This document shows positions 1 through 62,409 of a DNA stretch of 62,409 nucleotides, piece after piece. The first letter of the stretch is position 1. Each line of letters begins with the position of its first letter. A model generated the notes under the pieces. That model was not told the DNA's origin and did not search any database. It saw nothing but the letters and a program-made list of their open reading frames with translations. Made by a program: the position numbers and the translations under genes. Source of the stretch: Rhodospirillales bacterium (GTDB lineage: Bacteria; Pseudomonadota; Alphaproteobacteria; Rhodospirillales; UBA2165); the NCBI GenBank assembly GCA_012960465.1, contig DUBF01000198.1:1-62409 (forward strand), written 5' to 3'.

Positions 1-78
1 GATCAAGGTTTACGTTTCGCTATTCGTGAGGGTGGTCGTACTGTTGGCGCTGGTGTGGTAGCAGACATTATTGAATAG
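1..78 (+). CDS. tuf: Elongation factor Tu, first copy (3' end only)
   Basis: These are the last 25 codons of an EF-Tu gene, ending in TAG at 76–78; the rest lies left of the window. The sequence matches the end of the complete tuf at 15643–16833 base for base, apart from the last base of the stop codon (TAG here, TAA there). EF-Tu carries aminoacyl-tRNA to the ribosome in a GTP-dependent way. Placement directly before tRNA-Trp, secE and nusG is the usual context of the second tuf copy in Proteobacteria. The identity implies ongoing gene conversion between the copies. Confidence 0.97.
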   Translation, partial: DQGLRFAIREGGRTVGAGVVADIIE

Positions 79-152
79 GGGTATAGCTCAGTTGGTAGAG
101 CGACGGTCTCCAAAACCGTAGGTCGAGGGTTCAAATCCTTCTGCCCCTGCCA
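77..152 (+). tRNA. trpT: tRNA-Trp (anticodon CCA)
   Basis: A complete cloverleaf can be folded. The acceptor arms AGGGGTA and TGCCCCT pair over seven positions with one G-T wobble. The D arm is GCTC/GAGC, the anticodon arm ACGGT/ACCGT carries a CTCCAAA loop with anticodon CCA, and the T arm is GAGGG/CCTTC. The discriminator is G and the 3' CCA (150–152) is encoded. The first two tRNA bases (77–78) are also the last two bases of the TAG stop of the upstream tuf, so the tRNA must be cut out of the tuf–secE transcript exactly at the stop codon. Confidence 0.97.
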
Positions 153-209
153 ACCGAATGTGTACATAAGTAATAGGTAATTAATATAGAAGTGGAATAA
201 ATAAAGAGA

Positions 210-407
210 ATGGCTAAATTAAGTCCTTTTCAGTTTTTACGACAGGTTCGACAGGAAACGTCTAAAGTCACCTGGCCGACACGTAAAGAAACGGTGATAT
301 CTACGGTTATGGTTTTTGTTATGGTAATCATAGCAGCCTTATTTTTCTTTGTTGTTGACCAATTATTGTCTTCGGGTGTAAAGCTCGTGTTTGGCTTGGG
401 AGGCTAG
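210..407 (+). CDS. secE: Preprotein translocase subunit SecE
   Basis: This 65-residue protein is the small essential subunit of the SecYEG channel in the inner membrane. It has the short form typical of non-enteric bacteria: an amphipathic N-terminus carrying the conserved KVTWPTRKE motif (residues about 19–27), then one membrane segment (about 31–50). It lies between tRNA-Trp and nusG, its standard place, and its stop is four bases before the nusG ATG. The partner secY is in the spc part of this same window. Confidence 0.97.
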   Translation: MAKLSPFQFLRQVRQETSKVTWPTRKETVISTVMVFVMVIIAALFFFVVDQLLSSGVKLVFGLGG

Positions 408-411
408 AAGA

Positions 412-942
412 ATGGCTCATCGTTGGTATGTCATCCATGTTTATTCGGGATTTGAACGCCAAGTTGCGGATAAGATTGAAGAGCAGGCTTTGCAATCTCA
501 CCTTGCCGAAGAAATTGAAAAAGTTTTGGTGCCAATGGAAGAAGTGGTCGAAATGCGTCGAGGCGAAAAAGTTAACGCTGAACGTAAATTCTTTCCGGGT
601 TATGTATTAGTTAAAATGGAAATGTCTGATCAGAGTTGGCACCTGATAATGAACACGGCTAAGGTTACCGGTTTTTTGGGTCCCCGTGATCGGCCGACAC
701 CCATCAGTGAAGCCGAAGCTGATAGAATTATTCATCAGGTTGAAGAGGGAATTGAGCGACCGAAGCCATCTGTAACTTTTGATATTGGCGAACAAGTGCT
801 GGTTAGCGATGGACCATTTGCGTCCTTTAATGGTATGGTTGAAGACGTGGATGAAGAAAAGGCTAGACTTAAGGTCTCAGTTTCGATATTTGGACGGGCA
901 ACACCGGTTGATTTGGAGTATTCGCAAGTCGAGAAGTTATAG
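412..942 (+). CDS. nusG: Transcription termination/antitermination factor NusG
   Basis: NusG (176 aa) binds RNA polymerase, suppresses pausing, helps Rho, and couples transcription to the ribosome through S10. The NGN domain begins MAHRWYVIHVYSG and contains FPGYVLVKMEM; the C-terminal KOW domain contains the DGPFASFNGMVEDVD stretch near residues 130–144. The ATG at 412 is preferred over an in-frame TTG at 391, because the ATG gives the canonical N-terminus and avoids overlapping secE. A GAAG ribosome-binding core lies just upstream. Co-transcribed with secE. Confidence 0.96.
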   Translation: MAHRWYVIHVYSGFERQVADKIEEQALQSHLAEEIEKVLVPMEEVVEMRRGEKVNAERKFFPGYVLVKMEMSDQSWHLIMNTAKVTGFLGPRDRPTPISEAEADRIIHQVEEGIERPKPSVTFDIGEQVLVSDGPFASFNGMVEDVDEEKARLKVSVSIFGRATPVDLEYSQVEKL

Positions 943-947
943 TAATC

Positions 948-996
948 AACGGTATTTATGCCGTTACTTTGTGCGGAAGGCTAGCCATAGCCGCAC
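948..996 (+). promoter_or_regulatory. Leader hairpins before rplK (probable L1-binding region)
   Basis: The 114-base nusG–rplK spacer can fold into two small hairpins: AACGG/CCGTT at 948–965, and at 971–996 a stem with outer arms GTGC/GCAC and inner arms GGCTA/TAGCC. In Proteobacteria the L11–L1 operon is autoregulated by L1 binding a structure in this spacer that mimics its 23S rRNA site. Position and folding suit that role; the exact L1 contact is not proven by eye. Confidence 0.4.
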
Positions 997-1056
997 CGCG
1001 CGACCCAGTTGAGGTCTAATTGTAGGCGTCAATAAACAAAAAAACTGAGGTATTAA

Positions 1057-1488
1057 ATGGCAAAAAAGATTGAAAGCTTCATCAAGCTTCATATCCCCGC
1101 GGGTCAGGCAAATCCGTCCCCACCTGTTGGCCCTGCGTTAGGTCAGGCTGGTTTGAACATTATGGAATTTTGTAAGGCGTTTAATGCGGCTACACAAGGT
1201 ATGGAACAAGGAATGCCTATTCCAGTTAAAATAACTGTTTTTTCTGATAAAACGTTTCTCTTTGATCAAAAATCTCCACCTGCTAGTTACTTTATAAAGA
1301 AGGCAGCTAAACTTAGCAGTGGCTCTAAAACTCCAGGTCTTGAAATGGCTGGTTCTGTCACTATGGATCAGTTGCGAAAGATTGCGGAACAAAAGAAAGC
1401 AGATTTAAATGCCAATGATCTCGATTCCGCGTGCAAAATTCTAGCAGGTTCGGCTCGATCAATGGGTATTACCGTGGAGGGTCAATAA
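1057..1488 (+). CDS. rplK: 50S ribosomal protein L11
   Basis: L11 (143 aa) binds the GTPase-associated region of 23S rRNA at the factor-binding site. The N-terminal domain holds the [17 protein letters not shown] signature (about residues 14–30), and the C-terminal RNA-binding domain runs to the end with the family's [12 protein letters not shown] segment. Length matches the family. It starts at ATG 1057, preceded by a GAGG site, and is followed after one base by rplA. Confidence 0.98.
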
Positions 1489-1489
1489 G

Positions 1490-2185
1490 ATGACTGTAAG
1501 CGGGAAGCGTATAGAAAAAATCTATGAAAGCTTTGATCGCTTTTCAGATCACGGTATAGACGCCGCCGTTAAGATTGTTCTGGAGGCAAAAAAAACTAAT
1601 TTTGATGAAACGGTTGAAGTTGCTATCAATCTTGGTGTTGACCCCCGTCACGCCGACCAAATGGTTCGGGGCGTGGTATCATTGCCAAATGGGACTGGTA
1701 AGTCTGTGGTGGTAGCTGTTTTTGCAAAAGAGGATAAGGCCAAAGAAGCCACGGCAGCAGGTGCCGAGTATGTTGGCGCTGAAGAATTAGCGGATAAAGT
1801 TCAAAAGGGTGAAATCGAATTTGATCGATGTATTGCGACGCCTGATATGATGGCTGTGGTGGGTCGTCTCGGTAAGGTGCTAGGTCCAAAAGGTCTGATG
1901 CCAAATCCAAAGCTAGGCACGGTTACCCCAAATGTTGGTGACGCTATAAAAGCGGTTAAAGGTGGTGAAATTGAATTTCGCGTTGAGAAAGCAGGAATAA
2001 TTCATGCTGGTATTGGTAAGACAAGTTTTACTCAAGAAGCCTTAGTTGAGAATATTAATGCATTTATGGCGGCTATTCTTAAAGCAAAGCCGGTTGGATC
2101 GAAAGGTACATATGTTAAGCGAGCAACATTGACGTCAACAATGGGGCCAGGCGTTAGATTAGATACTTCAAGTCTATCAGGTTAA
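1490..2185 (+). CDS. rplA: 50S ribosomal protein L1
   Basis: L1 (231 aa) forms the mobile L1 stalk that helps release deacylated tRNA from the E site, and it represses its own operon. The diagnostic stretch [18 protein letters not shown] lies near residues 126–143, and the C-terminal portion returns to domain I as in the family. Its start is two bases past the rplK stop TAA, so the pair is translationally coupled. A spacer of 301 bases with a regulatory leader separates it from rplJ. Confidence 0.98.
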
Positions 2186-2486
2186 TTCCTGATAGCACTA
2201 TAAGATTTTCTGTTGTTTGTATTTCAGCAGATTTAGGAGAGGTTTTTATTGCCTCTCTGACCTATCCGAGACTGTAGGCGTTGTGGATTTTTTGATAAGC
2301 AACTTAATAAAGATTAGCCTGCACAGATGGTGAACGGACATTTGGAATCAATTTATTGATTTAAAATGGCTTAAACTGAGTACTTGGATGGGGTGAGCGA
2401 GTTTTTAAGGGTTTCCTTAAGAACTAAATGTAACCGCATAAGAAAGAGTTGAATTTCTCTGACTTGTGTAAAAACGGAGACGATTT
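2186..2486 (+). promoter_or_regulatory. rplJ leader (L10 autoregulatory mRNA leader)
   Basis: The rplA–rplJ spacer has no credible ORF. It contains a stem AGAGG/CCTCT (about 2237–2257), then the CCGAGACTGTAGGCG segment at about 2268–2282, which resembles the conserved core of the proteobacterial L10 leader. In that system the L10–(L12)4 complex binds the leader and represses rplJL translation. Assignment rests on position and the core segment; a covariance-model search would settle it. Confidence 0.5.
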
Positions 2487-3008
2487 GTGAACCGTATTCA
2501 AAAAGAAGAGCAGGTCGCATCGTTAAAGCGGACTTTTGAAGAGTCAAATATTGTTGTTGCCACCCACTATTCTGGGATGACGATGCAAGAAATGACTGAT
2601 CTTCGAAGTCGTATGCTTAAAGCGGGCGCCAGTTTCAAGGTCACTAAAAATCGCCTCACGCGTCTCGCCCTGCAAGACACTAATTTTGAATCGTTAACAG
2701 ATTTGATGACGGGTCCAATTGCCCTTGCTTATTCCACCGATCCGGTGGCCGCGGCAAAGACGACCGTTAACTTTTCTAAAGATAATGAAAAATTGGTTAT
2801 CTTGGGTGGCGTCTTCAACGGTCAAACTCTGGACGTTGATGGTGTTAAAAATCTAGCTAAATTGCCGTCTTTAGATGAGCTACGTGGCAAGATTGCTAGC
2901 ATGATCAATACTCCGGCGACCCGGATCGCGGGTGTGCTATCAGCACCCGCCGGGCAGTTGGCTCGTGTGGTTGGGTCTTATGGAGTGAAGCGTGACGAGG
3001 CTGCGTAG
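2487..3008 (+). CDS. rplJ: 50S ribosomal protein L10
   Basis: L10 (173 aa) is the base of the ribosomal stalk and anchors L7/L12 dimers. The N-terminus MNRIQKEEQVASLKRTF and the central KVTKNRLTRLAL motif (about residues 53–64) are typical, and the C-terminal helix that binds L12 dimers ends near GQLARVVGSYG. The start is GTG at 2487, preceded by an ACGGAG site; no ATG fits the conserved N-terminus. It is followed 42 bases later by rplL. Confidence 0.97.
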   Translation: MNRIQKEEQVASLKRTFEESNIVVATHYSGMTMQEMTDLRSRMLKAGASFKVTKNRLTRLALQDTNFESLTDLMTGPIALAYSTDPVAAAKTTVNFSKDNEKLVILGGVFNGQTLDVDGVKNLAKLPSLDELRGKIASMINTPATRIAGVLSAPAGQLARVVGSYGVKRDEAA

Positions 3009-3050
3009 TGGCTTGTGTTATTAATAGTTTAAGCCTAAGGAGATAAAATT

Positions 3051-3425
3051 ATGGCTAATATTGAAAAAATTGCTGAAGAATTGTCAGCTTTGACCGTTAT
3101 TGAGGCGGCTGAGCTTAGTACGTTGTTAGAAGAACGGTGGGGAGTTTCTGCCGCTGCGCCTGTTGCTGTTGCAGCAGCACCTGCTGATGATGGTGGGGGA
3201 ACTGCTGCTGAACAAGATGCTTTTGAAGTGGTTCTTGCCTCAATTGGCGACAAAAAGATTAATGTGATTAAGGAAGTTCGTGCAATCACGGGTCTAGGCT
3301 TAAAAGAAGCTAAAGACATGGTCGAGGCGGCACCAACCACCGTTAAAGAAGACGCAACGAAAGAAGAAGCGGATCAAATCAAGGTTAAGCTTGAGGAAGC
3401 TGGCGCTGCCGTTGAGATAAAATAA
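3051..3425 (+). CDS. rplL: 50S ribosomal protein L7/L12
   Basis: L7/L12 (124 aa) is the multicopy stalk protein that recruits and activates translational GTPases. It has the N-terminal dimerisation helices, an Ala/Pro-rich hinge (about residues 36–52), and the globular domain with [19 protein letters not shown] and the EAK/VEAAP helix. Start at ATG 3051 follows a strong AAGGAG site. High expression is expected. Confidence 0.98.
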
Positions 3426-3438
3426 AATTATTTAACTT

Positions 3439-3615
3439 CGGGTAGTTGGTTTAAAAATCAATTGCCCGTGGTTTGTATGCATTATTGAATATCACATCTG
3501 CCACGGATAGGTCTGCCATGACCGAGATAGTGGATGTGCAGTTCTAGTATTCTTGCCTAACCAGTAATGGTAAGATTGCTATTAAACTTCTCCTTTGGAT
3601 TGTCTAGGGGAGAAG
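3439..3615 (+). promoter_or_regulatory. rplL–rpoB intergenic hairpins (attenuation/processing region)
   Basis: The 266-base rplL–rpoB spacer has no ORF but holds two hairpins. The first (3439–3468) is a 10-pair stem with two wobble pairs and a 10-base A/T-rich loop. The second (3587–3615) has perfect seven-base arms CTTCTCC/GGAGAAG. Neither has a convincing U-run, so they are weak as full terminators. In enteric bacteria this spacer carries an attenuator and an RNase III site that lower rpoBC relative to rplJL; the same function is inferred here. Confidence 0.4.
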
Positions 3616-3691
3616 GTGTTCGTTATCCTTTCTTTGTGGCTATTGGAAGAATTTCAGAACGTAGTAATTTTTTATAGCTACGAGGGCTGCA

Positions 3692-6600
3692 ATGACTGAT
3701 CGCTCATTTACGGGTCGTAAACGTATCCGAAAATCCTATGGACGTATTCCTACAGTAACGCCAATGCCGAACCTTATTGAGGTTCAAAAAAATTCTTATG
3801 AGCATTTTTTACAACGTGATATTGCAAAGATGGATCGGACAGATACCGGTCTTCAGGAAGTTTTTAAATCCGTTTTTCCGATTAAGGATTTCTCCGAACG
3901 TGGAACACTTGAATTTGTTAATTATGAATTTGAGGAACCAAAATACGATGTCGAAGAATGTCAACAAAGAGGTATGACCTATGCTGCTCCATTAAAAGTT
4001 ACCCTTCGGTTGCTTGTTTGGGATGTTGATGAGGATACTGATGCTCGTTCTGTTCGAGACATTAAGGAGCAGATAGTGTATATGGGCGAAATGCCTCTAA
4101 TGACGGATAATGGTACGTTCGTTGTTAATGGCACAGAAAGGGTGATTGTATCACAAATGCACCGTTCCCCGGGTGTGTTTTTTGATCATGATAAAGGTAA
4201 AACTCATTCCTCGGGAAAATTTTTATTTGCAGCTCGTGTTATCCCTTATCGTGGTTCGTGGCTGGATTTTGAATTTGATGCAAAAGACTTGGTATACGTC
4301 CGTATTGATCGTCGCCGCAAGTTGCCGGTTACGACTCTTTTACTTGGTCTGGATGATGCAGCTACTGCCAAGAAACGTGCAAAATTAGCATCTACTGGGA
4401 AGTCTCTTGATCCAGCCGATGCCAAAGGAATGTCGCCTGAGGAAGTTCTGAAATTTTTTTACGATACTACAAATTATGTTAGGGCTAAGAAGGGTTGGCA
4501 AATACCTCTTGAAGTCGATACCCTGCGTGGTTTGAAGCTTGACTATGATTTACTTAATGCAAAATCGGGGCGCGTTGCGGTCGAAGCTGGAACAAAGTTG
4601 ACACCACGTGTGTTAAGTGGTCTGGAAAAGAAGGGGATAACAGAATATATCGCACCACATAGTGATATTTTAGGTCGTTTTGTATCTGAGGATATAGTTG
4701 ATTTAAAATCAGGTCTTGTTTATTTGGAGGCTGGTGATGAGGTTACTGAAGAAATTTTAGAAGAGTTGGACGCTGCAAAAATTATCGAGGTTCCAACTCT
4801 TGCTATTGACCACATCAAAGCTGGCCCATATATCCGTAATACTCTTGCTGCTGATAAAAATTCTAACCGTGACGAGGCCTTGATTGATATTTATAGGGTA
4901 ATGCGCCCGGGTGAACCTCCTATTATAGAAACAGCTGACAGTCTATTTCAGGGACTATTTTTCAATTCAGATCGCTATGATCTATCATCTGTTGGTCGGG
5001 TGAAAATGAACTCTCGCCTTCAGCAGGAAACCGAAGATACTGTTCGGGTGCTGCGTCGAGAAGACATTATGCAGGTTGTTAAAATTCTCGTAGACTTGAA
5101 AAATGGTAAAGGTGATATTGATGACATTGATCATCTGGGGAACCGCCGTGTCCGGTCTGTCGGAGAGTTGATGGAAAATCAATATCGGATTGGCCTGCTG
5201 AGAATGGAGCGCGCAATTAAGGAGAGAATGAGTTCGGTTGATATAGATACCGTAATGCCACATGATTTGATCAATGCTAAACCAGCCGCAGCAGCTGTCA
5301 GAGAGTTCTTCGGCTCGAGCCAACTGAGCCAATTTATGGATCAGACAAATCCGCTATCAGAAATTACGCATAAGCGTCGTCTGTCGGCATTGGGGCCAGG
5401 TGGTTTGACTCGTGAGCGCGCTGGTTTTGAGGTGCGTGATGTACATCCAACACACTACGGTCGGATTTGTCCAATTGAGACCCCTGAAGGGCCAAATATT
5501 GGTTTGATAAACAGCTTGGCAACATATGCTCGCGTCAACCAATACGGCTTTATCGAAAGTCCGTATCGTAAGGTAAAAAATGGTGGGGTCTCTAATGAGG
5601 TGATTTACCTTTCTGCAATGGATGAAGGGCGCTATAAGATCGCTCAGGCTAACGAATCAATAGATAAATCAGGTAAATTTGAACATGACCTAATCACCTG
5701 TCGCCAAGCCGGTGATGTTTTAATGGTTCCATCAGATGAAGTTGATTTCGCAGACGTTTCGCCGAAACAACTTGTTTCTGTAGCAGCTGCATTAATACCA
5801 TTTTTGGAAAATGATGATGCTAATCGAGCGTTGATGGGTTCAAATATGCAACGTCAAGCCGTACCACTGATACAGGCTGAGGCGCCACTTGTTGGAACTG
5901 GAATGGAAGAGATAGTTGCGCGTGATTCTGGGGCGACATTAATAGCTAAACGTCCAGGGATAGTAGATCAGATTGATGGCACACGGATTGTAATCCATGC
6001 CGATGAGGATGCTGAAAATAGTTCTGCGCCTGGAGTCGACATCTACACTTTGCAAAAATTTCAAAGGTCAAATCAAAATACATGCATCAATCAACGGCCG
6101 CTTGTTAAAGTGGGTGATCACGTTGCACCGGGTGATATTATTGCTGATGGCCCCTCAACAGAAATTGGAGAGTTGGCACTTGGGCGTAATGTACTTGTCG
6201 CCTTTATGCCATGGAACGGTTACAATTTTGAAGATTCAATATTGATTTCTGAGCGTATTGTCAGAGAGGATGTGTTTACTTCGATCCATATTGAAGAGTT
6301 CGAGGTGATGGCTCGGGACACTAAGCTTGGTCAAGAAGAGATTACCCGCGATATTCCTAATGTGGGTGAAGAGGCTCTTAAAAATATGGATGAAGCTGGG
6401 ATTGTTTACATTGGGGCGGAAGTCCAGCCAAATGATATTCTTGTCGGTAAGGTGACGCCAAAGGGAGAGTCGCCAATGACACCAGAAGAGAAACTCCTTA
6501 GGGCTATTTTTGGTGAGAAGGCCTCCGATGTTCGTGATACCTCACTTCGTTTGCCCCCAGGTGTGGCAGGTACTATAATTGAGGTTCGGGTATTCTCGCG

Positions 6601-7870
6601 GCGAGGAGTTGATAAAGATGAGCGCGCTCTAGCAATTGAGCGCGCAGAGATTGAACGCCTTGCTAAAGACAGAGATGATGAGATTGCAATTTTGGAGCGA
6701 AGTTTTCATTCACGAATCCGTGAGAGGCTTTTGAACAAAAAAGTTGTAAATGGACCAAAAGGGCTTACTGAAGGTACCAGGGTTAATGAGGAAATCCTCG
6801 AAAAACTCACAGCAGGTCAAATGCTTCAAATTGTAATCTCAAGTGATAAAGTAATGGGCGAAATTGAGGGCTTGAAAAGACAATTAGAGGAAGGTTCTAG
6901 TGAATTTCAAAGTCGGTTTGCCGACAAAGTTGATAAACTGGAACGTGGTGATGAACTGCAGCCCGGTGTAATGAAGATGGTCAAGGTTTTTGTGGCCGTG
7001 AAGCGTAAATTGCAACCTGGAGATAAAATGGCTGGGCGCCATGGTAATAAAGGTGTCATCTCTCGCATAATGCCAATTGAAGATATGCCGTCTCTTGAGG
7101 ATGGAACGGCTGTTGATATTGTACTGAATCCATTGGGCGTTCCATCTCGGATGAATGTGGGTCAAATATTGGAAACTCACCTAGGTTGGGCATGCGCTGG
7201 CCTCGGTCGTCAAGTAGGGGATGCTCTCGAGGCTGTGAACCAAGGTAAAGCTTCAATAACTGATCTTCGTGATACACTAAAGTATGCTTATGGCGATGAA
7301 ACGTATAAAGCTGATATTGTTGCTATGGACGATAATGCTGTTATCGAACTTTCTAAGAATGTTACAAATGGCATTCCTATTGCCACGCCCGTTTTTGATG
7401 GAGCGAATGAGGCAGATATTACAGATGCACTTGACCGAGCCGGTGTTAGTTCCTCGGGTCAAGTTAAGTTATTTGATGGAAGGACTGGTAAATATTTTGA
7501 TCGTGAGGTCACGGTAGGTTATATTTACATATTAAAGCTCCATCATTTAGTTGATGATAAAATCCATGCGCGTTCAATCGGGCCTTATAGTCTAGTAACC
7601 CAGCAACCGCTGGGTGGTAAGGCACAATTTGGGGGTCAGCGATTTGGAGAGATGGAGGTCTGGGCGCTAGAAGCGTATGGCGCTGCGTACACTCTCCAAG
7701 AAATGCTGACTGTAAAATCGGACGATGTTTCAGGTAGAACGAAGGTATATGAAGCCGTTGTCCGGGGTGATGACTCGTTTGAAGCTGGAATTCCGGAAAG
7801 TTTCAATGTGTTGGTTAAAGAGCTGCATTCACTCGGTTTAAATGTCGAATTAAAACAGCGTAATTTCTAG
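3692..7870 (+). CDS. rpoB: DNA-directed RNA polymerase subunit beta
   Basis: RpoB (1392 aa) forms one half of the RNA polymerase active-site cleft; the length is normal for Alphaproteobacteria. It starts with the canonical [17 protein letters not shown]. The rifampicin region ([15 protein letters not shown] onward, about residues 540–570) keeps the residues of sensitive enzymes, so no target-based resistance is indicated. Further landmarks are [16 protein letters not shown], the [20 protein letters not shown] segment near the middle, and the C-terminal [23 protein letters not shown] clamp segment. It precedes rpoC by 37 bases. Confidence 0.99.
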
Positions 7871-7907
7871 GTCACTCTAGACGACAACGGTTTAAAGGAG
7901 ATTATCC

Positions 7908-10900
7908 ATGAATGAGTTAATGCGAATTTTTGAGCCAGCGCAAGCAACTCAGCGTTTTGATCAAATTATGATTAGCATAGCAAGTCCAGAGCGGATCCGT
8001 TCCTGGTCTTTTGGTGAGATTAAAAAGCCTGAAACTATTAATTACCGGACATTTAAACCAGAGAGAGATGGTCTTTTTTGTGCGCGTATTTTTGGGCCGA
8101 TTAAGGATTATGAATGCTTGTGTGGTAAATATAAACGTATGAAGTATAAGGGCATAGTTTGTGAAAAATGCGGTGTTGAAGTTACACTTACCAAAGTACG
8201 CCGTGATCGTATGGGCCACATTGAATTGGCCGCCCCTGCAGCTCATATATGGTTCATGAAGTCATTGCCTTCTCGCACGGGTTTGATGCTTGATATGACT
8301 TTGAAGAATTTAGAGCGCGTTCTTTATTTTGAAAATTATGTTGTGTCCGAGCCTGGTTTGACGCCTTTGCTCGAAAAGCAGTTATTGACTGAAGATGAAT
8401 ATCAAGATGCAGTTGATGAGTATGGCGAAGATAGTTTTCAAGCGGGTATAGGTGCTGAAGTTATCCGTGACATGTTGAAAGAAATTGATCTTGAGGATCA
8501 ACTTGAAACGCTTAAGGTTGAGTTAAAAGAAACTAAATCTGAAGCTAAACGTAAGAAGTTCGTAAAGCGTCTTAAACTTGTTGAAGCTTTTATTGGTTCA
8601 GGCGCAAGACCTGAATGGATGATTTTAGAAGCTGTACCGGTTATTCCACCAGAGTTACGTCCGTTGGTTCCCCTCGATGGTGGTCGTTTTGCTACGTCTG
8701 ATTTAAATGATCTTTATCGCCGTGTAATAAATAGAAATAATCGCTTAAAGCGTTTAATAGAGTTACGTGCGCCAGAAATAATAGTACGTAATGAAAAGCG
8801 CATGTTGCAGGAGTCGGTAGATGCGTTGTTTGATAATGGTCGAAGAGGTCGAGCTATTACCGGTGCAAATAAGCGACCGTTAAAATCTCTGTCCGACATG
8901 CTTAAGGGTAAGCAGGGTCGTTTTCGCCAGAATTTGCTTGGTAAGAGGGTTGACTACTCGGGACGATCCGTAATCGTAGTTGGCCCTGAACTAATGCTCC
9001 ATCAATGCGGTCTGCCGAAGAAGATGGCGCTTGAGTTGTTCAAACCTTTTGTCTATTCGCGGCTTGAGAAATACGCTATGGCGACGACAATTAAGGCAGC
9101 TAAACGTATGGTTGAAAAAGAGCGGCCTGAAGTTTGGGATATATTGGAAGAAGTAATCCGAGAGCACCCCGTTATGTTAAATAGGGCTCCAACACTGCAT
9201 CGCTTAGGTATCCAAGCGTTTGAACCTGTGCTTATTGAAGGTAAAGCTATTCAGCTTCATCCTTTAGTTTGCACAGCTTTTAATGCCGACTTTGATGGTG
9301 ATCAAATGGCCGTTCATGTTCCTTTGTCGCTCGAAGCTCAACTTGAAGCTCGTGTTTTAATGATGTCTACAAACAATATTTTGAGCCCAGCCAACGGTAA
9401 GCCCATTATTGTTCCCTCCCAAGATATCGTTCTCGGTTTATACTATATGACTATGGAGCGCGAAGGTGAGAAGGGCGAGGGAATGATTCTGGCTGATAGT
9501 GAAGAAATTGAGCATGCTTTGAATGAAAGTGTTGTTAGCCTTCATGCGAAGATTAAAACGCGTTATGAAACGGTGGATACAGACGGCAATCCTATAACTC
9601 GACGCGTTGAATCAACCCCTGGTCGAATGTTGGTCGCCGAGCTTCTACCACGTCACCCAAAAGTGCCATTAGAATTGGTTAATCGGTTACTGACCAAGAA
9701 AGATGTATCTACTGTTATCGATGAGGTTTATCGCCATTGTGGTCAGAAAGAAACGGTTATTTTTGCTGATAAGATTATGGCGCTTGGTTTTAGTAATGCG
9801 TGTACGTCAGGTATTTCTTTTGGTAAGGACGATTTGATAATTCCCGAGGCAAAAAAGAAGCTTGTTAATGACACCGAAAAGCTTGTCGAGTCGTACGAGC
9901 GTCAATATTTAGATGGGCTGATTACTCGTGGTGAGAAGTATAATAAAGCGGTCGATGCTTGGTCACGTTGCACAGATCAGGTTGCCGATGAGATGATGGC
10001 AGAAATCCAAAAAATTGAACCCAATGTGCCAGTTAATTCTGTTTACATGATGGCCGATTCTGGAGCTAGAGGTTCTGCCGCTCAAATGAAACAGCTGGCT
10101 GGTATGCGAGGGTTAATGGCTAAACCATCAGGTGAAATCATTGAGACGCCAATTATTTCAAATTTCAAAGAAGGTCTCTCGGTTCTTGAGTACTTTAATT
10201 CAACTCATGGAGCACGCAAAGGCCTGGCTGATACAGCCTTGAAGACAGCTAATTCGGGTTACCTAACCCGTCGCTTGGTAGATGTTGCGCAGGATTGCAT
10301 TATCAATGAAGTTGATTGCAAAACTAAAGAGAGTATCACAGTTAATGCCGTAATTGAGGGTGGTGACGTAATTGTATCTTTGGGTGATCGTGTCCTAGGA
10401 CGAACTGTTGCAGAAGATGTAATTGATCCTGAAGATGGCAAAGTGATGATAAAACGTAATAAATTACTTGATGAGGTTGATTGTGAGGCTCTTGATAATG
10501 CAGAGGTTGAAACCATCCGCATCCGATCAGTCTTAACTTGTGAGACTAAATCTGGTGTCTGTGGTGCCTGCTACGGTCGAGACCTAGCTCGTGGTACGCC
10601 TGTTAATATGGGTGAAGCTGTTGGAGTTATTGCAGCTCAATCTATTGGGGAACCAGGAACTCAATTGACTATGCGTACATTCCACATTGGCGGTGCAGCT
10701 CAACGTGGCGCGGAGCAATCCGCGATTGAAGCTAATTCAGATGCTAAAGTAAAATTGGTCAATTGCAATGTTGTCAAAAATAGCTCTAAGGTTAATATTG
10801 TAATGACACGTAATGCTGAGATCCTTTTGATCGATGATAAAAATCGTGAGCGCGCACGCCATCGCATACCATACGGTTCAAAGTTGCTGACCAAAGATAA

Positions 10901-12092
10901 AGCGAAGGTCAAACGCGGTGATAAATTAGCTGAGTGGGATCCCTATACTTTGCCGATTATTACCGAGAAGGAAGGTGTCGTTAACTATGTTGATCTGGAT
11001 GAAGGTGTCACTATGCGCGAATCCGTTGATGATGCGACTGGCATTTCTAGCCGCGTTGTCATCGATTGGAAACAGCAATCCAAGGCTGCCGATCTACGTC
11101 CTCGCATTACTCTACGAGATAATAAAGGTACGGTTGTTTTGCTTGGTAATGGTATCGAAGCGCGGAGCTATATGTCGGTAGATGCTATTTTGTCCGTTGA
11201 AAATGGACAGAAAGTGAATGCAGGCGACGTTCTGGCGCGTATCCCTCGCGAAGGTTCAAAAACTCGTGATATTACTGGAGGACTGCCACGTGTTGCGGAG
11301 CTCTTTGAAGCTCGGATACCTAAAGATCACGCAATTATCAGTGAAAATGAAGGGCGTATTGAATTTGGTAAGGATTATAAAAATAAACGACGGATCGTTG
11401 TAGTTCCTGACGACAAAGACTTGGAACCAATGGAATATATGATACCAAAAGGTAAACACATCAGTGTTCAAGAAGGTGATTATGTTACACGGGGTGATCC
11501 ATTGATGGACGGTAACCCTGTACCTCACGATATACTTAAGGTGATGGGCATTGAAGCCTTGGCAAATTACCTAATCGATGAAATTCAAGATGTTTATCGT
11601 CTTCAAGGAGTGAGGATTGATGATAAGCATATTGAGGTTATTTCTCGGCAGATGTTGCAGAAAGTCGAAGTAACGGATGGCGGGGATACAACCTATCTCG
11701 TCGGTGAACTTATCGATCGGATTGAGTTTGAGACCGAAAATGAACGTGTAAAATCTGAGAAGGGTAAAGCGGCAACCGGCTCGACGGTATTACAAGGTAT
11801 TACTAAAGCTAGTCTTCAAACATCATCGTTTATTTCAGCAGCTTCTTTCCAAGAAACGACAAGGGTCCTAACTGAGGCTGCTGTTTCTGGAAAACGCGAC
11901 AATCTGGTTGGTCTAAAGGAAAACGTGATTGTTGGTCGTTTAATACCGGCTGGCACTGGTTCTGTAATGAACAACTTTCGTCAAGTTGCATCTGACCGCG
12001 ATAAGAAACTTATCGATCAAGGTGAGGATCTTTCTGTCTTAGAAGATGCGAGTGCCTCGCCAGAGGCGGTGATCGCTGAAGTTGGGGAATAA
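7908..12092 (+). CDS. rpoC: DNA-directed RNA polymerase subunit beta'
   Basis: RpoC (1394 aa) supplies the catalytic magnesium site: NADFDGDQ at about residues 459–466, with the three Asp residues in place. The N-terminal zinc ribbon CLCGKY…CEKCGVEVT (about 70–90) and the second zinc site ([16 protein letters not shown] region) are intact. The C-terminus has the [19 protein letters not shown] motif of the jaw/omega-binding part. Start at ATG 7908 follows an AAGGAG site. Confidence 0.99.
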
Positions 12093-12376
12093 ATAATTTA
12101 AGGGTGAACCATAATCCTTTTTTGGATATAGCTCAACCAAAGCTTCATATATTTTTGATTGCGGTTATTGCTTGAACAAGGGATTTATTAGCGAGCCCAT
12201 TAGGACGATTGTGTCACATGAGCCGTGTAATTTGTCTTCATTTCTTGGGTGCTTCTGGTTTTAGCGCCGAACTTCTTCTGTAATGGAATAAGTGCTTGAA
12301 AATTAAAATAAATCTTTAATTTATATGACATTGAGTATGGTCATGAATTTTAGTCTAAAAAATTACATCCTTTAGC
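12093..12376. other. Gene-free spacer after rpoC
   Basis: This stretch holds no ORF I can support and no strong terminator. A weak ATCC/GGAT hairpin with a T-rich loop lies about 25 bases after the rpoC stop. Short translations in all frames are interrupted and match nothing I recognise. The str promoter begins at its right end. Confidence 0.5.
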
Positions 12377-12405
12377 TTGACGGGATAGCGAACCGCCCTT
12401 ATATT
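12377..12405 (+). promoter_or_regulatory. Sigma-70 promoter of the str operon
   Basis: TTGACG at 12377–12382 and TATATT at 12400–12405 are separated by exactly 17 bases, a near-consensus housekeeping promoter. Transcription would start near 12412, giving a leader of about 220 bases before rpsL. It is well placed to drive rpsL–rpsG–fusA–tuf and possibly the S10 genes. Inverted arms GCGTCT (12408–12413) and AGACGC (12447–12452) lie at the start of the predicted transcript. Confidence 0.75.
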
Positions 12406-12534
12406 CCGCGTCTCCCTAGGGATTGCTGGTGGTAGGTGTTCCGCCTAGACGCAGATGGTCCCTTGAAAAAGGTAAATGTAGCCCGGTTTTCCCAATTTTT
12501 TTTGTGGGACTATTATCGGTAAGTTTTAGATTTT

Positions 12535-12576
12535 CGCTGAGAGCTGGTATACAAAAAGCTCTTGAGCGGGTTTTTT
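12535..12576 (+). terminator. Attenuator-like terminator in the rpsL leader
   Basis: An imperfect hairpin has outer arms CGCT/AGCG and inner arms AGAGCT/AGCTCT, with a one/two-base internal loop and an 11-base apical loop. Two G residues and then six T residues (12571–12576) follow. It lies between the str promoter and the rpsL start, so it can act as an attenuator of the operon rather than as a simple end of rpoC transcription. Confidence 0.5.
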
Positions 12577-12632
12577 GCGCGTTTGTATAAGAGACGTGAT
12601 GTGTTGAAATTTTTAAGGAGTTGAAGGGGCTA

Positions 12633-13004
12633 ATGCCGACAATCAACCAACTAATTCGTAGACCGCGAAAGGCACCTGTGAAAAGGACCAAGGTCCCTGC
12701 AATGGAGGCTTGTCCTCAAAAGCGTGGGGTTTGTACTCGCGTTTACACAACAACGCCAAAGAAACCAAACTCAGCACTTCGTAAAGTTGCTAGGGTGCGT
12801 TTAACTAATGGTTTTGAGGTTACGTCTTACATACCTGGAGAAGGCCACAATCTTCAAGAGCATAGCGTAGTTTTGATCCGCGGTGGTCGCGTAAAAGATT
12901 TGCCAGGGGTGCGTTATCATATAATTCGTGGGGTGCTCGATACACAAGGTGTTGAGGATCGTCGTCAGCGTCGTTCAAAATATGGCACAAAACGGCCCAA
13001 GTAA
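12633..13004 (+). CDS. rpsL: 30S ribosomal protein S12
   Basis: S12 (123 aa) sits at the decoding centre and controls translational accuracy. The conserved start [13 protein letters not shown] fixes the ATG at 12633; an in-frame TTG twelve bases upstream is not needed. The lysines that decide streptomycin response, in [12 protein letters not shown] and in the [22 protein letters not shown] loop, are wild type, so no streptomycin resistance is suggested. First gene of the str operon. Confidence 0.98.
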
Positions 13005-13016
13005 AGGAATAAGTAG

Positions 13017-13487
<471 letters not shown>

Positions 13488-13510
13488 CCTTTTCGGTAGG
13501 AAGAAGAATA

Positions 13511-15589
13511 ATGGCGCGTACATCCCCTCTTGATAGTTATCGTAACATTGGCATTATGGCTCATATTGATGCCGGTAAAACAACCACCACGGAGCGTATT
13601 CTTTTTTATACTGGTAAGTCGTATAAAATTGGTGAGGTTCATGATGGTAATGCTACTATGGATTGGATGGAACAAGAACAGGAACGCGGTATTACCATTA
13701 CCTCAGCGGCGACGACTTGTGAATGGAAAGATCACCTCATTAATATTATTGATACGCCTGGTCATGTTGATTTTACGATTGAGGTTGAGCGGTCACTGCG
13801 TGTACTCGATGGCGCGGTAGCAGTTTTTGATAGTGTTGCAGGTGTCGAGCCTCAGTCAGAAACTGTTTGGCGTCAGGCTGACAAGTACGAGGTGCCGAGG
13901 ATCTGTTTTGTTAATAAAATGGATCGAACAGGCGCTGATTTTTACCGTTGTGTGGATATGATAAGCGACCGCTTGGGTGCTGTTCCATTGGTCACTCAAT
14001 TACCGATTGGCAGTGAAGGCGATTATTTAGGTGTTGTTGATCTCATTACAATGCGGGCAATCACATGGAAAGACGAAGATCTCGGCGCTGAATTTGTGGA
14101 CTCAGATATACCAACGAATTTGGCTGATAAAGCTACAGAGTATCGTGTAAAGCTTGTTGAGCTGGCTGTTGAGCAAGATGATATTGCGATGGAAGCTTAC
14201 TTAGAAGGTAATGAACCGAATGAAGAGACATTAAAGAAATGTATTCGGAGTGGAACTTTAGCAGCAGCTTTCGTGCCTGTGCTAAATGGTACAGCATTTA
14301 AAAATAAAGGCGTACAACCCTTGCTTGACGCGGTCATTGATTTTTTACCAAGTCCGATAGATGTTGAGTCTATCAAAGGTATGAAGGCCGGTACTGATGA
14401 AGAAATTGAGCGTATAAGTTCAGATGACGAACCATTCTCAGCACTTGCTTTCAAAATTATGAATGATCCATTTGTAGGTTCGTTGACATTTGTGCGAATT
14501 TATTCCGGGGTACTTGAAGCGGGTTCTTATCTGCAGAACACTGTTAAGAACAAAAGAGAGCGGGTTGGTCGTATGTTAATGATGCACTCGAATTCTAGAG
14601 AGGATGTTAAAGAGGCGCGTGCTGGTGATATTATAGCCTTGGCCGGTCTTAAGGACACAACTACCGGTGATACGCTGTGTTCGATAGACAATCAGGTTAT
14701 TTTAGAGCGGATGGAATTTCCTGATCCGGTTATTGAGATTGCGGTTGAACCAAAAACAAAGGCTGACCAAGAGAAGATGGGACAAGCTCTTGCTCGTTTG
14801 GCGGCGGAAGATCCATCTTTCCGAGTTTCTAGCGATGAAGAAAGTGGTCAAACTATTATCAAGGGTATGGGCGAGCTCCATTTAGATATCATAGTTGATC
14901 GTATGAAACGTGAGTTTAGTGTTGAAGCAAATATTGGTGCTCCGCAGGTTGCTTATCGTGAAACAATTAAAGCACCCACGGATGTTGATTATACCCATAA
15001 AAAACAATCGGGTGGAGCCGGGCAATTTGCTCGAATTAAGGTTACATTTGAACCTCTGCCTCCTGGATCAGGTTACGAGTTTTCTAGTAAGGTAGTTGGT
15101 GGTAATGTTCCAAAGGAATATATTCCAGGCGTAGAAAAGGGTTTTTTGAGTTCCTTAGATACAGGGCCTCTTTCTGGCTTCCCTGTAACAGATCTAAAAA
15201 TTGAACTTTATGATGGCGCTTCTCATGACGTGGATTCTTCGGTGATGGCGTTTGAAATAGCAGCGCGTGCAGCTTTCCGCGAAGGGGTGATGAAAGCTAG
15301 TCCTTGCTTGTTAGAGCCAGTTATGAAAGTCGAGGTAGTGACCCCTGAAGAGTACATGGGTGATATTATAGGTGATTTAAACTCTAGGAGAGGTAATGTT
15401 GGCTCTATGGATCAACGGGGTAATGCGAGGGTTATTTCGTGTATGGTGCCTTTAGCCAATATGTTTGGTTATGTGAATACTTTGCGCTCAATGTCACAGG
15501 GACGAGCACAGTTTTCCATGCATTTTAATCATTACGCTGAATTGCCTGCCGCTGTTTCTGAAGAGGTGCGCGAACGTTTAGCAGGTTAA
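13511..15589 (+). CDS. fusA: Elongation factor G
   Basis: EF-G (692 aa) is the GTPase that drives translocation and, with RRF, ribosome recycling. G1 is [19 protein letters not shown] near residues 17–35, DTPGHVDF gives G3, and NKMDRTG gives G4. The C-terminal domains include [13 protein letters not shown] and [12 protein letters not shown]. Only one fusA is present in the window and its length is normal. Its stop codon is part of an AT-rich hairpin that precedes tuf. Confidence 0.99.
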
Positions 15590-15616
15590 ATAAAAATTGT
15601 TATTTTAACTTTTTTT
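15585..15616 (+). terminator. AT-rich hairpin with T-run between fusA and tuf
   Basis: Arms 15585–15593 and 15600–15609 pair over nine positions with one bulged T, closing a six-base loop, and are followed by seven T residues (15610–15616). The stem includes the fusA stop codon. With only one G-C pair it is a weak intrinsic terminator at best; partial attenuation or 3'-end formation before tuf is possible. Confidence 0.3.
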
Positions 15617-15642
15617 GATCCAATTAGATCGGAGCGAGAAAT

Positions 15643-16833
15643 ATGAGTAAAGAAAAATTTGAACGAACAAAGCCACATTGTAATGTAGGCACGATTGGTC
15701 ACGTTGATCATGGTAAAACGACGTTGACCGCTGCGATTTCGAAGATTCTGGCGGCTCAGAGCGGTGGTGAATTTACAGATTTTGCTGATATTGATAAGGC
15801 GCCTGAGGAGCGTGAGCGTGGCATTACAATTTCAACAGCACACGTTGAGTATGAAACTGCTGCTCGTCATTACGCTCACGTTGATTGCCCAGGTCACGCA
15901 GATTATGTGAAGAACATGATTACTGGTGCTGCCCAAATGGATGGTGGAATTTTAGTTGTGAATGCGGCTGACGGTCCTATGCCTCAAACTCGCGAACATA
16001 TTTTGCTAGCTCGCCAGGTGGGTGTGCCTGCGTTAGTTGTTTATCTTAATAAGGTTGACCAAGTGGATGATGAAGAGCTTTTAGAGCTTGTTGAAATGGA
16101 AGTTCGTGAACTTCTTTCAAAGTATGAATTCCCGGGCGATGATATTCCAATTATTTCTGGTTCAGCTTTGGCTGCTCTTGAAGATCGTGATGAAGCGATT
16201 GGTAAAGAAAGTATCTTAAAGTTAATGGCTGCTGTTGATGAATATATCCCACAGCCTGACCGTCCAGTTGATCAGCCATTTTTAATGCCAATTGAAGATG
16301 TATTCTCGATCTCTGGTCGAGGTACGGTTGTTACTGGCCGCGTTGAAAGTGGTGTAGTTAATGTTAATGATGAGATTGAAATTATTGGTATTAGGGATAC
16401 GCAAAAAACGATTTGCACTGGTGTTGAAATGTTCCGTAAGCTTCTAGATCGTGGTGAAGCGGGTGATAATATTGGTGCGCTATTACGTGGTACAAAACGC
16501 GAAGAAGTGGAGCGTGGACAGGTTGTCGCTGCACCTGGATCGATTACGCCTCATAAGAAGTTTAAGTGCAGTGCTTATATTCTTACGAAGGAAGAGGGTG
16601 GCCGTCATACACCATTCTTTGCAAATTATCGTCCACAGTTTTACTTCCGGACGACAGACGTGACGGGCATGGTTGAATTGCCGTCTGGCACAGAAATGGT
16701 AATGCCTGGTGATGATATTGAAATGACCGTTGAGTTGATTACGCCGATCGCAATGGATCAAGGTTTACGTTTCGCTATTCGTGAGGGTGGTCGTACTGTT
16801 GGCGCTGGTGTGGTAGCAGACATTATTGAATAA
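15643..16833 (+). CDS. tuf: Elongation factor Tu, second copy (complete)
   Basis: EF-Tu (396 aa) delivers aminoacyl-tRNA to the ribosome. It starts [27 protein letters not shown] in outline, with the P-loop GHVDHGKT near residues 18–25, DCPGHADY for G3, and NKVD for G4. Domains 2 and 3 are complete and it ends [11 protein letters not shown]. Its last 75 coding bases are identical to the tuf end at the left edge of the window. It starts a short spacer leading into the S10 operon. Confidence 0.99.
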
Positions 16834-16902
16834 GAGTGTATTTTATTGGGCGTTTTTTAAGGGCGCCATTAATATTTTGTAATAAGAGATTTGGATTAGG
16901 TA

Positions 16903-17214
16903 ATGGCAGATAGTCAGAACATACGAATAAGATTAAAGGCGTTCGATCATCGAGTACTAGATACTTCGACGTTGGAAATCGTTAATACCGCTAAACGGAC
17001 GGGAGCTCAGGTACGAGGGCCAATTCCGCTACCAACCAAGATCGAAAAATATACAGTATTACGTTCCCCACACATTGATAAAAAATCGCGTGAGCAGTTC
17101 GAAATTCGCACCCATAAGCGGGTACTTGATATTCTCGATCCCACGCCTGAGACGGTTGATGCATTGATGAAACTCGATTTGGCATCTGGCGTTGATGTTG
17201 AAATTAAACTTTAG
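16903..17214 (+). CDS. rpsJ: 30S ribosomal protein S10 (NusE)
   Basis: S10 (103 aa) is a 30S head protein and, as NusE, a partner of NusB and NusG in antitermination. The motif [20 protein letters not shown] (about residues 39–58) and the flexible loop are typical. First gene of the S10 operon; the 69-base spacer after tuf shows no strong promoter, so readthrough from the str operon is likely. Confidence 0.98.
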
Positions 17215-17225
17215 GTAAATAATTC

Positions 17226-18041
17226 ATGAGAACGGGTCTTATTGCGCAAAAAATTGGAATGAGTGCTTATTTTTTAGGAAATGGTCGGCACGTTCCTGTG
17301 ACCGTATTAAAGGTCGATAATTGTCAAGTCGTTTCGCATCGTACTGAGCAAAATGATGGGTATATGGCTGTTCAGTTAGGGGTCGGCGAAGCTAAGGTAA
17401 AGAATGTATCGAAGCCGATGCGCGGTCATTTTGCTAAATCAAAGGTGGAACCGAAAAGGCAGGTTGTTGAATTTCGCGTTTCTGATGGTGCTATGGTTGG
17501 AGTTGGTACAGAAATTACAGCTGCTCATTTTGTTGTTGGTCAGTTTGTTGATGTTGTTGGTGTGACCCAAGGTAAGGGTTTTGCCGGTGCTATGAAGAGA
17601 CATGGGTTTCATGGGCTCCGCGCTTCACACGGTGTTTCAATTTCTCATCGCAGTCATGGTTCAACTGGTCAATGTCAGGATCCAGGAAAGGTTTTTAAAG
17701 GTAAAAAAATGGCTGGCCATATGGGAAATACTCAGGTGACGGCTCAAAGTCTTGAGGTAATTTCAACCGATATAGATCGTGGTATTATTTTGGTTAAAGG
17801 ATCTGTTCCCGGATCAAAAGGTGGGTATATCTTGGTTAAAGATGCGCTCAAAAAAGTGTTACCTGATAACGCGCCGAGGCCGGCAGGTGTACGTGGTAAT
17901 GCTAAAATTGATGACGAGGAATTATCCAAACATGACGTGACTTCAGGAGCAGAGTTGTCGCCAGTAGAGGTTTTATCTGAACAAGATGAATCGACAGAAG
18001 ATAATCCTGTTAGTACAGCTAAAACTAAGGGCGAAGAATGA
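17226..18041 (+). CDS. rplC: 50S ribosomal protein L3, C-terminally extended
   Basis: L3 (271 aa) is an early-binding 50S protein that reaches towards the peptidyl transferase centre. The core, with the [17 protein letters not shown] and [16 protein letters not shown] segments, ends around residue 217. An acidic, low-complexity tail of about 50 residues follows (rich in E, D, S, T). Longer L3 tails are known in Alphaproteobacteria, but this tail is poorly conserved in composition. The gene overlaps rplD by four bases (ATGA), implying coupled translation. Confidence 0.97.
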
Positions 18042-18661
18042 TGAAATGCCCGGTCATAGACCTAGGTAACAAAAAGATCGGAGATATTGATCTTGATGAA
18101 TCTGTATTTGGCGCGCCTGATCGACCTGATATCTTGTCGCGCGCCGTTAATTGGCAGTTGGCAAAAAGACAAGCGGGAACGCATAAAACCAAGCAGCGAG
18201 CTGAAATTAAAGGATCAACCGCTAAACCTTTTAATCAGAAGGGTACCGGGCGTGCAAGGCAAGGGGATAAGAAGGCTCCACATATGCGTGGCGGAGGTGT
18301 AGCTTTTGGTCCTGTTGCCCGTTCACATGCGCATAGTCTGACGAAGAAGATCCGTCGACTAGCTCTTCGTACCGCGCTTTCAACCAAACAGGCCAATGGT
18401 AAGTTGGTGGTATTGAGCGAGGCAAAAGTAAAAACTGCAAAGACTTCTGAATTAGCTAAAAAGGTTAAAAAGTTAGGTTGGAATTCAGCGTTGATTATCG
18501 GTGATTCTGAAATTGATAATAATTTTAATCTAGCAGCTAGAAATATCAAAGGGATTGACGTGTTACCGCAGCAAGGAGCTAATGTTTATGATATTCTCCG
18601 CCGTGATACATTGGTTCTAACGAAAGGCGCCATTGAGAAATTGGTGGAGCGATTGAAATGA
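18038..18661 (+). CDS. rplD: 50S ribosomal protein L4
   Basis: L4 (207 aa) lines the exit tunnel with its extended loop; in enterics it also represses the S10 operon. The loop region [19 protein letters not shown] and [10 protein letters not shown] (about residues 63–95) is characteristic. Start 18038 overlaps the rplC stop; a second ATG immediately follows at 18041 and could also serve. Overlaps rplW by four bases. Confidence 0.97.
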
Positions 18662-18987
18662 GTAAACATAGCCATTTAGGTAAGAATGTAAAATTAAGGC
18701 ACGAGAGAATGTATCAAATCATTCGCACGCCAATAATTACAGAAAAAACGACCATTATTTCTGAACATAATCAAGTGACTTTCAAAGTACCACTTGAAGT
18801 CACGAAACCAGAAATTAAGGTAGCGGTTGAGGGCTTATTTGAGGTTAAGGTGAAATCTGTAAATACAATTGTCCAAAAAGGCAAAGTGAAACGTTTCAGA
18901 GGCCACCTCGGTAAGCGATCTGATTTTAAAAAAGCAATTGTGACGTTGGTTGACGGTGATTCTATTGATATTACAACGGGAGTTTAA
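18658..18987 (+). CDS. rplW: 50S ribosomal protein L23
   Basis: L23 (109 aa) sits at the tunnel exit and is the docking site for trigger factor and SRP. The core begins [15 protein letters not shown] and is preceded by a 17-residue basic N-terminal extension, as in several Rhodospirillales-type L23 proteins. I kept the upstream ATG because it overlaps the rplD stop in the ATGA manner seen between rplC and rplD; ATG 18709 is the alternative. Confidence 0.95.
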
Positions 18988-18989
18988 GG

Positions 18990-19814
18990 ATGGCGCTTAG
19001 AAATTATAAGCCGACCTCTCCGTCGCGCCGGAATTTAGTTTTAATCGACCGCTCTGACCTTTGGAAAGGTAAGCCAGAAAAGAGCCTCACTCAAGGGTTG
19101 CCTAGTAAAGGTGGTAGAAATAATTCAGGTCAGATTACTGCTCGTCGAAGAGGTGGTGGCCATAAACGACGTTACCGTATTATAGACTTTAAACGTACGA
19201 AGGTTGATATACCGGCGACAGTGGAACGGATTGAGCATGATCCCAATAGAAGCGCATTTATTGCTTTGATAGAATATGAAGATGGTGAAAGGTCATATAT
19301 TATTGCTCCGCAAAGGTTGGCCCCAGGCGATACTGTGATTTCTGGTGAAAAAGTTGATATCAAACCTGGCAACGCATTACCAATGACAAATATTCCAGTT
19401 GGAACGATTGTTCATAATGTAGAGCTTAAAGTCGGTGGTGGTGCCCAGATTGCTCGATCAGCAGGCACCTATGTTCAATTAATTGGTAAGGATCAAGGAT
19501 ATGCTCAGCTTCGAATGAATTCTGGCGAAATTCGGATAATTAGAGCAGAATGTATGGCTACAATTGGAGCGGTTTCCAATCCGGATAAAGCGAATATCAA
19601 ACTTGGTAAAGCTGGTCGTAAGCGCTGGTTGGGTAAGCGTCCGGCAGTTCGTGGCGTTGCCATGAATCCCGTTGACCATCCACATGGTGGTGGTGAAGGC
19701 AGAACTTCGGGTGGTCGGCATCCTGTGACGCCCTGGGGGAAGCCTACCAAAGGTAAGCGCACACGTAGTAACAAGAAAACCGATCGGCTTATTATTCGCC
19801 GTCGGAAACGTTAA
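18990..19814 (+). CDS. rplB: 50S ribosomal protein L2
   Basis: L2 (274 aa) is among the most conserved ribosomal proteins and is needed for subunit association and peptidyl transfer. It begins [15 protein letters not shown] and has the [11 protein letters not shown] basic loop. It also has the conserved [21 protein letters not shown] segment near residues 222–242, including the key His. Length is normal. Confidence 0.98.
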
Positions 19815-19823
19815 GGAGATAAA

Positions 19824-20102
19824 GTGGCTCGTTCAGTTTGGAAAGGACCGTTTGTGGATTCCTATTTGCTCAAGAAAGCAGAGGTTTCGCGTGAATCCGG
19901 TCGTAATGATGTGATTAAAACCTGGTCTCGTCGTTCAACTATTCTTCCTCAGTTTGTGGGGTTAACATTCGGTGTTCATAACGGGAAGAAATTTATTCCT
20001 GTTTTAGTTACTGAAAATATGGTTGGCCATAAAATGGGCGAATTTTCACCAACTCGTACATATCTTGGCCATACAGCCGATAGAAAAGGGAAGAGAGCCT
20101 AA
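19824..20102 (+). CDS. rpsS: 30S ribosomal protein S19
   Basis: S19 (92 aa) forms part of the 30S head near the subunit bridge, binding 16S rRNA with S13. The motif [21 protein letters not shown] (split near residues 36–56) and the end [19 protein letters not shown] are typical. The start is GTG at 19824 behind an AAGGAGA site; no ATG gives the conserved N-terminus [11 protein letters not shown]. Confidence 0.97.
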
Positions 20103-20104
20103 TT

Positions 20105-20485
20105 ATGGGCAAGAAATCAGCATCAAAAAAGTTAGCAGACAATGAGGCTGTAGCATTCGGGAGAATGATCCGTACTTCACCGCAAAAAATTAATTTGGTC
20201 GCGCGAAGTATACGTGGAAAATCCTGTGAAGCAGCTTTAAATGATTTAAAATTCTCGACGCGACGAATTGCTGTGGAAGTGAAAAAGGTTCTTCAAACAG
20301 CCATTGCTAACGCTGAAAACAATCAACAGTTGGACTTAGATAGGCTATTCGTTGCCGAGGCAAGTTGTGGACGGGCATTTGTGATGAAGCGTTGGCGTCC
20401 ACGGGCTAGGGGCCGCACCGGCAGAATATTTAAACCATTTAGCAACTTGACCATAGTTGTTCGGGAACGTGAGGAGAGTGTATAA
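20105..20485 (+). CDS. rplV: 50S ribosomal protein L22
   Basis: L22 (126 aa) contributes its beta-hairpin to the exit tunnel. The segment [17 protein letters not shown] and the C-terminal loop [22 protein letters not shown] are diagnostic. The start is two bases after rpsS, and the stop codon TAATG overlaps the rpsC start by one base. Confidence 0.97.
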
Positions 20486-21165
20486 TGGGTCAGAAAGTCA
20501 ATCCTATTGGTTTTCGTATCGGAATAAATCGAACCTGGGACTCGCGTTGGTTTGCCGAGGGCAATAATTATGCTGACCAATTGCATGCTGATATTACTAT
20601 ACGTGAGTTTTTGCATGACCGTCTTAAACAAGCTGGTCTAAGTAAAATTATTATTGAACGCCCAGCCAAAAGAGCTCGTATTACGATTCATACGGCGCGT
20701 CCTGGTGTTGTTATAGGAAAAAAAGGTGCTGACATTGAAATACTTCGGTTGGAACTTTCAAAGCGTACCGGTAGCGACGTTAGCTTAAACATAGTTGAAA
20801 TAAGAAAGCCAGAAATTGATGCAATGCTGATTGCTGAAAATATAGCACAACAGTTAGAGCGTCGTATTGCTTTCCGACGTGCAATGAAGCGGGCTGTTCA
20901 ATCTGCCATGCGTTTGGGCGCAGAGGGCATTAGAATTAATTGTGGTGGACGTTTAGGAGGCGCAGAAATAGCACGTACCGAGTGGTATCGTGAAGGTAGG
21001 GTTCCTCTACACACATTAAGGGCTGATATTGATTATGGAGTTGCCCGGGCTAAAACCACGTATGGTATCTGCGGTATTAAAGTTTGGGTTTATAAAGGCG
21101 AGGTTTTAACTCCGGATCCGATGACGCAAGATAAAACGAAACAAGACCCACAATCCTCTCGTTGA
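20485..21165 (+). CDS. rpsC: 30S ribosomal protein S3
   Basis: S3 (226 aa) lies at the mRNA entrance and has helicase-related function with S4 and S5. It has the [16 protein letters not shown] start, a KH domain with the [13 protein letters not shown] GxxG motif near residues 75–87, and the C-terminal [22 protein letters not shown]. It is translationally coupled to rplV through a one-base overlap. Confidence 0.98.
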
Positions 21166-21195
21166 TTCGAGATTTGACTAAGAAAGTTTAATTGA

Positions 21196-21615
21196 ATGCT
21201 ACAACCAAAACGCACAAAATACCGTAAAGCCCATAAAGGGCGTATACATGGTAAAGCTAAAGGCGGTACGGCTTTGAACTTTGGGGCGTATGGGATGAAG
21301 GCGATCGAGCCTGCACGTCTTACTGCGCGGCAAATTGAAGCTGCTCGTCGCGCCATGACACGCCATATGAAGCGTGCTGGCAGAGTTTGGATACGTATAT
21401 TTCCGGACATTCCGGTATCACAAAAGCCAGCAGAGGTTCGGCAGGGTAAGGGTAAAGGTAATCCAGAATTTTGGATTGCACGAATTAAACCGGGCCGCGT
21501 CATGTTCGAACTTGATGGGGTGCCGGAGGCGGTGGCACGCCGTGCTTTTGAATTAGCGGCAGCAAAATTGCCTTTAGATACAAAGTTTGTGCAGCGTGTT
21601 GGGTTGGAAAAATAA
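21196..21615 (+). CDS. rplP: 50S ribosomal protein L16
   Basis: L16 (139 aa) sits near the A site of the 50S subunit. The start [16 protein letters not shown], the [21 protein letters not shown] block, and the RMGKGKG-equivalent [14 protein letters not shown] segment (about residues 79–92) are all present. The stop is followed one base later by the rpmC ATG. Confidence 0.97.
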
Positions 21616-21616
21616 A

Positions 21617-21820
21617 ATGGTTAAAGCTGAAGACATACGTGCGAAGACGGTTGATGAGTTGAATGATCAACTCAATGATCTAAGCAAAGAATCCTTCAAT
21701 TTACGTTTTCAGGCTGCTAGCGGTCAGTTAGAAAATACGGCACGGGTTCGACAAGTCCGACGCAATCTTGCGCAGATTAAAACAATTTTAAATGAAAAAA
21801 AGCGCGTAAGCGCTTCTTAA
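21617..21820 (+). CDS. rpmC: 50S ribosomal protein L29
   Basis: L29 (67 aa) is a small two-helix protein at the tunnel exit beside L23. The signature LSKESFNLRFQAASGQLEN lies in the middle, followed by ARVRQVRRNLAQIKTIL. The ATG at 21617 gives the family N-terminus MVKAEDIR; an upstream in-frame GTG (21587) would overlap rplP and is rejected. Confidence 0.97.
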   Translation: MVKAEDIRAKTVDELNDQLNDLSKESFNLRFQAASGQLENTARVRQVRRNLAQIKTILNEKKRVSAS

Positions 21821-21832
21821 GGAATTAAAAAA

Positions 21833-22069
21833 ATGCCGAAGCGAATAATGAAAGGTGTTGTAGTGAGTGATAAAATGGATAAGTCGGTCGTTGTTAATGT
21901 TGAGCGGCGAACTCAACATCCATTGTATAAAAAATTCATTCGCCGTTCAAAAAAATACGTTGCGCACGATGAAAATAATGCTTGTAAAGAAGGTGATGTT
22001 GTCCAAATCCAAGAATGTCGCCCTATTTCAAAACGTAAGAATTGGGAAATTTTAGCTACTCCTGAATAA
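21833..22069 (+). CDS. rpsQ: 30S ribosomal protein S17
   Basis: S17 (78 aa) is a primary 16S rRNA-binding OB-fold protein. It begins [21 protein letters not shown] and has the [19 protein letters not shown] segment and the [13 protein letters not shown] end. Length matches the family; 12 bases after rpmC. Confidence 0.97.
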
Positions 22070-22105
22070 GCTGAACGTAGTTATTTAGTAAAGGAAGAAT
22101 AAAAG

Positions 22106-22474
22106 ATGATCCAGATGCAAACCAACTTAGAAGTTGCCGATAATTCAGGTGCAAGACGGGTTCAGTGCATTAAAGTCCTTGGTGGCTCTAAACGCAGAAC
22201 AGCTTCTGTTGGTGACGTTATTGTTGTTACGGTTAAAGAAGCTATTCCGCGTGGCCGTGTTAAGAAAGGTGAATTGCATCGGGCTGTCGTTGTTAGAACC
22301 AAAAAAGAGATTCGCCGAATTGATGGTAGTGCTATTCGGTTTGATAGTAATGCGGCAGTTTTAATTAGTCCACAAGGTGAGCCTGTTGGCACCAGAATAT
22401 TTGGGCCTGTAACACGTGAGTTACGGTCGATGAAATTTATGAAAATTATTTCTCTCGCACCGGAAGTTTTGTAG
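22106..22474 (+). CDS. rplN: 50S ribosomal protein L14
   Basis: L14 (122 aa) contacts the 30S subunit at bridge B8. The start [20 protein letters not shown], the [16 protein letters not shown] motif and the [13 protein letters not shown] end are classical. Start of the spc group; no separate promoter was found, so it is probably transcribed with the S10 genes. Confidence 0.98.
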
Positions 22475-22485
22475 GAGCTGCGTAA

Positions 22486-22809
22486 ATGACTTTAAAGTTT
22501 AAGGTAAAGAAAGGTGATCGAGTTGCCATCCTATCTGGTAAAGACAAAGGTAAAACGGGTGAAATCTTGAAGATGATTCCAGATGTTCGGCGTGCTATTG
22601 TGCAAGGCGTCAATATGGTAAAGCGCCACACAGCTCCTTCGCAAGCTGGTGCTGGTGGAGTGGTTGAAAAAGAGGCTTCAATTCATGTGTCGAATATCTC
22701 GCTGATAGACCCTAAGGATGATAGGGCTACACGTGTTGGATTCAAAAGTTTGGAAGATGGCCGCAAGGTTCGTTACGCAAAAAAATCTGGCGAAATAATA
22801 GATGTATAA
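22486..22809 (+). CDS. rplX: 50S ribosomal protein L24
   Basis: L24 (107 aa) initiates 50S assembly with L3. The KOW motif [20 protein letters not shown] is at residues about 6–25, followed by [20 protein letters not shown] and the [17 protein letters not shown] segment. Length is normal; 11 bases separate it from rplN and from rplE. Confidence 0.97.
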
Positions 22810-22820
22810 GGTGGATTGAG

Positions 22821-23360
22821 ATGACCCGTTTAAACGAAAGCTTCAATTCTGAAGTTCGACCAGCGCTAATGTCACATTTTGGTTACACGAATGTGATGCA
22901 AGTGCCGCGTCTGGAGAAAATCATCATAAATATGGGTGTAGGTGAAGCGTCACAAGATAAGAAAAAGATTGGGTCGGCACTCGAAGAGATGATGTTGATT
23001 TCTGGCCAAAAACCAATTGTTACCCGCGCACGAAAATCGATAGCGACTTTTAAGTTAAGAGATGGAATGATTGTGGGTTGTAAGGTAACTTTGCGAGGAG
23101 ATAAGATGTTCGAATTTCTCGATCGTTTAGTTAATATTGCCTTGCCTCGTGTGCGAGATTTTCGAGGTATCTCCTCAAAAAGTTTCGATGGGCGTGGTAA
23201 TTTTGCGCTTGGTATTAAGGAGCAAATAGTGTTCCCCGAGATTAATTACGATAAAGTTGATAAAATTCGCGGTATGGACGTCATCATATGTACGACGGCT
23301 AAAACTAATGAGGAAGGTCTTGAACTCCTCAAAGGTTTTAACATGCCTTTCATTAATTAA
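22821..23360 (+). CDS. rplE: 50S ribosomal protein L5
   Basis: L5 (179 aa) binds 5S rRNA and contacts the P-site tRNA. It has the [16 protein letters not shown] motif, [19 protein letters not shown], and the conserved central segment [20 protein letters not shown] (split across residues 108–127). The family length and the ending [11 protein letters not shown] agree. Confidence 0.98.
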
Positions 23361-23383
23361 TAGACGAACGGAGCCTTATAATT

Positions 23384-23689
23384 ATGGCAAAGAAAAGTGT
23401 CGTTGAGCGGAATAAAAAGCGCATTCGTCTATCTGAAAAATTTTCAGGTAAACGGGCCAAATTAAAAGCAGTAACGAAGGATGAATCCATACCTGCTGAA
23501 GAGCGTTTTGAGGCGCAATTGAAATTAGCTCAGTTACCCCGCAATTCATCCAAGGTGCGTGTTCGATTGCGCTGTGAAATCTCTGGTCGGGGTCGCAGTA
23601 ACTATCGCAAATTTCGCATGTCTCGTATTGCATTACGTGAACTGGCCTCGCAAGGGATGATCCCTGGCATGGTCAAATCAAGTTGGTAA
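23384..23689 (+). CDS. rpsN: 30S ribosomal protein S14 (zinc-independent form)
   Basis: S14 (101 aa) is a late-assembly protein of the 30S head. The long form without the CxxC–CxxC zinc ribbon is present, ending with the [21 protein letters not shown] segment and [11 protein letters not shown]. No second zinc-binding S14 is present here. Confidence 0.97.
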
Positions 23690-23705
23690 GGAAGGAGCAC
23701 ATATA

Positions 23706-24104
23706 ATGTCTATGAGTGATCCTGTAGCGGACCTTTTAACACGAATTCGGAATGGTCAGCGTGCCAAAAAGAGTTCAGTTAACACACCTTCTTCTAAACT
23801 TCGAGAGAATGTTCTCGATGTCTTAAAACGTGAAGGATATATCCGTGATTATTCAAGTGAAAATATCCGAAAAGGCATAGATGAAATTATCATCGAGCTA
23901 AAATACTATGATGGTGAACCAGTGATTAAAGAAATTAATAGAGTTTCCAGCCCGGGTTGCCGTGTTTATTCTAAAATAAAAGACCTGCCGCGTATCTATA
24001 ACGGTTTGGGTATAGCTATTTTGTCTACTCCACGAGGAGTCATGTCCGATGCTGAGGCCCGAGCTGCCAATGTTGGTGGTGAAGTTTTGTGCCATGTATT
24101 CTAA
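23706..24104 (+). CDS. rpsH: 30S ribosomal protein S8
   Basis: S8 (132 aa) is a primary 16S rRNA-binding protein of the platform and the usual repressor of the spc operon. It begins (M)[17 protein letters not shown] and contains [12 protein letters not shown], and the family end [25 protein letters not shown] 23706 follows GGAGCAC; ATG 23712 is an alternative start two codons in. Confidence 0.97.
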
Positions 24105-24122
24105 AATAAAGGGGTACAAAAA

Positions 24123-24656
24123 ATGTCGCGAATAGGTTTAATGGCAGTTGCGATCCCGGAAGGTGTCGCTGTGGATCTGGTTGACAAGGTTATGACAGCT
24201 AAGGGGAAAATTGGTGAGTTAACCTTAACTTTTGTAGATGACGTTATTCCGTCGATCGAGGATGGTAATTTATTAGTTAAACCAGCAAATGAGTCGATGA
24301 AAGCCCGAAAAATGTGGGGAACCTTCCGATCCTTAGCCAATAACGTTATAACGGGAGTGAGTGAGGGCTTTACAAAGGAATTACAAATTAATGGTGTTGG
24401 CTATCGTGCTCAGGTACAGGGAAAAGATCTTGTTCTTCAACTTGGTTATAGCCATGAAATTCGTCATCCAATTCCTGAAGGTGTTGTGATTAAATGTGAA
24501 ACGCAAAATGAAATTTCTATCTTTGGAATAGATAAGCAGAATGTGGGAAGTATCGCAGCTAAAATTCGTTCTTATCGTCCTCCGGAGCCATACAAAGGCA
24601 AAGGTGTAAAATACAAAGATGAGATTATTTTGCGTAAAGAAGGAAAGAAGAAGTAG
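24123..24656 (+). CDS. rplF: 50S ribosomal protein L6
   Basis: L6 (177 aa) lies near the sarcin–ricin loop. It has two similar domains; the second ends with the diagnostic KIRSYRPPEPYKGKGVKYKDE (split around residues 149–169) and RKEGKKK. The GVSEGFTKELQINGVGYRAQ linker is conserved. Three bases separate it from rplR. Confidence 0.98.
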   Translation: MSRIGLMAVAIPEGVAVDLVDKVMTAKGKIGELTLTFVDDVIPSIEDGNLLVKPANESMKARKMWGTFRSLANNVITGVSEGFTKELQINGVGYRAQVQGKDLVLQLGYSHEIRHPIPEGVVIKCETQNEISIFGIDKQNVGSIAAKIRSYRPPEPYKGKGVKYKDEIILRKEGKKK

Positions 24657-24659
24657 CTA

Positions 24660-25022
24660 ATGAAAACTTCTAAAGAACTCTCTGACCGCCGGCGCAAACG
24701 TACTAGTGGTAAAGTAAAAAAGAATAATAACGGACGTCCTCGTATGGCTGTTTATCGTTCTAGTAAGCATATTTATGCTCAAATTATAATTGATAAAAGT
24801 GGGACAACTGTGGCTGCCGCTTCAACAATGGATATAGAAGTGCGCAGTAAATTGAAAACAGGCGCCAACGTTGAAGCAGCTTCGCTTGTAGGTAAAGTTG
24901 TTGCCGAGCGAGCAAAAAAAGCGGGAGTGGATACCGTTGTCTTTGACCGTGGTGGATATCTGTATCATGGCCGAGTGAAAGCTCTAGCCGAAGCTGCCCG
25001 TCAGGGCGGTTTGACATTCTAG
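24660..25022 (+). CDS. rplR: 50S ribosomal protein L18
   Basis: L18 (120 aa) binds 5S rRNA with L5 and L25. [18 protein letters not shown] (about residues 27–44), [20 protein letters not shown] and the [17 protein letters not shown] end are typical. Start ATG 24660 is immediately behind the rplF stop, so coupled translation is likely. Confidence 0.97.
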
Positions 25023-25033
25023 GAGTTGGATAA

Positions 25034-25666
25034 ATGGTTCAGGAACCAAAAGTACAAGCGAAAAAAGGTCCGACTGGACAGAAAAAAAGTAGTGGCCGAG
25101 GTGGTCAGCGCGGTGGCCGAGAAGATCGGGATGCCGATGAGCTTGTAGACAAATTAGTTGGCATCAATCGTGTTGCGAAAGTTGTTAAGGGCGGACGTCG
25201 ATTTGGTTTTGCTGCATTAGTTGTTGTGGGGGATAGCCGTGGCCGCGTTGGTTTTGGTAGTGGTAAGGCACGCGAGGTTCCAGAGGCAATTCGTAAGGCA
25301 ACTGAGTCTGCAAAACGTAAACTGATTCGGGTTCCCCTTCGAGAAGGTCGCACGTTACACCACGATGCCGATGGCCGGTTTGGAGCTGGTAAGGTACTAA
25401 TTCGAGCAGCTCCGGCAGGTACTGGTATTATTGCTGGGGGTCCAATGCGCGCAGTTTTTGAGTCATTAGGGGTTCAGGATGTTGTCGCCAAATCTAATGG
25501 CACTCAAAATCCGTATAATATGATTAAAGCTACGTTTGATGCGCTGCAGAATCTTGCATCGCCCCGTTCGGTTGCCGCAAAACGTGGCAAAAAAGTAAGT
25601 GATATAGTCGGACGTCGTGGTGGCTCTCAAACAGGCGAAGATGAAACGGTCGGAGTAAATGGGTAG
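25034..25666 (+). CDS. rpsE: 30S ribosomal protein S5
   Basis: S5 (210 aa) affects decoding fidelity and mRNA entry. The central double-stranded RNA-binding fold has [20 protein letters not shown]-type sequence (IN in place of VN), [17 protein letters not shown], and the C-terminal [14 protein letters not shown]-like motif. The N-terminus is a long basic and glycine-rich arm, and about 25 residues of loose tail follow the core, making it longer than the enteric protein. Confidence 0.97.
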
Positions 25667-25678
25667 GGTGAGACACCA

Positions 25679-25873
25679 ATGGTAGATAAGAAAGTAACTG
25701 TTACGATCACACAAATAGGTAGTCCTATTGGGCGCCGGAAGGATCAGCGTCAAACTCTAGTTGGTTTAGGGCTTAATAAAATTCACCGCACTCGGACGTT
25801 GGAAGATACGCCGTCTGTACGCGGAATGATAAATAAGGTTCAGCATTTAGTCCGTGTTGAACCTCGCGCGTAA
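25679..25873 (+). CDS. rpmD: 50S ribosomal protein L30
   Basis: L30 (64 aa) is a small 50S protein. The family features are [27 protein letters not shown] and [22 protein letters not shown], quoted here in outline. It sits 12 bases after rpsE and 11 bases before rplO, its usual place. Confidence 0.97.
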
Positions 25874-25884
25874 GGAACAAAATT

Positions 25885-26493
25885 ATGAGATTGAATGAGA
25901 TTTGTGATAACCAAGGGGCTCGGAAATTACGCACAAGAGTTGGACGCGGTGAAGGTTCAGGTAAAGGCAAAACTGCGGGTCGAGGTGTAAAGGGTCAAAA
26001 GTCGCGTTCTGGTGTATCGGTTTTAGGTTTTGAAGGCGGACAAATGCCAATTTATCGACGGACACCAAAGCGTGGTTTTACTAATATTTTTGCAAAAAAA
26101 TTTGAAATAGTTAATCTGGGGCGTTTGCAGAAAGCTATTGATGAAAAGAAACTGGATGTAAATTCTATAGTTAACGTTGAAACGTTGACTGCTGCAGGAT
26201 TAGTCCGTGGTAATAAAGACGGCGTCCGCATTCTTGCGAAGGGTGAAATAAAAGCGAGTCTTACCTGTGAAGTAGACGGCGCAACTCGATCTGCTATTGT
26301 TGCTATAGAAAAAGTGGGTGGTAAAGTAACTCTACCTAGCCTGACAAAAGTTGAGACATTATCGCAAAAGAAATCCGAAAAAACAGCTGCAAAAAAATTA
26401 GCAGCCGGGTCAGTTAAAAAGTCAGTTATATCTGATGATGAAAATTTGGAATTAGCATCAACCGTAGACGAAGATTCCAAATTAGACGAATAA
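25885..26493 (+). CDS. rplO: 50S ribosomal protein L15, C-terminally extended
   Basis: L15 (202 aa) is a late 50S assembly protein. The N-terminal half has [20 protein letters not shown] and [18 protein letters not shown]; the core ends near residue 155. A tail of about 45 residues follows, lysine/alanine-rich at first and then acidic, ending in SKLDE. Most L15 proteins are 145–165 residues long, so the tail is extra. It parallels the tails on L3 and L17 in this window. Confidence 0.96.
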
Positions 26494-26540
26494 TAAAACA
26501 TGAATTAGTAATTTATACTAGAGATTAATCAAGGTGTATT

Positions 26541-27881
26541 ATGGCATCTGCTGCTGAACAACTCGCTGCCAATTTAAATTTTGGGGCCTTTAATAAAGCT
26601 ACGGAACTCAAGAAGAGGTTGTGGTTTACTTTAGGCGCGCTGATTATTTATAGACTTGGTACTTATATACCGTTGCCCGGCATTGACCCAGTGATTTTAC
26701 AAGATATTTTCCGTCAGCAAGCGGGTGGTATTTTAGGTATGTTCAATATGTTTGCTGGTGGCGCTCTTGGTCGTATGACTATTTTTGCCTTAAATATTAT
26801 GCCATATATTTCGGCTGCAATTATTATGCAATTGATGACATCAATATCGCCGTCTATGGCCCATTTGAAAAAAGAAGGTGCACAAGGTCAAAAGAAAATA
26901 AATCAATATACGCGCTATTTAACTGTGTTAATTGCAGCTATGCAAGCCTATGGCATATCTGTTGGCATTGAGGGAATGAGAGGTTCTGGAGGATCTGCCG
27001 TTATGGATCCTGGAGTTTTTTTTCGGTTTACGGCAGTTGTTACGTTAGTTGGTGGAACAATGTTTTTAATGTGGCTAGGTGAACAGATAACTGCTCGTGG
27101 TGTTGGGAACGGTATTTCTCTAATTATTTTTGCAGGAATTGTTGCTGAACTACCGAGTGCCTTGGCCGGTACACTAGAGTTGGGCCGGACAGGCGCAATT
27201 TCTTCAGGAATTATTATGGGCATCTTGATCATGGCAGTACTGGTAATTTACGGTATTGTATTTGTTGAACGCGCGCAGCGTCGTTTGGTTGTTCAGTATC
27301 CAAAGCGCCAGCAAGGTAATAAAATGTACGGTGGTGAGAACTCTCACTTACCCCTTAAGTTAAACACTTCGGGCGTGATACCTCTTATTTTTGCGAGTTC
27401 TCTTTTATTGATGCCAACCACGGTGATTAGTTTTATGGCAAACTCCGGACCGGAGTGGTTAACAACTATTTCCTCTTTACTTGGCCGTGGTCAGCCATCC
27501 TATTTGATTATTTATAGTGTTCTTATAGCATTTTTTGCTTTTTTCTATACAGCAGTTGTTTTTAATCCTGAAGAAACGGCGGATAATCTAAAAAAGAATG
27601 GTGGTTTTATACCAGGTATTCGGCCGGGTAAAAATACAGCTGTGTATTTAGAGTATGTGACTACCCGTCTAACCGTTGTAGGCTCCGTATATTTGGTGGC
27701 TGTGGCTTTATTACCTGAAATTCTTATTTCAAACTGGTCTGTTCCTTTCTTTTTTGGCGGGACGAGTCTTCTGATTGTCGTGACCGTGACTATGGATACT
27801 GTGGCGCAAGTTCAGTCCCATATGTTAGCTCACCAATATGAAGGTCTAATTAATAAATCCCGGTTAAAGGGCCGGCGTTAG
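26541..27881 (+). CDS. secY: Preprotein translocase subunit SecY
   Basis: SecY (446 aa) is the channel subunit of the Sec translocon in the inner membrane. It shows about ten hydrophobic segments. The conserved FALNIMPYISAAIIMQL stretch lies near residues 82–98, the GVGNGISLIIFAGIV loop near 187–201, and the C-terminal basic tail at SRLKGRR. It works with the SecE encoded at 210–407; a SecG gene is not in the window. One base separates it from adk. Confidence 0.99.
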   Translation: MASAAEQLAANLNFGAFNKATELKKRLWFTLGALIIYRLGTYIPLPGIDPVILQDIFRQQAGGILGMFNMFAGGALGRMTIFALNIMPYISAAIIMQLMTSISPSMAHLKKEGAQGQKKINQYTRYLTVLIAAMQAYGISVGIEGMRGSGGSAVMDPGVFFRFTAVVTLVGGTMFLMWLGEQITARGVGNGISLIIFAGIVAELPSALAGTLELGRTGAISSGIIMGILIMAVLVIYGIVFVERAQRRLVVQYPKRQQGNKMYGGENSHLPLKLNTSGVIPLIFASSLLLMPTTVISFMANSGPEWLTTISSLLGRGQPSYLIIYSVLIAFFAFFYTAVVFNPEETADNLKKNGGFIPGIRPGKNTAVYLEYVTTRLTVVGSVYLVAVALLPEILISNWSVPFFFGGTSLLIVVTVTMDTVAQVQSHMLAHQYEGLINKSRLKGRR

Positions 27882-27882
27882 A

Positions 27883-28533
27883 ATGAATTTGATTATTTTA
27901 GGTCCACCAGGTGCTGGTAAAGGTACTCAAAGTGAGAAAATGGTTGAAACATTTGGCCTAGTTCAATTGTCTACGGGTGATATGCTGCGTGCTGAAGTTA
28001 AATCTGGCAGTGAACCCGGTGACGAAACAAAGAATATTATGGATTTAGGTGAGTTGGTTCCCGACGATCGTATAGTAGCAATGATTTCGAAACAAATAGA
28101 TAAACCCAGTACTGTAAAGGGTTTTATATTAGATGGTTTCCCACGGACCACAGTACAAGCGAGAGCTCTTGACGCAATGTTATCTGAAAAATCCCTTAAA
28201 ATGGATCATGTTATTCAGTTGGTAGTAGATGAGAATGTCATTGTTGAACGTCTTTCTGGACGGTTTTCTTGTTCTGAATGTGGTGTTGGCTATCATGATT
28301 CTTTTAAAAATCCAGTTGAAGATGGTAAATGTGACAAGTGTGGTGCTCAAGAATTTTTACGGCGGTCTGATGATAAACCGGAAACGGTTCGCTCTAGGCT
28401 TTTAGCGTATCGGGAGCAGACAGCTCCAATTATACCATTTTATAGCGATAAAGGTGTTTTACAATCTATTGATGGGATGGGTACTGTAGAAGAGGTTTTT
28501 GATAAAATTAACGAAATTGTTGCGGGTGGGTAA
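27883..28533 (+). CDS. adk: Adenylate kinase, zinc-type LID
   Basis: Adenylate kinase (216 aa) interconverts ATP + AMP and 2 ADP in the cytoplasm. The P-loop GPPGAGKGTQ is at residues 7–16 and the AMP-binding DGFPRT at 84–89. The long LID domain carries four cysteines (130, 133, 150, 153) in the CxxC…CxxC arrangement of zinc-bearing adenylate kinases. It lies between secY and rpsM, the standard order. Confidence 0.98.
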   Translation: MNLIILGPPGAGKGTQSEKMVETFGLVQLSTGDMLRAEVKSGSEPGDETKNIMDLGELVPDDRIVAMISKQIDKPSTVKGFILDGFPRTTVQARALDAMLSEKSLKMDHVIQLVVDENVIVERLSGRFSCSECGVGYHDSFKNPVEDGKCDKCGAQEFLRRSDDKPETVRSRLLAYREQTAPIIPFYSDKGVLQSIDGMGTVEEVFDKINEIVAGG

Positions 28534-28571
28534 CGAATAAACTAAGTAACGTAAAAAATAGACCTAACGCA

Positions 28572-28599
28572 TTGACTTTAGATGCTTTGTGCCTATAAT
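28572..28599 (+). promoter_or_regulatory. Sigma-70 promoter before rpsM (alpha operon)
   Basis: TTGACT (28572–28577) and a perfect TATAAT (28594–28599) are separated by 16 bases. This is the only spacer over 100 bases in the spc–alpha stretch. It would start a transcript near 28606, giving rpsM–rpsK–rpoA–rplQ an independent promoter in addition to readthrough from adk. Confidence 0.75.
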
Positions 28600-28663
28600 C
28601 GCGCGACTTTGGGGACCCCCAGTAATAAACATTGAAACTATTTTATGCTAAGGAGATTCGACT

Positions 28664-29029
28664 TTGGCTCGTATCGCTGGCGTTAATATTCCAACTCAAA
28701 AAAGAGTTGAAATTTCGCTTACTTATATATTTGGGATAGGTCGTACCCATGCTAAGACGATCTGTACAAAAACTGAAATCCCATCAGAGCGTCGTGTGCA
28801 CGAACTGACCGATGATGAAGTTGTAAGGATCCGAGAATTAATTGACGCTGAGTATCAGGTTGAAGGTGATTTGCGTCGCGAAACCTCTATGAATATTAAG
28901 AGACTGGTGGACTTGGGCTGTTATCGTGGTGTTCGTCATAGGCGAGGACTGCCAGTTCGTGGTCAGCGCACTCATACTAACGCTCGAACCCGTAAGGGTC
29001 CTGCTAAGTCAATTGCGGGTAAAAAATAA
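28664..29029 (+). CDS. rpsM: 30S ribosomal protein S13
   Basis: S13 (121 aa) forms bridges to the 50S subunit from the 30S head. It begins [15 protein letters not shown], has the [14 protein letters not shown] helix-turn segment, and ends with the [26 protein letters not shown]-binding tail. The start is a TTG at 28664, with AAGGAG at 28650–28655 eight bases upstream; no ATG or GTG would give the conserved N-terminus. Confidence 0.96.
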
Positions 29030-29080
29030 GTAATGTTCTTGGGTTAGTCTCAAGATTTTATATAAGGAATTAGGTTGGAT

Positions 29081-29473
29081 ATGGCAAAAGCAGCAATAGC
29101 ACGTCCACGTCGCCGCGAGCGTAAGAATATTACCTCTGGCGTTGCTCATGTGAACGCGACATTTAACAATACGGTTATTACTATAACCGATGCTCAGGGA
29201 AATGCGATTTCTTGGTCATCAGCAGGAAGTGAGGGTTTCCGTGGTTCTCGTAAATCGACCCCATATGCTGCACAAGTTGCAGCTGAAGATGCGGGCCGGA
29301 AAGCTCAGGAACATGGTATGAAAACTCTAGAGGTTGAAGTAAAAGGACCAGGTTCTGGTCGTGAGTCGGCACTTCGTGCGCTACAGACAGTTGGTTTTGT
29401 AGTCACGGCGATACGCGACGTAACGCCAATACCACATAATGGCTGTCGTCCGCGTAAAAGGCGTCGAGTTTAG
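29081..29473 (+). CDS. rpsK: 30S ribosomal protein S11
   Basis: S11 (130 aa) is a platform protein near the mRNA exit. [21 protein letters not shown] (about residues 20–40), the [17 protein letters not shown] block and the [17 protein letters not shown] terminus are classical. The ATG at 29081 is preferred over an in-frame TTG two codons earlier because of the family N-terminus and its AAGGAA site. Confidence 0.97.
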
Positions 29474-29553
29474 TTTTCGTTAATTGGTCGGTTCGTCGAT
29501 AAGAAGAGCTAGCCAATTTAGATTTTGTTCTATTGCTTTATAGAGGCTCTCCA

Positions 29554-30570
29554 GTGATTCAGAAAAATTGGCAAGAATTAATTAAACCAAATACATTAGA
29601 AGTCGTTCAAGGGTCAGTCCCAGAGCGGCGCGCAACCATTGTTGCGGAACCGTTAGAACGAGGTTTTGGCTTAACTCTAGGTAACGCGTTACGCCGAGTT
29701 TTGTTGTCATCGTTACAGGGTGCAGCTGTTACAGCCATTCAAATTGATGGGGTACTCCATGAGTTCTCTTCAATAGCTGGTGTACATGAAGATGTAACAG
29801 ATATCGTTTTGAATGTTAAGAATATTGGTATTCAAATGCACAGCGAAACGACTGGCAAAATGACTTTAGAAGCTAAAGGTCCAGGAACGGTTACGGCGGG
29901 ACAGATAGATACTGGGCACGATATTGATGTAATGGATCCTGATCTTGTGATTTGTACACTTGATGAAGGGGCCAGTATTAGAATGAGCTTTATCGTTGAA
30001 ATGGGTAAGGGTTACGTACCAGCCATTCAGAACCGACCAGAAGAATCGCCGATCGGTCTTATTCCAATTGACTCGGTTTTTTCTCCTATCCGCAAAGTAG
30101 CGTATAAATTGGATAATGCGAGGGTCGGGCAAGTTACAGACTTTGATAAACTATCACTGGAGGTTACCACGGATGGAACGGTTACGCCAGAAGATGCCAT
30201 TGCGTTGGCCTCCCGTATCTTACAAGACCAGTTACAACTCTTCATCAACTTTGAAGATCCAACAGTAGCAGTTCCGGAAGAAACACGTGAGGAATTACCA
30301 TTTAATAAACACATGTTGCGCAAGGTTGACGAACTTGAGCTGTCGGTCCGTTCTGCTAATTGTCTAAAGAATGATAATATAATTTACATCGGAGACTTGG
30401 TTCTTAAGAGTGAGTCTGAAATGCTCAGGACACCAAACTTTGGTCGTAAGTCACTCAATGAAATTAAGGAAGTTTTATCGCAAATGGGTCTTCATTTAGG
30501 AATGGATATACCAGATTGGCCTCCTGAAAATATTGAAGATTTGGCAAAACGAATAGAGGAACCTTTCTAA
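29554..30570 (+). CDS. rpoA: DNA-directed RNA polymerase subunit alpha
   Basis: RpoA (338 aa) dimerises to scaffold RNA polymerase assembly. The N-terminal domain shows [22 protein letters not shown] (residues about 31–52, abbreviated) and the C-terminal domain has [19 protein letters not shown] and [16 protein letters not shown], which bind UP elements and activators. GTG 29554 gives the alphaproteobacterial start [12 protein letters not shown], with an AGAGG site 12 bases upstream; the TTG at 29533 is rejected. Confidence 0.97.
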
Positions 30571-30601
30571 ATTTTAACACTTAACTTGAAGGAATAGAGC
30601 T

Positions 30602-31045
30602 ATGCGTCATCGTATGAGTGGGCGTAAACTCAACAAAACATCTTCCCACCGTAAAGCAATGTTTTCTAATATGACGGCGTCTCTTCTGTTGCACGAGCAA
30701 ATTAAGACGACTAAACCAAAAGCCAAAGATTTACGAGTATTTGTTGATAAAATGATTACGCTTGGAAAGAGAGGAGATCTTCATGCTAGGAGGCAAGCTT
30801 TATCTTTCTTGCAAAATAAAGCGGTTGTTGCAAAAGTATTTGAAGCATTAGCTAAGCGTTATAAAGATCGACAAGGTGGTTATAGTCGAGTTCTTGCTGC
30901 TGGGTATCGTTATGGAGATGCTGCGCCCATGGCCATTATCGAATTAGTTGACCGTGATATTGATGCAAAAGGGGCCGCTGATAAGGCTCGAGTTGAAGCT
31001 GAGGCTGAGGCAGAAGATCGTGATCAGGAAACAGTATCTGCATAA
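30602..31045 (+). CDS. rplQ: 50S ribosomal protein L17
   Basis: L17 (147 aa) borders the tunnel exit. It begins [21 protein letters not shown] and the core ends at about residue 120 ([10 protein letters not shown]). A charged, Ala/Glu-rich tail of some 25 residues follows. Last gene of the super-operon, with a terminator 26 bases after its stop. Confidence 0.97.
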
Positions 31046-31070
31046 AATTAACTCTCGGTATAGTAATTCA

Positions 31071-31115
31071 AAAAGAGGCAGTTTCCGACTATTTGGCGGC
31101 TGCCTCTTTTGTGTT
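31071..31115 (+). terminator. Hairpin terminator after rplQ
   Basis: Perfect 11-base arms AAAAGAGGCAG (31071–31081) and CTGCCTCTTTT (31100–31110) enclose an 18-base loop that can pair further through CCG/CGG. The right arm ends in four T residues and the A-rich left arm makes it capable of acting in both directions. It closes the ribosomal protein super-operon. Confidence 0.85.
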
Positions 31116-31142
31116 TTGAGGATATAATTGAGGCATTTATTT

Positions 31143-32552
31143 ATGAATTTAAAAATATTCTCTCCGTTATTTTTACTGTTTCTGTTTATTATTTCCCCCA
31201 CTTTTGCTCAAAAGCATGTTCCAGTTTCGCAAGCAGAGATTAAGCTCTCCTTCGCACCCCTGGTTAAGAAAGTTGCGCCGGCGGTGGTTAATATTTTTAC
31301 CCGGAAGACAGTAACTCAACGTGCATTCCCACCTTTGTTTGATGATCCGTTTTTCCGACGTTTTTTTGGAGATTCGTTACGCAAAAGTCCCCAATCTAGG
31401 AAGAAAGTGCAAAATTCACTTGGATCTGGTGTGATTGTGAAATCAGATGGGATCATTATTACTAACCATCACGTTATAAAAGGGGCGGAAGAGATCACCG
31501 TTGTTTTGTCTGATAGACGTGAATTTGATGCAAAGGTCATAGGTAGCGATAAACGAACTGATTTAGCTATTCTCAAAATTAATGAATTAAAGGGGAAGCT
31601 TCCATTTCTCTCTCTTCGAGATTCAGATGATCTAGAAGTTGGCGACCTTGTTCTTGCGATTGGTAATCCGTTTGGTGTAGGCCAAACAGTCACTAGTGGC
31701 ATTATCTCTGCCTTGGCTCGTACCCAAGTTGGAATTAATGATTTGAACTTCTTTATTCAAACAGATGCCGCCATTAATCCGGGTAATTCTGGTGGGGCTT
31801 TAGTTTCTCTTGACGGAAAATTAGTCGGAATAAATTCAGCTATTTATTCAAAAGGTGGAGGATCCGTTGGAATTGGATTTGCTATTCCAACAAATATGGT
31901 ACGTACAGTGTTAACTAGCTTGGCTAGTGGTGGACGTGTTGTTCGACCTTGGATTGGGGCAGAAGGTCAGGGTGTTACTTCTGATATCGCCGCATCCATA
32001 AACATGAAGCGACCGATTGGTGTTTTAATTAATCGTATTTACCCAAAGGGTCCTTTTGATCGAGCGGGTATAAAAGTTGGTGATGTGATCATCGGTGTTG
32101 ATAAACATGACGTGAATGATTCTGAGTCCCTACGTTTTAGAATTATCACCCAACCAATAGGCGATAGCCTAAGTATTAGATTTATCCGACGTGGAAAAAA
32201 ACAAAGTGTAACATTCCGTATAGAGGCTCCACCCGAAAAACCAATTATCAATAAAACGGAGTTAAACGGTTTTAATCCGCTGCAAGGTGTTCTAATTGGT
32301 AATCTATCGCCAGCTTTAGCCGACCAAATTGGCAAGAGTCTATTTTTGCAAGGTGTGATAGTTCTAAAAATTCGACAAGGTTCTCCTGCACAGCGTTTTG
32401 GGTTCCAGCGCTATGATATTATAAAACAATTAAATGGTTCAGAAGTTAAGAGAATTAAGCAATTACAGTCTTTGTTATCTAAGAAACCTGATCAATGGGT
32501 TATCACTATTAATCGAAGTGGCAAGATTTTATCGATGACAGTAAAACGGTGA
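31143..32552 (+). CDS. Periplasmic Deg/HtrA-type serine protease
   Basis: This 469-residue DegP/DegQ-family protease handles misfolded envelope proteins. A signal peptide (residues 1–22, ending SPTFAQ) directs export. The trypsin-like domain has the triad His110 (TNHHV), Asp140 (RTDLAIL) and Ser216 (NPGNSGGAL), followed by two PDZ domains (about 280–365 and 385–465). ATG 31143 behind TGAGG gives the clean signal peptide; TTG 31128 is an alternative. Whether it is a degP, degQ or mucD ortholog cannot be decided by eye. It overlaps rarA by four bases. Confidence 0.93.
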   Translation: MNLKIFSPLFLLFLFIISPTFAQKHVPVSQAEIKLSFAPLVKKVAPAVVNIFTRKTVTQRAFPPLFDDPFFRRFFGDSLRKSPQSRKKVQNSLGSGVIVKSDGIIITNHHVIKGAEEITVVLSDRREFDAKVIGSDKRTDLAILKINELKGKLPFLSLRDSDDLEVGDLVLAIGNPFGVGQTVTSGIISALARTQVGINDLNFFIQTDAAINPGNSGGALVSLDGKLVGINSAIYSKGGGSVGIGFAIPTNMVRTVLTSLASGGRVVRPWIGAEGQGVTSDIAASINMKRPIGVLINRIYPKGPFDRAGIKVGDVIIGVDKHDVNDSESLRFRIITQPIGDSLSIRFIRRGKKQSVTFRIEAPPEKPIINKTELNGFNPLQGVLIGNLSPALADQIGKSLFLQGVIVLKIRQGSPAQRFGFQRYDIIKQLNGSEVKRIKQLQSLLSKKPDQWVITINRSGKILSMTVKR

Positions 32553-33838
32553 CTACGCTCTTTGAATCAGAGGCTCCTCGTCCGTTAGCTGATCGTTTAC
32601 GTCCAGCCCTGATTGACGAGGTTGTTGGGCAATCTCATTTGTTGCATGATACGGCTCCCCTCGGAAGGATGATTGCGAACAATAGAATTACTTCTATTTT
32701 ACTGTGGGGCCCCCCCGGTACTGGTAAAACTACCATAGCTCGTTTGCTTGCTAAGCACACGGATTCGCATTTTGAGACTCTGTCTGCCGTTTTTTCTGGT
32801 GTAGCAGATTTACGTAAAGTGTTTGAAGCGTCAAAAATACGTCGGGAATCCGGTTATGGAACTTTACTATTTATTGATGAGATCCATCGATTTAACAAAG
32901 CTCAGCAAGATGGATTTCTACCATACGTGGAAGATGGTACGATTACACTCGTTGGTGCAACGACCGAAAACCCTTCGTTTGAAATAATTTCCGCTTTATT
33001 AAGCCGTTGTCAGGTTTTTATACTAAACCGTTTAGAAGATGCAGATCTCGAAAAACTTCTTGTCCGCGCAGAAAAATTAGAGGAGAAAATATTACCTTTA
33101 GACCAAGGTGCACGGGCCACCCTTCGGACAATGGCCGATGGTGATGGGCGATATTTATTGAATATGTCAGAAGGAATATTATTGTTACCAGCCGAACCAA
33201 TTTTAGATACCACACAGTTAATAGAGATTGTACAAAAGCGCATGCCGCTGTATGACAAATTACGAGATACACATTATAATTTGATTTCAGCCTTACATAA
33301 AAGCCTACGTGGTTCTGATGTTGATGCCTCACTTTATTGGTTAGCGCGCATGTTCTCTGGGGGCGAGGATCCTCGCTATATTGCACGTCGTTTAGTTCGT
33401 TTTGCTACTGAAGATATCGGATTGGCCGACCCCAACGCTTTGTTGCAGACAATTGCGGCATGGGAAGCATTTGAGCGTGTCGGTTCACCAGAAGGCGAGC
33501 TTGCAATTGTTCAAAGCGTGATTTACCTTGCGACAGCGCCCAAATCTAACGCTGTCTATAGTGCTTTTAAAGCTTCATGTCATTTGGCTAACGAAACTGG
33601 CTCTCTTTCCCCTCCAAAACACATCCTCAATGCCCCTACGGATTTGATGAAAGAATTGGGGTATGGTAAAGGCTATGAATATAACCATGATAATGAGGAC
33701 AGTTTCTCGGCTCAAGATTACTTACCTGATGGAGTGACGCGCCAAAGTCTTTACCGGCCAGACGGTATAGGTTTTGAGAAGGAAATCGTTAAACGCATGA
33801 ATTATTGGGAAAAAATCCGAAAACAGAGGAGTGATTAA
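32549..33838 (+). CDS. rarA: Replication-associated recombination protein RarA (MgsA) AAA+ ATPase
   Basis: RarA (429 aa) is a clamp-loader-like AAA+ ATPase acting at stalled replication forks. Walker A is GPPGTGKTTIAR (about residues 54–65), Walker B is LLFIDEIHRFNKAQQD, and sensor 1 is VGATTENPSFEI. The C-terminal tetramerisation region contains EDPRYIARRLVRFATEDIGLADP. The start is GTG 32549, overlapping the upstream stop (GTGA). The last base of its stop is the first of crcB. Confidence 0.96.
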   Translation: MTTLFESEAPRPLADRLRPALIDEVVGQSHLLHDTAPLGRMIANNRITSILLWGPPGTGKTTIARLLAKHTDSHFETLSAVFSGVADLRKVFEASKIRRESGYGTLLFIDEIHRFNKAQQDGFLPYVEDGTITLVGATTENPSFEIISALLSRCQVFILNRLEDADLEKLLVRAEKLEEKILPLDQGARATLRTMADGDGRYLLNMSEGILLLPAEPILDTTQLIEIVQKRMPLYDKLRDTHYNLISALHKSLRGSDVDASLYWLARMFSGGEDPRYIARRLVRFATEDIGLADPNALLQTIAAWEAFERVGSPEGELAIVQSVIYLATAPKSNAVYSAFKASCHLANETGSLSPPKHILNAPTDLMKELGYGKGYEYNHDNEDSFSAQDYLPDGVTRQSLYRPDGIGFEKEIVKRMNYWEKIRKQRSD

Positions 33839-34218
33839 TGTCGATCATCTTATCTATAGCAGCTGGCGGCGCAGTTGGCGCTATTGGGCGTTATCTTACA
33901 ATGGAGGGCGTTAACTATTGTTTAGGTTCTGGATTTCCTTATGCTACGTTGATTGTTAATGTGGCCGGTTCTTTTTTCCTTGGTTCGTTGATTAGTTTAC
34001 TGGGGATAACGTGGTCTCCAAGTGCAGAAATTCGAGGGTTTCTTATTGTTGGTTTGCTAGGATCTTTTACAACATTTTCCACTTTTTCCTCGGATGTGAT
34101 AGCCCTACTTGAGCAGGGTGAATTTCTGTCGGCATCGTTATATATTATTGTTTCAGTTATTTTTTCGGTTTTAGCTTTATTTTCTGGAATTTTATTTTTT
34201 CGTCATTTATTAGCTTGA
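33838..34218 (+). CDS. crcB: Fluoride exporter CrcB/Fluc
   Basis: CrcB (126 aa) is a dual-topology fluoride channel of the inner membrane. Four hydrophobic segments are visible, with the conserved GGAVGAIGRY near residues 10–19, NVAGSFFLG near 40–48, and the GSFTTFSTFS pore motif near 76–85. Single-copy genes of this kind make antiparallel homodimers. No fluoride riboswitch precedes it; its start overlaps the rarA stop by one base, so its expression is tied to the operon. Confidence 0.95.
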   Translation: MSIILSIAAGGAVGAIGRYLTMEGVNYCLGSGFPYATLIVNVAGSFFLGSLISLLGITWSPSAEIRGFLIVGLLGSFTTFSTFSSDVIALLEQGEFLSASLYIIVSVIFSVLALFSGILFFRHLLA

Positions 34219-34230
34219 TGGATACTCAAA

Positions 34231-35244
34231 ATGGTAACTCTTCAAATATTTGAAGTAGAAGAAGATGAAGAGGGAATTCGCCTAGATCGTTGGTTCAAAA
34301 GACACTTTCCATCGATCGGGCACGGGCAACTTGAAAAGCTTCTGCGTAAAGGACAAATTAGGCTCGATGAAAAGCGTGCTAAGTCGAGTACTCGTATTCA
34401 AAAAGGTCAAAGAATTAAGGTTCCACCTGTCAAATTAGATGAACGACCGCGTCCAAAGAAAAAATCAAATTTTGACGTGACTGATCGAGATATTGAAATA
34501 TTACGTCAATCTGTTATTCATAAAGATGAACATATTATTGCAATAAATAAACCAGCGGGTTTGGCAGTCCAGGGTGGATCGGGTACTTCCAAACATGTTG
34601 ATGCAATGCTTAACAGTTTACAATTTGAAATGAAAGAGCGACCCAAACTTATCCATCGTTTAGATAAAGATACATCAGGTGTGCTGTTGTTAGCCAGAAC
34701 AACTAAGGCGGCCTCTTTTCTCACAAAAGCTTTTAAAACAAAAGATGTGCATAAGATTTATTGGGCCGCAGTGGTCGGTTTGCCTAATATTAAATATGGT
34801 AAGATCGATATGGCGTTGGAAAAACGGGGTGGTAAGTTTGGTGAGAAAGTCATTGCAGATAAAAATGGAAAACGAGCGCTTACGTATTATAGAACTATAG
34901 ATAATGCATCAAATAAGTCTACTTGGTTAGCGTTGATGCCAGAAACTGGTCGAACACATCAGTTGCGTGTCCATTGTGCCGAACTTGGCACACCAATCTT
35001 AGGGGATGGGAAATATGGTGGAAAACAAGCGTTTTTTGACGGAGAAAATGGAATAGATAAGCAGCTCCATCTTCATGCAAAAGCCGTAAAGTTTCCACAC
35101 CCTGCTGGAGGTTTTTTTCAAGTGGTTTCTGATCTGTCACCCCACATGAAGAAGTCATGGAAATACTTAGGGTTCGATGAAAAGCTGGTTATTGATCCTT
35201 TTGAGGATTTTTATGAACGATGGTATCGAGATAACGTTGAATAA
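34231..35244 (+). CDS. rluC: RluC/RluD-family 23S rRNA pseudouridine synthase
   Basis: This 337-residue enzyme converts uridines to pseudouridine in 23S rRNA. An S4 RNA-binding domain (about residues 8–65) is followed by the catalytic domain with HRLDKDTSGVLLLAR (about 141–155, containing the catalytic Asp), and PETGRTHQLRVH near 235–246. The neighbourhood (crcB before, a HAD phosphatase after) matches alphaproteobacterial rluC. The 3' end overlaps the next gene by 32 bases. Confidence 0.93.
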   Translation: MVTLQIFEVEEDEEGIRLDRWFKRHFPSIGHGQLEKLLRKGQIRLDEKRAKSSTRIQKGQRIKVPPVKLDERPRPKKKSNFDVTDRDIEILRQSVIHKDEHIIAINKPAGLAVQGGSGTSKHVDAMLNSLQFEMKERPKLIHRLDKDTSGVLLLARTTKAASFLTKAFKTKDVHKIYWAAVVGLPNIKYGKIDMALEKRGGKFGEKVIADKNGKRALTYYRTIDNASNKSTWLALMPETGRTHQLRVHCAELGTPILGDGKYGGKQAFFDGENGIDKQLHLHAKAVKFPHPAGGFFQVVSDLSPHMKKSWKYLGFDEKLVIDPFEDFYERWYRDNVE

Positions 35245-35908
35245 ATTGCGTATGGTTGTTTTTGATTGTGATGGAACCATTGTTGATTCTCAAAGAGCTA
35301 TTGTGGAGATAATGCAGGCGTCATTTGAGTTGCATAATTTAAAATTACCAGAACGCAATGAAATTATATGGGGTGTGGGTCTAGATCTGAGTGTTGCGAT
35401 TAAGCGCCTTTTACCGGAAAGGCATGGTCTTGATATTAATGAATTGTGTAAAACGTATAGGATAATAGCAGCCGATTATAGAGAAAATAGAAGGTTTGAA
35501 GATCCACTTTATCCAGATGCTGAAAGCGTCATTCGTAAGCTCCATGCGGATGATTGGTTGTTGGGCGTTGCAACAGGTAAATCAAGAGCAGGTCTAGATC
35601 ATGTCCTTAAATTACACAACCTGAGTCAACTTTTCATTACCAAACAAACATCTGATTGTGCAGCGGGTAAGCCAAACCCAGAAATGCTAAAGAATGCGAT
35701 GAGGGATACAGGTGTAAGCTCAGAATTGTTATTTATGGTGGGTGACACGACGTATGATATCTGTATGGCAGTGAATGCTGGAACTCACGCAATTGGCGTA
35801 AGTTGGGGTTATCACGGAATAGAAGAATTGCTTCAAGCTGGAGCGGAAATTATCGTTCACAATTATGATGAGTTGTTTACATTTTTAAGAGAATCTTTGG
35901 AGAATTAA
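35213..35908 (+). CDS. HAD-superfamily phosphatase, phosphoglycolate-phosphatase-like
   Basis: A 231-residue haloacid dehalogenase-type hydrolase. Motif I is VVFDCDGTIVDS (about residues 12–23, with the nucleophilic Asp), the GVATGKSRAG segment supplies motif II, the conserved Lys lies in AAGKPNPEM, and GDTTYDICMAVNAG gives motif IV. ATG 35213 has a TTGAGGA site six bases upstream and overlaps rluC by 32 bases. Gph-like genes are common here in Alphaproteobacteria, but the substrate cannot be fixed from sequence. Confidence 0.9.
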   Translation: MNDGIEITLNKLRMVVFDCDGTIVDSQRAIVEIMQASFELHNLKLPERNEIIWGVGLDLSVAIKRLLPERHGLDINELCKTYRIIAADYRENRRFEDPLYPDAESVIRKLHADDWLLGVATGKSRAGLDHVLKLHNLSQLFITKQTSDCAAGKPNPEMLKNAMRDTGVSSELLFMVGDTTYDICMAVNAGTHAIGVSWGYHGIEELLQAGAEIIVHNYDELFTFLRESLEN

Positions 35909-36032
35909 TCCAATTTCATAATATACTTTTGATCGAAATTGTTAAGTGCGGGACAATTCTATAAGAAAGAAGCTTCTTCTTAAATGCTTCTTGATCGAGA
36001 GAAAAGATGAAACTTAAATTATATGAAAAGGC

Positions 36033-36770
36033 ATGAAGGCATTTGGTGTGAGTAAGTGGTCAGGCGTAAAACGATTTTATAAAGAAGCCACTATCAGTGC
36101 CGGAAGCGGTGGGGAATATTTGGTTGTCCTTGATGGTCGTTCGGTTAAAACGCCTGCTGGTGCTGATTTAGCAGCGCCTAATCGGTTTCTTGCCGAAGCG
36201 ATGGCTGATGAGTGGGGAGAACAGGGTAAAATTATTGATCCAAGTTCGATGCCTCTTTGTAAATTATCAGCAACCGCTATCGATCGGATAAAAAAGAAAC
36301 GTATTGATGTTATAGGAATTACGCTAAAAATAGCAGAGACAGATCTTTTATGTTACAGGGCCACCGAGCCAACCGATTTAGTGGAGCTCCAAAATATCTC
36401 TTGGCAGCCTGAATTAAATTGGGCTAGAGAAGAGTTTGCAGCTGATCTTAAGGTTACCCATGGAATAATACCTATTATTCAACCAGAAAATAGTCTTCAG
36501 GCTTTACAAAAGGTCCTACTTAAATTTGATGATTATACGTTAATGGGAGTAACAAATGCGGCGGCGGCGGCGGGTTCATTAGTGCTTTCTCTTGCAATGT
36601 TTAAAGGACGTATGGATCCTGATACGATGTTTGAAAAATCTGTTCTAGAAGAAATTTATCAAATGGATAAATGGGGTTTAGATGGTGAGGCGGTCGAACG
36701 ACATAAAATTATTCGTCGGGATATTCAAAGTTCAGCCACCTTTCTTAACTTGCTGGAAAATAAAGGTTAA
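36033..36770 (+). CDS. ATP12 family F1-ATPase assembly chaperone
   Basis: This 245-residue protein belongs to the ATP12 family, which in mitochondria binds the F1 alpha subunit before assembly; bacterial homologues are essentially alphaproteobacterial. Visible family features are RFYKEATI near the N-terminus, LDGRSVKTPAG (about residues 33–43), the MPLCKLSATAIDR segment, ETDLLCYRA and the WQPELNWA motif. It is therefore a strong taxonomic marker. It follows the gph-like gene after a 124-base spacer and precedes pccB. Confidence 0.93.
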   Translation: MKAFGVSKWSGVKRFYKEATISAGSGGEYLVVLDGRSVKTPAGADLAAPNRFLAEAMADEWGEQGKIIDPSSMPLCKLSATAIDRIKKKRIDVIGITLKIAETDLLCYRATEPTDLVELQNISWQPELNWAREEFAADLKVTHGIIPIIQPENSLQALQKVLLKFDDYTLMGVTNAAAAAGSLVLSLAMFKGRMDPDTMFEKSVLEEIYQMDKWGLDGEAVERHKIIRRDIQSSATFLNLLENKG

Positions 36771-36814
36771 TCGGTTTATAATGAGCGAAGATAATTATGA
36801 GGTGGGGCTTATGT

Positions 36815-38347
36815 ATGTTTGATATAATTCGGCAATTAGAAGAAAGAAGGGCGCGAGCGCGAGCTGGCGGGGGTAAAAAGCGGGTTGATGCACAGCACAA
36901 ACGCGGAAAATTGTCTGCGAGAGAACGTATTGATCTATTACTTGATCCTGATACTTTTGAGGAGTGGGATATGTTCGTTGAACACCGCTCAACAGATTTT
37001 GGAATGGAGAAAGAGACAGTACCCGGTGATGGGGTGGTCACTGGTTATGGCACAATAAATGGCCGTACGGTTTTTGTTTATAGCCAAGATTTTACTGTTT
37101 TCGGTGGATCTTTATCTGAAACGCATGCTGAAAAAATTTGTAAAATAATGGACCAGGCAGTTAAAGTTGGGGCTCCAGTAATTGGGTTGAATGATTCGGG
37201 TGGAGCTCGGATCCAGGAAGGTGTTTCAGCTCTAGCGGGCTATGCAGAGGTTTTTGCGCGTAATGTTATGTCATCTGGTGTTATTCCACAAATTTCGACG
37301 ATTATGGGACCGTGTGCCGGAGGGGCTGTTTATTCTCCAGCAGTGACAGATTTCACATTTATGGTCAAAGATACGTCTTATATGTTTGTGACCGGACCAG
37401 ACGTATTAAAAACAGTTACACATGAAGAAGTTACACAAGAAGAGTTGGGTGGTGCACTGACACATACAAATAAATCGGGTGTCGCTGACCTTGCTTTTGA
37501 TAATGACGTAGATGCTATTGAACAATTACGACGGTTTATGGATTTTTTACCTTCTAATAACCGAGAATACCCACCAAACCGTCCAACCAACGATCCCGCT
37601 GACCGACAGGAACCTTCACTCGATACACTAGTGCCCGTTAATCCAAATGAATCCTATGATGTGAAGGAACTCATTACGAAACTTGTTGATGAGGGGGATT
37701 TTTTTGAATTAAAACCAACATTTGCTGCCAATATTGTTACTGGTTTTGGTCGTATAGAGGGATCAACTGTTGGGATTATTGCAAATCAACCTAAGATTTT
37801 AGCTGGCTGCTTAGATATCGATGCTTCAGTAAAGTCAGCACGATTTATAAGGTTTTGCGATTGTTTTAATATCCCGATTATTATGTTGGTTGATGTCCCA
37901 GGTTTTTTACCAGGTACAGCTCAGGAGTATGGCGGGTTAATTCGCCATGGTGCTAAGTTGTTATATGCATTTGCTGAGGCAACAGTACCAAAAGTAACGC
38001 TTATTACCCGGAAAGCATATGGAGGCGCATATATCGTTATGGGCTCCAAACATTTACGCGGGGATGTCAATTTTGCGTGGCCAAGTGCCGAGATAGCTGT
38101 GATGGGTGCTAAAGGAGCTGTTGAGATAATTTTCCGCGCGGATCTTGACGATGAAGAAAAAATAGCTAATCGGGAGAAAGATTATCAAGAACAATTTGCT
38201 AATCCATTTCGGATGGGTGCCAGAGGATATATTGATGATGTGATTATGCCCCATAATACGCGATGGCGTATTGCTCGTTCTTTGCGGATGTTGCGGACCA
38301 AAAAGCTTGAAAATCCGTGGAAAAAACACGGGAATATTCCACTTTAA
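36815..38347 (+). CDS. pccB: Propionyl-CoA carboxylase beta subunit (carboxyltransferase)
   Basis: PccB (510 aa) transfers CO2 from biotin to propionyl-CoA, giving methylmalonyl-CoA. The N-terminal half has [32 protein letters not shown] and the oxyanion-type GGARIQEGV. The C-terminal half has [15 protein letters not shown] and the [15 protein letters not shown] segment near residues 405–419. ATG 36815 gives the family N-terminus; an upstream in-frame ATG (36797) is not needed. The biotin-carrying alpha subunit lies 12 kb away at 50529. The stop overlaps the next gene's ATG by one base. Confidence 0.95.
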
Positions 38348-38817
38348 TGAAAGTATTTATAATCGCTTTTTTAGCTATTTGGCTGAATATACAAACTATC
38401 GAGGCTGCCGATGGTTCTGTAGGCTATTATTATCCGGCACCAAATAATATTGAAAGCTATAAAACTCGCACGCGAGTACATATTAACACAAATCGATTTG
38501 CCCGCAATAATATCATTAAAATGATTACTAATGAATTTCTTAGTAAACCGCATCCGCCAAGATTTGTGATATTTACGAAGGGTACCTTATCTGAGAAATT
38601 AATTATTGTAAGCATGGTCAAAGGTTATTTGGATACCACTTATCGAGCGAGAGCTTTATTAGAAGCCATGACAAAGGTGGTCCGGAGGTCACCGCTGTTT
38701 AAAGATATAAAGTCGGAAACGGTATTGAATTTTTTTGATCTTATAAGAATTTTAGGGTTTAAGAAAATAACAGTTAGCGACGGGGATAAATTCTCTTATC
38801 AAGTATCATTGCGATAA
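38347..38817 (+). CDS. Secreted conserved protein of unknown function
   Basis: This 156-residue protein begins with a signal peptide (about residues 1–20, cleaved near IEAADG), followed by GYYYPAPNN and a mixed alpha/beta stretch with EKLIIVSM, TTYRARALLEAM and KKITVSDGDKFSYQ. No catalytic motif is evident. It starts on the last base of pccB, so it is translationally coupled, and similar small exported proteins accompany pccB in other Alphaproteobacteria. Database names that call such proteins MobA-like are not supported, as there is no nucleotidyltransferase motif and the protein is exported. Confidence 0.8.
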   Translation: MKVFIIAFLAIWLNIQTIEAADGSVGYYYPAPNNIESYKTRTRVHINTNRFARNNIIKMITNEFLSKPHPPRFVIFTKGTLSEKLIIVSMVKGYLDTTYRARALLEAMTKVVRRSPLFKDIKSETVLNFFDLIRILGFKKITVSDGDKFSYQVSLR

Positions 38818-38840
38818 TATGTTAAGTTCTGGGGGATGCT

Positions 38841-39224
38841 ATGAATTTTATGCAAAAGTCGTATCGATCTGAAACCGATATTACAAGTTATCATGTGCAT
38901 CTATATTATGATGGTTCAAATAAACAACATGCAGCTAATTTACGTCGGCAACTTGATAGACGTTTTGGCAAGGAAATAATAATTGGCCGGTGGCGCGATA
39001 AGGCCCCCCAAGGGCCACACCCGGTATCTCATTTTCAGGTCGATTTTCCAAAAAATCTATTCAATATTTTGGTACCATTTTTGGCCTTGAATAGAGGAGA
39101 TCTTCATATATTACTACATCCGAATACCGGCAATGGATATGAAGATCATACTCGAAATGTTATGTGGATTGGACCAAGTATTCCTTTGAGTAAAGTTTGG
39201 TTAAAACGTAATCAACCTAACTAA
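38841..39224 (+). CDS. DOPA 4,5-dioxygenase family protein
   Basis: A 127-residue protein of the small DOPA 4,5-dioxygenase-like family, extradiol-type ring-cleaving enzymes first known from fungal betalain synthesis. The family pattern is visible: YHVHLYYDG near residues 18–26, HPVSHFQVDFP near 59–69, and HILLHPNTGNGYEDHT near 88–103, giving the conserved His residues expected to hold iron. The real substrate in bacteria is uncertain. Start could also be ATG 38850. It follows the secreted protein after 23 bases. Confidence 0.85.
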   Translation: MNFMQKSYRSETDITSYHVHLYYDGSNKQHAANLRRQLDRRFGKEIIIGRWRDKAPQGPHPVSHFQVDFPKNLFNILVPFLALNRGDLHILLHPNTGNGYEDHTRNVMWIGPSIPLSKVWLKRNQPN

Positions 39225-39277
39225 GATGAAAATTATAATAAAATTATAAATTAGTTCAAATTTAGGGAATTAGATAA

Positions 39278-39892
39278 ATGAAATTATTAGCTCGGCCCGC
39301 GTCACCTTTTGTGCGAAAGGTCCGTGTTATGGTTCATGAAATTGGTTTGGGTGAACAAATCGAAGAGATTATGTTGGCCTCCCCCGAAGAAATGGTGTCA
39401 GAAATGCCAAAGTATAATCCTCTGGGTAAAATTCCTGCACTTATCCTCGACGACGCAACCGTCATTTATGAGTCAAAAGTTATTTGTGAGTATTTAGACT
39501 CTTTGCATGATGGTGAAAAATTTTTTCCAGCTGAATTTGATGTTCGTTGGAAAACACTCCTATTACAAGGCCTTGCTGATGGTATTGGAGAGGCCGTAAT
39601 AATTGCAGTGATGAATAAGTTCAATCGGCCTGAAAAGTTTGTTTATGAGCCCGCTATTTCTTTTCAGCTTGAGAAAGTCGAACGTGGCCTTTTAGAGGTT
39701 AATGGACAAGTGAGTGACTTTGATAAACTTGGTAGGATTGGCCCGTTATCGGTGGCATGTACTATTGGTTATATTGACTTCAGGTTTCCTAACCTAAGCT
39801 GGAGAGATCAAAATCAAGAGCTTGCAAAATGGTATTCTGCTTTTTGTGAGCTTCCCTCAATGAAGGCAACCGAGTTCATCCCTAAAAAATAA
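39278..39892 (+). CDS. Glutathione S-transferase family protein
   Basis: A 204-residue cytosolic GST. The thioredoxin-like domain holds ARPASPFVRKVRV (about residues 5–17, with a Ser as probable glutathione-activating residue), NPLGKIPALIL with the cis-Pro, and YESKVICEYLD for glutathione binding. An all-helical C-terminal domain follows. The substrate is unknown. It ends nine bases from the convergent rhomboid gene. Confidence 0.92.
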   Translation: MKLLARPASPFVRKVRVMVHEIGLGEQIEEIMLASPEEMVSEMPKYNPLGKIPALILDDATVIYESKVICEYLDSLHDGEKFFPAEFDVRWKTLLLQGLADGIGEAVIIAVMNKFNRPEKFVYEPAISFQLEKVERGLLEVNGQVSDFDKLGRIGPLSVACTIGYIDFRFPNLSWRDQNQELAKWYSAFCELPSMKATEFIPKK

Positions 39893-39901
39893 TATGTAAT
39901 T

Positions 39902-40699
39902 TTATCTTTTTTTAGTTTTTTTGGAAAAATGAATATTTTTCTGGATAGATTGGGGGATGACAGTAGGTGCTCTTTTTACCGTTGTTGAATGAGTCGCTGT
40001 GGCTTTAGCTTTATCAAGTGATTTCCATTGATTAAAAAGAACTATTTGTTTTTTTCTGAATGGAATTATTAAAATCATCCCCGCGATGAACCCCCCGATA
40101 TGAGCCCACCATGCAGTACCATTTTCATTATTAAGGCTAAGAAATTGTAGTCCTATCCAAAATCCTAAAACGACAATTGCTGGCAGCCGGAGTGGTATAA
40201 TGTTCATAAATAGAACGAGTACCCGCGCTTTTGGGTGTATTACTAGATAAGCCCCTAGAACTCCCGAAATAGCGCCACTTGCCCCTATTAACGGGGAGAT
40301 GGAACTGGGTTCGATCGTTGCATGAGTGAGCGTGGCCAAGATCCCACAGATAAAGTAGAAAGATATGAATCGTAAATGACCCATAGAATCTTCTATATTA
40401 TCACCGAATACCCAAAGGAATAACATATTAAAAATTAAATGCATCCAACCTCCATGGAGGAAAAGGCTCGATAATATTGTTAATGTTTCGGGTATTATTA
40501 TAAGATTTGGGCTAAGTTCTTTGATACCAAACAAAACAGACGGGATAGTTCCAAGTCCATAGATAATTTTACTTTGCTCTGCCCCGAGAGAAATTTGCCA
40601 GAGGAAAGTAACTACACAGCTTATGATTATAGTTAAAGTCATATACTGAAATTTGATATTAACAATATTATTATCATCTTTAAGTGGTAGAAGCGCCAT
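39902..40699 (-). CDS. Rhomboid family intramembrane serine protease
   Basis: A 265-residue polytopic membrane protein with about seven hydrophobic segments. The catalytic dyad is visible: Ser141 in GASGAISG and His200 in AHIGGFIAG. The HGGWMHLIFNMLFLWVFG segment (residues 82–99) matches the conserved first loop of rhomboids. The ATG at 40699 is preferred to an in-frame TTG four codons upstream. The basic cytoplasmic tail (about residues 215–265) is rich in K, T and S. Substrate unknown. Confidence 0.93.
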   Translation of the reverse strand: MALLPLKDDNNIVNIKFQYMTLTIIISCVVTFLWQISLGAEQSKIIYGLGTIPSVLFGIKELSPNLIIIPETLTILSSLFLHGGWMHLIFNMLFLWVFGDNIEDSMGHLRFISFYFICGILATLTHATIEPSSISPLIGASGAISGVLGAYLVIHPKARVLVLFMNIIPLRLPAIVVLGFWIGLQFLSLNNENGTAWWAHIGGFIAGMILIIPFRKKQIVLFNQWKSLDKAKATATHSTTVKRAPTVIPQSIQKNIHFSKKTKKR

Positions 40700-40965
40700 T
40701 TTAAACTTCAATTCGTTGTTTTTAAGATCTCTGTACTCATATTTGTATTAAATTTTATGTTTTGCAAAGTATCTTTACTGAATATAAGACAACGAATTAG
40801 CAATCCCTTTTTCTTGTCCGAGGAATGGGCGTTACGTCAAGAATAATGTTAATTAAGCTTTCGATAATTTGATTATTTTTCGTGCGGAGTTCTTTACTTA
40901 TTCTAGAGTAGCTGTACTATTTTAATAAGTATTTATAGGGAGGTTTTTTAAAACTTAGAGTTAAT
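40700..40965. other. Divergent spacer between rhomboid and formyl-THF hydrolase genes
   Basis: AT-rich spacer of 266 bases without an ORF. It must carry promoters for both directions, but no near-consensus pair stands out. A small inverted repeat TTCTTG/CAAGAA (40811–40816 and 40838–40843) is visible. A GGGAGG ribosome-binding site lies about 20 bases before the right-hand gene. Confidence 0.4.
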
Positions 40966-41898
40966 ATGCGTATTGTTGTTCATGGTCAAAAAGCCTTTGG
41001 TAAGGCGCTATTAGAACGTCTTCTTGAACGTGACGAGGATGTTGTTGCCGTTTGTAGTGCACCAACAAAATCGGATGAACCAGAAGATCCCTTAGTAGCT
41101 TTCGCGCAGGAGAAAAAATTATCATTGCACCAACCAGAATCATGGAAGACACCAGAATCTCTTGAATTGATGCAATCTTTTGACGCTGATTTGTGTATGA
41201 TGGCTTACGTGTTGTTACTTGTTCCGGAAGCAGTGCTTAATACTCCTAAAATTGGAACTTTTCAGTATCATCCATCATTATTGCCCCACCACCGTGGGCC
41301 ATCCTCTATCAGTTGGCCAATCGCAATGGGTAAGACTATGACGGGTTTAAGTATTTTTTGGCCAGATGACGGCCTTGATGAAGGCCCAGTTTTGCTCACC
41401 AAATCGTGTGATATTGGACCGACAGATACATTGTCTAATATTTATTTTGATAAACTATTTCCTATGGGTATTGATGCTATGGTTGAGAGCTTGGATCTCG
41501 TTAAGGCTGGTATTATTCTTAAGTATACTCAGGATCTAAGTGCGGGTTCTTATGAAAGTTGGTTTACTAAAGAGTTAGCACAAATTGATTGGGATAATCC
41601 GGTAGATGAAGTGTATAATAAAATCCGTGCGGCGGATCCGGCGCCAGGAGCATGGTCAACTATCAAAGGTCAGAATGTCGATTGTCATAAAGCGACTAAG
41701 AGTTTAGAAACCGGGGCACCTGGCTCGATTTTATCGATATCAGATGTTGGAATTTTAATTTCCGCCCAAAACGGATCCATACTCGTCAGCAAAGTACGCC
41801 TAACGGGCGGAAAAAAAATATCCGGCAGTGAATTGGCAGGTGACCTAGAACTCAAGGTTGGTGACATGTTTGATTGCCAACGAGAAGAAGTGAAATGA
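40966..41898 (+). CDS. Stand-alone 10-formyltetrahydrofolate hydrolase-like formyltransferase
   Basis: This 310-residue protein matches the N-terminal hydrolase domain of 10-formyl-THF dehydrogenase (ALDH1L1) rather than methionyl-tRNA formyltransferase. It has GQKAFGK (7–13), the YHPSLLPHHRG loop with catalytic His102, and IFWPDDGLDEGP with Asp138. The His–Asp spacing equals that of the animal enzyme (106/142), and the Asn of true Fmt is replaced by Gln100. The C-terminal OB-like domain follows (about 205–310), but there is no aldehyde dehydrogenase domain. Predicted product: formate plus THF from 10-formyl-THF. It lies convergent to the formate dehydrogenase genes that could oxidise the formate. 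Confidence 0.8.
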   Translation: MRIVVHGQKAFGKALLERLLERDEDVVAVCSAPTKSDEPEDPLVAFAQEKKLSLHQPESWKTPESLELMQSFDADLCMMAYVLLLVPEAVLNTPKIGTFQYHPSLLPHHRGPSSISWPIAMGKTMTGLSIFWPDDGLDEGPVLLTKSCDIGPTDTLSNIYFDKLFPMGIDAMVESLDLVKAGIILKYTQDLSAGSYESWFTKELAQIDWDNPVDEVYNKIRAADPAPGAWSTIKGQNVDCHKATKSLETGAPGSILSISDVGILISAQNGSILVSKVRLTGGKKISGSELAGDLELKVGDMFDCQREEVK

Positions 41899-42004
41899 GT
41901 ACCAATGTTGGGAAGTGCGGGATACTGCTCTAAATACAGCAATGATCTATATTATTGCGGGGAGCTTCGATCTTTTCGTTCTTTATTGCCGACACGCGCA
42001 TGCC

Positions 42005-42065
42005 GGCGGCTCTGGATTTAAGTATGGCGGAACATGAGGAAGGGCAAGAAAATTAAAGAGCCGCC
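42005..42065. repeat. 9-bp inverted repeat between convergent genes
   Basis: GGCGGCTCT (42005–42013) and AGAGCCGCC (42057–42065) are perfect inverse complements with a 43-base loop, placed between the ends of the formyl-THF hydrolase and fdsA genes. No T-run follows, so it is not a standard terminator; it may help 3'-end formation in both directions. The rest of the 188-base spacer shows no supported ORF. Confidence 0.35.
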
Positions 42066-42086
42066 TAAAGGTCGTTATACCGAAAT

Positions 42087-44843
42087 TTAACAGGGTTCTA
42101 CCCTCGCTGCACAAAATTTAAACTCTGGGATTTTTCCGACTGGATCAAGCTGTGGGTTGGTTAATATATTAGCAGCAGCTTCAGAAAAGCAGAATGGGAT
42201 GAATACCATGCCTTCTGGAATATCTTGATCTTGCCTTACTTTTAACGAGATTTCCCCTCGCCGCGTTGAGACTTGTATATCGCTGCCTGGTTTAATGCCC
42301 ATTTTTTGCAGATCTTTTTGATTGAGGCACGCGATGGCTTCAGGTTCTAGAGCATCTAACGTGTTTGAACGACGGGTCATGGATCCCGTATGCCAGTGCT
42401 CAAGAATACGACCAGTGGTAAGTATCATGGGATAGGTGTCATCTGGCAGCTCATTGGGTGGAATGATTTTGGCAGGAACAATCCTTCCAAGGCCGTTTTT
42501 AGTTGGGAAACCAGATCCAAATATGATTTCATTGCCAGGTTGATTTGGTCCATCACATGGAGTGGTAACTGAGCCTTCCCGTTGCAGTCTATCCCAGGTA
42601 ATATTGTTCAGGGATGGCATTGCTTTAGTCATCTCTGAAAATATATCACTAAGAGTTTTATAGTTCCAATTTAGGCCTATGCGATTGGCTATTTCTTGGA
42701 TAAGTTCCCAGTCTTGGCGAGCTTGCCCGGGGGGGCTGATAACGGCTCGAGCCATCTGTATTTCGCGATTTGTGTTTGTAAATGTACCAGATTTTTCAGC
42801 GTGAGCTGTGGCTGGTAAAATAACATCTGCGTGCCAAGCAGTTTCGGTTAAAAAGATGTCCTGGACAACAAGGTGTTTTAGTTTAGCAAGAGCGGCGCGG
42901 GCATGATTTTGATCCGGATCTGACATCGCTGGATTTTCACCTTGTATATACATACCTTTAATTTGATTATCGTGAATAGCATTTATTATTTCAACAACTG
43001 TTAAACCCTTTTTCGGATTTAATTTACTACCCCACATTTTTTCGTATTGGGAGCGAATTTCATCATCTTCTACAGACATATAATCCGGAAACAGCATCGG
43101 GATCAGACCCGCATCAGAAGCACCTTGAACATTGTTTTGGCCGCGCAAAGGGTGAAGTCCGGTACCGGGACGGCCAATTTGGCCGGTTGTTAAAGCTAAG
43201 GCTATTAAACAGCGTGCATTATCTGTACCGTGCACGTGTTGAGATATACCCATGCCCCAAAAAATAATCGATGCTTTAGAATTGGCATAGATACGAGCAA
43301 CTTGTTTGATCTTTTCGGCTGGAATTCCGCAGATTTGTGACATTTTTTCTGGCGAAAATTCGGTTATTTTGTTTTTTAGGTCCTCAAAGCCTTCAGTATG
43401 TCCCTGAACATATTGTTCATCGTATAAATTTTCTGAGATAATTGTATATAACATTGCATTTAGGAGGGAGACGTCGCTTCCTGGCTTAAACTGCAGTATA
43501 TGACTGGCATGACGAGCTATACCTTGTGTCTGTCCTCGAGGGTCCATGACAATCAGTTCAGTTCCGCGTTTTGCGGCATTCTTAATGTATGTTGCGGCAA
43601 CTGGGTGATTTTCAGCTGGTCGAGCGCCGATGACGATGATGCAGTCGGCATCTTCAGCCGCTTTAAATGGTGCTGTGACGGCCCCTGAGTTCAGGCCTTC
43701 CATCAACGCAGCAACAGATGATGCATGGCATAGGCGCGTACAGTGATCGACATTATTCGTAACGAAGCCTTGACGAATTAGTTTCTGAAAAAGGTAAGCT
43801 TCTTCATTAGAGCATTTCGCAGAGCCAAAGCCTGCTATTGATGTACCAGGATCTTTATCCGAAATATCTTTGAGTCCGTGTGCAGCACGGTCTAGTGCTT
43901 CTTCCCAGGTTGCTTCACGGAAATAGGTCCCAATTTCATTTTGGGAAATTTTGATATTTGGATTTTTTGGCGCGTCATCACGTCGAATGAGCGGTACTTT
44001 TAGGCGATCTGGGTGATGAGCATAGTCAAAACCGAAACGGCCCTTAACACACAGCCGACTGTTGTTTGCCGGTCCATTCCGCCCATCTACATATAAAATT
44101 TTATCATCTTTGATATGGACGTTGGTCTGACAGCCAACACCACAATAAGGGCAAAGGGTTTTAACAGAACGGTCTTCATATTCGGTTCTGATACCTTGTT
44201 CGTTCAGAAGGTTACCCTCCATTAACGCTCCTGTAGGGCAAGCCTGCACACATTCACCACAGGCGACACAAGTCGAACTACCCATTGCCGTATCAAAATC
44301 AAAAACAATTTTTGCTTGGTGACCTCGATTAGCCATACCAATAACGTCGTTGGATTGAACCTCGCGGCAAGCACGGACACATAAGTTACACTGAATACAG
44401 GCATCCAAATGAACGGCGATTGCGGTATGCGACTTGTCGGCTTCTGGTTGGGCCTTCGTGGGATAGCGTTCGGATGGGTTAAGATCGATTTTATCTACCC
44501 AATCCCAGAACTTTGACTTTGGGTCGTGTGAATTTTCGCGAAGTGGTTGATCGACGTGTAAAAGTTCAAAAACCATTTTGCGTGATTTTTTTGCTCGCTC
44601 GCTGGCAGTGTTGACAATCATACCTTCAGTGGGTTGACGTATGCAGGAGGCAGCTAGTGTTCGCTCTCCATCAATCTCCACCATGCAGGCTCGGCAGTTT
44701 CCGTCGGCACGGTAACTCTTTTCGGGTAAATAACAGAGATGAGGTATCTCAATACCTAGGCGATTGGCAACCTGCCAAATGGTCTCCTCCGGCCTTGCGG
44801 TTACGTTTTGTCCATTAATTTCGAAATTGACTTGATCGCTCAT
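42087..44843 (-). CDS. fdsA: NAD-dependent formate dehydrogenase alpha subunit (molybdopterin, FdsA)
   Basis: This 918-residue subunit oxidises formate to CO2 at a bis-MGD molybdenum or tungsten centre. N-terminal cysteines 37, 50, 53 and 67 form the [2Fe-2S] ferredoxin domain. CIQCNLCVRAC (149–159) and CVACGECVQAC (192–202) hold two [4Fe-4S] clusters, and Cys 231, 234, 238 and 265 a further one. The metal ligand is Cys372 (LCHASS), so this is a cysteine, not a selenocysteine, enzyme. It overlaps fdsGB by four bases (ATGA). The accessory genes fdsC and fdsD do not follow. Confidence 0.95.
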   Translation of the reverse strand: MSDQVNFEINGQNVTARPEETIWQVANRLGIEIPHLCYLPEKSYRADGNCRACMVEIDGERTLAASCIRQPTEGMIVNTASERAKKSRKMVFELLHVDQPLRENSHDPKSKFWDWVDKIDLNPSERYPTKAQPEADKSHTAIAVHLDACIQCNLCVRACREVQSNDVIGMANRGHQAKIVFDFDTAMGSSTCVACGECVQACPTGALMEGNLLNEQGIRTEYEDRSVKTLCPYCGVGCQTNVHIKDDKILYVDGRNGPANNSRLCVKGRFGFDYAHHPDRLKVPLIRRDDAPKNPNIKISQNEIGTYFREATWEEALDRAAHGLKDISDKDPGTSIAGFGSAKCSNEEAYLFQKLIRQGFVTNNVDHCTRLCHASSVAALMEGLNSGAVTAPFKAAEDADCIIVIGARPAENHPVAATYIKNAAKRGTELIVMDPRGQTQGIARHASHILQFKPGSDVSLLNAMLYTIISENLYDEQYVQGHTEGFEDLKNKITEFSPEKMSQICGIPAEKIKQVARIYANSKASIIFWGMGISQHVHGTDNARCLIALALTTGQIGRPGTGLHPLRGQNNVQGASDAGLIPMLFPDYMSVEDDEIRSQYEKMWGSKLNPKKGLTVVEIINAIHDNQIKGMYIQGENPAMSDPDQNHARAALAKLKHLVVQDIFLTETAWHADVILPATAHAEKSGTFTNTNREIQMARAVISPPGQARQDWELIQEIANRIGLNWNYKTLSDIFSEMTKAMPSLNNITWDRLQREGSVTTPCDGPNQPGNEIIFGSGFPTKNGLGRIVPAKIIPPNELPDDTYPMILTTGRILEHWHTGSMTRRSNTLDALEPEAIACLNQKDLQKMGIKPGSDIQVSTRRGEISLKVRQDQDIPEGMVFIPFCFSEAAANILTNPQLDPVGKIPEFKFCAARVEPC

Positions 44844-46534
44844 TTAATATGCTCCGGAAAATATTTGAGGACCGAGAGTAGAGGGTTTGGAGCTGCTTGC
44901 CCAAGTCCGCAGATTGACGCATCTGCCATTACAATGGCTAAGTCTTCAAGAGCTACAGTATCCCATTTATCTTTTTCCATAAGTCGGGCTGCTTTTTCTG
45001 TGCCAGATCGGCAAGGGGTGCATTGCCCGCAGCTTTCGTCTTCAAAGAATTTCATCAGATTAAGTGCGACGGCCTTTGGATCATCCTGATCGGAGAAAAT
45101 AACCACGGCATGTGAGCCTACAAGGCAGCCATATTGCTCAAGTTGACCAAAATCGAGAGGAAGGTTAGCCATATTTGCGGGTAAAATACCTCCCGAAGCC
45201 CCGCCCGGAAGATAACCCTTAAAAGTGTGTCCATCTAGCATGCCGCCGGAGTGTTCTATTAGTTCGAGGGCAGTACTGCCTGCAGCCACGAGTTTCACAC
45301 CGGGTTCTTTAACCCGACCTGAAACCGAATAACTCCTAAAGTCTTTCCCTTTTTCTTTATCTTGCGATGTAAACCAATCAGATCCATATTGGAGTATTTT
45401 TGGCACCCAAAAGAGTGTTTCAACATTGTTCACCAGCGTAGGGCGACCAAAGATGCCAACTTGGGCGACATAAGGGGGACGATGCCGAGGTAGACCCCTC
45501 TTGCCTTCTATCGATTCGATCATTGCTGATTCTTCGCCGCATATATATGCGCCAGCGCCGCGCCTGAGATGGATCTTAGTGTGAGAAGATAGTCCGGCTT
45601 TTTCAAGGGCGGCTATTTCTTTCAGCAGAATTTCACGAGCTGCTGGATATTCGTCGCGCAAATAAATGAATACGGTTTGTGCTTCAATCGCCCACGCACC
45701 GATCAGCATACCTTCAAGAAAGCTATGAGGACTAGTTTCTAAATAATGTCGGTCTTTAAATGTCCCGGGCTCGCCTTCATCTGCGTTGACAGCCATGAGC
45801 CGCGGTTGTGCCTCAGCTCGGACATAGCTCCATTTTTGTCCCGTCGGGAATCCTGCTCCGCCTAACCCTTTAAGGTTACTGTTCGATAGTTCTTTAATAA
45901 CTGCATCAATGGCTCGTTCGCCATTGATGCAGGTCTTAAGTATTGCGTAGCCGCCATCATTTTGGTAGGCAGCTAGGTCTTGATATTTGGGGATTTTAGG
46001 ATTGAAGTCCCCACGCTCTAGTACTGCTTGAATAGCTTCAGGTGTTGCGTGATCAACATGACGGTGGCCGATTTCACATACAGGCGCGGTGTCGCATCTT
46101 CCCATGCAAGGCGCTCGGATAATTCGAACATTCTCGTGGGCTTGGCTTTCGAGTGATTCAAAAAGTTGATCAGCTTTAGCAAGTGCGCAACTGATCGAAT
46201 CGCATACACGGATGGTTATGGGTGGGGGGGGAGCTTCACCATCAGCGGTAACGTCAAAATGCGCATAAAATGTCGCGACCTCATACACCTCGGCCATTGG
46301 AATACCTAACGCATTAGCCAGCGCCTGCATATTTCCTTCCGAAAGGTGACCTTCCTGATCTTGGATTGCATGAAGATACTCTATAAGCATGTGCCGTTCA
46401 AAGGGCCTTTCCCCGATGATGTTTTGGACCGCGTCGCTATCGGTTGCTGACATTTTACGGCCTTTAGCGAAAAACAGTGCTTTTTTTTCGCCTGAACCAG
46501 GATGGATGTTGCGAGGCTTTTTTTGTTTATTCAT
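44840..46534 (-). CDS. fdsB: Formate dehydrogenase diaphorase subunit, FdsG–FdsB fusion
   Basis: A 564-residue NuoE–NuoF-type fusion that passes electrons from formate to NAD+. The N-terminal part (about 45–160) is a complete NuoE/FdsG domain with Cys 111, 116, 143 and 147 for a [2Fe-2S] cluster. The NuoF/FdsB part has the FMN/NADH glycine-rich stretches LKGLGGAGFPTG (221–232) and RRGAGAYICGEE (324–335). The [4Fe-4S] ligands are ESCGQCTPC (502, 505, 508) and Cys542. Start 46534 has a weak GGA site; Met28 is an alternative. It is followed by overlapping fdsA. Confidence 0.93.
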   Translation of the reverse strand: MNKQKKPRNIHPGSGEKKALFFAKGRKMSATDSDAVQNIIGERPFERHMLIEYLHAIQDQEGHLSEGNMQALANALGIPMAEVYEVATFYAHFDVTADGEAPPPPITIRVCDSISCALAKADQLFESLESQAHENVRIIRAPCMGRCDTAPVCEIGHRHVDHATPEAIQAVLERGDFNPKIPKYQDLAAYQNDGGYAILKTCINGERAIDAVIKELSNSNLKGLGGAGFPTGQKWSYVRAEAQPRLMAVNADEGEPGTFKDRHYLETSPHSFLEGMLIGAWAIEAQTVFIYLRDEYPAAREILLKEIAALEKAGLSSHTKIHLRRGAGAYICGEESAMIESIEGKRGLPRHRPPYVAQVGIFGRPTLVNNVETLFWVPKILQYGSDWFTSQDKEKGKDFRSYSVSGRVKEPGVKLVAAGSTALELIEHSGGMLDGHTFKGYLPGGASGGILPANMANLPLDFGQLEQYGCLVGSHAVVIFSDQDDPKAVALNLMKFFEDESCGQCTPCRSGTEKAARLMEKDKWDTVALEDLAIVMADASICGLGQAAPNPLLSVLKYFPEHIK

Positions 46535-46554
46535 TAATTTTCCAAAGCGGTTTC

Positions 46555-46737
46555 TTACATCTTAATTTTCTTACTTTTTTGGGAAGTATTTTTCCGTACG
46601 ATTACATATACTGGCGCCAAGAAAAGGGCAAACGCTATAACCAGCAATGTTCCAGAGATGGGACGATCAATGAAGATTGTTACATCGCCAAGAGAGCCGA
46701 TCAAAAAATGACGCGATGTGACAGTTATTTTTGCTAT
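46555..46737 (-). pseudogene. Remnant of a TctA-family carboxylate transporter permease (C-terminal end)
   Basis: A 60-codon open frame without a plausible start (closed by TAA at 46740–46738 and 46557–46555) reads SRHFLIGSLGDVTIF, then IDRPISGTLLVIAFA and a basic tail. It resembles the last transmembrane part of TctA permeases, where a (R)R-x-L-hydrophobic-S-x-G-D segment is followed by RPIS and a hydrophobic helix. No further TctA sequence is found upstream. Its stop is 20 bases before fdsGB on the same strand, as expected for a former operon partner. Interpreted as a deletion scar. Confidence 0.5.
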
Positions 46738-46946
46738 TTAGACTTAAACTACTTTTTAAAAGCCACAATTTGAACGGTTGTTTTATAGTCATGATATGTG
46801 GCATACCAAGGACGCGTAATTATTGAGCTTAACGTTGATTGCTGTCAATGGCGCTTTGAAAACTTGCATGAAAAAGATAGGGTTTGAATATTTCAGTCTA
46901 ATCCAGGGCTTGCATCTCCAAATCCTTAACTGGAAGGTGATTAAAA

Positions 46947-46977
46947 AATTGCCGCATAATTATAAGTCTTGGCAATT
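46947..46977. promoter_or_regulatory. Inverted repeat upstream of oxc
   Basis: AATTGCC (46947–46953) and GGCAATT (46971–46977) form a perfect seven-base inverted repeat with a 17-base spacer, ending nine bases before the GGAGAAG ribosome-binding site of oxc. It could be a regulator-binding site or an mRNA hairpin that controls the start region. No clear -35/-10 pair is seen in the 46738–46946 stretch. Confidence 0.3.
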
Positions 46978-46995
46978 GTCATATTGGAGAAGAAA

Positions 46996-48714
46996 ATGGC
47001 AACGAAAAAAGAAGAAGTAGCTAGACTGACGGATGGGTTCCATCTGGTTATCGACGCACTTAAGCTTAATAATATCAAAACCATCTATAACGTTCCGGGT
47101 ATACCAATTACTGATTTAGGACGTTACATGCAAGCCGCTGGGATGCGTGTTTTATCTTTCAGGCATGAGCAAAATGCCGGTTATGCTGCTGCTATCGCTG
47201 GTTTTTTGACAAAAAAGCCTGGAATTTGTCTGACGGTTTCAGCTCCAGGTTTTCTAAATGGTCTGACAGCGCTAGCACACGCCACCACAAATTGTTTTCC
47301 AATGATCCTTATCAGTGGGTCCTCTGAACGTGAAATAGTTGATTTACAACAAGGTGATTATGAGGAAATGGATCAACTGGCCATTGCTAGACCGTTATGT
47401 AAGGCAGCTTATCGGGTGTTGAATGCTGAGGATATTGGTATAGGTATTGCTCGAGCTATTAGGGCATCGGTTTCGGGCCGGCCCGGTGGAGTTTATCTGG
47501 ATCTACCGGCAAAACTCTTTGCGCAAGTTATGGATTCTGATGTGGGTGAAAGTTCACTAGTGAAAGTCGTCGATGCTGCCCCCCGACAGTTGCCAGCGCC
47601 CGATGCGATCGATCGTGCACTCGATGTCCTGAAAGAAGCTAAGCGGCCTTTAATTATTTTGGGTAAAGGTGCCGCTTATTCTCAGGCCGATGATGCCATA
47701 AGAGAATTAATTGAAAAGAGCGGTGTGCCCTATTTAGCTATGAGTATGGCTAAGGGTTTATTGCCGGATACGCATCCTCAATCGGCTGGAGCCGCGCGTT
47801 CGCTTGTTTTAAAGGAATCAGATGTAGTGATGTTAATCGGTGCACGACTAAATTGGTTATTGTCGCATGGAAAGGGAAAGTCGTGGGGTGATAAACCTAA
47901 GCAGTTTATCCATATCGATATTGAACCTAGGGAGATGGATAGTAATGTCGAGATTGTAGCGCCTGTCGTCGGCGATATAGGTTCTTGTGTGGAATCTTTA
48001 CTTGGGGGAATAGCTAGTATCGAATGGACGCCGCCATCCGCGGCCTGGACCAAATTGATCAAAGATAAAGTAGAGAGCAATATTATACGGATGGCCTCGC
48101 GATTACAAAACAACAATATACCGATGGACTATCATGGTGCTTTAGGCTCGCTACGTACAGTCATTAAAGAGCGGCCAGAAACAATACTAGTTAATGAAGG
48201 GGCTAATACACTCGATTTTGCGCGGAGTATTATTGATATGTACCAGCCCCGTAAACGGTTGGATGTAGGCACCTGGGGCGTTATGGGTGTCGGGATGGGT
48301 ACAGCAATAGCTGCCGCAGTTGAGACTGGAAACCCTGTGTTGGCAATTGAAGGCGACAGCGCATTTGGATTTTCTGGGATGGAGATTGAAACTATCTGCA
48401 GATATAATTTGCCGATATGTGTAGTCGTTTTTAATAATGGTGGTATTTATCGTGGTACTGATGTGAATCCTACAGGCGATAAAGACGTCGCAACGACGGT
48501 TTTTGTTAAGGAAGCGCGTTATGATAAAATGATGGAGGCTTTTGGTGGTGTCGGAGTTAATGTTTCCTCACCTGATGAATTAAGCCGGGCAGTTAACGCC
48601 GCAATAGATTCTGCAAAACCAACTCTGGTAAATGCTGTGATTGATGAGGCGGCGGGTACTGAGAGTGGTCGGATCGGAAATCTTAACCCGCAAAGTGTGG
48701 TTGGTAAGAATTAA
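46996..48714 (+). CDS. oxc: Oxalyl-CoA decarboxylase
   Basis: Oxc (572 aa) is a thiamine-diphosphate enzyme that converts oxalyl-CoA to formyl-CoA and CO2. Length and sequence follow the Oxalobacter enzyme. The catalytic Glu58 lies in [15 protein letters not shown], the ADP-regulatory/CoA Rossmann-like domain is in the middle, and the ThDP motif runs from GDSAFGF (453) to FNN (479–481). ATG 46996 with GGAGAAG is preferred over the TTG at 46969. The next gene encodes the CoA-transferase that makes its substrate. The protein itself shows no defects. Confidence 0.95.
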
Positions 48715-48744
48715 AATAATTAAAGTCGTAAAAGAGGAAGTGTG

Positions 48745-50010
48745 ATGAGTAAAGCTTTAGAGGGAATAAAGATACTTGACTTCACCCATGTTCAGTCAGG
48801 ACCGACATGTACTCAGCTTTTAGCATGGTTTGGTGCTGATGTGATTAAAGTAGAGCGACCCGGTGTTGGCGATGCAACCAGAGGGCAGTTGCGCGATGTT
48901 CCGGATGCAGATTCACTTTATTTCACGATGCTAAATCATAACAAACGATCGATAGAACTAAATACAAAAGATGAAACAGGTAAAGAGGTACTTATTAGAT
49001 TAATCAAGACTTGTGATGTATTAGTCGAAAATTTTTCGCCAGGAGCTATCGATCGAATGGGATTTGCATGGGAGAGAATTCAAGAAATTAATCCAAAAAT
49101 GATCCTCGCCTCTATTAAGGGATTCGGGCCAGGACCTTATCAGGATTGCAAGGTGTACGAAAATATAGCGCAATGTGCCGGTGGAGCAGCATCCACAACT
49201 GGTATGCTAGGTGATGTTCCCTTGGTCACTGGTGCGCAAATAGGCGATTCTGGGACCGGGCTACATCTTGCATTTGGTATTGTCACTGCATTATTTCACC
49301 GAGAATAATCGGGCCGAGGTCAGAAAGTTTCGGCGTCCATGCAGGACGGCGTATTAAATTTATGCCGGGTTAAATTACGTGATCAACAACGTCTAGAATC
49401 TGGCCCCTTAGAGGAGTATTCTCAATTTGGTGAAAGTGTGCCTTTTGGTGAAGCAACTCCCCGAGCAGGAAATGATTCTGGTGGTGGGCAGCCTGGCCGT
49501 ATTCTTAAATGTAAGGGCTGGGAGAAAGATCCAGATGCTTATACTTATTTTATTACACAAGCCGCTGTTTGGAAAAATATTTGTGATGTTATTGGGAAGC
49601 CGGAATGGAAAGAGGATCCTGATTACGCAACGCCGAAGTCCCGATTACCTCGACTTAACGAGATCTTTGGGACTATTGAAAAGTGGACAATGACTAAAAC
49701 AAAATTCGAAGTAATGGATATATGTAATGAATACGATATACCAATTGGACCTATTCTATCTTTTAAGGAGTTGGCTGAAGAGGAGTCTCTGCGCGCTACA
49801 GGTACAATTGTTGAAGTTGAACATCCTGAACGTGGGACATATTTGTCAGTAGGAAACCCAGTTAAGTTATCGGGCTCCCCTGTTGAAGTTTTGAGGTCAC
49901 CATTGCTAGGTGAACATACGCAAGAAATTTTGCGTGATGTTTTAAATTACTCTGATAAAGAGATTGAGGGTATTAGAGCGTCAGGTGCAGTAGGCGAAAA
50001 AAAGAAATAG
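48745..50010 (+). pseudogene. frc: Formyl-CoA:oxalate CoA-transferase, interrupted by an in-frame TAA
   Basis: Class III CoA-transferase that moves CoA from formyl-CoA to oxalate. Read as one frame it gives about 421 residues, close to the 428 of Oxalobacter Frc. The catalytic Asp is present in [11 protein letters not shown] (residue 168 from ATG 48745) and the glycine loop is GGGQPG. The frame is broken by TAA at 49306–49308, after FHRE and before [14 protein letters not shown], where homologues have a Lys codon. AAA to TAA would explain it. Both halves are otherwise well conserved and no frameshift exists. The ATG at 49339 has no ribosome-binding site. Either a recent nonsense mutation or a sequencing/assembly error. 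Confidence 0.9.
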
Positions 50011-50528
50011 ATTTCTAAAATATCTCTTTAATTTACCTACTCAGAAAATCAATATAATTTAGGGCGATCGTTAAAAGAATTAATTTTTATGGCAAATGAA
50101 GGTTCTACTATTCCTAGGGTTTCAAGTTTAGCCCGGTATAATTTAATATAAAATAGCTTCACGTTACCTTATTTTACTCTCATGCATAGTTTTACTTTTT
50201 CAACTTTTTAGAACTTTGTTAAGTAATCAGCAATTTTAATATTATCTACAAACATTTTACATTTATTTAAATTGTTAACAGAAGCTATATTTGTTTGCAT
50301 TATGGTACAATAAGCTTTCTAACTGTAAACAGTTTTGCACTTGTATTAAGATTTGCATGCTACTATTAAATAGCCATAGCAAGTTCAGGGAATAACTAAT
50401 GAATAAACTCATTAGTACCAATGATTTAGCAAAAATAATACAAATTAATCTAAAATTTATTTGTCTGTTTAATGATAGATAGTCTGAAATATTGTAGATA
50501 GCAATATGACACCGCTTTTGGAATTTTC
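50011..50528. other. AT-rich spacer upstream of pccA with candidate promoter and TTTGCA sites
   Basis: This 518-base spacer has no supported ORF and no recognisable gene remnant. It contains three TTTGCA hexamers (50294–50299, 50334–50339, 50352–50357). It also has a possible promoter TTGTAT (50341–50346)–17 bases–TATTAA (50364–50369). In Rhodobacter the regulator PccR binds paired TTTGCAAA boxes at propionyl-CoA carboxylase genes; the hexamers here match only the first six bases of that box, so the link is tentative. Confidence 0.35.
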
Positions 50529-52550
50529 ATGATTAATACAATACTAATAGCTAATAGAGGTGAAATTGCCTGTAGGATTATTCGGACAGCTCGTCAATTA
50601 GGTATAAAAACGATAGCGGTTTATTCTGAAGTTGATCAGAATGCTCTTCACGTTGATATGGCTAGTGATGCGTTTTGCATTGGTCCAGCATTGGCCGCGG
50701 ATAGTTATCTGAATGTTGAATCAATTATGACAGCCATTGAAGAGACTGGTGCAGATGCTGTTCATCCAGGATATGGCTTTCTCTCTGAGAATGCTGAATT
50801 TTCTGAGCGTCTAGATACATCCGGTATTATTTTCATCGGCCCTAAACCAAACGCGATACGTGTTATGGGCGATAAAATAGAATCTAAATTATTTGCGGAA
50901 AATGCAGGGGTATCAATTATTCCTGGTCATACGGAAGCTGTGACAACGGCTGCAGACGCAAAAAAAATTGCAAAAAAAATTGGCTATCCTGTCATATTAA
51001 AAGCATCAGCTGGTGGAGGTGGCAAGGGTATACGATTGGTCGAAGAGGAGAGCCAAATAGAAGAAGGTCTGCGAGCTTCGACTGCCGAAGCGGTTAATAG
51101 TTTTGGTGATGATCGTATATTTATTGAAAAATTTATCAGTAATCCACGCCATATTGAAATACAGGTGTTGGCGGATAGCCATGGTAACTGTGTCCATTTA
51201 GGTGAACGGGAATGTTCGATACAAAGGCGCTATCAAAAAGTTATTGAGGAGGCTCCAAGTACATTTGTTGATGAGGCTATGCGCGCTGATATGGGTAGGC
51301 AAGCCGTAGCTCTGGCAAAAGCTGTAGAGTACCAATCGGCTGGAACTGTCGAGTTTATAGTTGATGAAGATCAAAATTTTTATTTTCTTGAAATGAATAC
51401 ACGCCTGCAGGTTGAGCATCCTGTAACAGAGTTAATTACTGGTCTCGACCTTGTTGAACAAATGATTAAGATCGCCTCTGGTGAAAAGCTGGCGTTTCGC
51501 CAAGAAGACATTAATTTTAGTGGTTGGGCCTTGGAATCTCGAATATATGCCGAGGATCCGACGCGCGGTTTCTTACCAGCTATTGGGCGTTTGATTGAAT
51601 ACCGTGAACCAGTTAGCAACGTTTTTGGAACAAGTAAACATGTTCGCATCGATGGTGGGGTAAACGAGGGAGATGAAATTACTCGTTTCTATGATCCATT
51701 GATTTCGAAGTTGATTACGAGTGGTGATACGCGCGAAGAGGCAATCCAACACATGCGGCGTTCACTTGAGGAATATTATATTAGAGGAGTTAGTAATAAT
51801 CTTGGATTTCTATCAGCTGTGATGGCTCACCCTCGGTTTGTTGCTGGCAAGATAACAACTAACTTTATAGCTCAGGAGTTTGGTGAAAAATTTATCCCAG
51901 AAGAAACTGCTCATGAAGATTTTGGGATGTTGGCAGCTATCACGGCCATGATGCATCGCCGCGAGGTTGAGCGAGATAATAAAATTATGGGAAGGATAAT
52001 TTCAGGAGGTCTTCTCTCAAGAGAGTCATACAAATATGGTGATGATTGGGTTGCTATTGTTAATAGTGAGAGCCAACCAATCCGGATAGCTGTTTCTGAA
52101 GGATCGGTTGTTGAGGTTCATACTGATGGAAAAAATTATGTTATTGATTCAGATTGGCAACCGGGTCGGACTTTGTTTCATGGTCTGGTCAATGATAATG
52201 AAGTATGTTTGCAAATGGAAAGAATAGGTAATGGCTTTCGTGTTCGCCATGCTGGCTATCAAGGAGAGATCCGGATAATATCTTCTCTAGCAGCAGAATT
52301 ACTTGACCGGATGCCCGTTAAGAAGCCTGCCGATACATCTGGGCAATTACTTTCACCAATGCCAGGACTTCTTGTTTCATTGGAAGTTATTGTTGGTGAT
52401 GCAGTCAAGTTTGGTGATGCTTTGGCTGTTGTTGAGGCGATGAAAATGGAAAATCAACTTTTTGCAGAGAGAGATGGCGTTGTTTCAAAAATATATCTCG
52501 AGCCTGGAGATAGCCTAGAAGTTGGGCAGATTATTCTAGAGTTAAAATGA
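50529..52550 (+). CDS. pccA: Propionyl-CoA carboxylase alpha subunit (biotin carboxylase/carrier)
   Basis: PccA (673 aa) carboxylates its own biotin using ATP and bicarbonate. It starts INTILIANRGEIACRI and has the ATP-grasp loop SAGGGGKGIRLV (about residues 159–170) and EMNTRLQVEHPVTEL. A BT-type linker domain follows, then the carrier domain with the biotinylated Lys639 in EAMKMEN. Length and the linker fit PccA better than AccC or 3-methylcrotonyl-CoA carboxylase, though the latter cannot be fully excluded. The subunit pairs with PccB (36815–38347). The acylphosphatase gene follows directly. Confidence 0.92.
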   Translation: MINTILIANRGEIACRIIRTARQLGIKTIAVYSEVDQNALHVDMASDAFCIGPALAADSYLNVESIMTAIEETGADAVHPGYGFLSENAEFSERLDTSGIIFIGPKPNAIRVMGDKIESKLFAENAGVSIIPGHTEAVTTAADAKKIAKKIGYPVILKASAGGGGKGIRLVEEESQIEEGLRASTAEAVNSFGDDRIFIEKFISNPRHIEIQVLADSHGNCVHLGERECSIQRRYQKVIEEAPSTFVDEAMRADMGRQAVALAKAVEYQSAGTVEFIVDEDQNFYFLEMNTRLQVEHPVTELITGLDLVEQMIKIASGEKLAFRQEDINFSGWALESRIYAEDPTRGFLPAIGRLIEYREPVSNVFGTSKHVRIDGGVNEGDEITRFYDPLISKLITSGDTREEAIQHMRRSLEEYYIRGVSNNLGFLSAVMAHPRFVAGKITTNFIAQEFGEKFIPEETAHEDFGMLAAITAMMHRREVERDNKIMGRIISGGLLSRESYKYGDDWVAIVNSESQPIRIAVSEGSVVEVHTDGKNYVIDSDWQPGRTLFHGLVNDNEVCLQMERIGNGFRVRHAGYQGEIRIISSLAAELLDRMPVKKPADTSGQLLSPMPGLLVSLEVIVGDAVKFGDALAVVEAMKMENQLFAERDGVVSKIYLEPGDSLEVGQIILELK

Positions 52551-52832
52551 ATGTCTAAGTTATCCGTCCGTGTAATAATTGAAGGACGCGTGCAGGGCGT
52601 GTGGTTTCGTGGTTGGATGGTAGAGCGTGCAATGGGCCTTGGTTTGTCGGGTTGGGTTAGGAATAGGAGAGAGGGTTCTGTTGAAGCTGTTTTTTACGGA
52701 GAACAAAATAAGGTAAATAAAATGATTGAAAAATCTTATCAAGGTCCTTCTGCTGCATCGGTAGCTCGTGTAAGTGTTAAATATGAACAAATTATTGTTC
52801 AACCTAGTTTTAAACAGCTACCGACAGTGTGA
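52551..52832 (+). CDS. Acylphosphatase
   Basis: A 93-residue acylphosphatase, which hydrolyses carboxyl-phosphate bonds. The signature GRVQGVWFRGW (about residues 12–22) contains the catalytic Arg and GWVRNRREGSVEA (about 34–46) contains the catalytic Asn. It begins immediately after the pccA stop, without a gap, so it is co-translated. The link to the carboxylase is positional only, though carboxyphosphate is a transient in biotin carboxylation. Confidence 0.94.
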   Translation: MSKLSVRVIIEGRVQGVWFRGWMVERAMGLGLSGWVRNRREGSVEAVFYGEQNKVNKMIEKSYQGPSAASVARVSVKYEQIIVQPSFKQLPTV

Positions 52833-52946
52833 ACATTATTTGACCCCATTAGGACCAAGAGTTTTTCTTTTGTGTTCGTAACCGTTTCTCCGTAACGCAT
52901 TCACATTATTTGTGACTGGTAATAGTTTTTCAATCGTATTTATCTT

Positions 52947-53576
52947 CTAAGTAATACCCTTAAACGTTCTAAGAAAATGTTTCTTTAAAATGTGATCAAC
53001 ACCTAGCATTGTGCAATCGATTTTGAGATCACTTAATGATGTAACCCCGTATTTAGAAATACCACAAGGTACAATTCCTGAAAAATGTTCGAGATCTGGA
53101 TTTACGTTGATTGATATACCATGAAACGTGATCCAGTGCCGGATGCGAATACCAATTGCGGCTATTTTCTTTTCATTTTGGTTATCGTTTACCCATATTC
53201 CAACACGTCCTTTTCTACGCTCTCCTGTAACACCAAGTTCAGCAAGCGTGTCAATTACTATTCCCTCTAAATTACTCACAAATTCGCGTACGTCGGCTCC
53301 ACGCTTTTTTAGATTCAGCATGATATAGACAACGCGTTGACCAGGGCCATGATAGGTATACTGTCCGCCACGACCAACCTGGTGGACAGGAAATCGGGTG
53401 GGATTGAGAAGATCTTCTTCCCTTGAACTAGTTCCCGCCGTATAGAGTGGAGGATGCTGGACAAACCAGAGAAGTTCAGTTTGAGACCCTTCATGGATCC
53501 CATCTACTCGATCCTCCATCACAGTTAGAGCTTTTTCGTAATCGATAAGTTCGCTAGAAGTTTTAAATTCAATCAT
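52947..53576 (-). CDS. lipB: Octanoyltransferase LipB
   Basis: LipB (209 aa) transfers octanoate from acyl carrier protein to lipoyl domains, the first step of lipoate synthesis. Family features are LLWFVQHPPLYTAGTS, the RGGQYTYHGPGQRVVY loop, the catalytic Lys in KKIAAIGIRIRHWITFHG, and the catalytic Cys in GIVPCGISKYGVTSL. I chose ATG 53576 because the alignment with alphaproteobacterial LipB begins at MIEF; an upstream ATG (53648) would add 24 residues. Neither start has a strong ribosome-binding site. Confidence 0.93.
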   Translation of the reverse strand: MIEFKTSSELIDYEKALTVMEDRVDGIHEGSQTELLWFVQHPPLYTAGTSSREEDLLNPTRFPVHQVGRGGQYTYHGPGQRVVYIMLNLKKRGADVREFVSNLEGIVIDTLAELGVTGERRKGRVGIWVNDNQNEKKIAAIGIRIRHWITFHGISINVNPDLEHFSGIVPCGISKYGVTSLSDLKIDCTMLGVDHILKKHFLRTFKGIT

Positions 53577-53713
53577 AAATTCTTTGGTTTTGCTGTGCAC
53601 AATAAATTTCCTAAGTGTAGTTTTATTGCTTCTAACAGCATTATTCAATAGTTCTGGGCTGAAAGTGTTTTGATGGCTTGATTAGCCGCATGCGATTTGC
53701 TATCCCCGGCACT

Positions 53714-53754
53714 CAAACATTGACGTTTGAAAATGTTATACTAGTCAATGTTTG
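53714..53754. promoter_or_regulatory. 11-bp inverted repeat flanking the tRNA-Leu -10 box
   Basis: CAAACATTGAC (53714–53724) and GTCAATGTTTG (53744–53754) are perfect inverse complements around a 19-base centre that contains TATACT (53737–53742), a good -10 box for the tRNA. A proper -35 is not evident at the usual distance. The right arm ends six bases before the mature tRNA. Possible operator or 5' leader hairpin, in the divergent lipB–tRNA-Leu region. Confidence 0.4.
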
Positions 53755-53759
53755 TTAGT

Positions 53760-53846
53760 GCGGACGTGGCGGAACTGGTAGACGCGCAGCGTTGAGGTCG
53801 CTGTCCTCGCAAGAGGGTGGAAGTTCGAGTCTTCTCGTCCGCACCA
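53760..53846 (+). tRNA. tRNA-Leu (anticodon GAG)
   Basis: An 87-base class II tRNA. The acceptor arms GCGGACG/CGTCCGC pair perfectly. The anticodon arm CAGCG/CGCTG holds the loop TTGAGGT with anticodon GAG, reading CUC and CUU. A long variable arm with CCTC/GAGG-type pairing follows, the T loop is TTCGAGT, the discriminator is A, and CCA (53844–53846) is encoded. Confidence 0.96.
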
Positions 53847-53960
53847 AACAATCTTATTGAGCATTTGAATTTGTAATATTGAGCTATATTGTATAGATCA
53901 TGCAATAACCTACACCGGAGACCGGTCAGGCAAATTATGTAAACTAAAGGGTGTCTGGTC

Positions 53961-55142
53961 ATGGTAAAAAATGTTGATGTGGTGGTAATTGGAGCCGGTG
54001 CAGCGGGATTGATGTGTGCGATTGAAGCGGGTAAGCGTGGTCGTAATGTGCTCGTATTGGATCATGCGGATAAGTTGGCTGAAAAAATACGTATTTCTGG
54101 CGGGGGGCGCTGCAATTTTACCAATCTATTCACAGCGCCAGATGCATTTTTGTCGGCTAATCTACATTTTTGTATATCGGCACTCATCCAATACAGCCAG
54201 TTTGATTTTATTGAATTGCTAGAAACGCATAAAATTGACTATCACGAAAAGAAACGTGGTCAACTTTTTTGCAATGATTCTGCGCAGAATATCATCGATA
54301 TGTTAAAAACCATGTGTGATCGGCATGGCGTTACGATCTGCATGCAAAGGCCAATAACGAGCCTTGATGCACTTTCTCCTGGGTTCGCCGTTGGAACTGA
54401 TGATGTTTTATATCATAGTGAGTCGCTGGTCGTTGCTAGTGGTGGTCTGTCCATTCCAAAAATTGGTGCAACGGGTATTGGTTATGAAATTGCTCGAAAG
54501 TTTGGTCTTAACATTCTAACGCCGCGGCCTGGGTTGGTACCTCTAATATTTGATCGGGATAAACTTAGGCGCTGCAAATCACTATCAGGCTTATCGCTGG
54601 ACGTCACTGTCGCTAGTGGGCAGACCACCTTCTCTGAAGGATTGCTTTTCACCCATCGTGGCCTCAGTGGCCCTTCAATTTTGCAGATTTCATCGTATTG
54701 GCAACGGGGGACTAAAATTTCAATCAATTTAGCCCCCAACTGTGACGTCAGAATGCATCTGCTCGACGGTAAGAAAAACAAGCCGAGGGCTGCCGTTGTC
54801 AATTGCCTTGCCACGGTTCTACCAAAAAGGTTGGCCGTTGAAATGTGTGGCTTAGCTGGTGTAACCGGGAACCTTGCCGACCTAAATAATGAAAAACTTG
54901 GTGTTCTGGGCGGGTTGGTTAATGACTGGCAGGTAACACCTGTCGAAACTGAAGGATATCGAACCGCAGAGGTCACGTTAGGTGGGGTTGATACTGACGC
55001 GTTATCATCGCAAACGATGGAGGTAAAAGAGGTATCCGGTCTATATTTCATTGGCGAGGTTGTTGATGTAACTGGCCATCTTGGCGGCTATAATTTTCAA
55101 TGGGCTTGGTCATCAGGGTTTGTTGCAGGTCAGCATGTTTGA
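53961..55142 (+). CDS. HI0933/YhiN-family FAD-dependent oxidoreductase
   Basis: A 393-residue flavoprotein of the HI0933-like (BaiN/YhiN) family. The dinucleotide-binding motif VVVIGAGAAGLMCAIEAG is at residues about 7–24, the family signature ISGGGRCNFTN near 46–56, an internal VVASGGLSIPKIGATG, and the end EVVDVTGHLGGYNFQWAWSSG binds the flavin. Physiological substrate unknown. It begins about 115 bases after tRNA-Leu; a small hairpin ACCGG/CCGGT lies in that spacer. Confidence 0.92.
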   Translation: MVKNVDVVVIGAGAAGLMCAIEAGKRGRNVLVLDHADKLAEKIRISGGGRCNFTNLFTAPDAFLSANLHFCISALIQYSQFDFIELLETHKIDYHEKKRGQLFCNDSAQNIIDMLKTMCDRHGVTICMQRPITSLDALSPGFAVGTDDVLYHSESLVVASGGLSIPKIGATGIGYEIARKFGLNILTPRPGLVPLIFDRDKLRRCKSLSGLSLDVTVASGQTTFSEGLLFTHRGLSGPSILQISSYWQRGTKISINLAPNCDVRMHLLDGKKNKPRAAVVNCLATVLPKRLAVEMCGLAGVTGNLADLNNEKLGVLGGLVNDWQVTPVETEGYRTAEVTLGGVDTDALSSQTMEVKEVSGLYFIGEVVDVTGHLGGYNFQWAWSSGFVAGQHV

Positions 55143-55337
55143 CGAATTCGTAAAATAATAATTTGTTATGATAAAAGTCTTCTGAGTATATCTTAATTTC
55201 TGCTTTTACGTTTTGTTTTAATCAAGCTTTTCTGTTTACTATTCTCATTTTTAATTTGATTTACCTAAAAAGAATGTTTGAAACTATAAAATAAAAGACC
55301 TAATTGAACGTAATTGGAGTTTGTTTTAAAAACAATT

Positions 55338-55356
55338 TGTAACACTATTTGTTACA
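55338..55356. promoter_or_regulatory. Palindromic operator candidate upstream of maeB
   Basis: TGTAAC–7 bases–GTTACA is a perfect 19-base dyad, 30 bases before the maeB start. A possible promoter TTGTAA (55337–55342)–18 bases–TATTCT (55361–55366) has its -35 inside the left arm, so a bound regulator would block or help RNA polymerase. The rest of the 243-base spacer (55143–55385) has no ORF. Confidence 0.45.
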
Positions 55357-55385
55357 TTAATATTCTTTAATTAGGGATTGCGACC

Positions 55386-57674
55386 GTGGCAGATAAACTT
55401 GATCTAGAGGCGCTGGAATACCATCGTAAACCAATACCGGGTAAAATTGAGGTTGTTCCAACTAAGCCGTTGGTTAATCAGCATGATTTATCCCTAGCAT
55501 ATTCCCCAGGTGTGGCAGCTGCATCCTTATTAATTGTTGAAGATCCAGAGGAGGCCAACAATCTGACATCTCGAGCAAATCTTGTCGGGGTGATTTCTAA
55601 TGGTACCGCTGTATTAGGCCTTGGTAACATTGGTGCTTTAGCGGCCAAACCTGTGATGGAAGGTAAGGCAGGATTATTTAAAAAGTTTTCTGGTATCAAT
55701 GTTTTTGATATCGAAATTGATGAAAGTGATCCCGAAAAATTCATCGAAATTGTTGCTGCATTAGAGCCAACGTTTGGTGGAATTAATTTGGAAGATATCA
55801 AAGCTCCAGAATGTTTTATAATTGAAGCTGCGTTGAAAGAGCGCATGAACATTCCGATAATGCATGATGATCAACATGGAACGGCAATCATTGTTGCTGC
55901 AGCAGTGATAAATGGTCTTAAAATTGTGAAAAAGAATATAGGTGATATAAAACTTGTTTGTTCGGGAGCCGGGTCAGCTGCTCTAGCGTGTCTCGACTTG
56001 TTGGTAAAGCTGGGTTTAAATAAAAAAAATGTATTTGTTTGCGACATTGCTGGCGTCATTTATGAAGGACGAACCGAAGAGATTAATGATTATAATATAA
56101 GGTATGCCCAAAGAACTGGCGCACGAAAAATTGGAGAGATCATTGATGATGCCGATGTTTTTATAGGACTTTCTGCTCCCGGTGTTTTGAAATCGGAGAT
56201 GGTTAAGAAAATGGCTCGTCAGCCCCTCATATTAGCCTTGGCTAATCCAGAACCTGAAATTCGTCCCGAAATAGCAAAAAAAATTCGTGATGATGTTATT
56301 ATGGCTACGGGCCGCAGTGATTATCCAAATCAAGTTAACAATGTATTGTGTTTTCCCTTTCTATTTAGAGGAGCGCTTGATGTTGGTGCAACGATTATTA
56401 ATGATGAAATGAAGATGGCTTGTGTAAATGCTCTATCAAAATTAGCGGAGGCTGAATCTGATGAAACTGTTATTCAGGCCTACGGCTTACAAGAATTAAA
56501 GTTTGGACCTGAATACCTTATTCCTAAACCTTTTGATCCTCGTTTGCTGGTTGAACTTGCACCGGCTGTCGCGAAAGCTGCAATGGATTCTGGTGTGGCA
56601 ACTCGACCAATTAAAGATTTTGACTCTTATCGTCAAACCTTACATGAGTTTGTATTTCGTTCAGGCTTGGTCATGAAGCCAGTCTTTGATCAAGCTAAAA
56701 CCAATCCTAAAAAAGTTGTATATGCGGAAGGTGAATCTCAACGGGTACTGAGAGCGGTTCAGAATTGTGTCGATGAAGGTATTGTGAGACCCATACTTAT
56801 TGGTCGTCGGAATGTTATCTTATTACGGATAGAGCAGCTAGGATTGCGACTCAAGATAGATATTGATTTTGAATTAGTCGATCCAGAAAAAGATGAACGT
56901 TATCGTGAATACTGGGAATTGTATCATTCTTTGTTAAGCCGTAGTGGTACATCAATTAATGAAGCTAGGGTCATGGTGCGGACCAATAATACAGTGATTG
57001 CAGCTTTGATGGTAAATCGGAAAGAAGCCGATGCGATGATCTGCGGGGCGACGGGTCGCTACACAGAGCATTTACCCCATTTAATTAAAATTATAGGGCT
57101 CAGGCCGGATGTAACACGAGCCGCTGCTATGAGTATGTTAATTATGTCAAAGGGCACTTATTTTTGGGTCGACCCTTATGTTAATCCAGGGCCAAGTGGT
57201 GAGCAAATTGCTAACATCACCGTGTTAGCGGCCCAAAATATTCGACGATTTGGAATTGAGCCGAAAATTGCTTTATTATCCCACTCTAATTTCGGTAGTT
57301 CTAATCGCCCAACCGCGCGAAAAATGCGTGAGGCTGTTGAGCTTATTCGAAAACTTGCCCCTGATCTTCTGGTCGATGGTGAAATGCATGCGGATGCTGC
57401 TTTATCCGAAGAGTTGAGGGATAGGCTTATTAAGGATTCGGCATTCACAGGCGCCGCTAATCTGTTAGTGATGCCATCTCTAGACGCGGCAAACATTTCA
57501 TATAATTTGGTGCGAATGCTTGCTGATGGCCTTGCTGTTGGCCCAATGCTATTAGGCATGAACCAGCCTGCTCATATCTTAGCTGAAGGCGTTACTGCAC
57601 GTGGGATTATGAATATGACAACTGTCGCAGTGGTTGAAGCGCAAAATCAAGCCGATGGAGAGTTGCCCCTGTGA
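55386..57674 (+). CDS. maeB: NADP-type malic enzyme with phosphotransacetylase-like domain
   Basis: MaeB (762 aa) decarboxylates malate to pyruvate with reduction of NAD(P)+. The malic N-domain has SLAYSPGVAAA and the NAD-binding domain has NLEDIKAPECF, HDDQHGTAI, VCSGAGSAALA and ATGRSDYPNQVNN. From about residue 430 a PTA-like domain follows (VVYAEGESQRVLRAV…), which is normally regulatory and not catalytic. The start is GTG 55386; the next gene overlaps its stop by four bases. Confidence 0.95.
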   Translation: MADKLDLEALEYHRKPIPGKIEVVPTKPLVNQHDLSLAYSPGVAAASLLIVEDPEEANNLTSRANLVGVISNGTAVLGLGNIGALAAKPVMEGKAGLFKKFSGINVFDIEIDESDPEKFIEIVAALEPTFGGINLEDIKAPECFIIEAALKERMNIPIMHDDQHGTAIIVAAAVINGLKIVKKNIGDIKLVCSGAGSAALACLDLLVKLGLNKKNVFVCDIAGVIYEGRTEEINDYNIRYAQRTGARKIGEIIDDADVFIGLSAPGVLKSEMVKKMARQPLILALANPEPEIRPEIAKKIRDDVIMATGRSDYPNQVNNVLCFPFLFRGALDVGATIINDEMKMACVNALSKLAEAESDETVIQAYGLQELKFGPEYLIPKPFDPRLLVELAPAVAKAAMDSGVATRPIKDFDSYRQTLHEFVFRSGLVMKPVFDQAKTNPKKVVYAEGESQRVLRAVQNCVDEGIVRPILIGRRNVILLRIEQLGLRLKIDIDFELVDPEKDERYREYWELYHSLLSRSGTSINEARVMVRTNNTVIAALMVNRKEADAMICGATGRYTEHLPHLIKIIGLRPDVTRAAAMSMLIMSKGTYFWVDPYVNPGPSGEQIANITVLAAQNIRRFGIEPKIALLSHSNFGSSNRPTARKMREAVELIRKLAPDLLVDGEMHADAALSEELRDRLIKDSAFTGAANLLVMPSLDAANISYNLVRMLADGLAVGPMLLGMNQPAHILAEGVTARGIMNMTTVAVVEAQNQADGELPL

Positions 57675-59056
57675 AAAAAGAAACGACCATTCGGGCTGAG
57701 GATACTGGACCCGGCAGGGAATTAACATCTGAATTTATCTCTTCTATAAACCTAGCCCTTGATCAAAATAAAACTAATGACGCCATTGGTTTAGTGCAAT
57801 CACTCCATTACGCTGATCTCGCTGATTTGCTTGAAAATCTTGCACATGTACGACGTGAAGAGCTTGTAGAAGCATTAAGGAGTGATTTTGATCCAAATGT
57901 TTTAGCCGAACTTGACGAAACGATCCGTGAACGCGTAATTGATCAACTTGGTATTAGTCAAATTGCTGAAGCTGTTGCGGGTTTAGAAACGGATGATGCG
58001 CTTGAAGTCGTTGAAGAGCTTGCTGCTGATGAGCAGATCGAAATTCTTGAATCACTTCCAGAAAATGAACGTACATTAATAGAAGAAGGCCTATCTTACC
58101 CTGAGGATAGCGCGGGGCGACTAATGCAGCGTGAGGTTGTTGCGGTACCACAGGATTGGACTGTCGGTCAAGCCATTGACTATATGCGGGATACTAATGA
58201 CTTGCCGACAGATTTTTTTGATATTTTCCTTGTTGATCTATCCCATAGTCCTGTTGGAACGGTCCCATTAAGTAGGGTGATGCGGACCAATAGAGAAGTT
58301 GCCCTGATAGATGTTATGCGAAAGCATATTAAAATTGTACCGGTCGAGATGGATCAGGAAGAAGTCGCTTTTTTGTTCCGACAAAGAGATTTAATTTCAG
58401 CTCCGGTAGTCGATAACAATACGCGGCTCGTCGGTGTAATTACAGTTGACGACATTGTTGATGTCATTCATGAGGAACATGAAGAAGATATTATGCGGTT
58501 AGCTGGGGTTGGGGAAGAAGATGATCTTTATTCGGCTGTAATTGATACTGCAAAATCGCGTTTTATTTGGTTGCTTATTCATTTAATTGCCGCAATTTTG
58601 GCTGCTTATGTCATTAGTTTTTTCGCAAGTACAATGGAAGAAATGATCGCCTTAGCGATTTTAATGCCAATTGTCGCTGCTATGGGAGGAACTGCAAGTG
58701 TGCAAACATTGACCGTTGCAGTTCGTGCCATTGCAATGAAGGAGTTAACGATGTCAAATGCCTATCGTGCCATCGGTAAAGAAGTTGCTGTTGGTATTTT
58801 GAATGGCATTATATTTGCTACCATTATAGGAACAGTTGCATGGATTTGGTTTGGAAGCCCCGCGCTCGGCGGCGTTATTGGTCTTGCAATTGGATTAAAC
58901 CTAATTGTAGCTGGATTCGTAGGCAGCTCGTTACCGATTGTTTTACAGCGTTTAGGATTTGACCCTGCGGTCTCATCTAGTGCTTTTTTAACTTCAATTA
59001 CTGATATTGTTGGGTTTTATGTGTTTCTTGGTTTGGCCGCTGCTTTATTACTCTGA
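57671..59056 (+). CDS. mgtE: Magnesium transporter MgtE
   Basis: MgtE (461 aa) is a gated Mg2+ channel of the inner membrane. The acidic N-domain (about 1–150), two CBS domains (about 150–270) and five membrane helices (about 295–461) are all visible, including the conserved MGGTASVQTLTVAVRAIA pore-region segment. The start is GTG 57671 overlapping the maeB stop (GTGA). No M-box riboswitch can precede it in this arrangement, so sensing is left to the protein's cytoplasmic domains. Malic enzyme needs a divalent cation, which may explain the pairing. Confidence 0.95.
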   Translation: MKKETTIRAEDTGPGRELTSEFISSINLALDQNKTNDAIGLVQSLHYADLADLLENLAHVRREELVEALRSDFDPNVLAELDETIRERVIDQLGISQIAEAVAGLETDDALEVVEELAADEQIEILESLPENERTLIEEGLSYPEDSAGRLMQREVVAVPQDWTVGQAIDYMRDTNDLPTDFFDIFLVDLSHSPVGTVPLSRVMRTNREVALIDVMRKHIKIVPVEMDQEEVAFLFRQRDLISAPVVDNNTRLVGVITVDDIVDVIHEEHEEDIMRLAGVGEEDDLYSAVIDTAKSRFIWLLIHLIAAILAAYVISFFASTMEEMIALAILMPIVAAMGGTASVQTLTVAVRAIAMKELTMSNAYRAIGKEVAVGILNGIIFATIIGTVAWIWFGSPALGGVIGLAIGLNLIVAGFVGSSLPIVLQRLGFDPAVSSSAFLTSITDIVGFYVFLGLAAALLL

Positions 59057-59086
59057 TCAAAGAATTACAGATTTTAACTAATTATT

Positions 59087-59857
59087 CTAAGTAAAAAATA
59101 CATGAATTTGACCATGTGTAATGACTTTAATGATAATATAAAAGCCAAGAAATAACAGTCCGATAAAGAAAATTTGGCGAAATTGTTTTTCGGGAAGTTT
59201 TTTCCTAATTAGCTGACCAAAACCCATACCAAAAAATGCGGGAATTAAGGCTACAGTTGAAATAACCAAAATCTCAAAAGGTAAAAGATTGTGTCCGCCT
59301 AGTGAAATAGCGAGACTGAGGGTAGCCGCAGTAAATATAATTCCCATTGCTTGGATTAAAACATCTCTCGGCATCCCGATAGCTTGCAGGTATAAAACCC
59401 CTGGCATTATAAAAGATCCCGTTAAACCTGTTAAAAAACCGTTGACTGCACCGACTGTTGGAGAGAGCCACTTTTCGTGTTTACCGGGTGGTATTACTTG
59501 GGGTGTAAAGAGCGAAACACCTGCGTATGAACTAATAGAAAGACCTAGCAATCCCGATAATAATAAGGCGTCTGACTTAGCTAAAATACCGGCAGCAAAC
59601 CAAGTGCCTATTGCTGCTGTAAGCATCAAAAAACTGAACTTTTTTACTATAAATTTGAAATGACCACCTACTAAACTTTGCAGTATATTGGTGCATAAGG
59701 TTGGAATAAGCATAATTGCCATGGCGTCCTTTAAACCAAGGGTAGCGGTAAGCAAAGCCAAAGAAACCGAGGGAAGCCCGAGGCCAATTACCCCTTTAAC
59801 CGTCCCAGCTACAAAGAATGTAATCGTAATGATCCCAATATGTTCGAGTGACCACAT
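59087..59857 (-). CDS. TauE/SafE family sulfite/anion exporter-like permease
   Basis: A 256-residue polytopic membrane protein with about eight hydrophobic segments. The family pattern shows as GTVKGVIGLGLPSVS near residues 18–32 and its inverted-repeat counterpart GAVNGFLTGLTGSFIMPG near 137–154. TauE/SafE proteins are proposed to export sulfite, sulfoacetate or related organic anions. The substrate here is unknown; no sulfur genes are adjacent. Convergent with mgtE, 30 bases between stops. Confidence 0.9.
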   Translation of the reverse strand: MWSLEHIGIITITFFVAGTVKGVIGLGLPSVSLALLTATLGLKDAMAIMLIPTLCTNILQSLVGGHFKFIVKKFSFLMLTAAIGTWFAAGILAKSDALLLSGLLGLSISSYAGVSLFTPQVIPPGKHEKWLSPTVGAVNGFLTGLTGSFIMPGVLYLQAIGMPRDVLIQAMGIIFTAATLSLAISLGGHNLLPFEILVISTVALIPAFFGMGFGQLIRKKLPEKQFRQIFFIGLLFLGFYIIIKVITHGQIHVFFT

Positions 59858-60047
59858 TTAAATATCCATACGTAATATTTTATTCTTCTATATTGTCGGT
59901 CCGCTTCAACTAAATCAAGTTTACATAACTAATGATTTAACTTCTCCAGATAATTTAATGAAATTGAGATTTTAATAATATGTGAATGGCATTAATCTAA
60001 TAATTACCTTAAAATAAGTATAAAGAAGAGATATGGAGGCTTTAGAT

Positions 60048-61025
60048 ATGGGAAAACCTAATGATGATCTCAGTTGGACGCCTAACCCCGAGCTTATGGA
60101 GTTATGGCCAGACACATCAGGAAATACAATTAATGGCTTAAGCGAAACCGAGAGCCGCCCGCCAAGCCCTGTTTTTTGGCGAACAGATGGATCAATTGCT
60201 CATACTGATGTACTCCACTATTTTTATAACCGCGATAAAGATAACGAGCGTCTTAGCCTAGCTCGTAAGTTGCGCGAAGAGCCGGTTGCAATGCCATTGG
60301 TTGATATATCAAATGAGAAAATTCTAAAATCAGCAGATGACTGGATCCGATCAGCGAAGCAAACAGCTCTAGATCTTGGCGCTGACCAGGTTGGTATTTG
60401 CGAATACCAGCCCGAATGGACTTTTGATGATCGGCCCCAGCCAAAGGGAGGCTGGGCTATCGTATTAGCCTTTGCGCATGAATATGATAATTTAAAGACC
60501 GCGCCGCATGATGATGCATATGTAGAGGTAATGGTACAGTACGCGCGTGCCGCGAAAACTTCAAAGTTATTAGCTAATTGGATCCGGGGGCAAGGCTGGT
60601 ACGCTGATCCAAAAATGGGTCCAAACACCGAAGATGTTTTAATGATTCCAGCAGCCATCGCAGCTGGTATTGGTCAATTGGGTAAGCATGGCTCGTTAAT
60701 TAATAAGGAACTGGGTTCGAATTTCCGGCTTTCAATCGTCCTGACTGATTTACCAGTAGAAGCTGATTTTCCTGAAGATTTTGGATCCGAAGAATTTTGT
60801 CAGAATTGTCAAATTTGTGTGAATGCTTGTCCTCCAGACGCCATATCAAATTCAAAGCAAATCGTTAGGGGCGATGAGAAATGGTATGTTGATTTTGATA
60901 AATGCGTTCCTTATTTTGTTGATAATCTTGTTTGTGGAATTTGCCTAGCCGTCTGTCCTTGGAGCCGTCCCGGGATTGCCGATAATTTGGTAAAGAAAAT
61001 GGCTCGTCGCCGGATTACTAGTTAA
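60048..61025 (+). CDS. Reductive-dehalogenase/QueG-like 4Fe-4S protein
   Basis: This 325-residue soluble protein has a cobalamin-domain-like middle part (DLGADQVGICEYQPEW and, near 208–234, GQLGKHGSLINKELG then FRLSIVLTDLP, typical of reductive dehalogenases and QueG). Two [4Fe-4S] motifs follow: Cys 251, 254, 257, 261 and Cys 286, 296, 299, 303. It lacks a twin-arginine signal, so it is not a typical respiratory dehalogenase, and it lacks QueG's C-terminal HEAT part. ATG 60048 with GGAGG eight bases upstream is preferred to ATG 60033. Function unknown; monocistronic by spacing. Confidence 0.8.
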   Translation: MGKPNDDLSWTPNPELMELWPDTSGNTINGLSETESRPPSPVFWRTDGSIAHTDVLHYFYNRDKDNERLSLARKLREEPVAMPLVDISNEKILKSADDWIRSAKQTALDLGADQVGICEYQPEWTFDDRPQPKGGWAIVLAFAHEYDNLKTAPHDDAYVEVMVQYARAAKTSKLLANWIRGQGWYADPKMGPNTEDVLMIPAAIAAGIGQLGKHGSLINKELGSNFRLSIVLTDLPVEADFPEDFGSEEFCQNCQICVNACPPDAISNSKQIVRGDEKWYVDFDKCVPYFVDNLVCGICLAVCPWSRPGIADNLVKKMARRRITS

Positions 61026-61432
61026 GTTTAAATATCTTTAGATCTACTCGTGAAACGACAGCATTTGATCTTTCGTCAATGGAGAGGTGAAGCTCGTTTA
61101 TAGAAATCTTACTGGATAATTGCGGTAATAGGTGAATGGATTTTTTGGATTGTTATTTTTAATCTCGTTAAATTTTTATACTTACCAGACTTGATGGTTC
61201 CAATTGTATTCGTAATGTATTCTGCAAACGTGGTAGTTTGGGTTTGACGGTGTTCATTTAATGCCGGTTGGCTCAGGTGGGCAGATATTTCGAGAGCTAT
61301 TATAATATTTTCAGTTATAATGTTTGTCATTGATTTAACAGGAGTTTTTTAAAAATAATTTTATAAAGTAAATTATAATAAGTATCAGATAATATAATGA
61401 ATCCATTCAATTTAAATGAAGAGAGATAACGT
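61026..61432. other. 407-base spacer before the thiolase gene
   Basis: No strong promoter or hairpin is obvious. A 73-codon ORF on the minus strand (61109–61330) is described separately. The thiolase start is preceded by a GAGAGA site. The region close to the thiolase is strongly A/T-rich. Confidence 0.4.
61109..61330 (-). CDS. Possible small ORF (uncertain)
   Basis: A 73-codon ORF starting ATG at 61330 and reading MTNIITENIIIALEIS, then a hydrophilic part rich in Thr, Asn and Gln and a basic end. There is no ribosome-binding site upstream and I do not recognise a family. It lies between two plus-strand genes and could be a chance ORF. Listed only because the stretch otherwise has no gene. 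Confidence 0.2.
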   Translation of the reverse strand: MTNIITENIIIALEISAHLSQPALNEHRQTQTTTFAEYITNTIGTIKSGKYKNLTRLKITIQKIHSPITAIIQ

Positions 61433-62409
61433 ATGAACTCAGACCCTATTGTTATTGCCGGTGCTGCTAGAACTCCTATGGGAGGGCTGGGTGGTGAACT
61501 TGGAACAGTTAGTGCGCCTGAACTCGGTTCCGTTGCTATCGCTGAGGCAATTACTCGAGCTAAAATCACGGGCGATGATGTTGATGATGTCGTGATGGGT
61601 GTGGTCTTGCCCGCGGGGCAAGGGCAAGCTCCAGCACGGCAAGCTTCAATAGGAGCGGGAATCCCTGCATATACTGGCGCGACGACGATAAATAAAATGT
61701 GCGGCTCAGGAATGAAATCTATAATGTTTGCGTGCGATAATATACTTGCTGGTTCGCATAATGTTATGGTTGCTGGCGGAATGGAGAGTATGACAAATGC
61801 TCCCTATCTTTTACCGAATGTTAGAGGTGGTATGCGTATGGGGCATGGTGAAGTAAAAGATCATATGTTTATTGATGGACTTGAAGATGCTTTTGAGAAA
61901 GGCACCTTGATGGGAGTTTATGCAGAAGCCACCGCTCAGCACTATCAATTTACTCGTGAGGCTCAAGATGAGTTTGCGCTTAGATCTTTAAAACGTGCTA
62001 AAATTGCGATTGACGATGGTACCTTTGAAAAAGAAATTGCGCCAGTTACGGTAAAAACTCGCAAAGGTGATATCGTCATTAATATAGATGAACAGCCTGG
62101 GAACGCTTTTCCGGAGAAAATTCCAACCTTGAGGCCTGCGTTTGCCAAAGATGGATCAGTTACGGCTGCAAATTCAAGTTCAATATCAGATGGTGCAGCA
62201 GCACTGATCCTGATGCGAAAATCTGAAGCAGAAAAACGTAAACTTTCACCCCTGGCGATTATCCGAGCCCACGCCAGCCATGCTCAAGAACCACAATGGT
62301 TCACCACGGCACCTATTGGTGCAATAAATAAAGTTCTCAAGAAAACAGGTTGGGATAAAGATGAAGTTGATCTTTACGAGATTAACGAAGCGTTTGCTGT
62401 TGTTACAAT
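61433..62409 (+). CDS. Acetyl-CoA acetyltransferase (thiolase), 3' end cut by window edge
   Basis: The first 325 codons of a thiolase are present. The active-site Cys90 lies in TTINKMCGSGMKS, followed by AGGMESMTNAPYLLP, the NSSSISDGAAALI segment, and the conserved YEINEAFAVV at the right edge. The missing part should carry the second Cys and the final Gly-rich motif. Such enzymes serve either acetoacetyl-CoA formation (PhaA/AtoB) or fatty-acid or ketone breakdown; the neighbours do not decide. It begins at ATG 61433. Confidence 0.93.
   Translation, partial: MNSDPIVIAGAARTPMGGLGGELGTVSAPELGSVAIAEAITRAKITGDDVDDVVMGVVLPAGQGQAPARQASIGAGIPAYTGATTINKMCGSGMKSIMFACDNILAGSHNVMVAGGMESMTNAPYLLPNVRGGMRMGHGEVKDHMFIDGLEDAFEKGTLMGVYAEATAQHYQFTREAQDEFALRSLKRAKIAIDDGTFEKEIAPVTVKTRKGDIVINIDEQPGNAFPEKIPTLRPAFAKDGSVTAANSSSISDGAAALILMRKSEAEKRKLSPLAIIRAHASHAQEPQWFTTAPIGAINKVLKKTGWDKDEVDLYEINEAFAVVT

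Follow-up and report, generated by a model that had tools for sequence, protein, structure and literature searches.

The closest described counterparts of the gene studied here are the known formyl-CoA:oxalate CoA-transferases (Frc), namely E. coli YfdW and Oxalobacter FRC, which belong to the class III CoA-transferases and to family TIGR03253. The available portion of PMC9196870 deals with the role of the catalytic Asp in class III CoA-transferases and describes enzymes of this type as interlocked dimers. In Pseudomonas abietaniphila, a podA (formyl-CoA transferase) mutant lost oxalate protection, and PodA has only 30% identity to Oxalobacter FRC, as far as the accessible part of PMC6994688 goes. 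In the DNA analysed here (the window, i.e., the whole stretch of 62,409 nucleotides, contig DUBF01000198.1 of an uncultured Rhodospirillales bacterium) we find an frc whose best solved relative is YfdW (1pqy, over residues 2-416), and which keeps the catalytic Asp, the glycine loop and the adjacency to oxc of the known enzymes. Unlike them, however, this gene for the enzyme with which oxalate breakdown starts is broken by a TAA at codon 188; the probable cause is a nonsense mutation with loss of function that arose very recently in the sampled strain and may be confined to it. The features concerned are as follows.

42087..46534, minus strand: formate dehydrogenase genes, recognised by Pfam domains (alpha 42087-44843, NuoE/NuoF-like 44840-46534), divergent from oxc-frc
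46996..48714, plus strand: oxc, oxalyl-CoA decarboxylase, intact; likely start ATG 46996, in an ORF open from TTG 46969
48745..49308, plus strand: first part of the oxalate-CoA-transferase gene frc, 187 aa from ATG 48745 to the premature TAA; TIGR03253 positions 2-187
49306..49308, plus strand: premature TAA of frc, codon 188, followed by T; CAA in the nearest relative
49309..50010, plus strand: second part of frc, 233 codons, ending at TAG 50008-50010; TIGR03253 positions 189-416
49339..49341, plus strand: ATG, first in-frame start codon past the stop, a possible but poor restart

The TAA lies in the reading frame set by ATG 48745, which from 49309 onwards meets no further stop before the terminal TAG. 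Read through the TAA, frc scores 695.3 bits against TIGR03253 (positions 2-416 of 416, with the one TAA inside), where the curated cut-off of this frc equivalog model is 504.2 bits; the halves taken singly score 338.8 and 339.0 bits, each below it, so that the gene passes the cut-off only when read through and its frame is not uninterrupted. The two halves cover neighbouring stretches of the model (2-187 and 189-416), with no part lost or displaced between them, which rules out a frameshift or deletion. The catalytic Asp is residue 168, in the first half (GDSGTG starts at residue 167), and the GGGQPG loop occupies residues 246-251, in the second. The neighbouring oxc, which ends 30 bases before the frc ATG, reaches 1000 bits against TIGR03254 as a protein and 999.8 in the genome search (cut-off 739.4), with no stop inside. 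In these respects the initial annotation, which had described a lone in-frame TAA in an otherwise intact frc, no frameshift, the Asp and the glycine loop on either side of the stop and an intact adjacent oxc, was accurate.

Its account of how the TAA arose fares less well. It held that homologues carry Lys at this site, that one A-to-T change explains the stop, and that close relatives should be compared there. For this comparison we used 93 frc loci, made up of the best 80 of 578 confirmed on GTDB contigs and 13 over the cut-off in relatives' genomes, which give 90 distinct sequences once identical ones are merged. Among these 90 relatives codon 188 encodes Lys in only 36, the remainder having H (16), R (15), Q (10), T (7), M (3), A (2) and V (1), and it is the 12th most variable of the 416 columns scored. 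The position is thus a variable one, and the stop is not shared: the same 90 sequences are all free of stops up to residue 416, and in three of them a stop at 417-419 is regarded as the ordinary end of the gene. The nearest relative in the set comes from the same genus (genome G002, loci L047 and L021), is 90% identical, has CAA (Gln) at codon 188 and an open frame, and groups with the window gene in a tree of 31 rows with support 100/99; the next-nearest have CAG, ACA, ACG and AAG. The gene order in G002 is malic enzyme, HI0933-like, lipB, acylphosphatase, pccA, frc and oxc, the last being cut by the contig end. Because it retains the same neighbours as the window (pccA-frc-oxc), we take its frc as the orthologue, and with CAA in a syntenic orthologue of the same genus a C-to-T change at 49306, a common transition, is simpler than the A-to-T change, which finds no support. 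The direction of change, judged from the codons observed, would then be from Gln to stop.

A C-to-T change at 49306 would convert the Gln codon to TAA and end frc after 187 codons. The truncated product would have neither the glycine loop nor the latter half of the interlocked-dimer fold, and as both are missing no formyl-CoA:oxalate CoA-transferase activity would be expected of it. The oxc product would then lose the enzyme that normally provides its oxalyl-CoA, unless some other one stands in. That the lesion is real in the organism, and that frc activity is lost with it, is what we infer from the sequence comparisons.

Two ways in which the gene could still work despite its stop deserve attention. 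In the first, ribosomes would read through the UAA, or a tRNA would suppress it, so that full-length enzyme is made. Constraint behind the stop is unrelaxed, as this would have it, and the genome has a tRNA-Gln(UUG), named as a UAA misreader in the yeast work covered by the available text of PMC5289835. The stop is, however, UAA followed by U, which is not a leaky context; the same portion of PMC5289835 gives UAAU as the suggested most efficient bacterial termination signal and cites UAA as the stop least read through, in line with the initial annotation's view of TAA as the least leaky stop. Nor is the stop conserved among orthologues, as recoding would require (0/90, from the best 80 of 578 GTDB loci plus the 13), and TAA ends 19 of the 36 plus-strand window ORFs looked at, the premature stop excluded. 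No UUA anticodon is present in the 34 of 36 genome tRNA matches that ARAGORN typed, an incomplete list, for which 150 of the 217 candidates were scored and which has no Tyr or Ile tRNA. An extra scan for the pattern of a UUA anticodon loop with a T-arm behind it gave 45 places (67 in the reversed control), around all of which ARAGORN found only Leu(UAG) and Lys(UUU) tRNAs. An ochre suppressor tRNA was therefore not found either among the typed tRNAs, from which Tyr and Ile are missing, or at the 45 places. Functional readthrough or suppression is scarcely credible on this evidence, and the annotation's opinion that readthrough is unlikely is supported by the UAA-U context and by the absence of a UUA tRNA from the incomplete list. 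Its statement that TAA has no known sense recoding was too strong in general, as some ciliates read TAA as Gln; we know of no bacterium that does so.

In the second, ribosomes would restart at ATG 49339, 30 bases past the stop, and the two polypeptides would assemble into a two-piece enzyme. Both halves are conserved, the distance from stop to ATG is short, and reinitiation is called frequent in prokaryotes in the part of PMC5972666 available. Against this, ATG 49339 has no Shine-Dalgarno sequence: its anti-Shine-Dalgarno pairing is -1.7 vs -6.0 at the true start, ATG 48745, which has the Shine-Dalgarno-like AGAGGAAG just 5' of it, and 74% of 120 internal Met codons from five window genes pair as well as ATG 49339 or better. 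A restart there would also lose the SGRGQKV-type stretch kept in relatives, no split frc occurs among the 90 relatives (best 80 of 578 GTDB loci plus 13), and the interlocked dimers formed by such class III CoA-transferases speak against assembly from two pieces. We regard such a two-piece frc as highly improbable. The broader proposition, in which a split enzyme via ATG 49339 or trace UAA readthrough means that the stop throttles rather than abolishes oxalate use, is hardly more than a slim chance, and readthrough and a split enzyme are both unlikely.

How long the stop has been there can be judged from the sequence behind it. Between the window and G002, NG86 estimates for frc are dN 0.041 and dS 1.485 before the stop and dN 0.060 and dS 1.38 after it (dN/dS about 0.04), alongside dN 0.085 and dS 1.612 for the partial oxc (295 codons). 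Among invariant frc columns (i.e., the same in all other sequences, with at least 70 filled), the window departs from none of the 67 after the stop and from none of the 80 before it. We also counted lineage-specific amino-acid changes at the columns on which 70% or more of 13 outgroups agree; after the stop there are 3 for the window, 4 for G002 and 1 unassigned, and before the stop 3, 5 and 1. Counts so alike in the two lineages mean that the stop, if real, postdates nearly all of their divergence, and from these figures we estimate that release from constraint over as little as a few per cent of the branch should have left more changes than are seen. An old pseudogene is thus unsupported, constraint behind the stop being unrelaxed. 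What is seen is a frame broken where the orthologues are open (0/90 interrupted) with no decay behind the lesion, as in single-lesion young bacterial pseudogenes, which likewise have one nonsense codon, an intact remainder and open orthologues in relatives; we saw nothing that sets the window frc apart from them.

The absence of decay behind the stop implies that the lesion is either very young or absent from the organism, and a consensus error in a fragmented assembly, or a base called from mixed strains, fits the same facts as a real nonsense mutation. In that case the frc of the organism would be intact. The assembly consists of 245 contigs with a contamination estimate of 2.91, and a single base is concerned; the downstream half of frc is under full constraint and both frc and oxc are without decay, as intact function would give; and in all 10 genomes with oxc over the cut-off frc is over its own, so that a working pair is expected. 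Other lone lesions occur in the genome as well. Internal stops were seen in 2 of 34 MFS matches, of which the one that coincides with a run of N is left out of the count, and one further MFS gene has a frameshift. They were seen, however, in none of the 79 ABC, 43 SDR and 11 oxc-model matches, and among the nine class III CoA-transferases only in frc (1/9, with 0/8 for the others), from which it follows that errors creating stops are not widespread. A deep consensus seldom contains substitution errors. We therefore hold an error at this base to be a possible but rather doubtful explanation, next to the probable one of a recent nonsense mutation.

Some details of the other lesions may be added. 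Two of the apparent interruptions coincide with runs of N and were not counted, and the inspection covered five of six stretches, all but L174. At contig C73:10742-11776 (L169) an MFS transporter gene has a lone in-frame TAG near its start, where six homologues found by motif have TGG (all of the same genus, 55-58% identical; nine were fetched and seven motif-searched, one of another genus being missed by the motif). Here too, with TGG turned into TAG, C:G is replaced by T:A. At contig C223:328-1334 (L171) an MFS transporter gene lies in two frames, with a frameshift. Together with the broken oxc of another genome of the same family (G021), these cases suggest that lone lesions are nothing special here, and imperfect assembly could have produced them in several genes as well as real mutations could. 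A window full of broken genes is rejected for the part from 29533 on: of 20 other ORFs there that were scanned against Pfam, 19 have a family match and one (38317-38817) has none, and among these 20 no neighbouring pair matches adjoining parts of one family.

Whether another enzyme could take over depends on what else the genome encodes. The initial annotation had proposed looking for a second frc or another class III CoA-transferase; the assembly has nine of the latter, of which only the window gene is over the frc cut-off. No second frc equivalog is found in it, the other eight reaching at best 246.8 bits vs the TIGR03253 cut-off of 504.2, nor is there a YfdE among these eight, whose best score against PRK11430, scanned whole, is 273.7 vs a cut-off of 522. 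A second frc elsewhere in the assembly is thus rejected, and a side activity in the other eight could exist.

The distribution of the pair bears on how its loss is to be seen. With the own genome included, frc is over the cut-off in 14 of 60 genomes, 3 of them among the 9 of the genus, and is patchily distributed; oxc is over the cut-off in 10 of the 60, each of which also has frc over its own, so that no genome of the 60 showed an oxc that lacked frc. The remaining frc genomes include G002, whose oxc runs off the contig, and G021, whose oxc lies in two overlapping frames (L164:2585-4343, residues 4-348 and 345-570) next to an open frc. In two more, G048 and G050, the neighbour of frc is a different TPP enzyme. 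At L166:3120-6081 and L167:2480-5673, an frc over the cut-off adjoins a TPP enzyme that matches acetolactate synthase and 2-hydroxyacyl-CoA lyase models better than oxc models and passes no cut-off shown; there, frc appears to be paired with a different lyase-like enzyme.

Upstream of oxc, the formate dehydrogenase alpha subunit (TIGR01591 748.5 bits, cut-off 666.25) belongs to an enzyme that could take formate from the oxc-frc pathway. Its frame is open over 918 aa; ARAGORN places a tRNA-SeC gene at contig C123:6803-6892 (L161) of the same genome. Adjoining the formate dehydrogenase genes, about 5 kb from oxc, the ORF at 40966-41898 encodes a formyltransferase-like protein (138.4 bits, below the Fmt cut-off of 201.5), with homologues that neighbour frc in G021, G048 and G050, and oxc in G010. 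This protein may handle one-carbon units from the oxalate pathway.

Our literature search returned nothing on nonsense mutations in genomes assembled from metagenomes, nor on marine oxalate, and the pseudogene count in the accessible part of PMC8604369 is genome-wide. Most likely the frc lesion is of the ordinary loss-of-function type, with nothing unusual in the decoding of the gene. The frc sequence alone gives no ground to credit this genome with an oxalate pathway, nor to deny it one. If the stop is real, we would be looking at an oxc that has lost its partner and is only just beginning to decay, in a lineage that keeps the frc-oxc pair only patchily.
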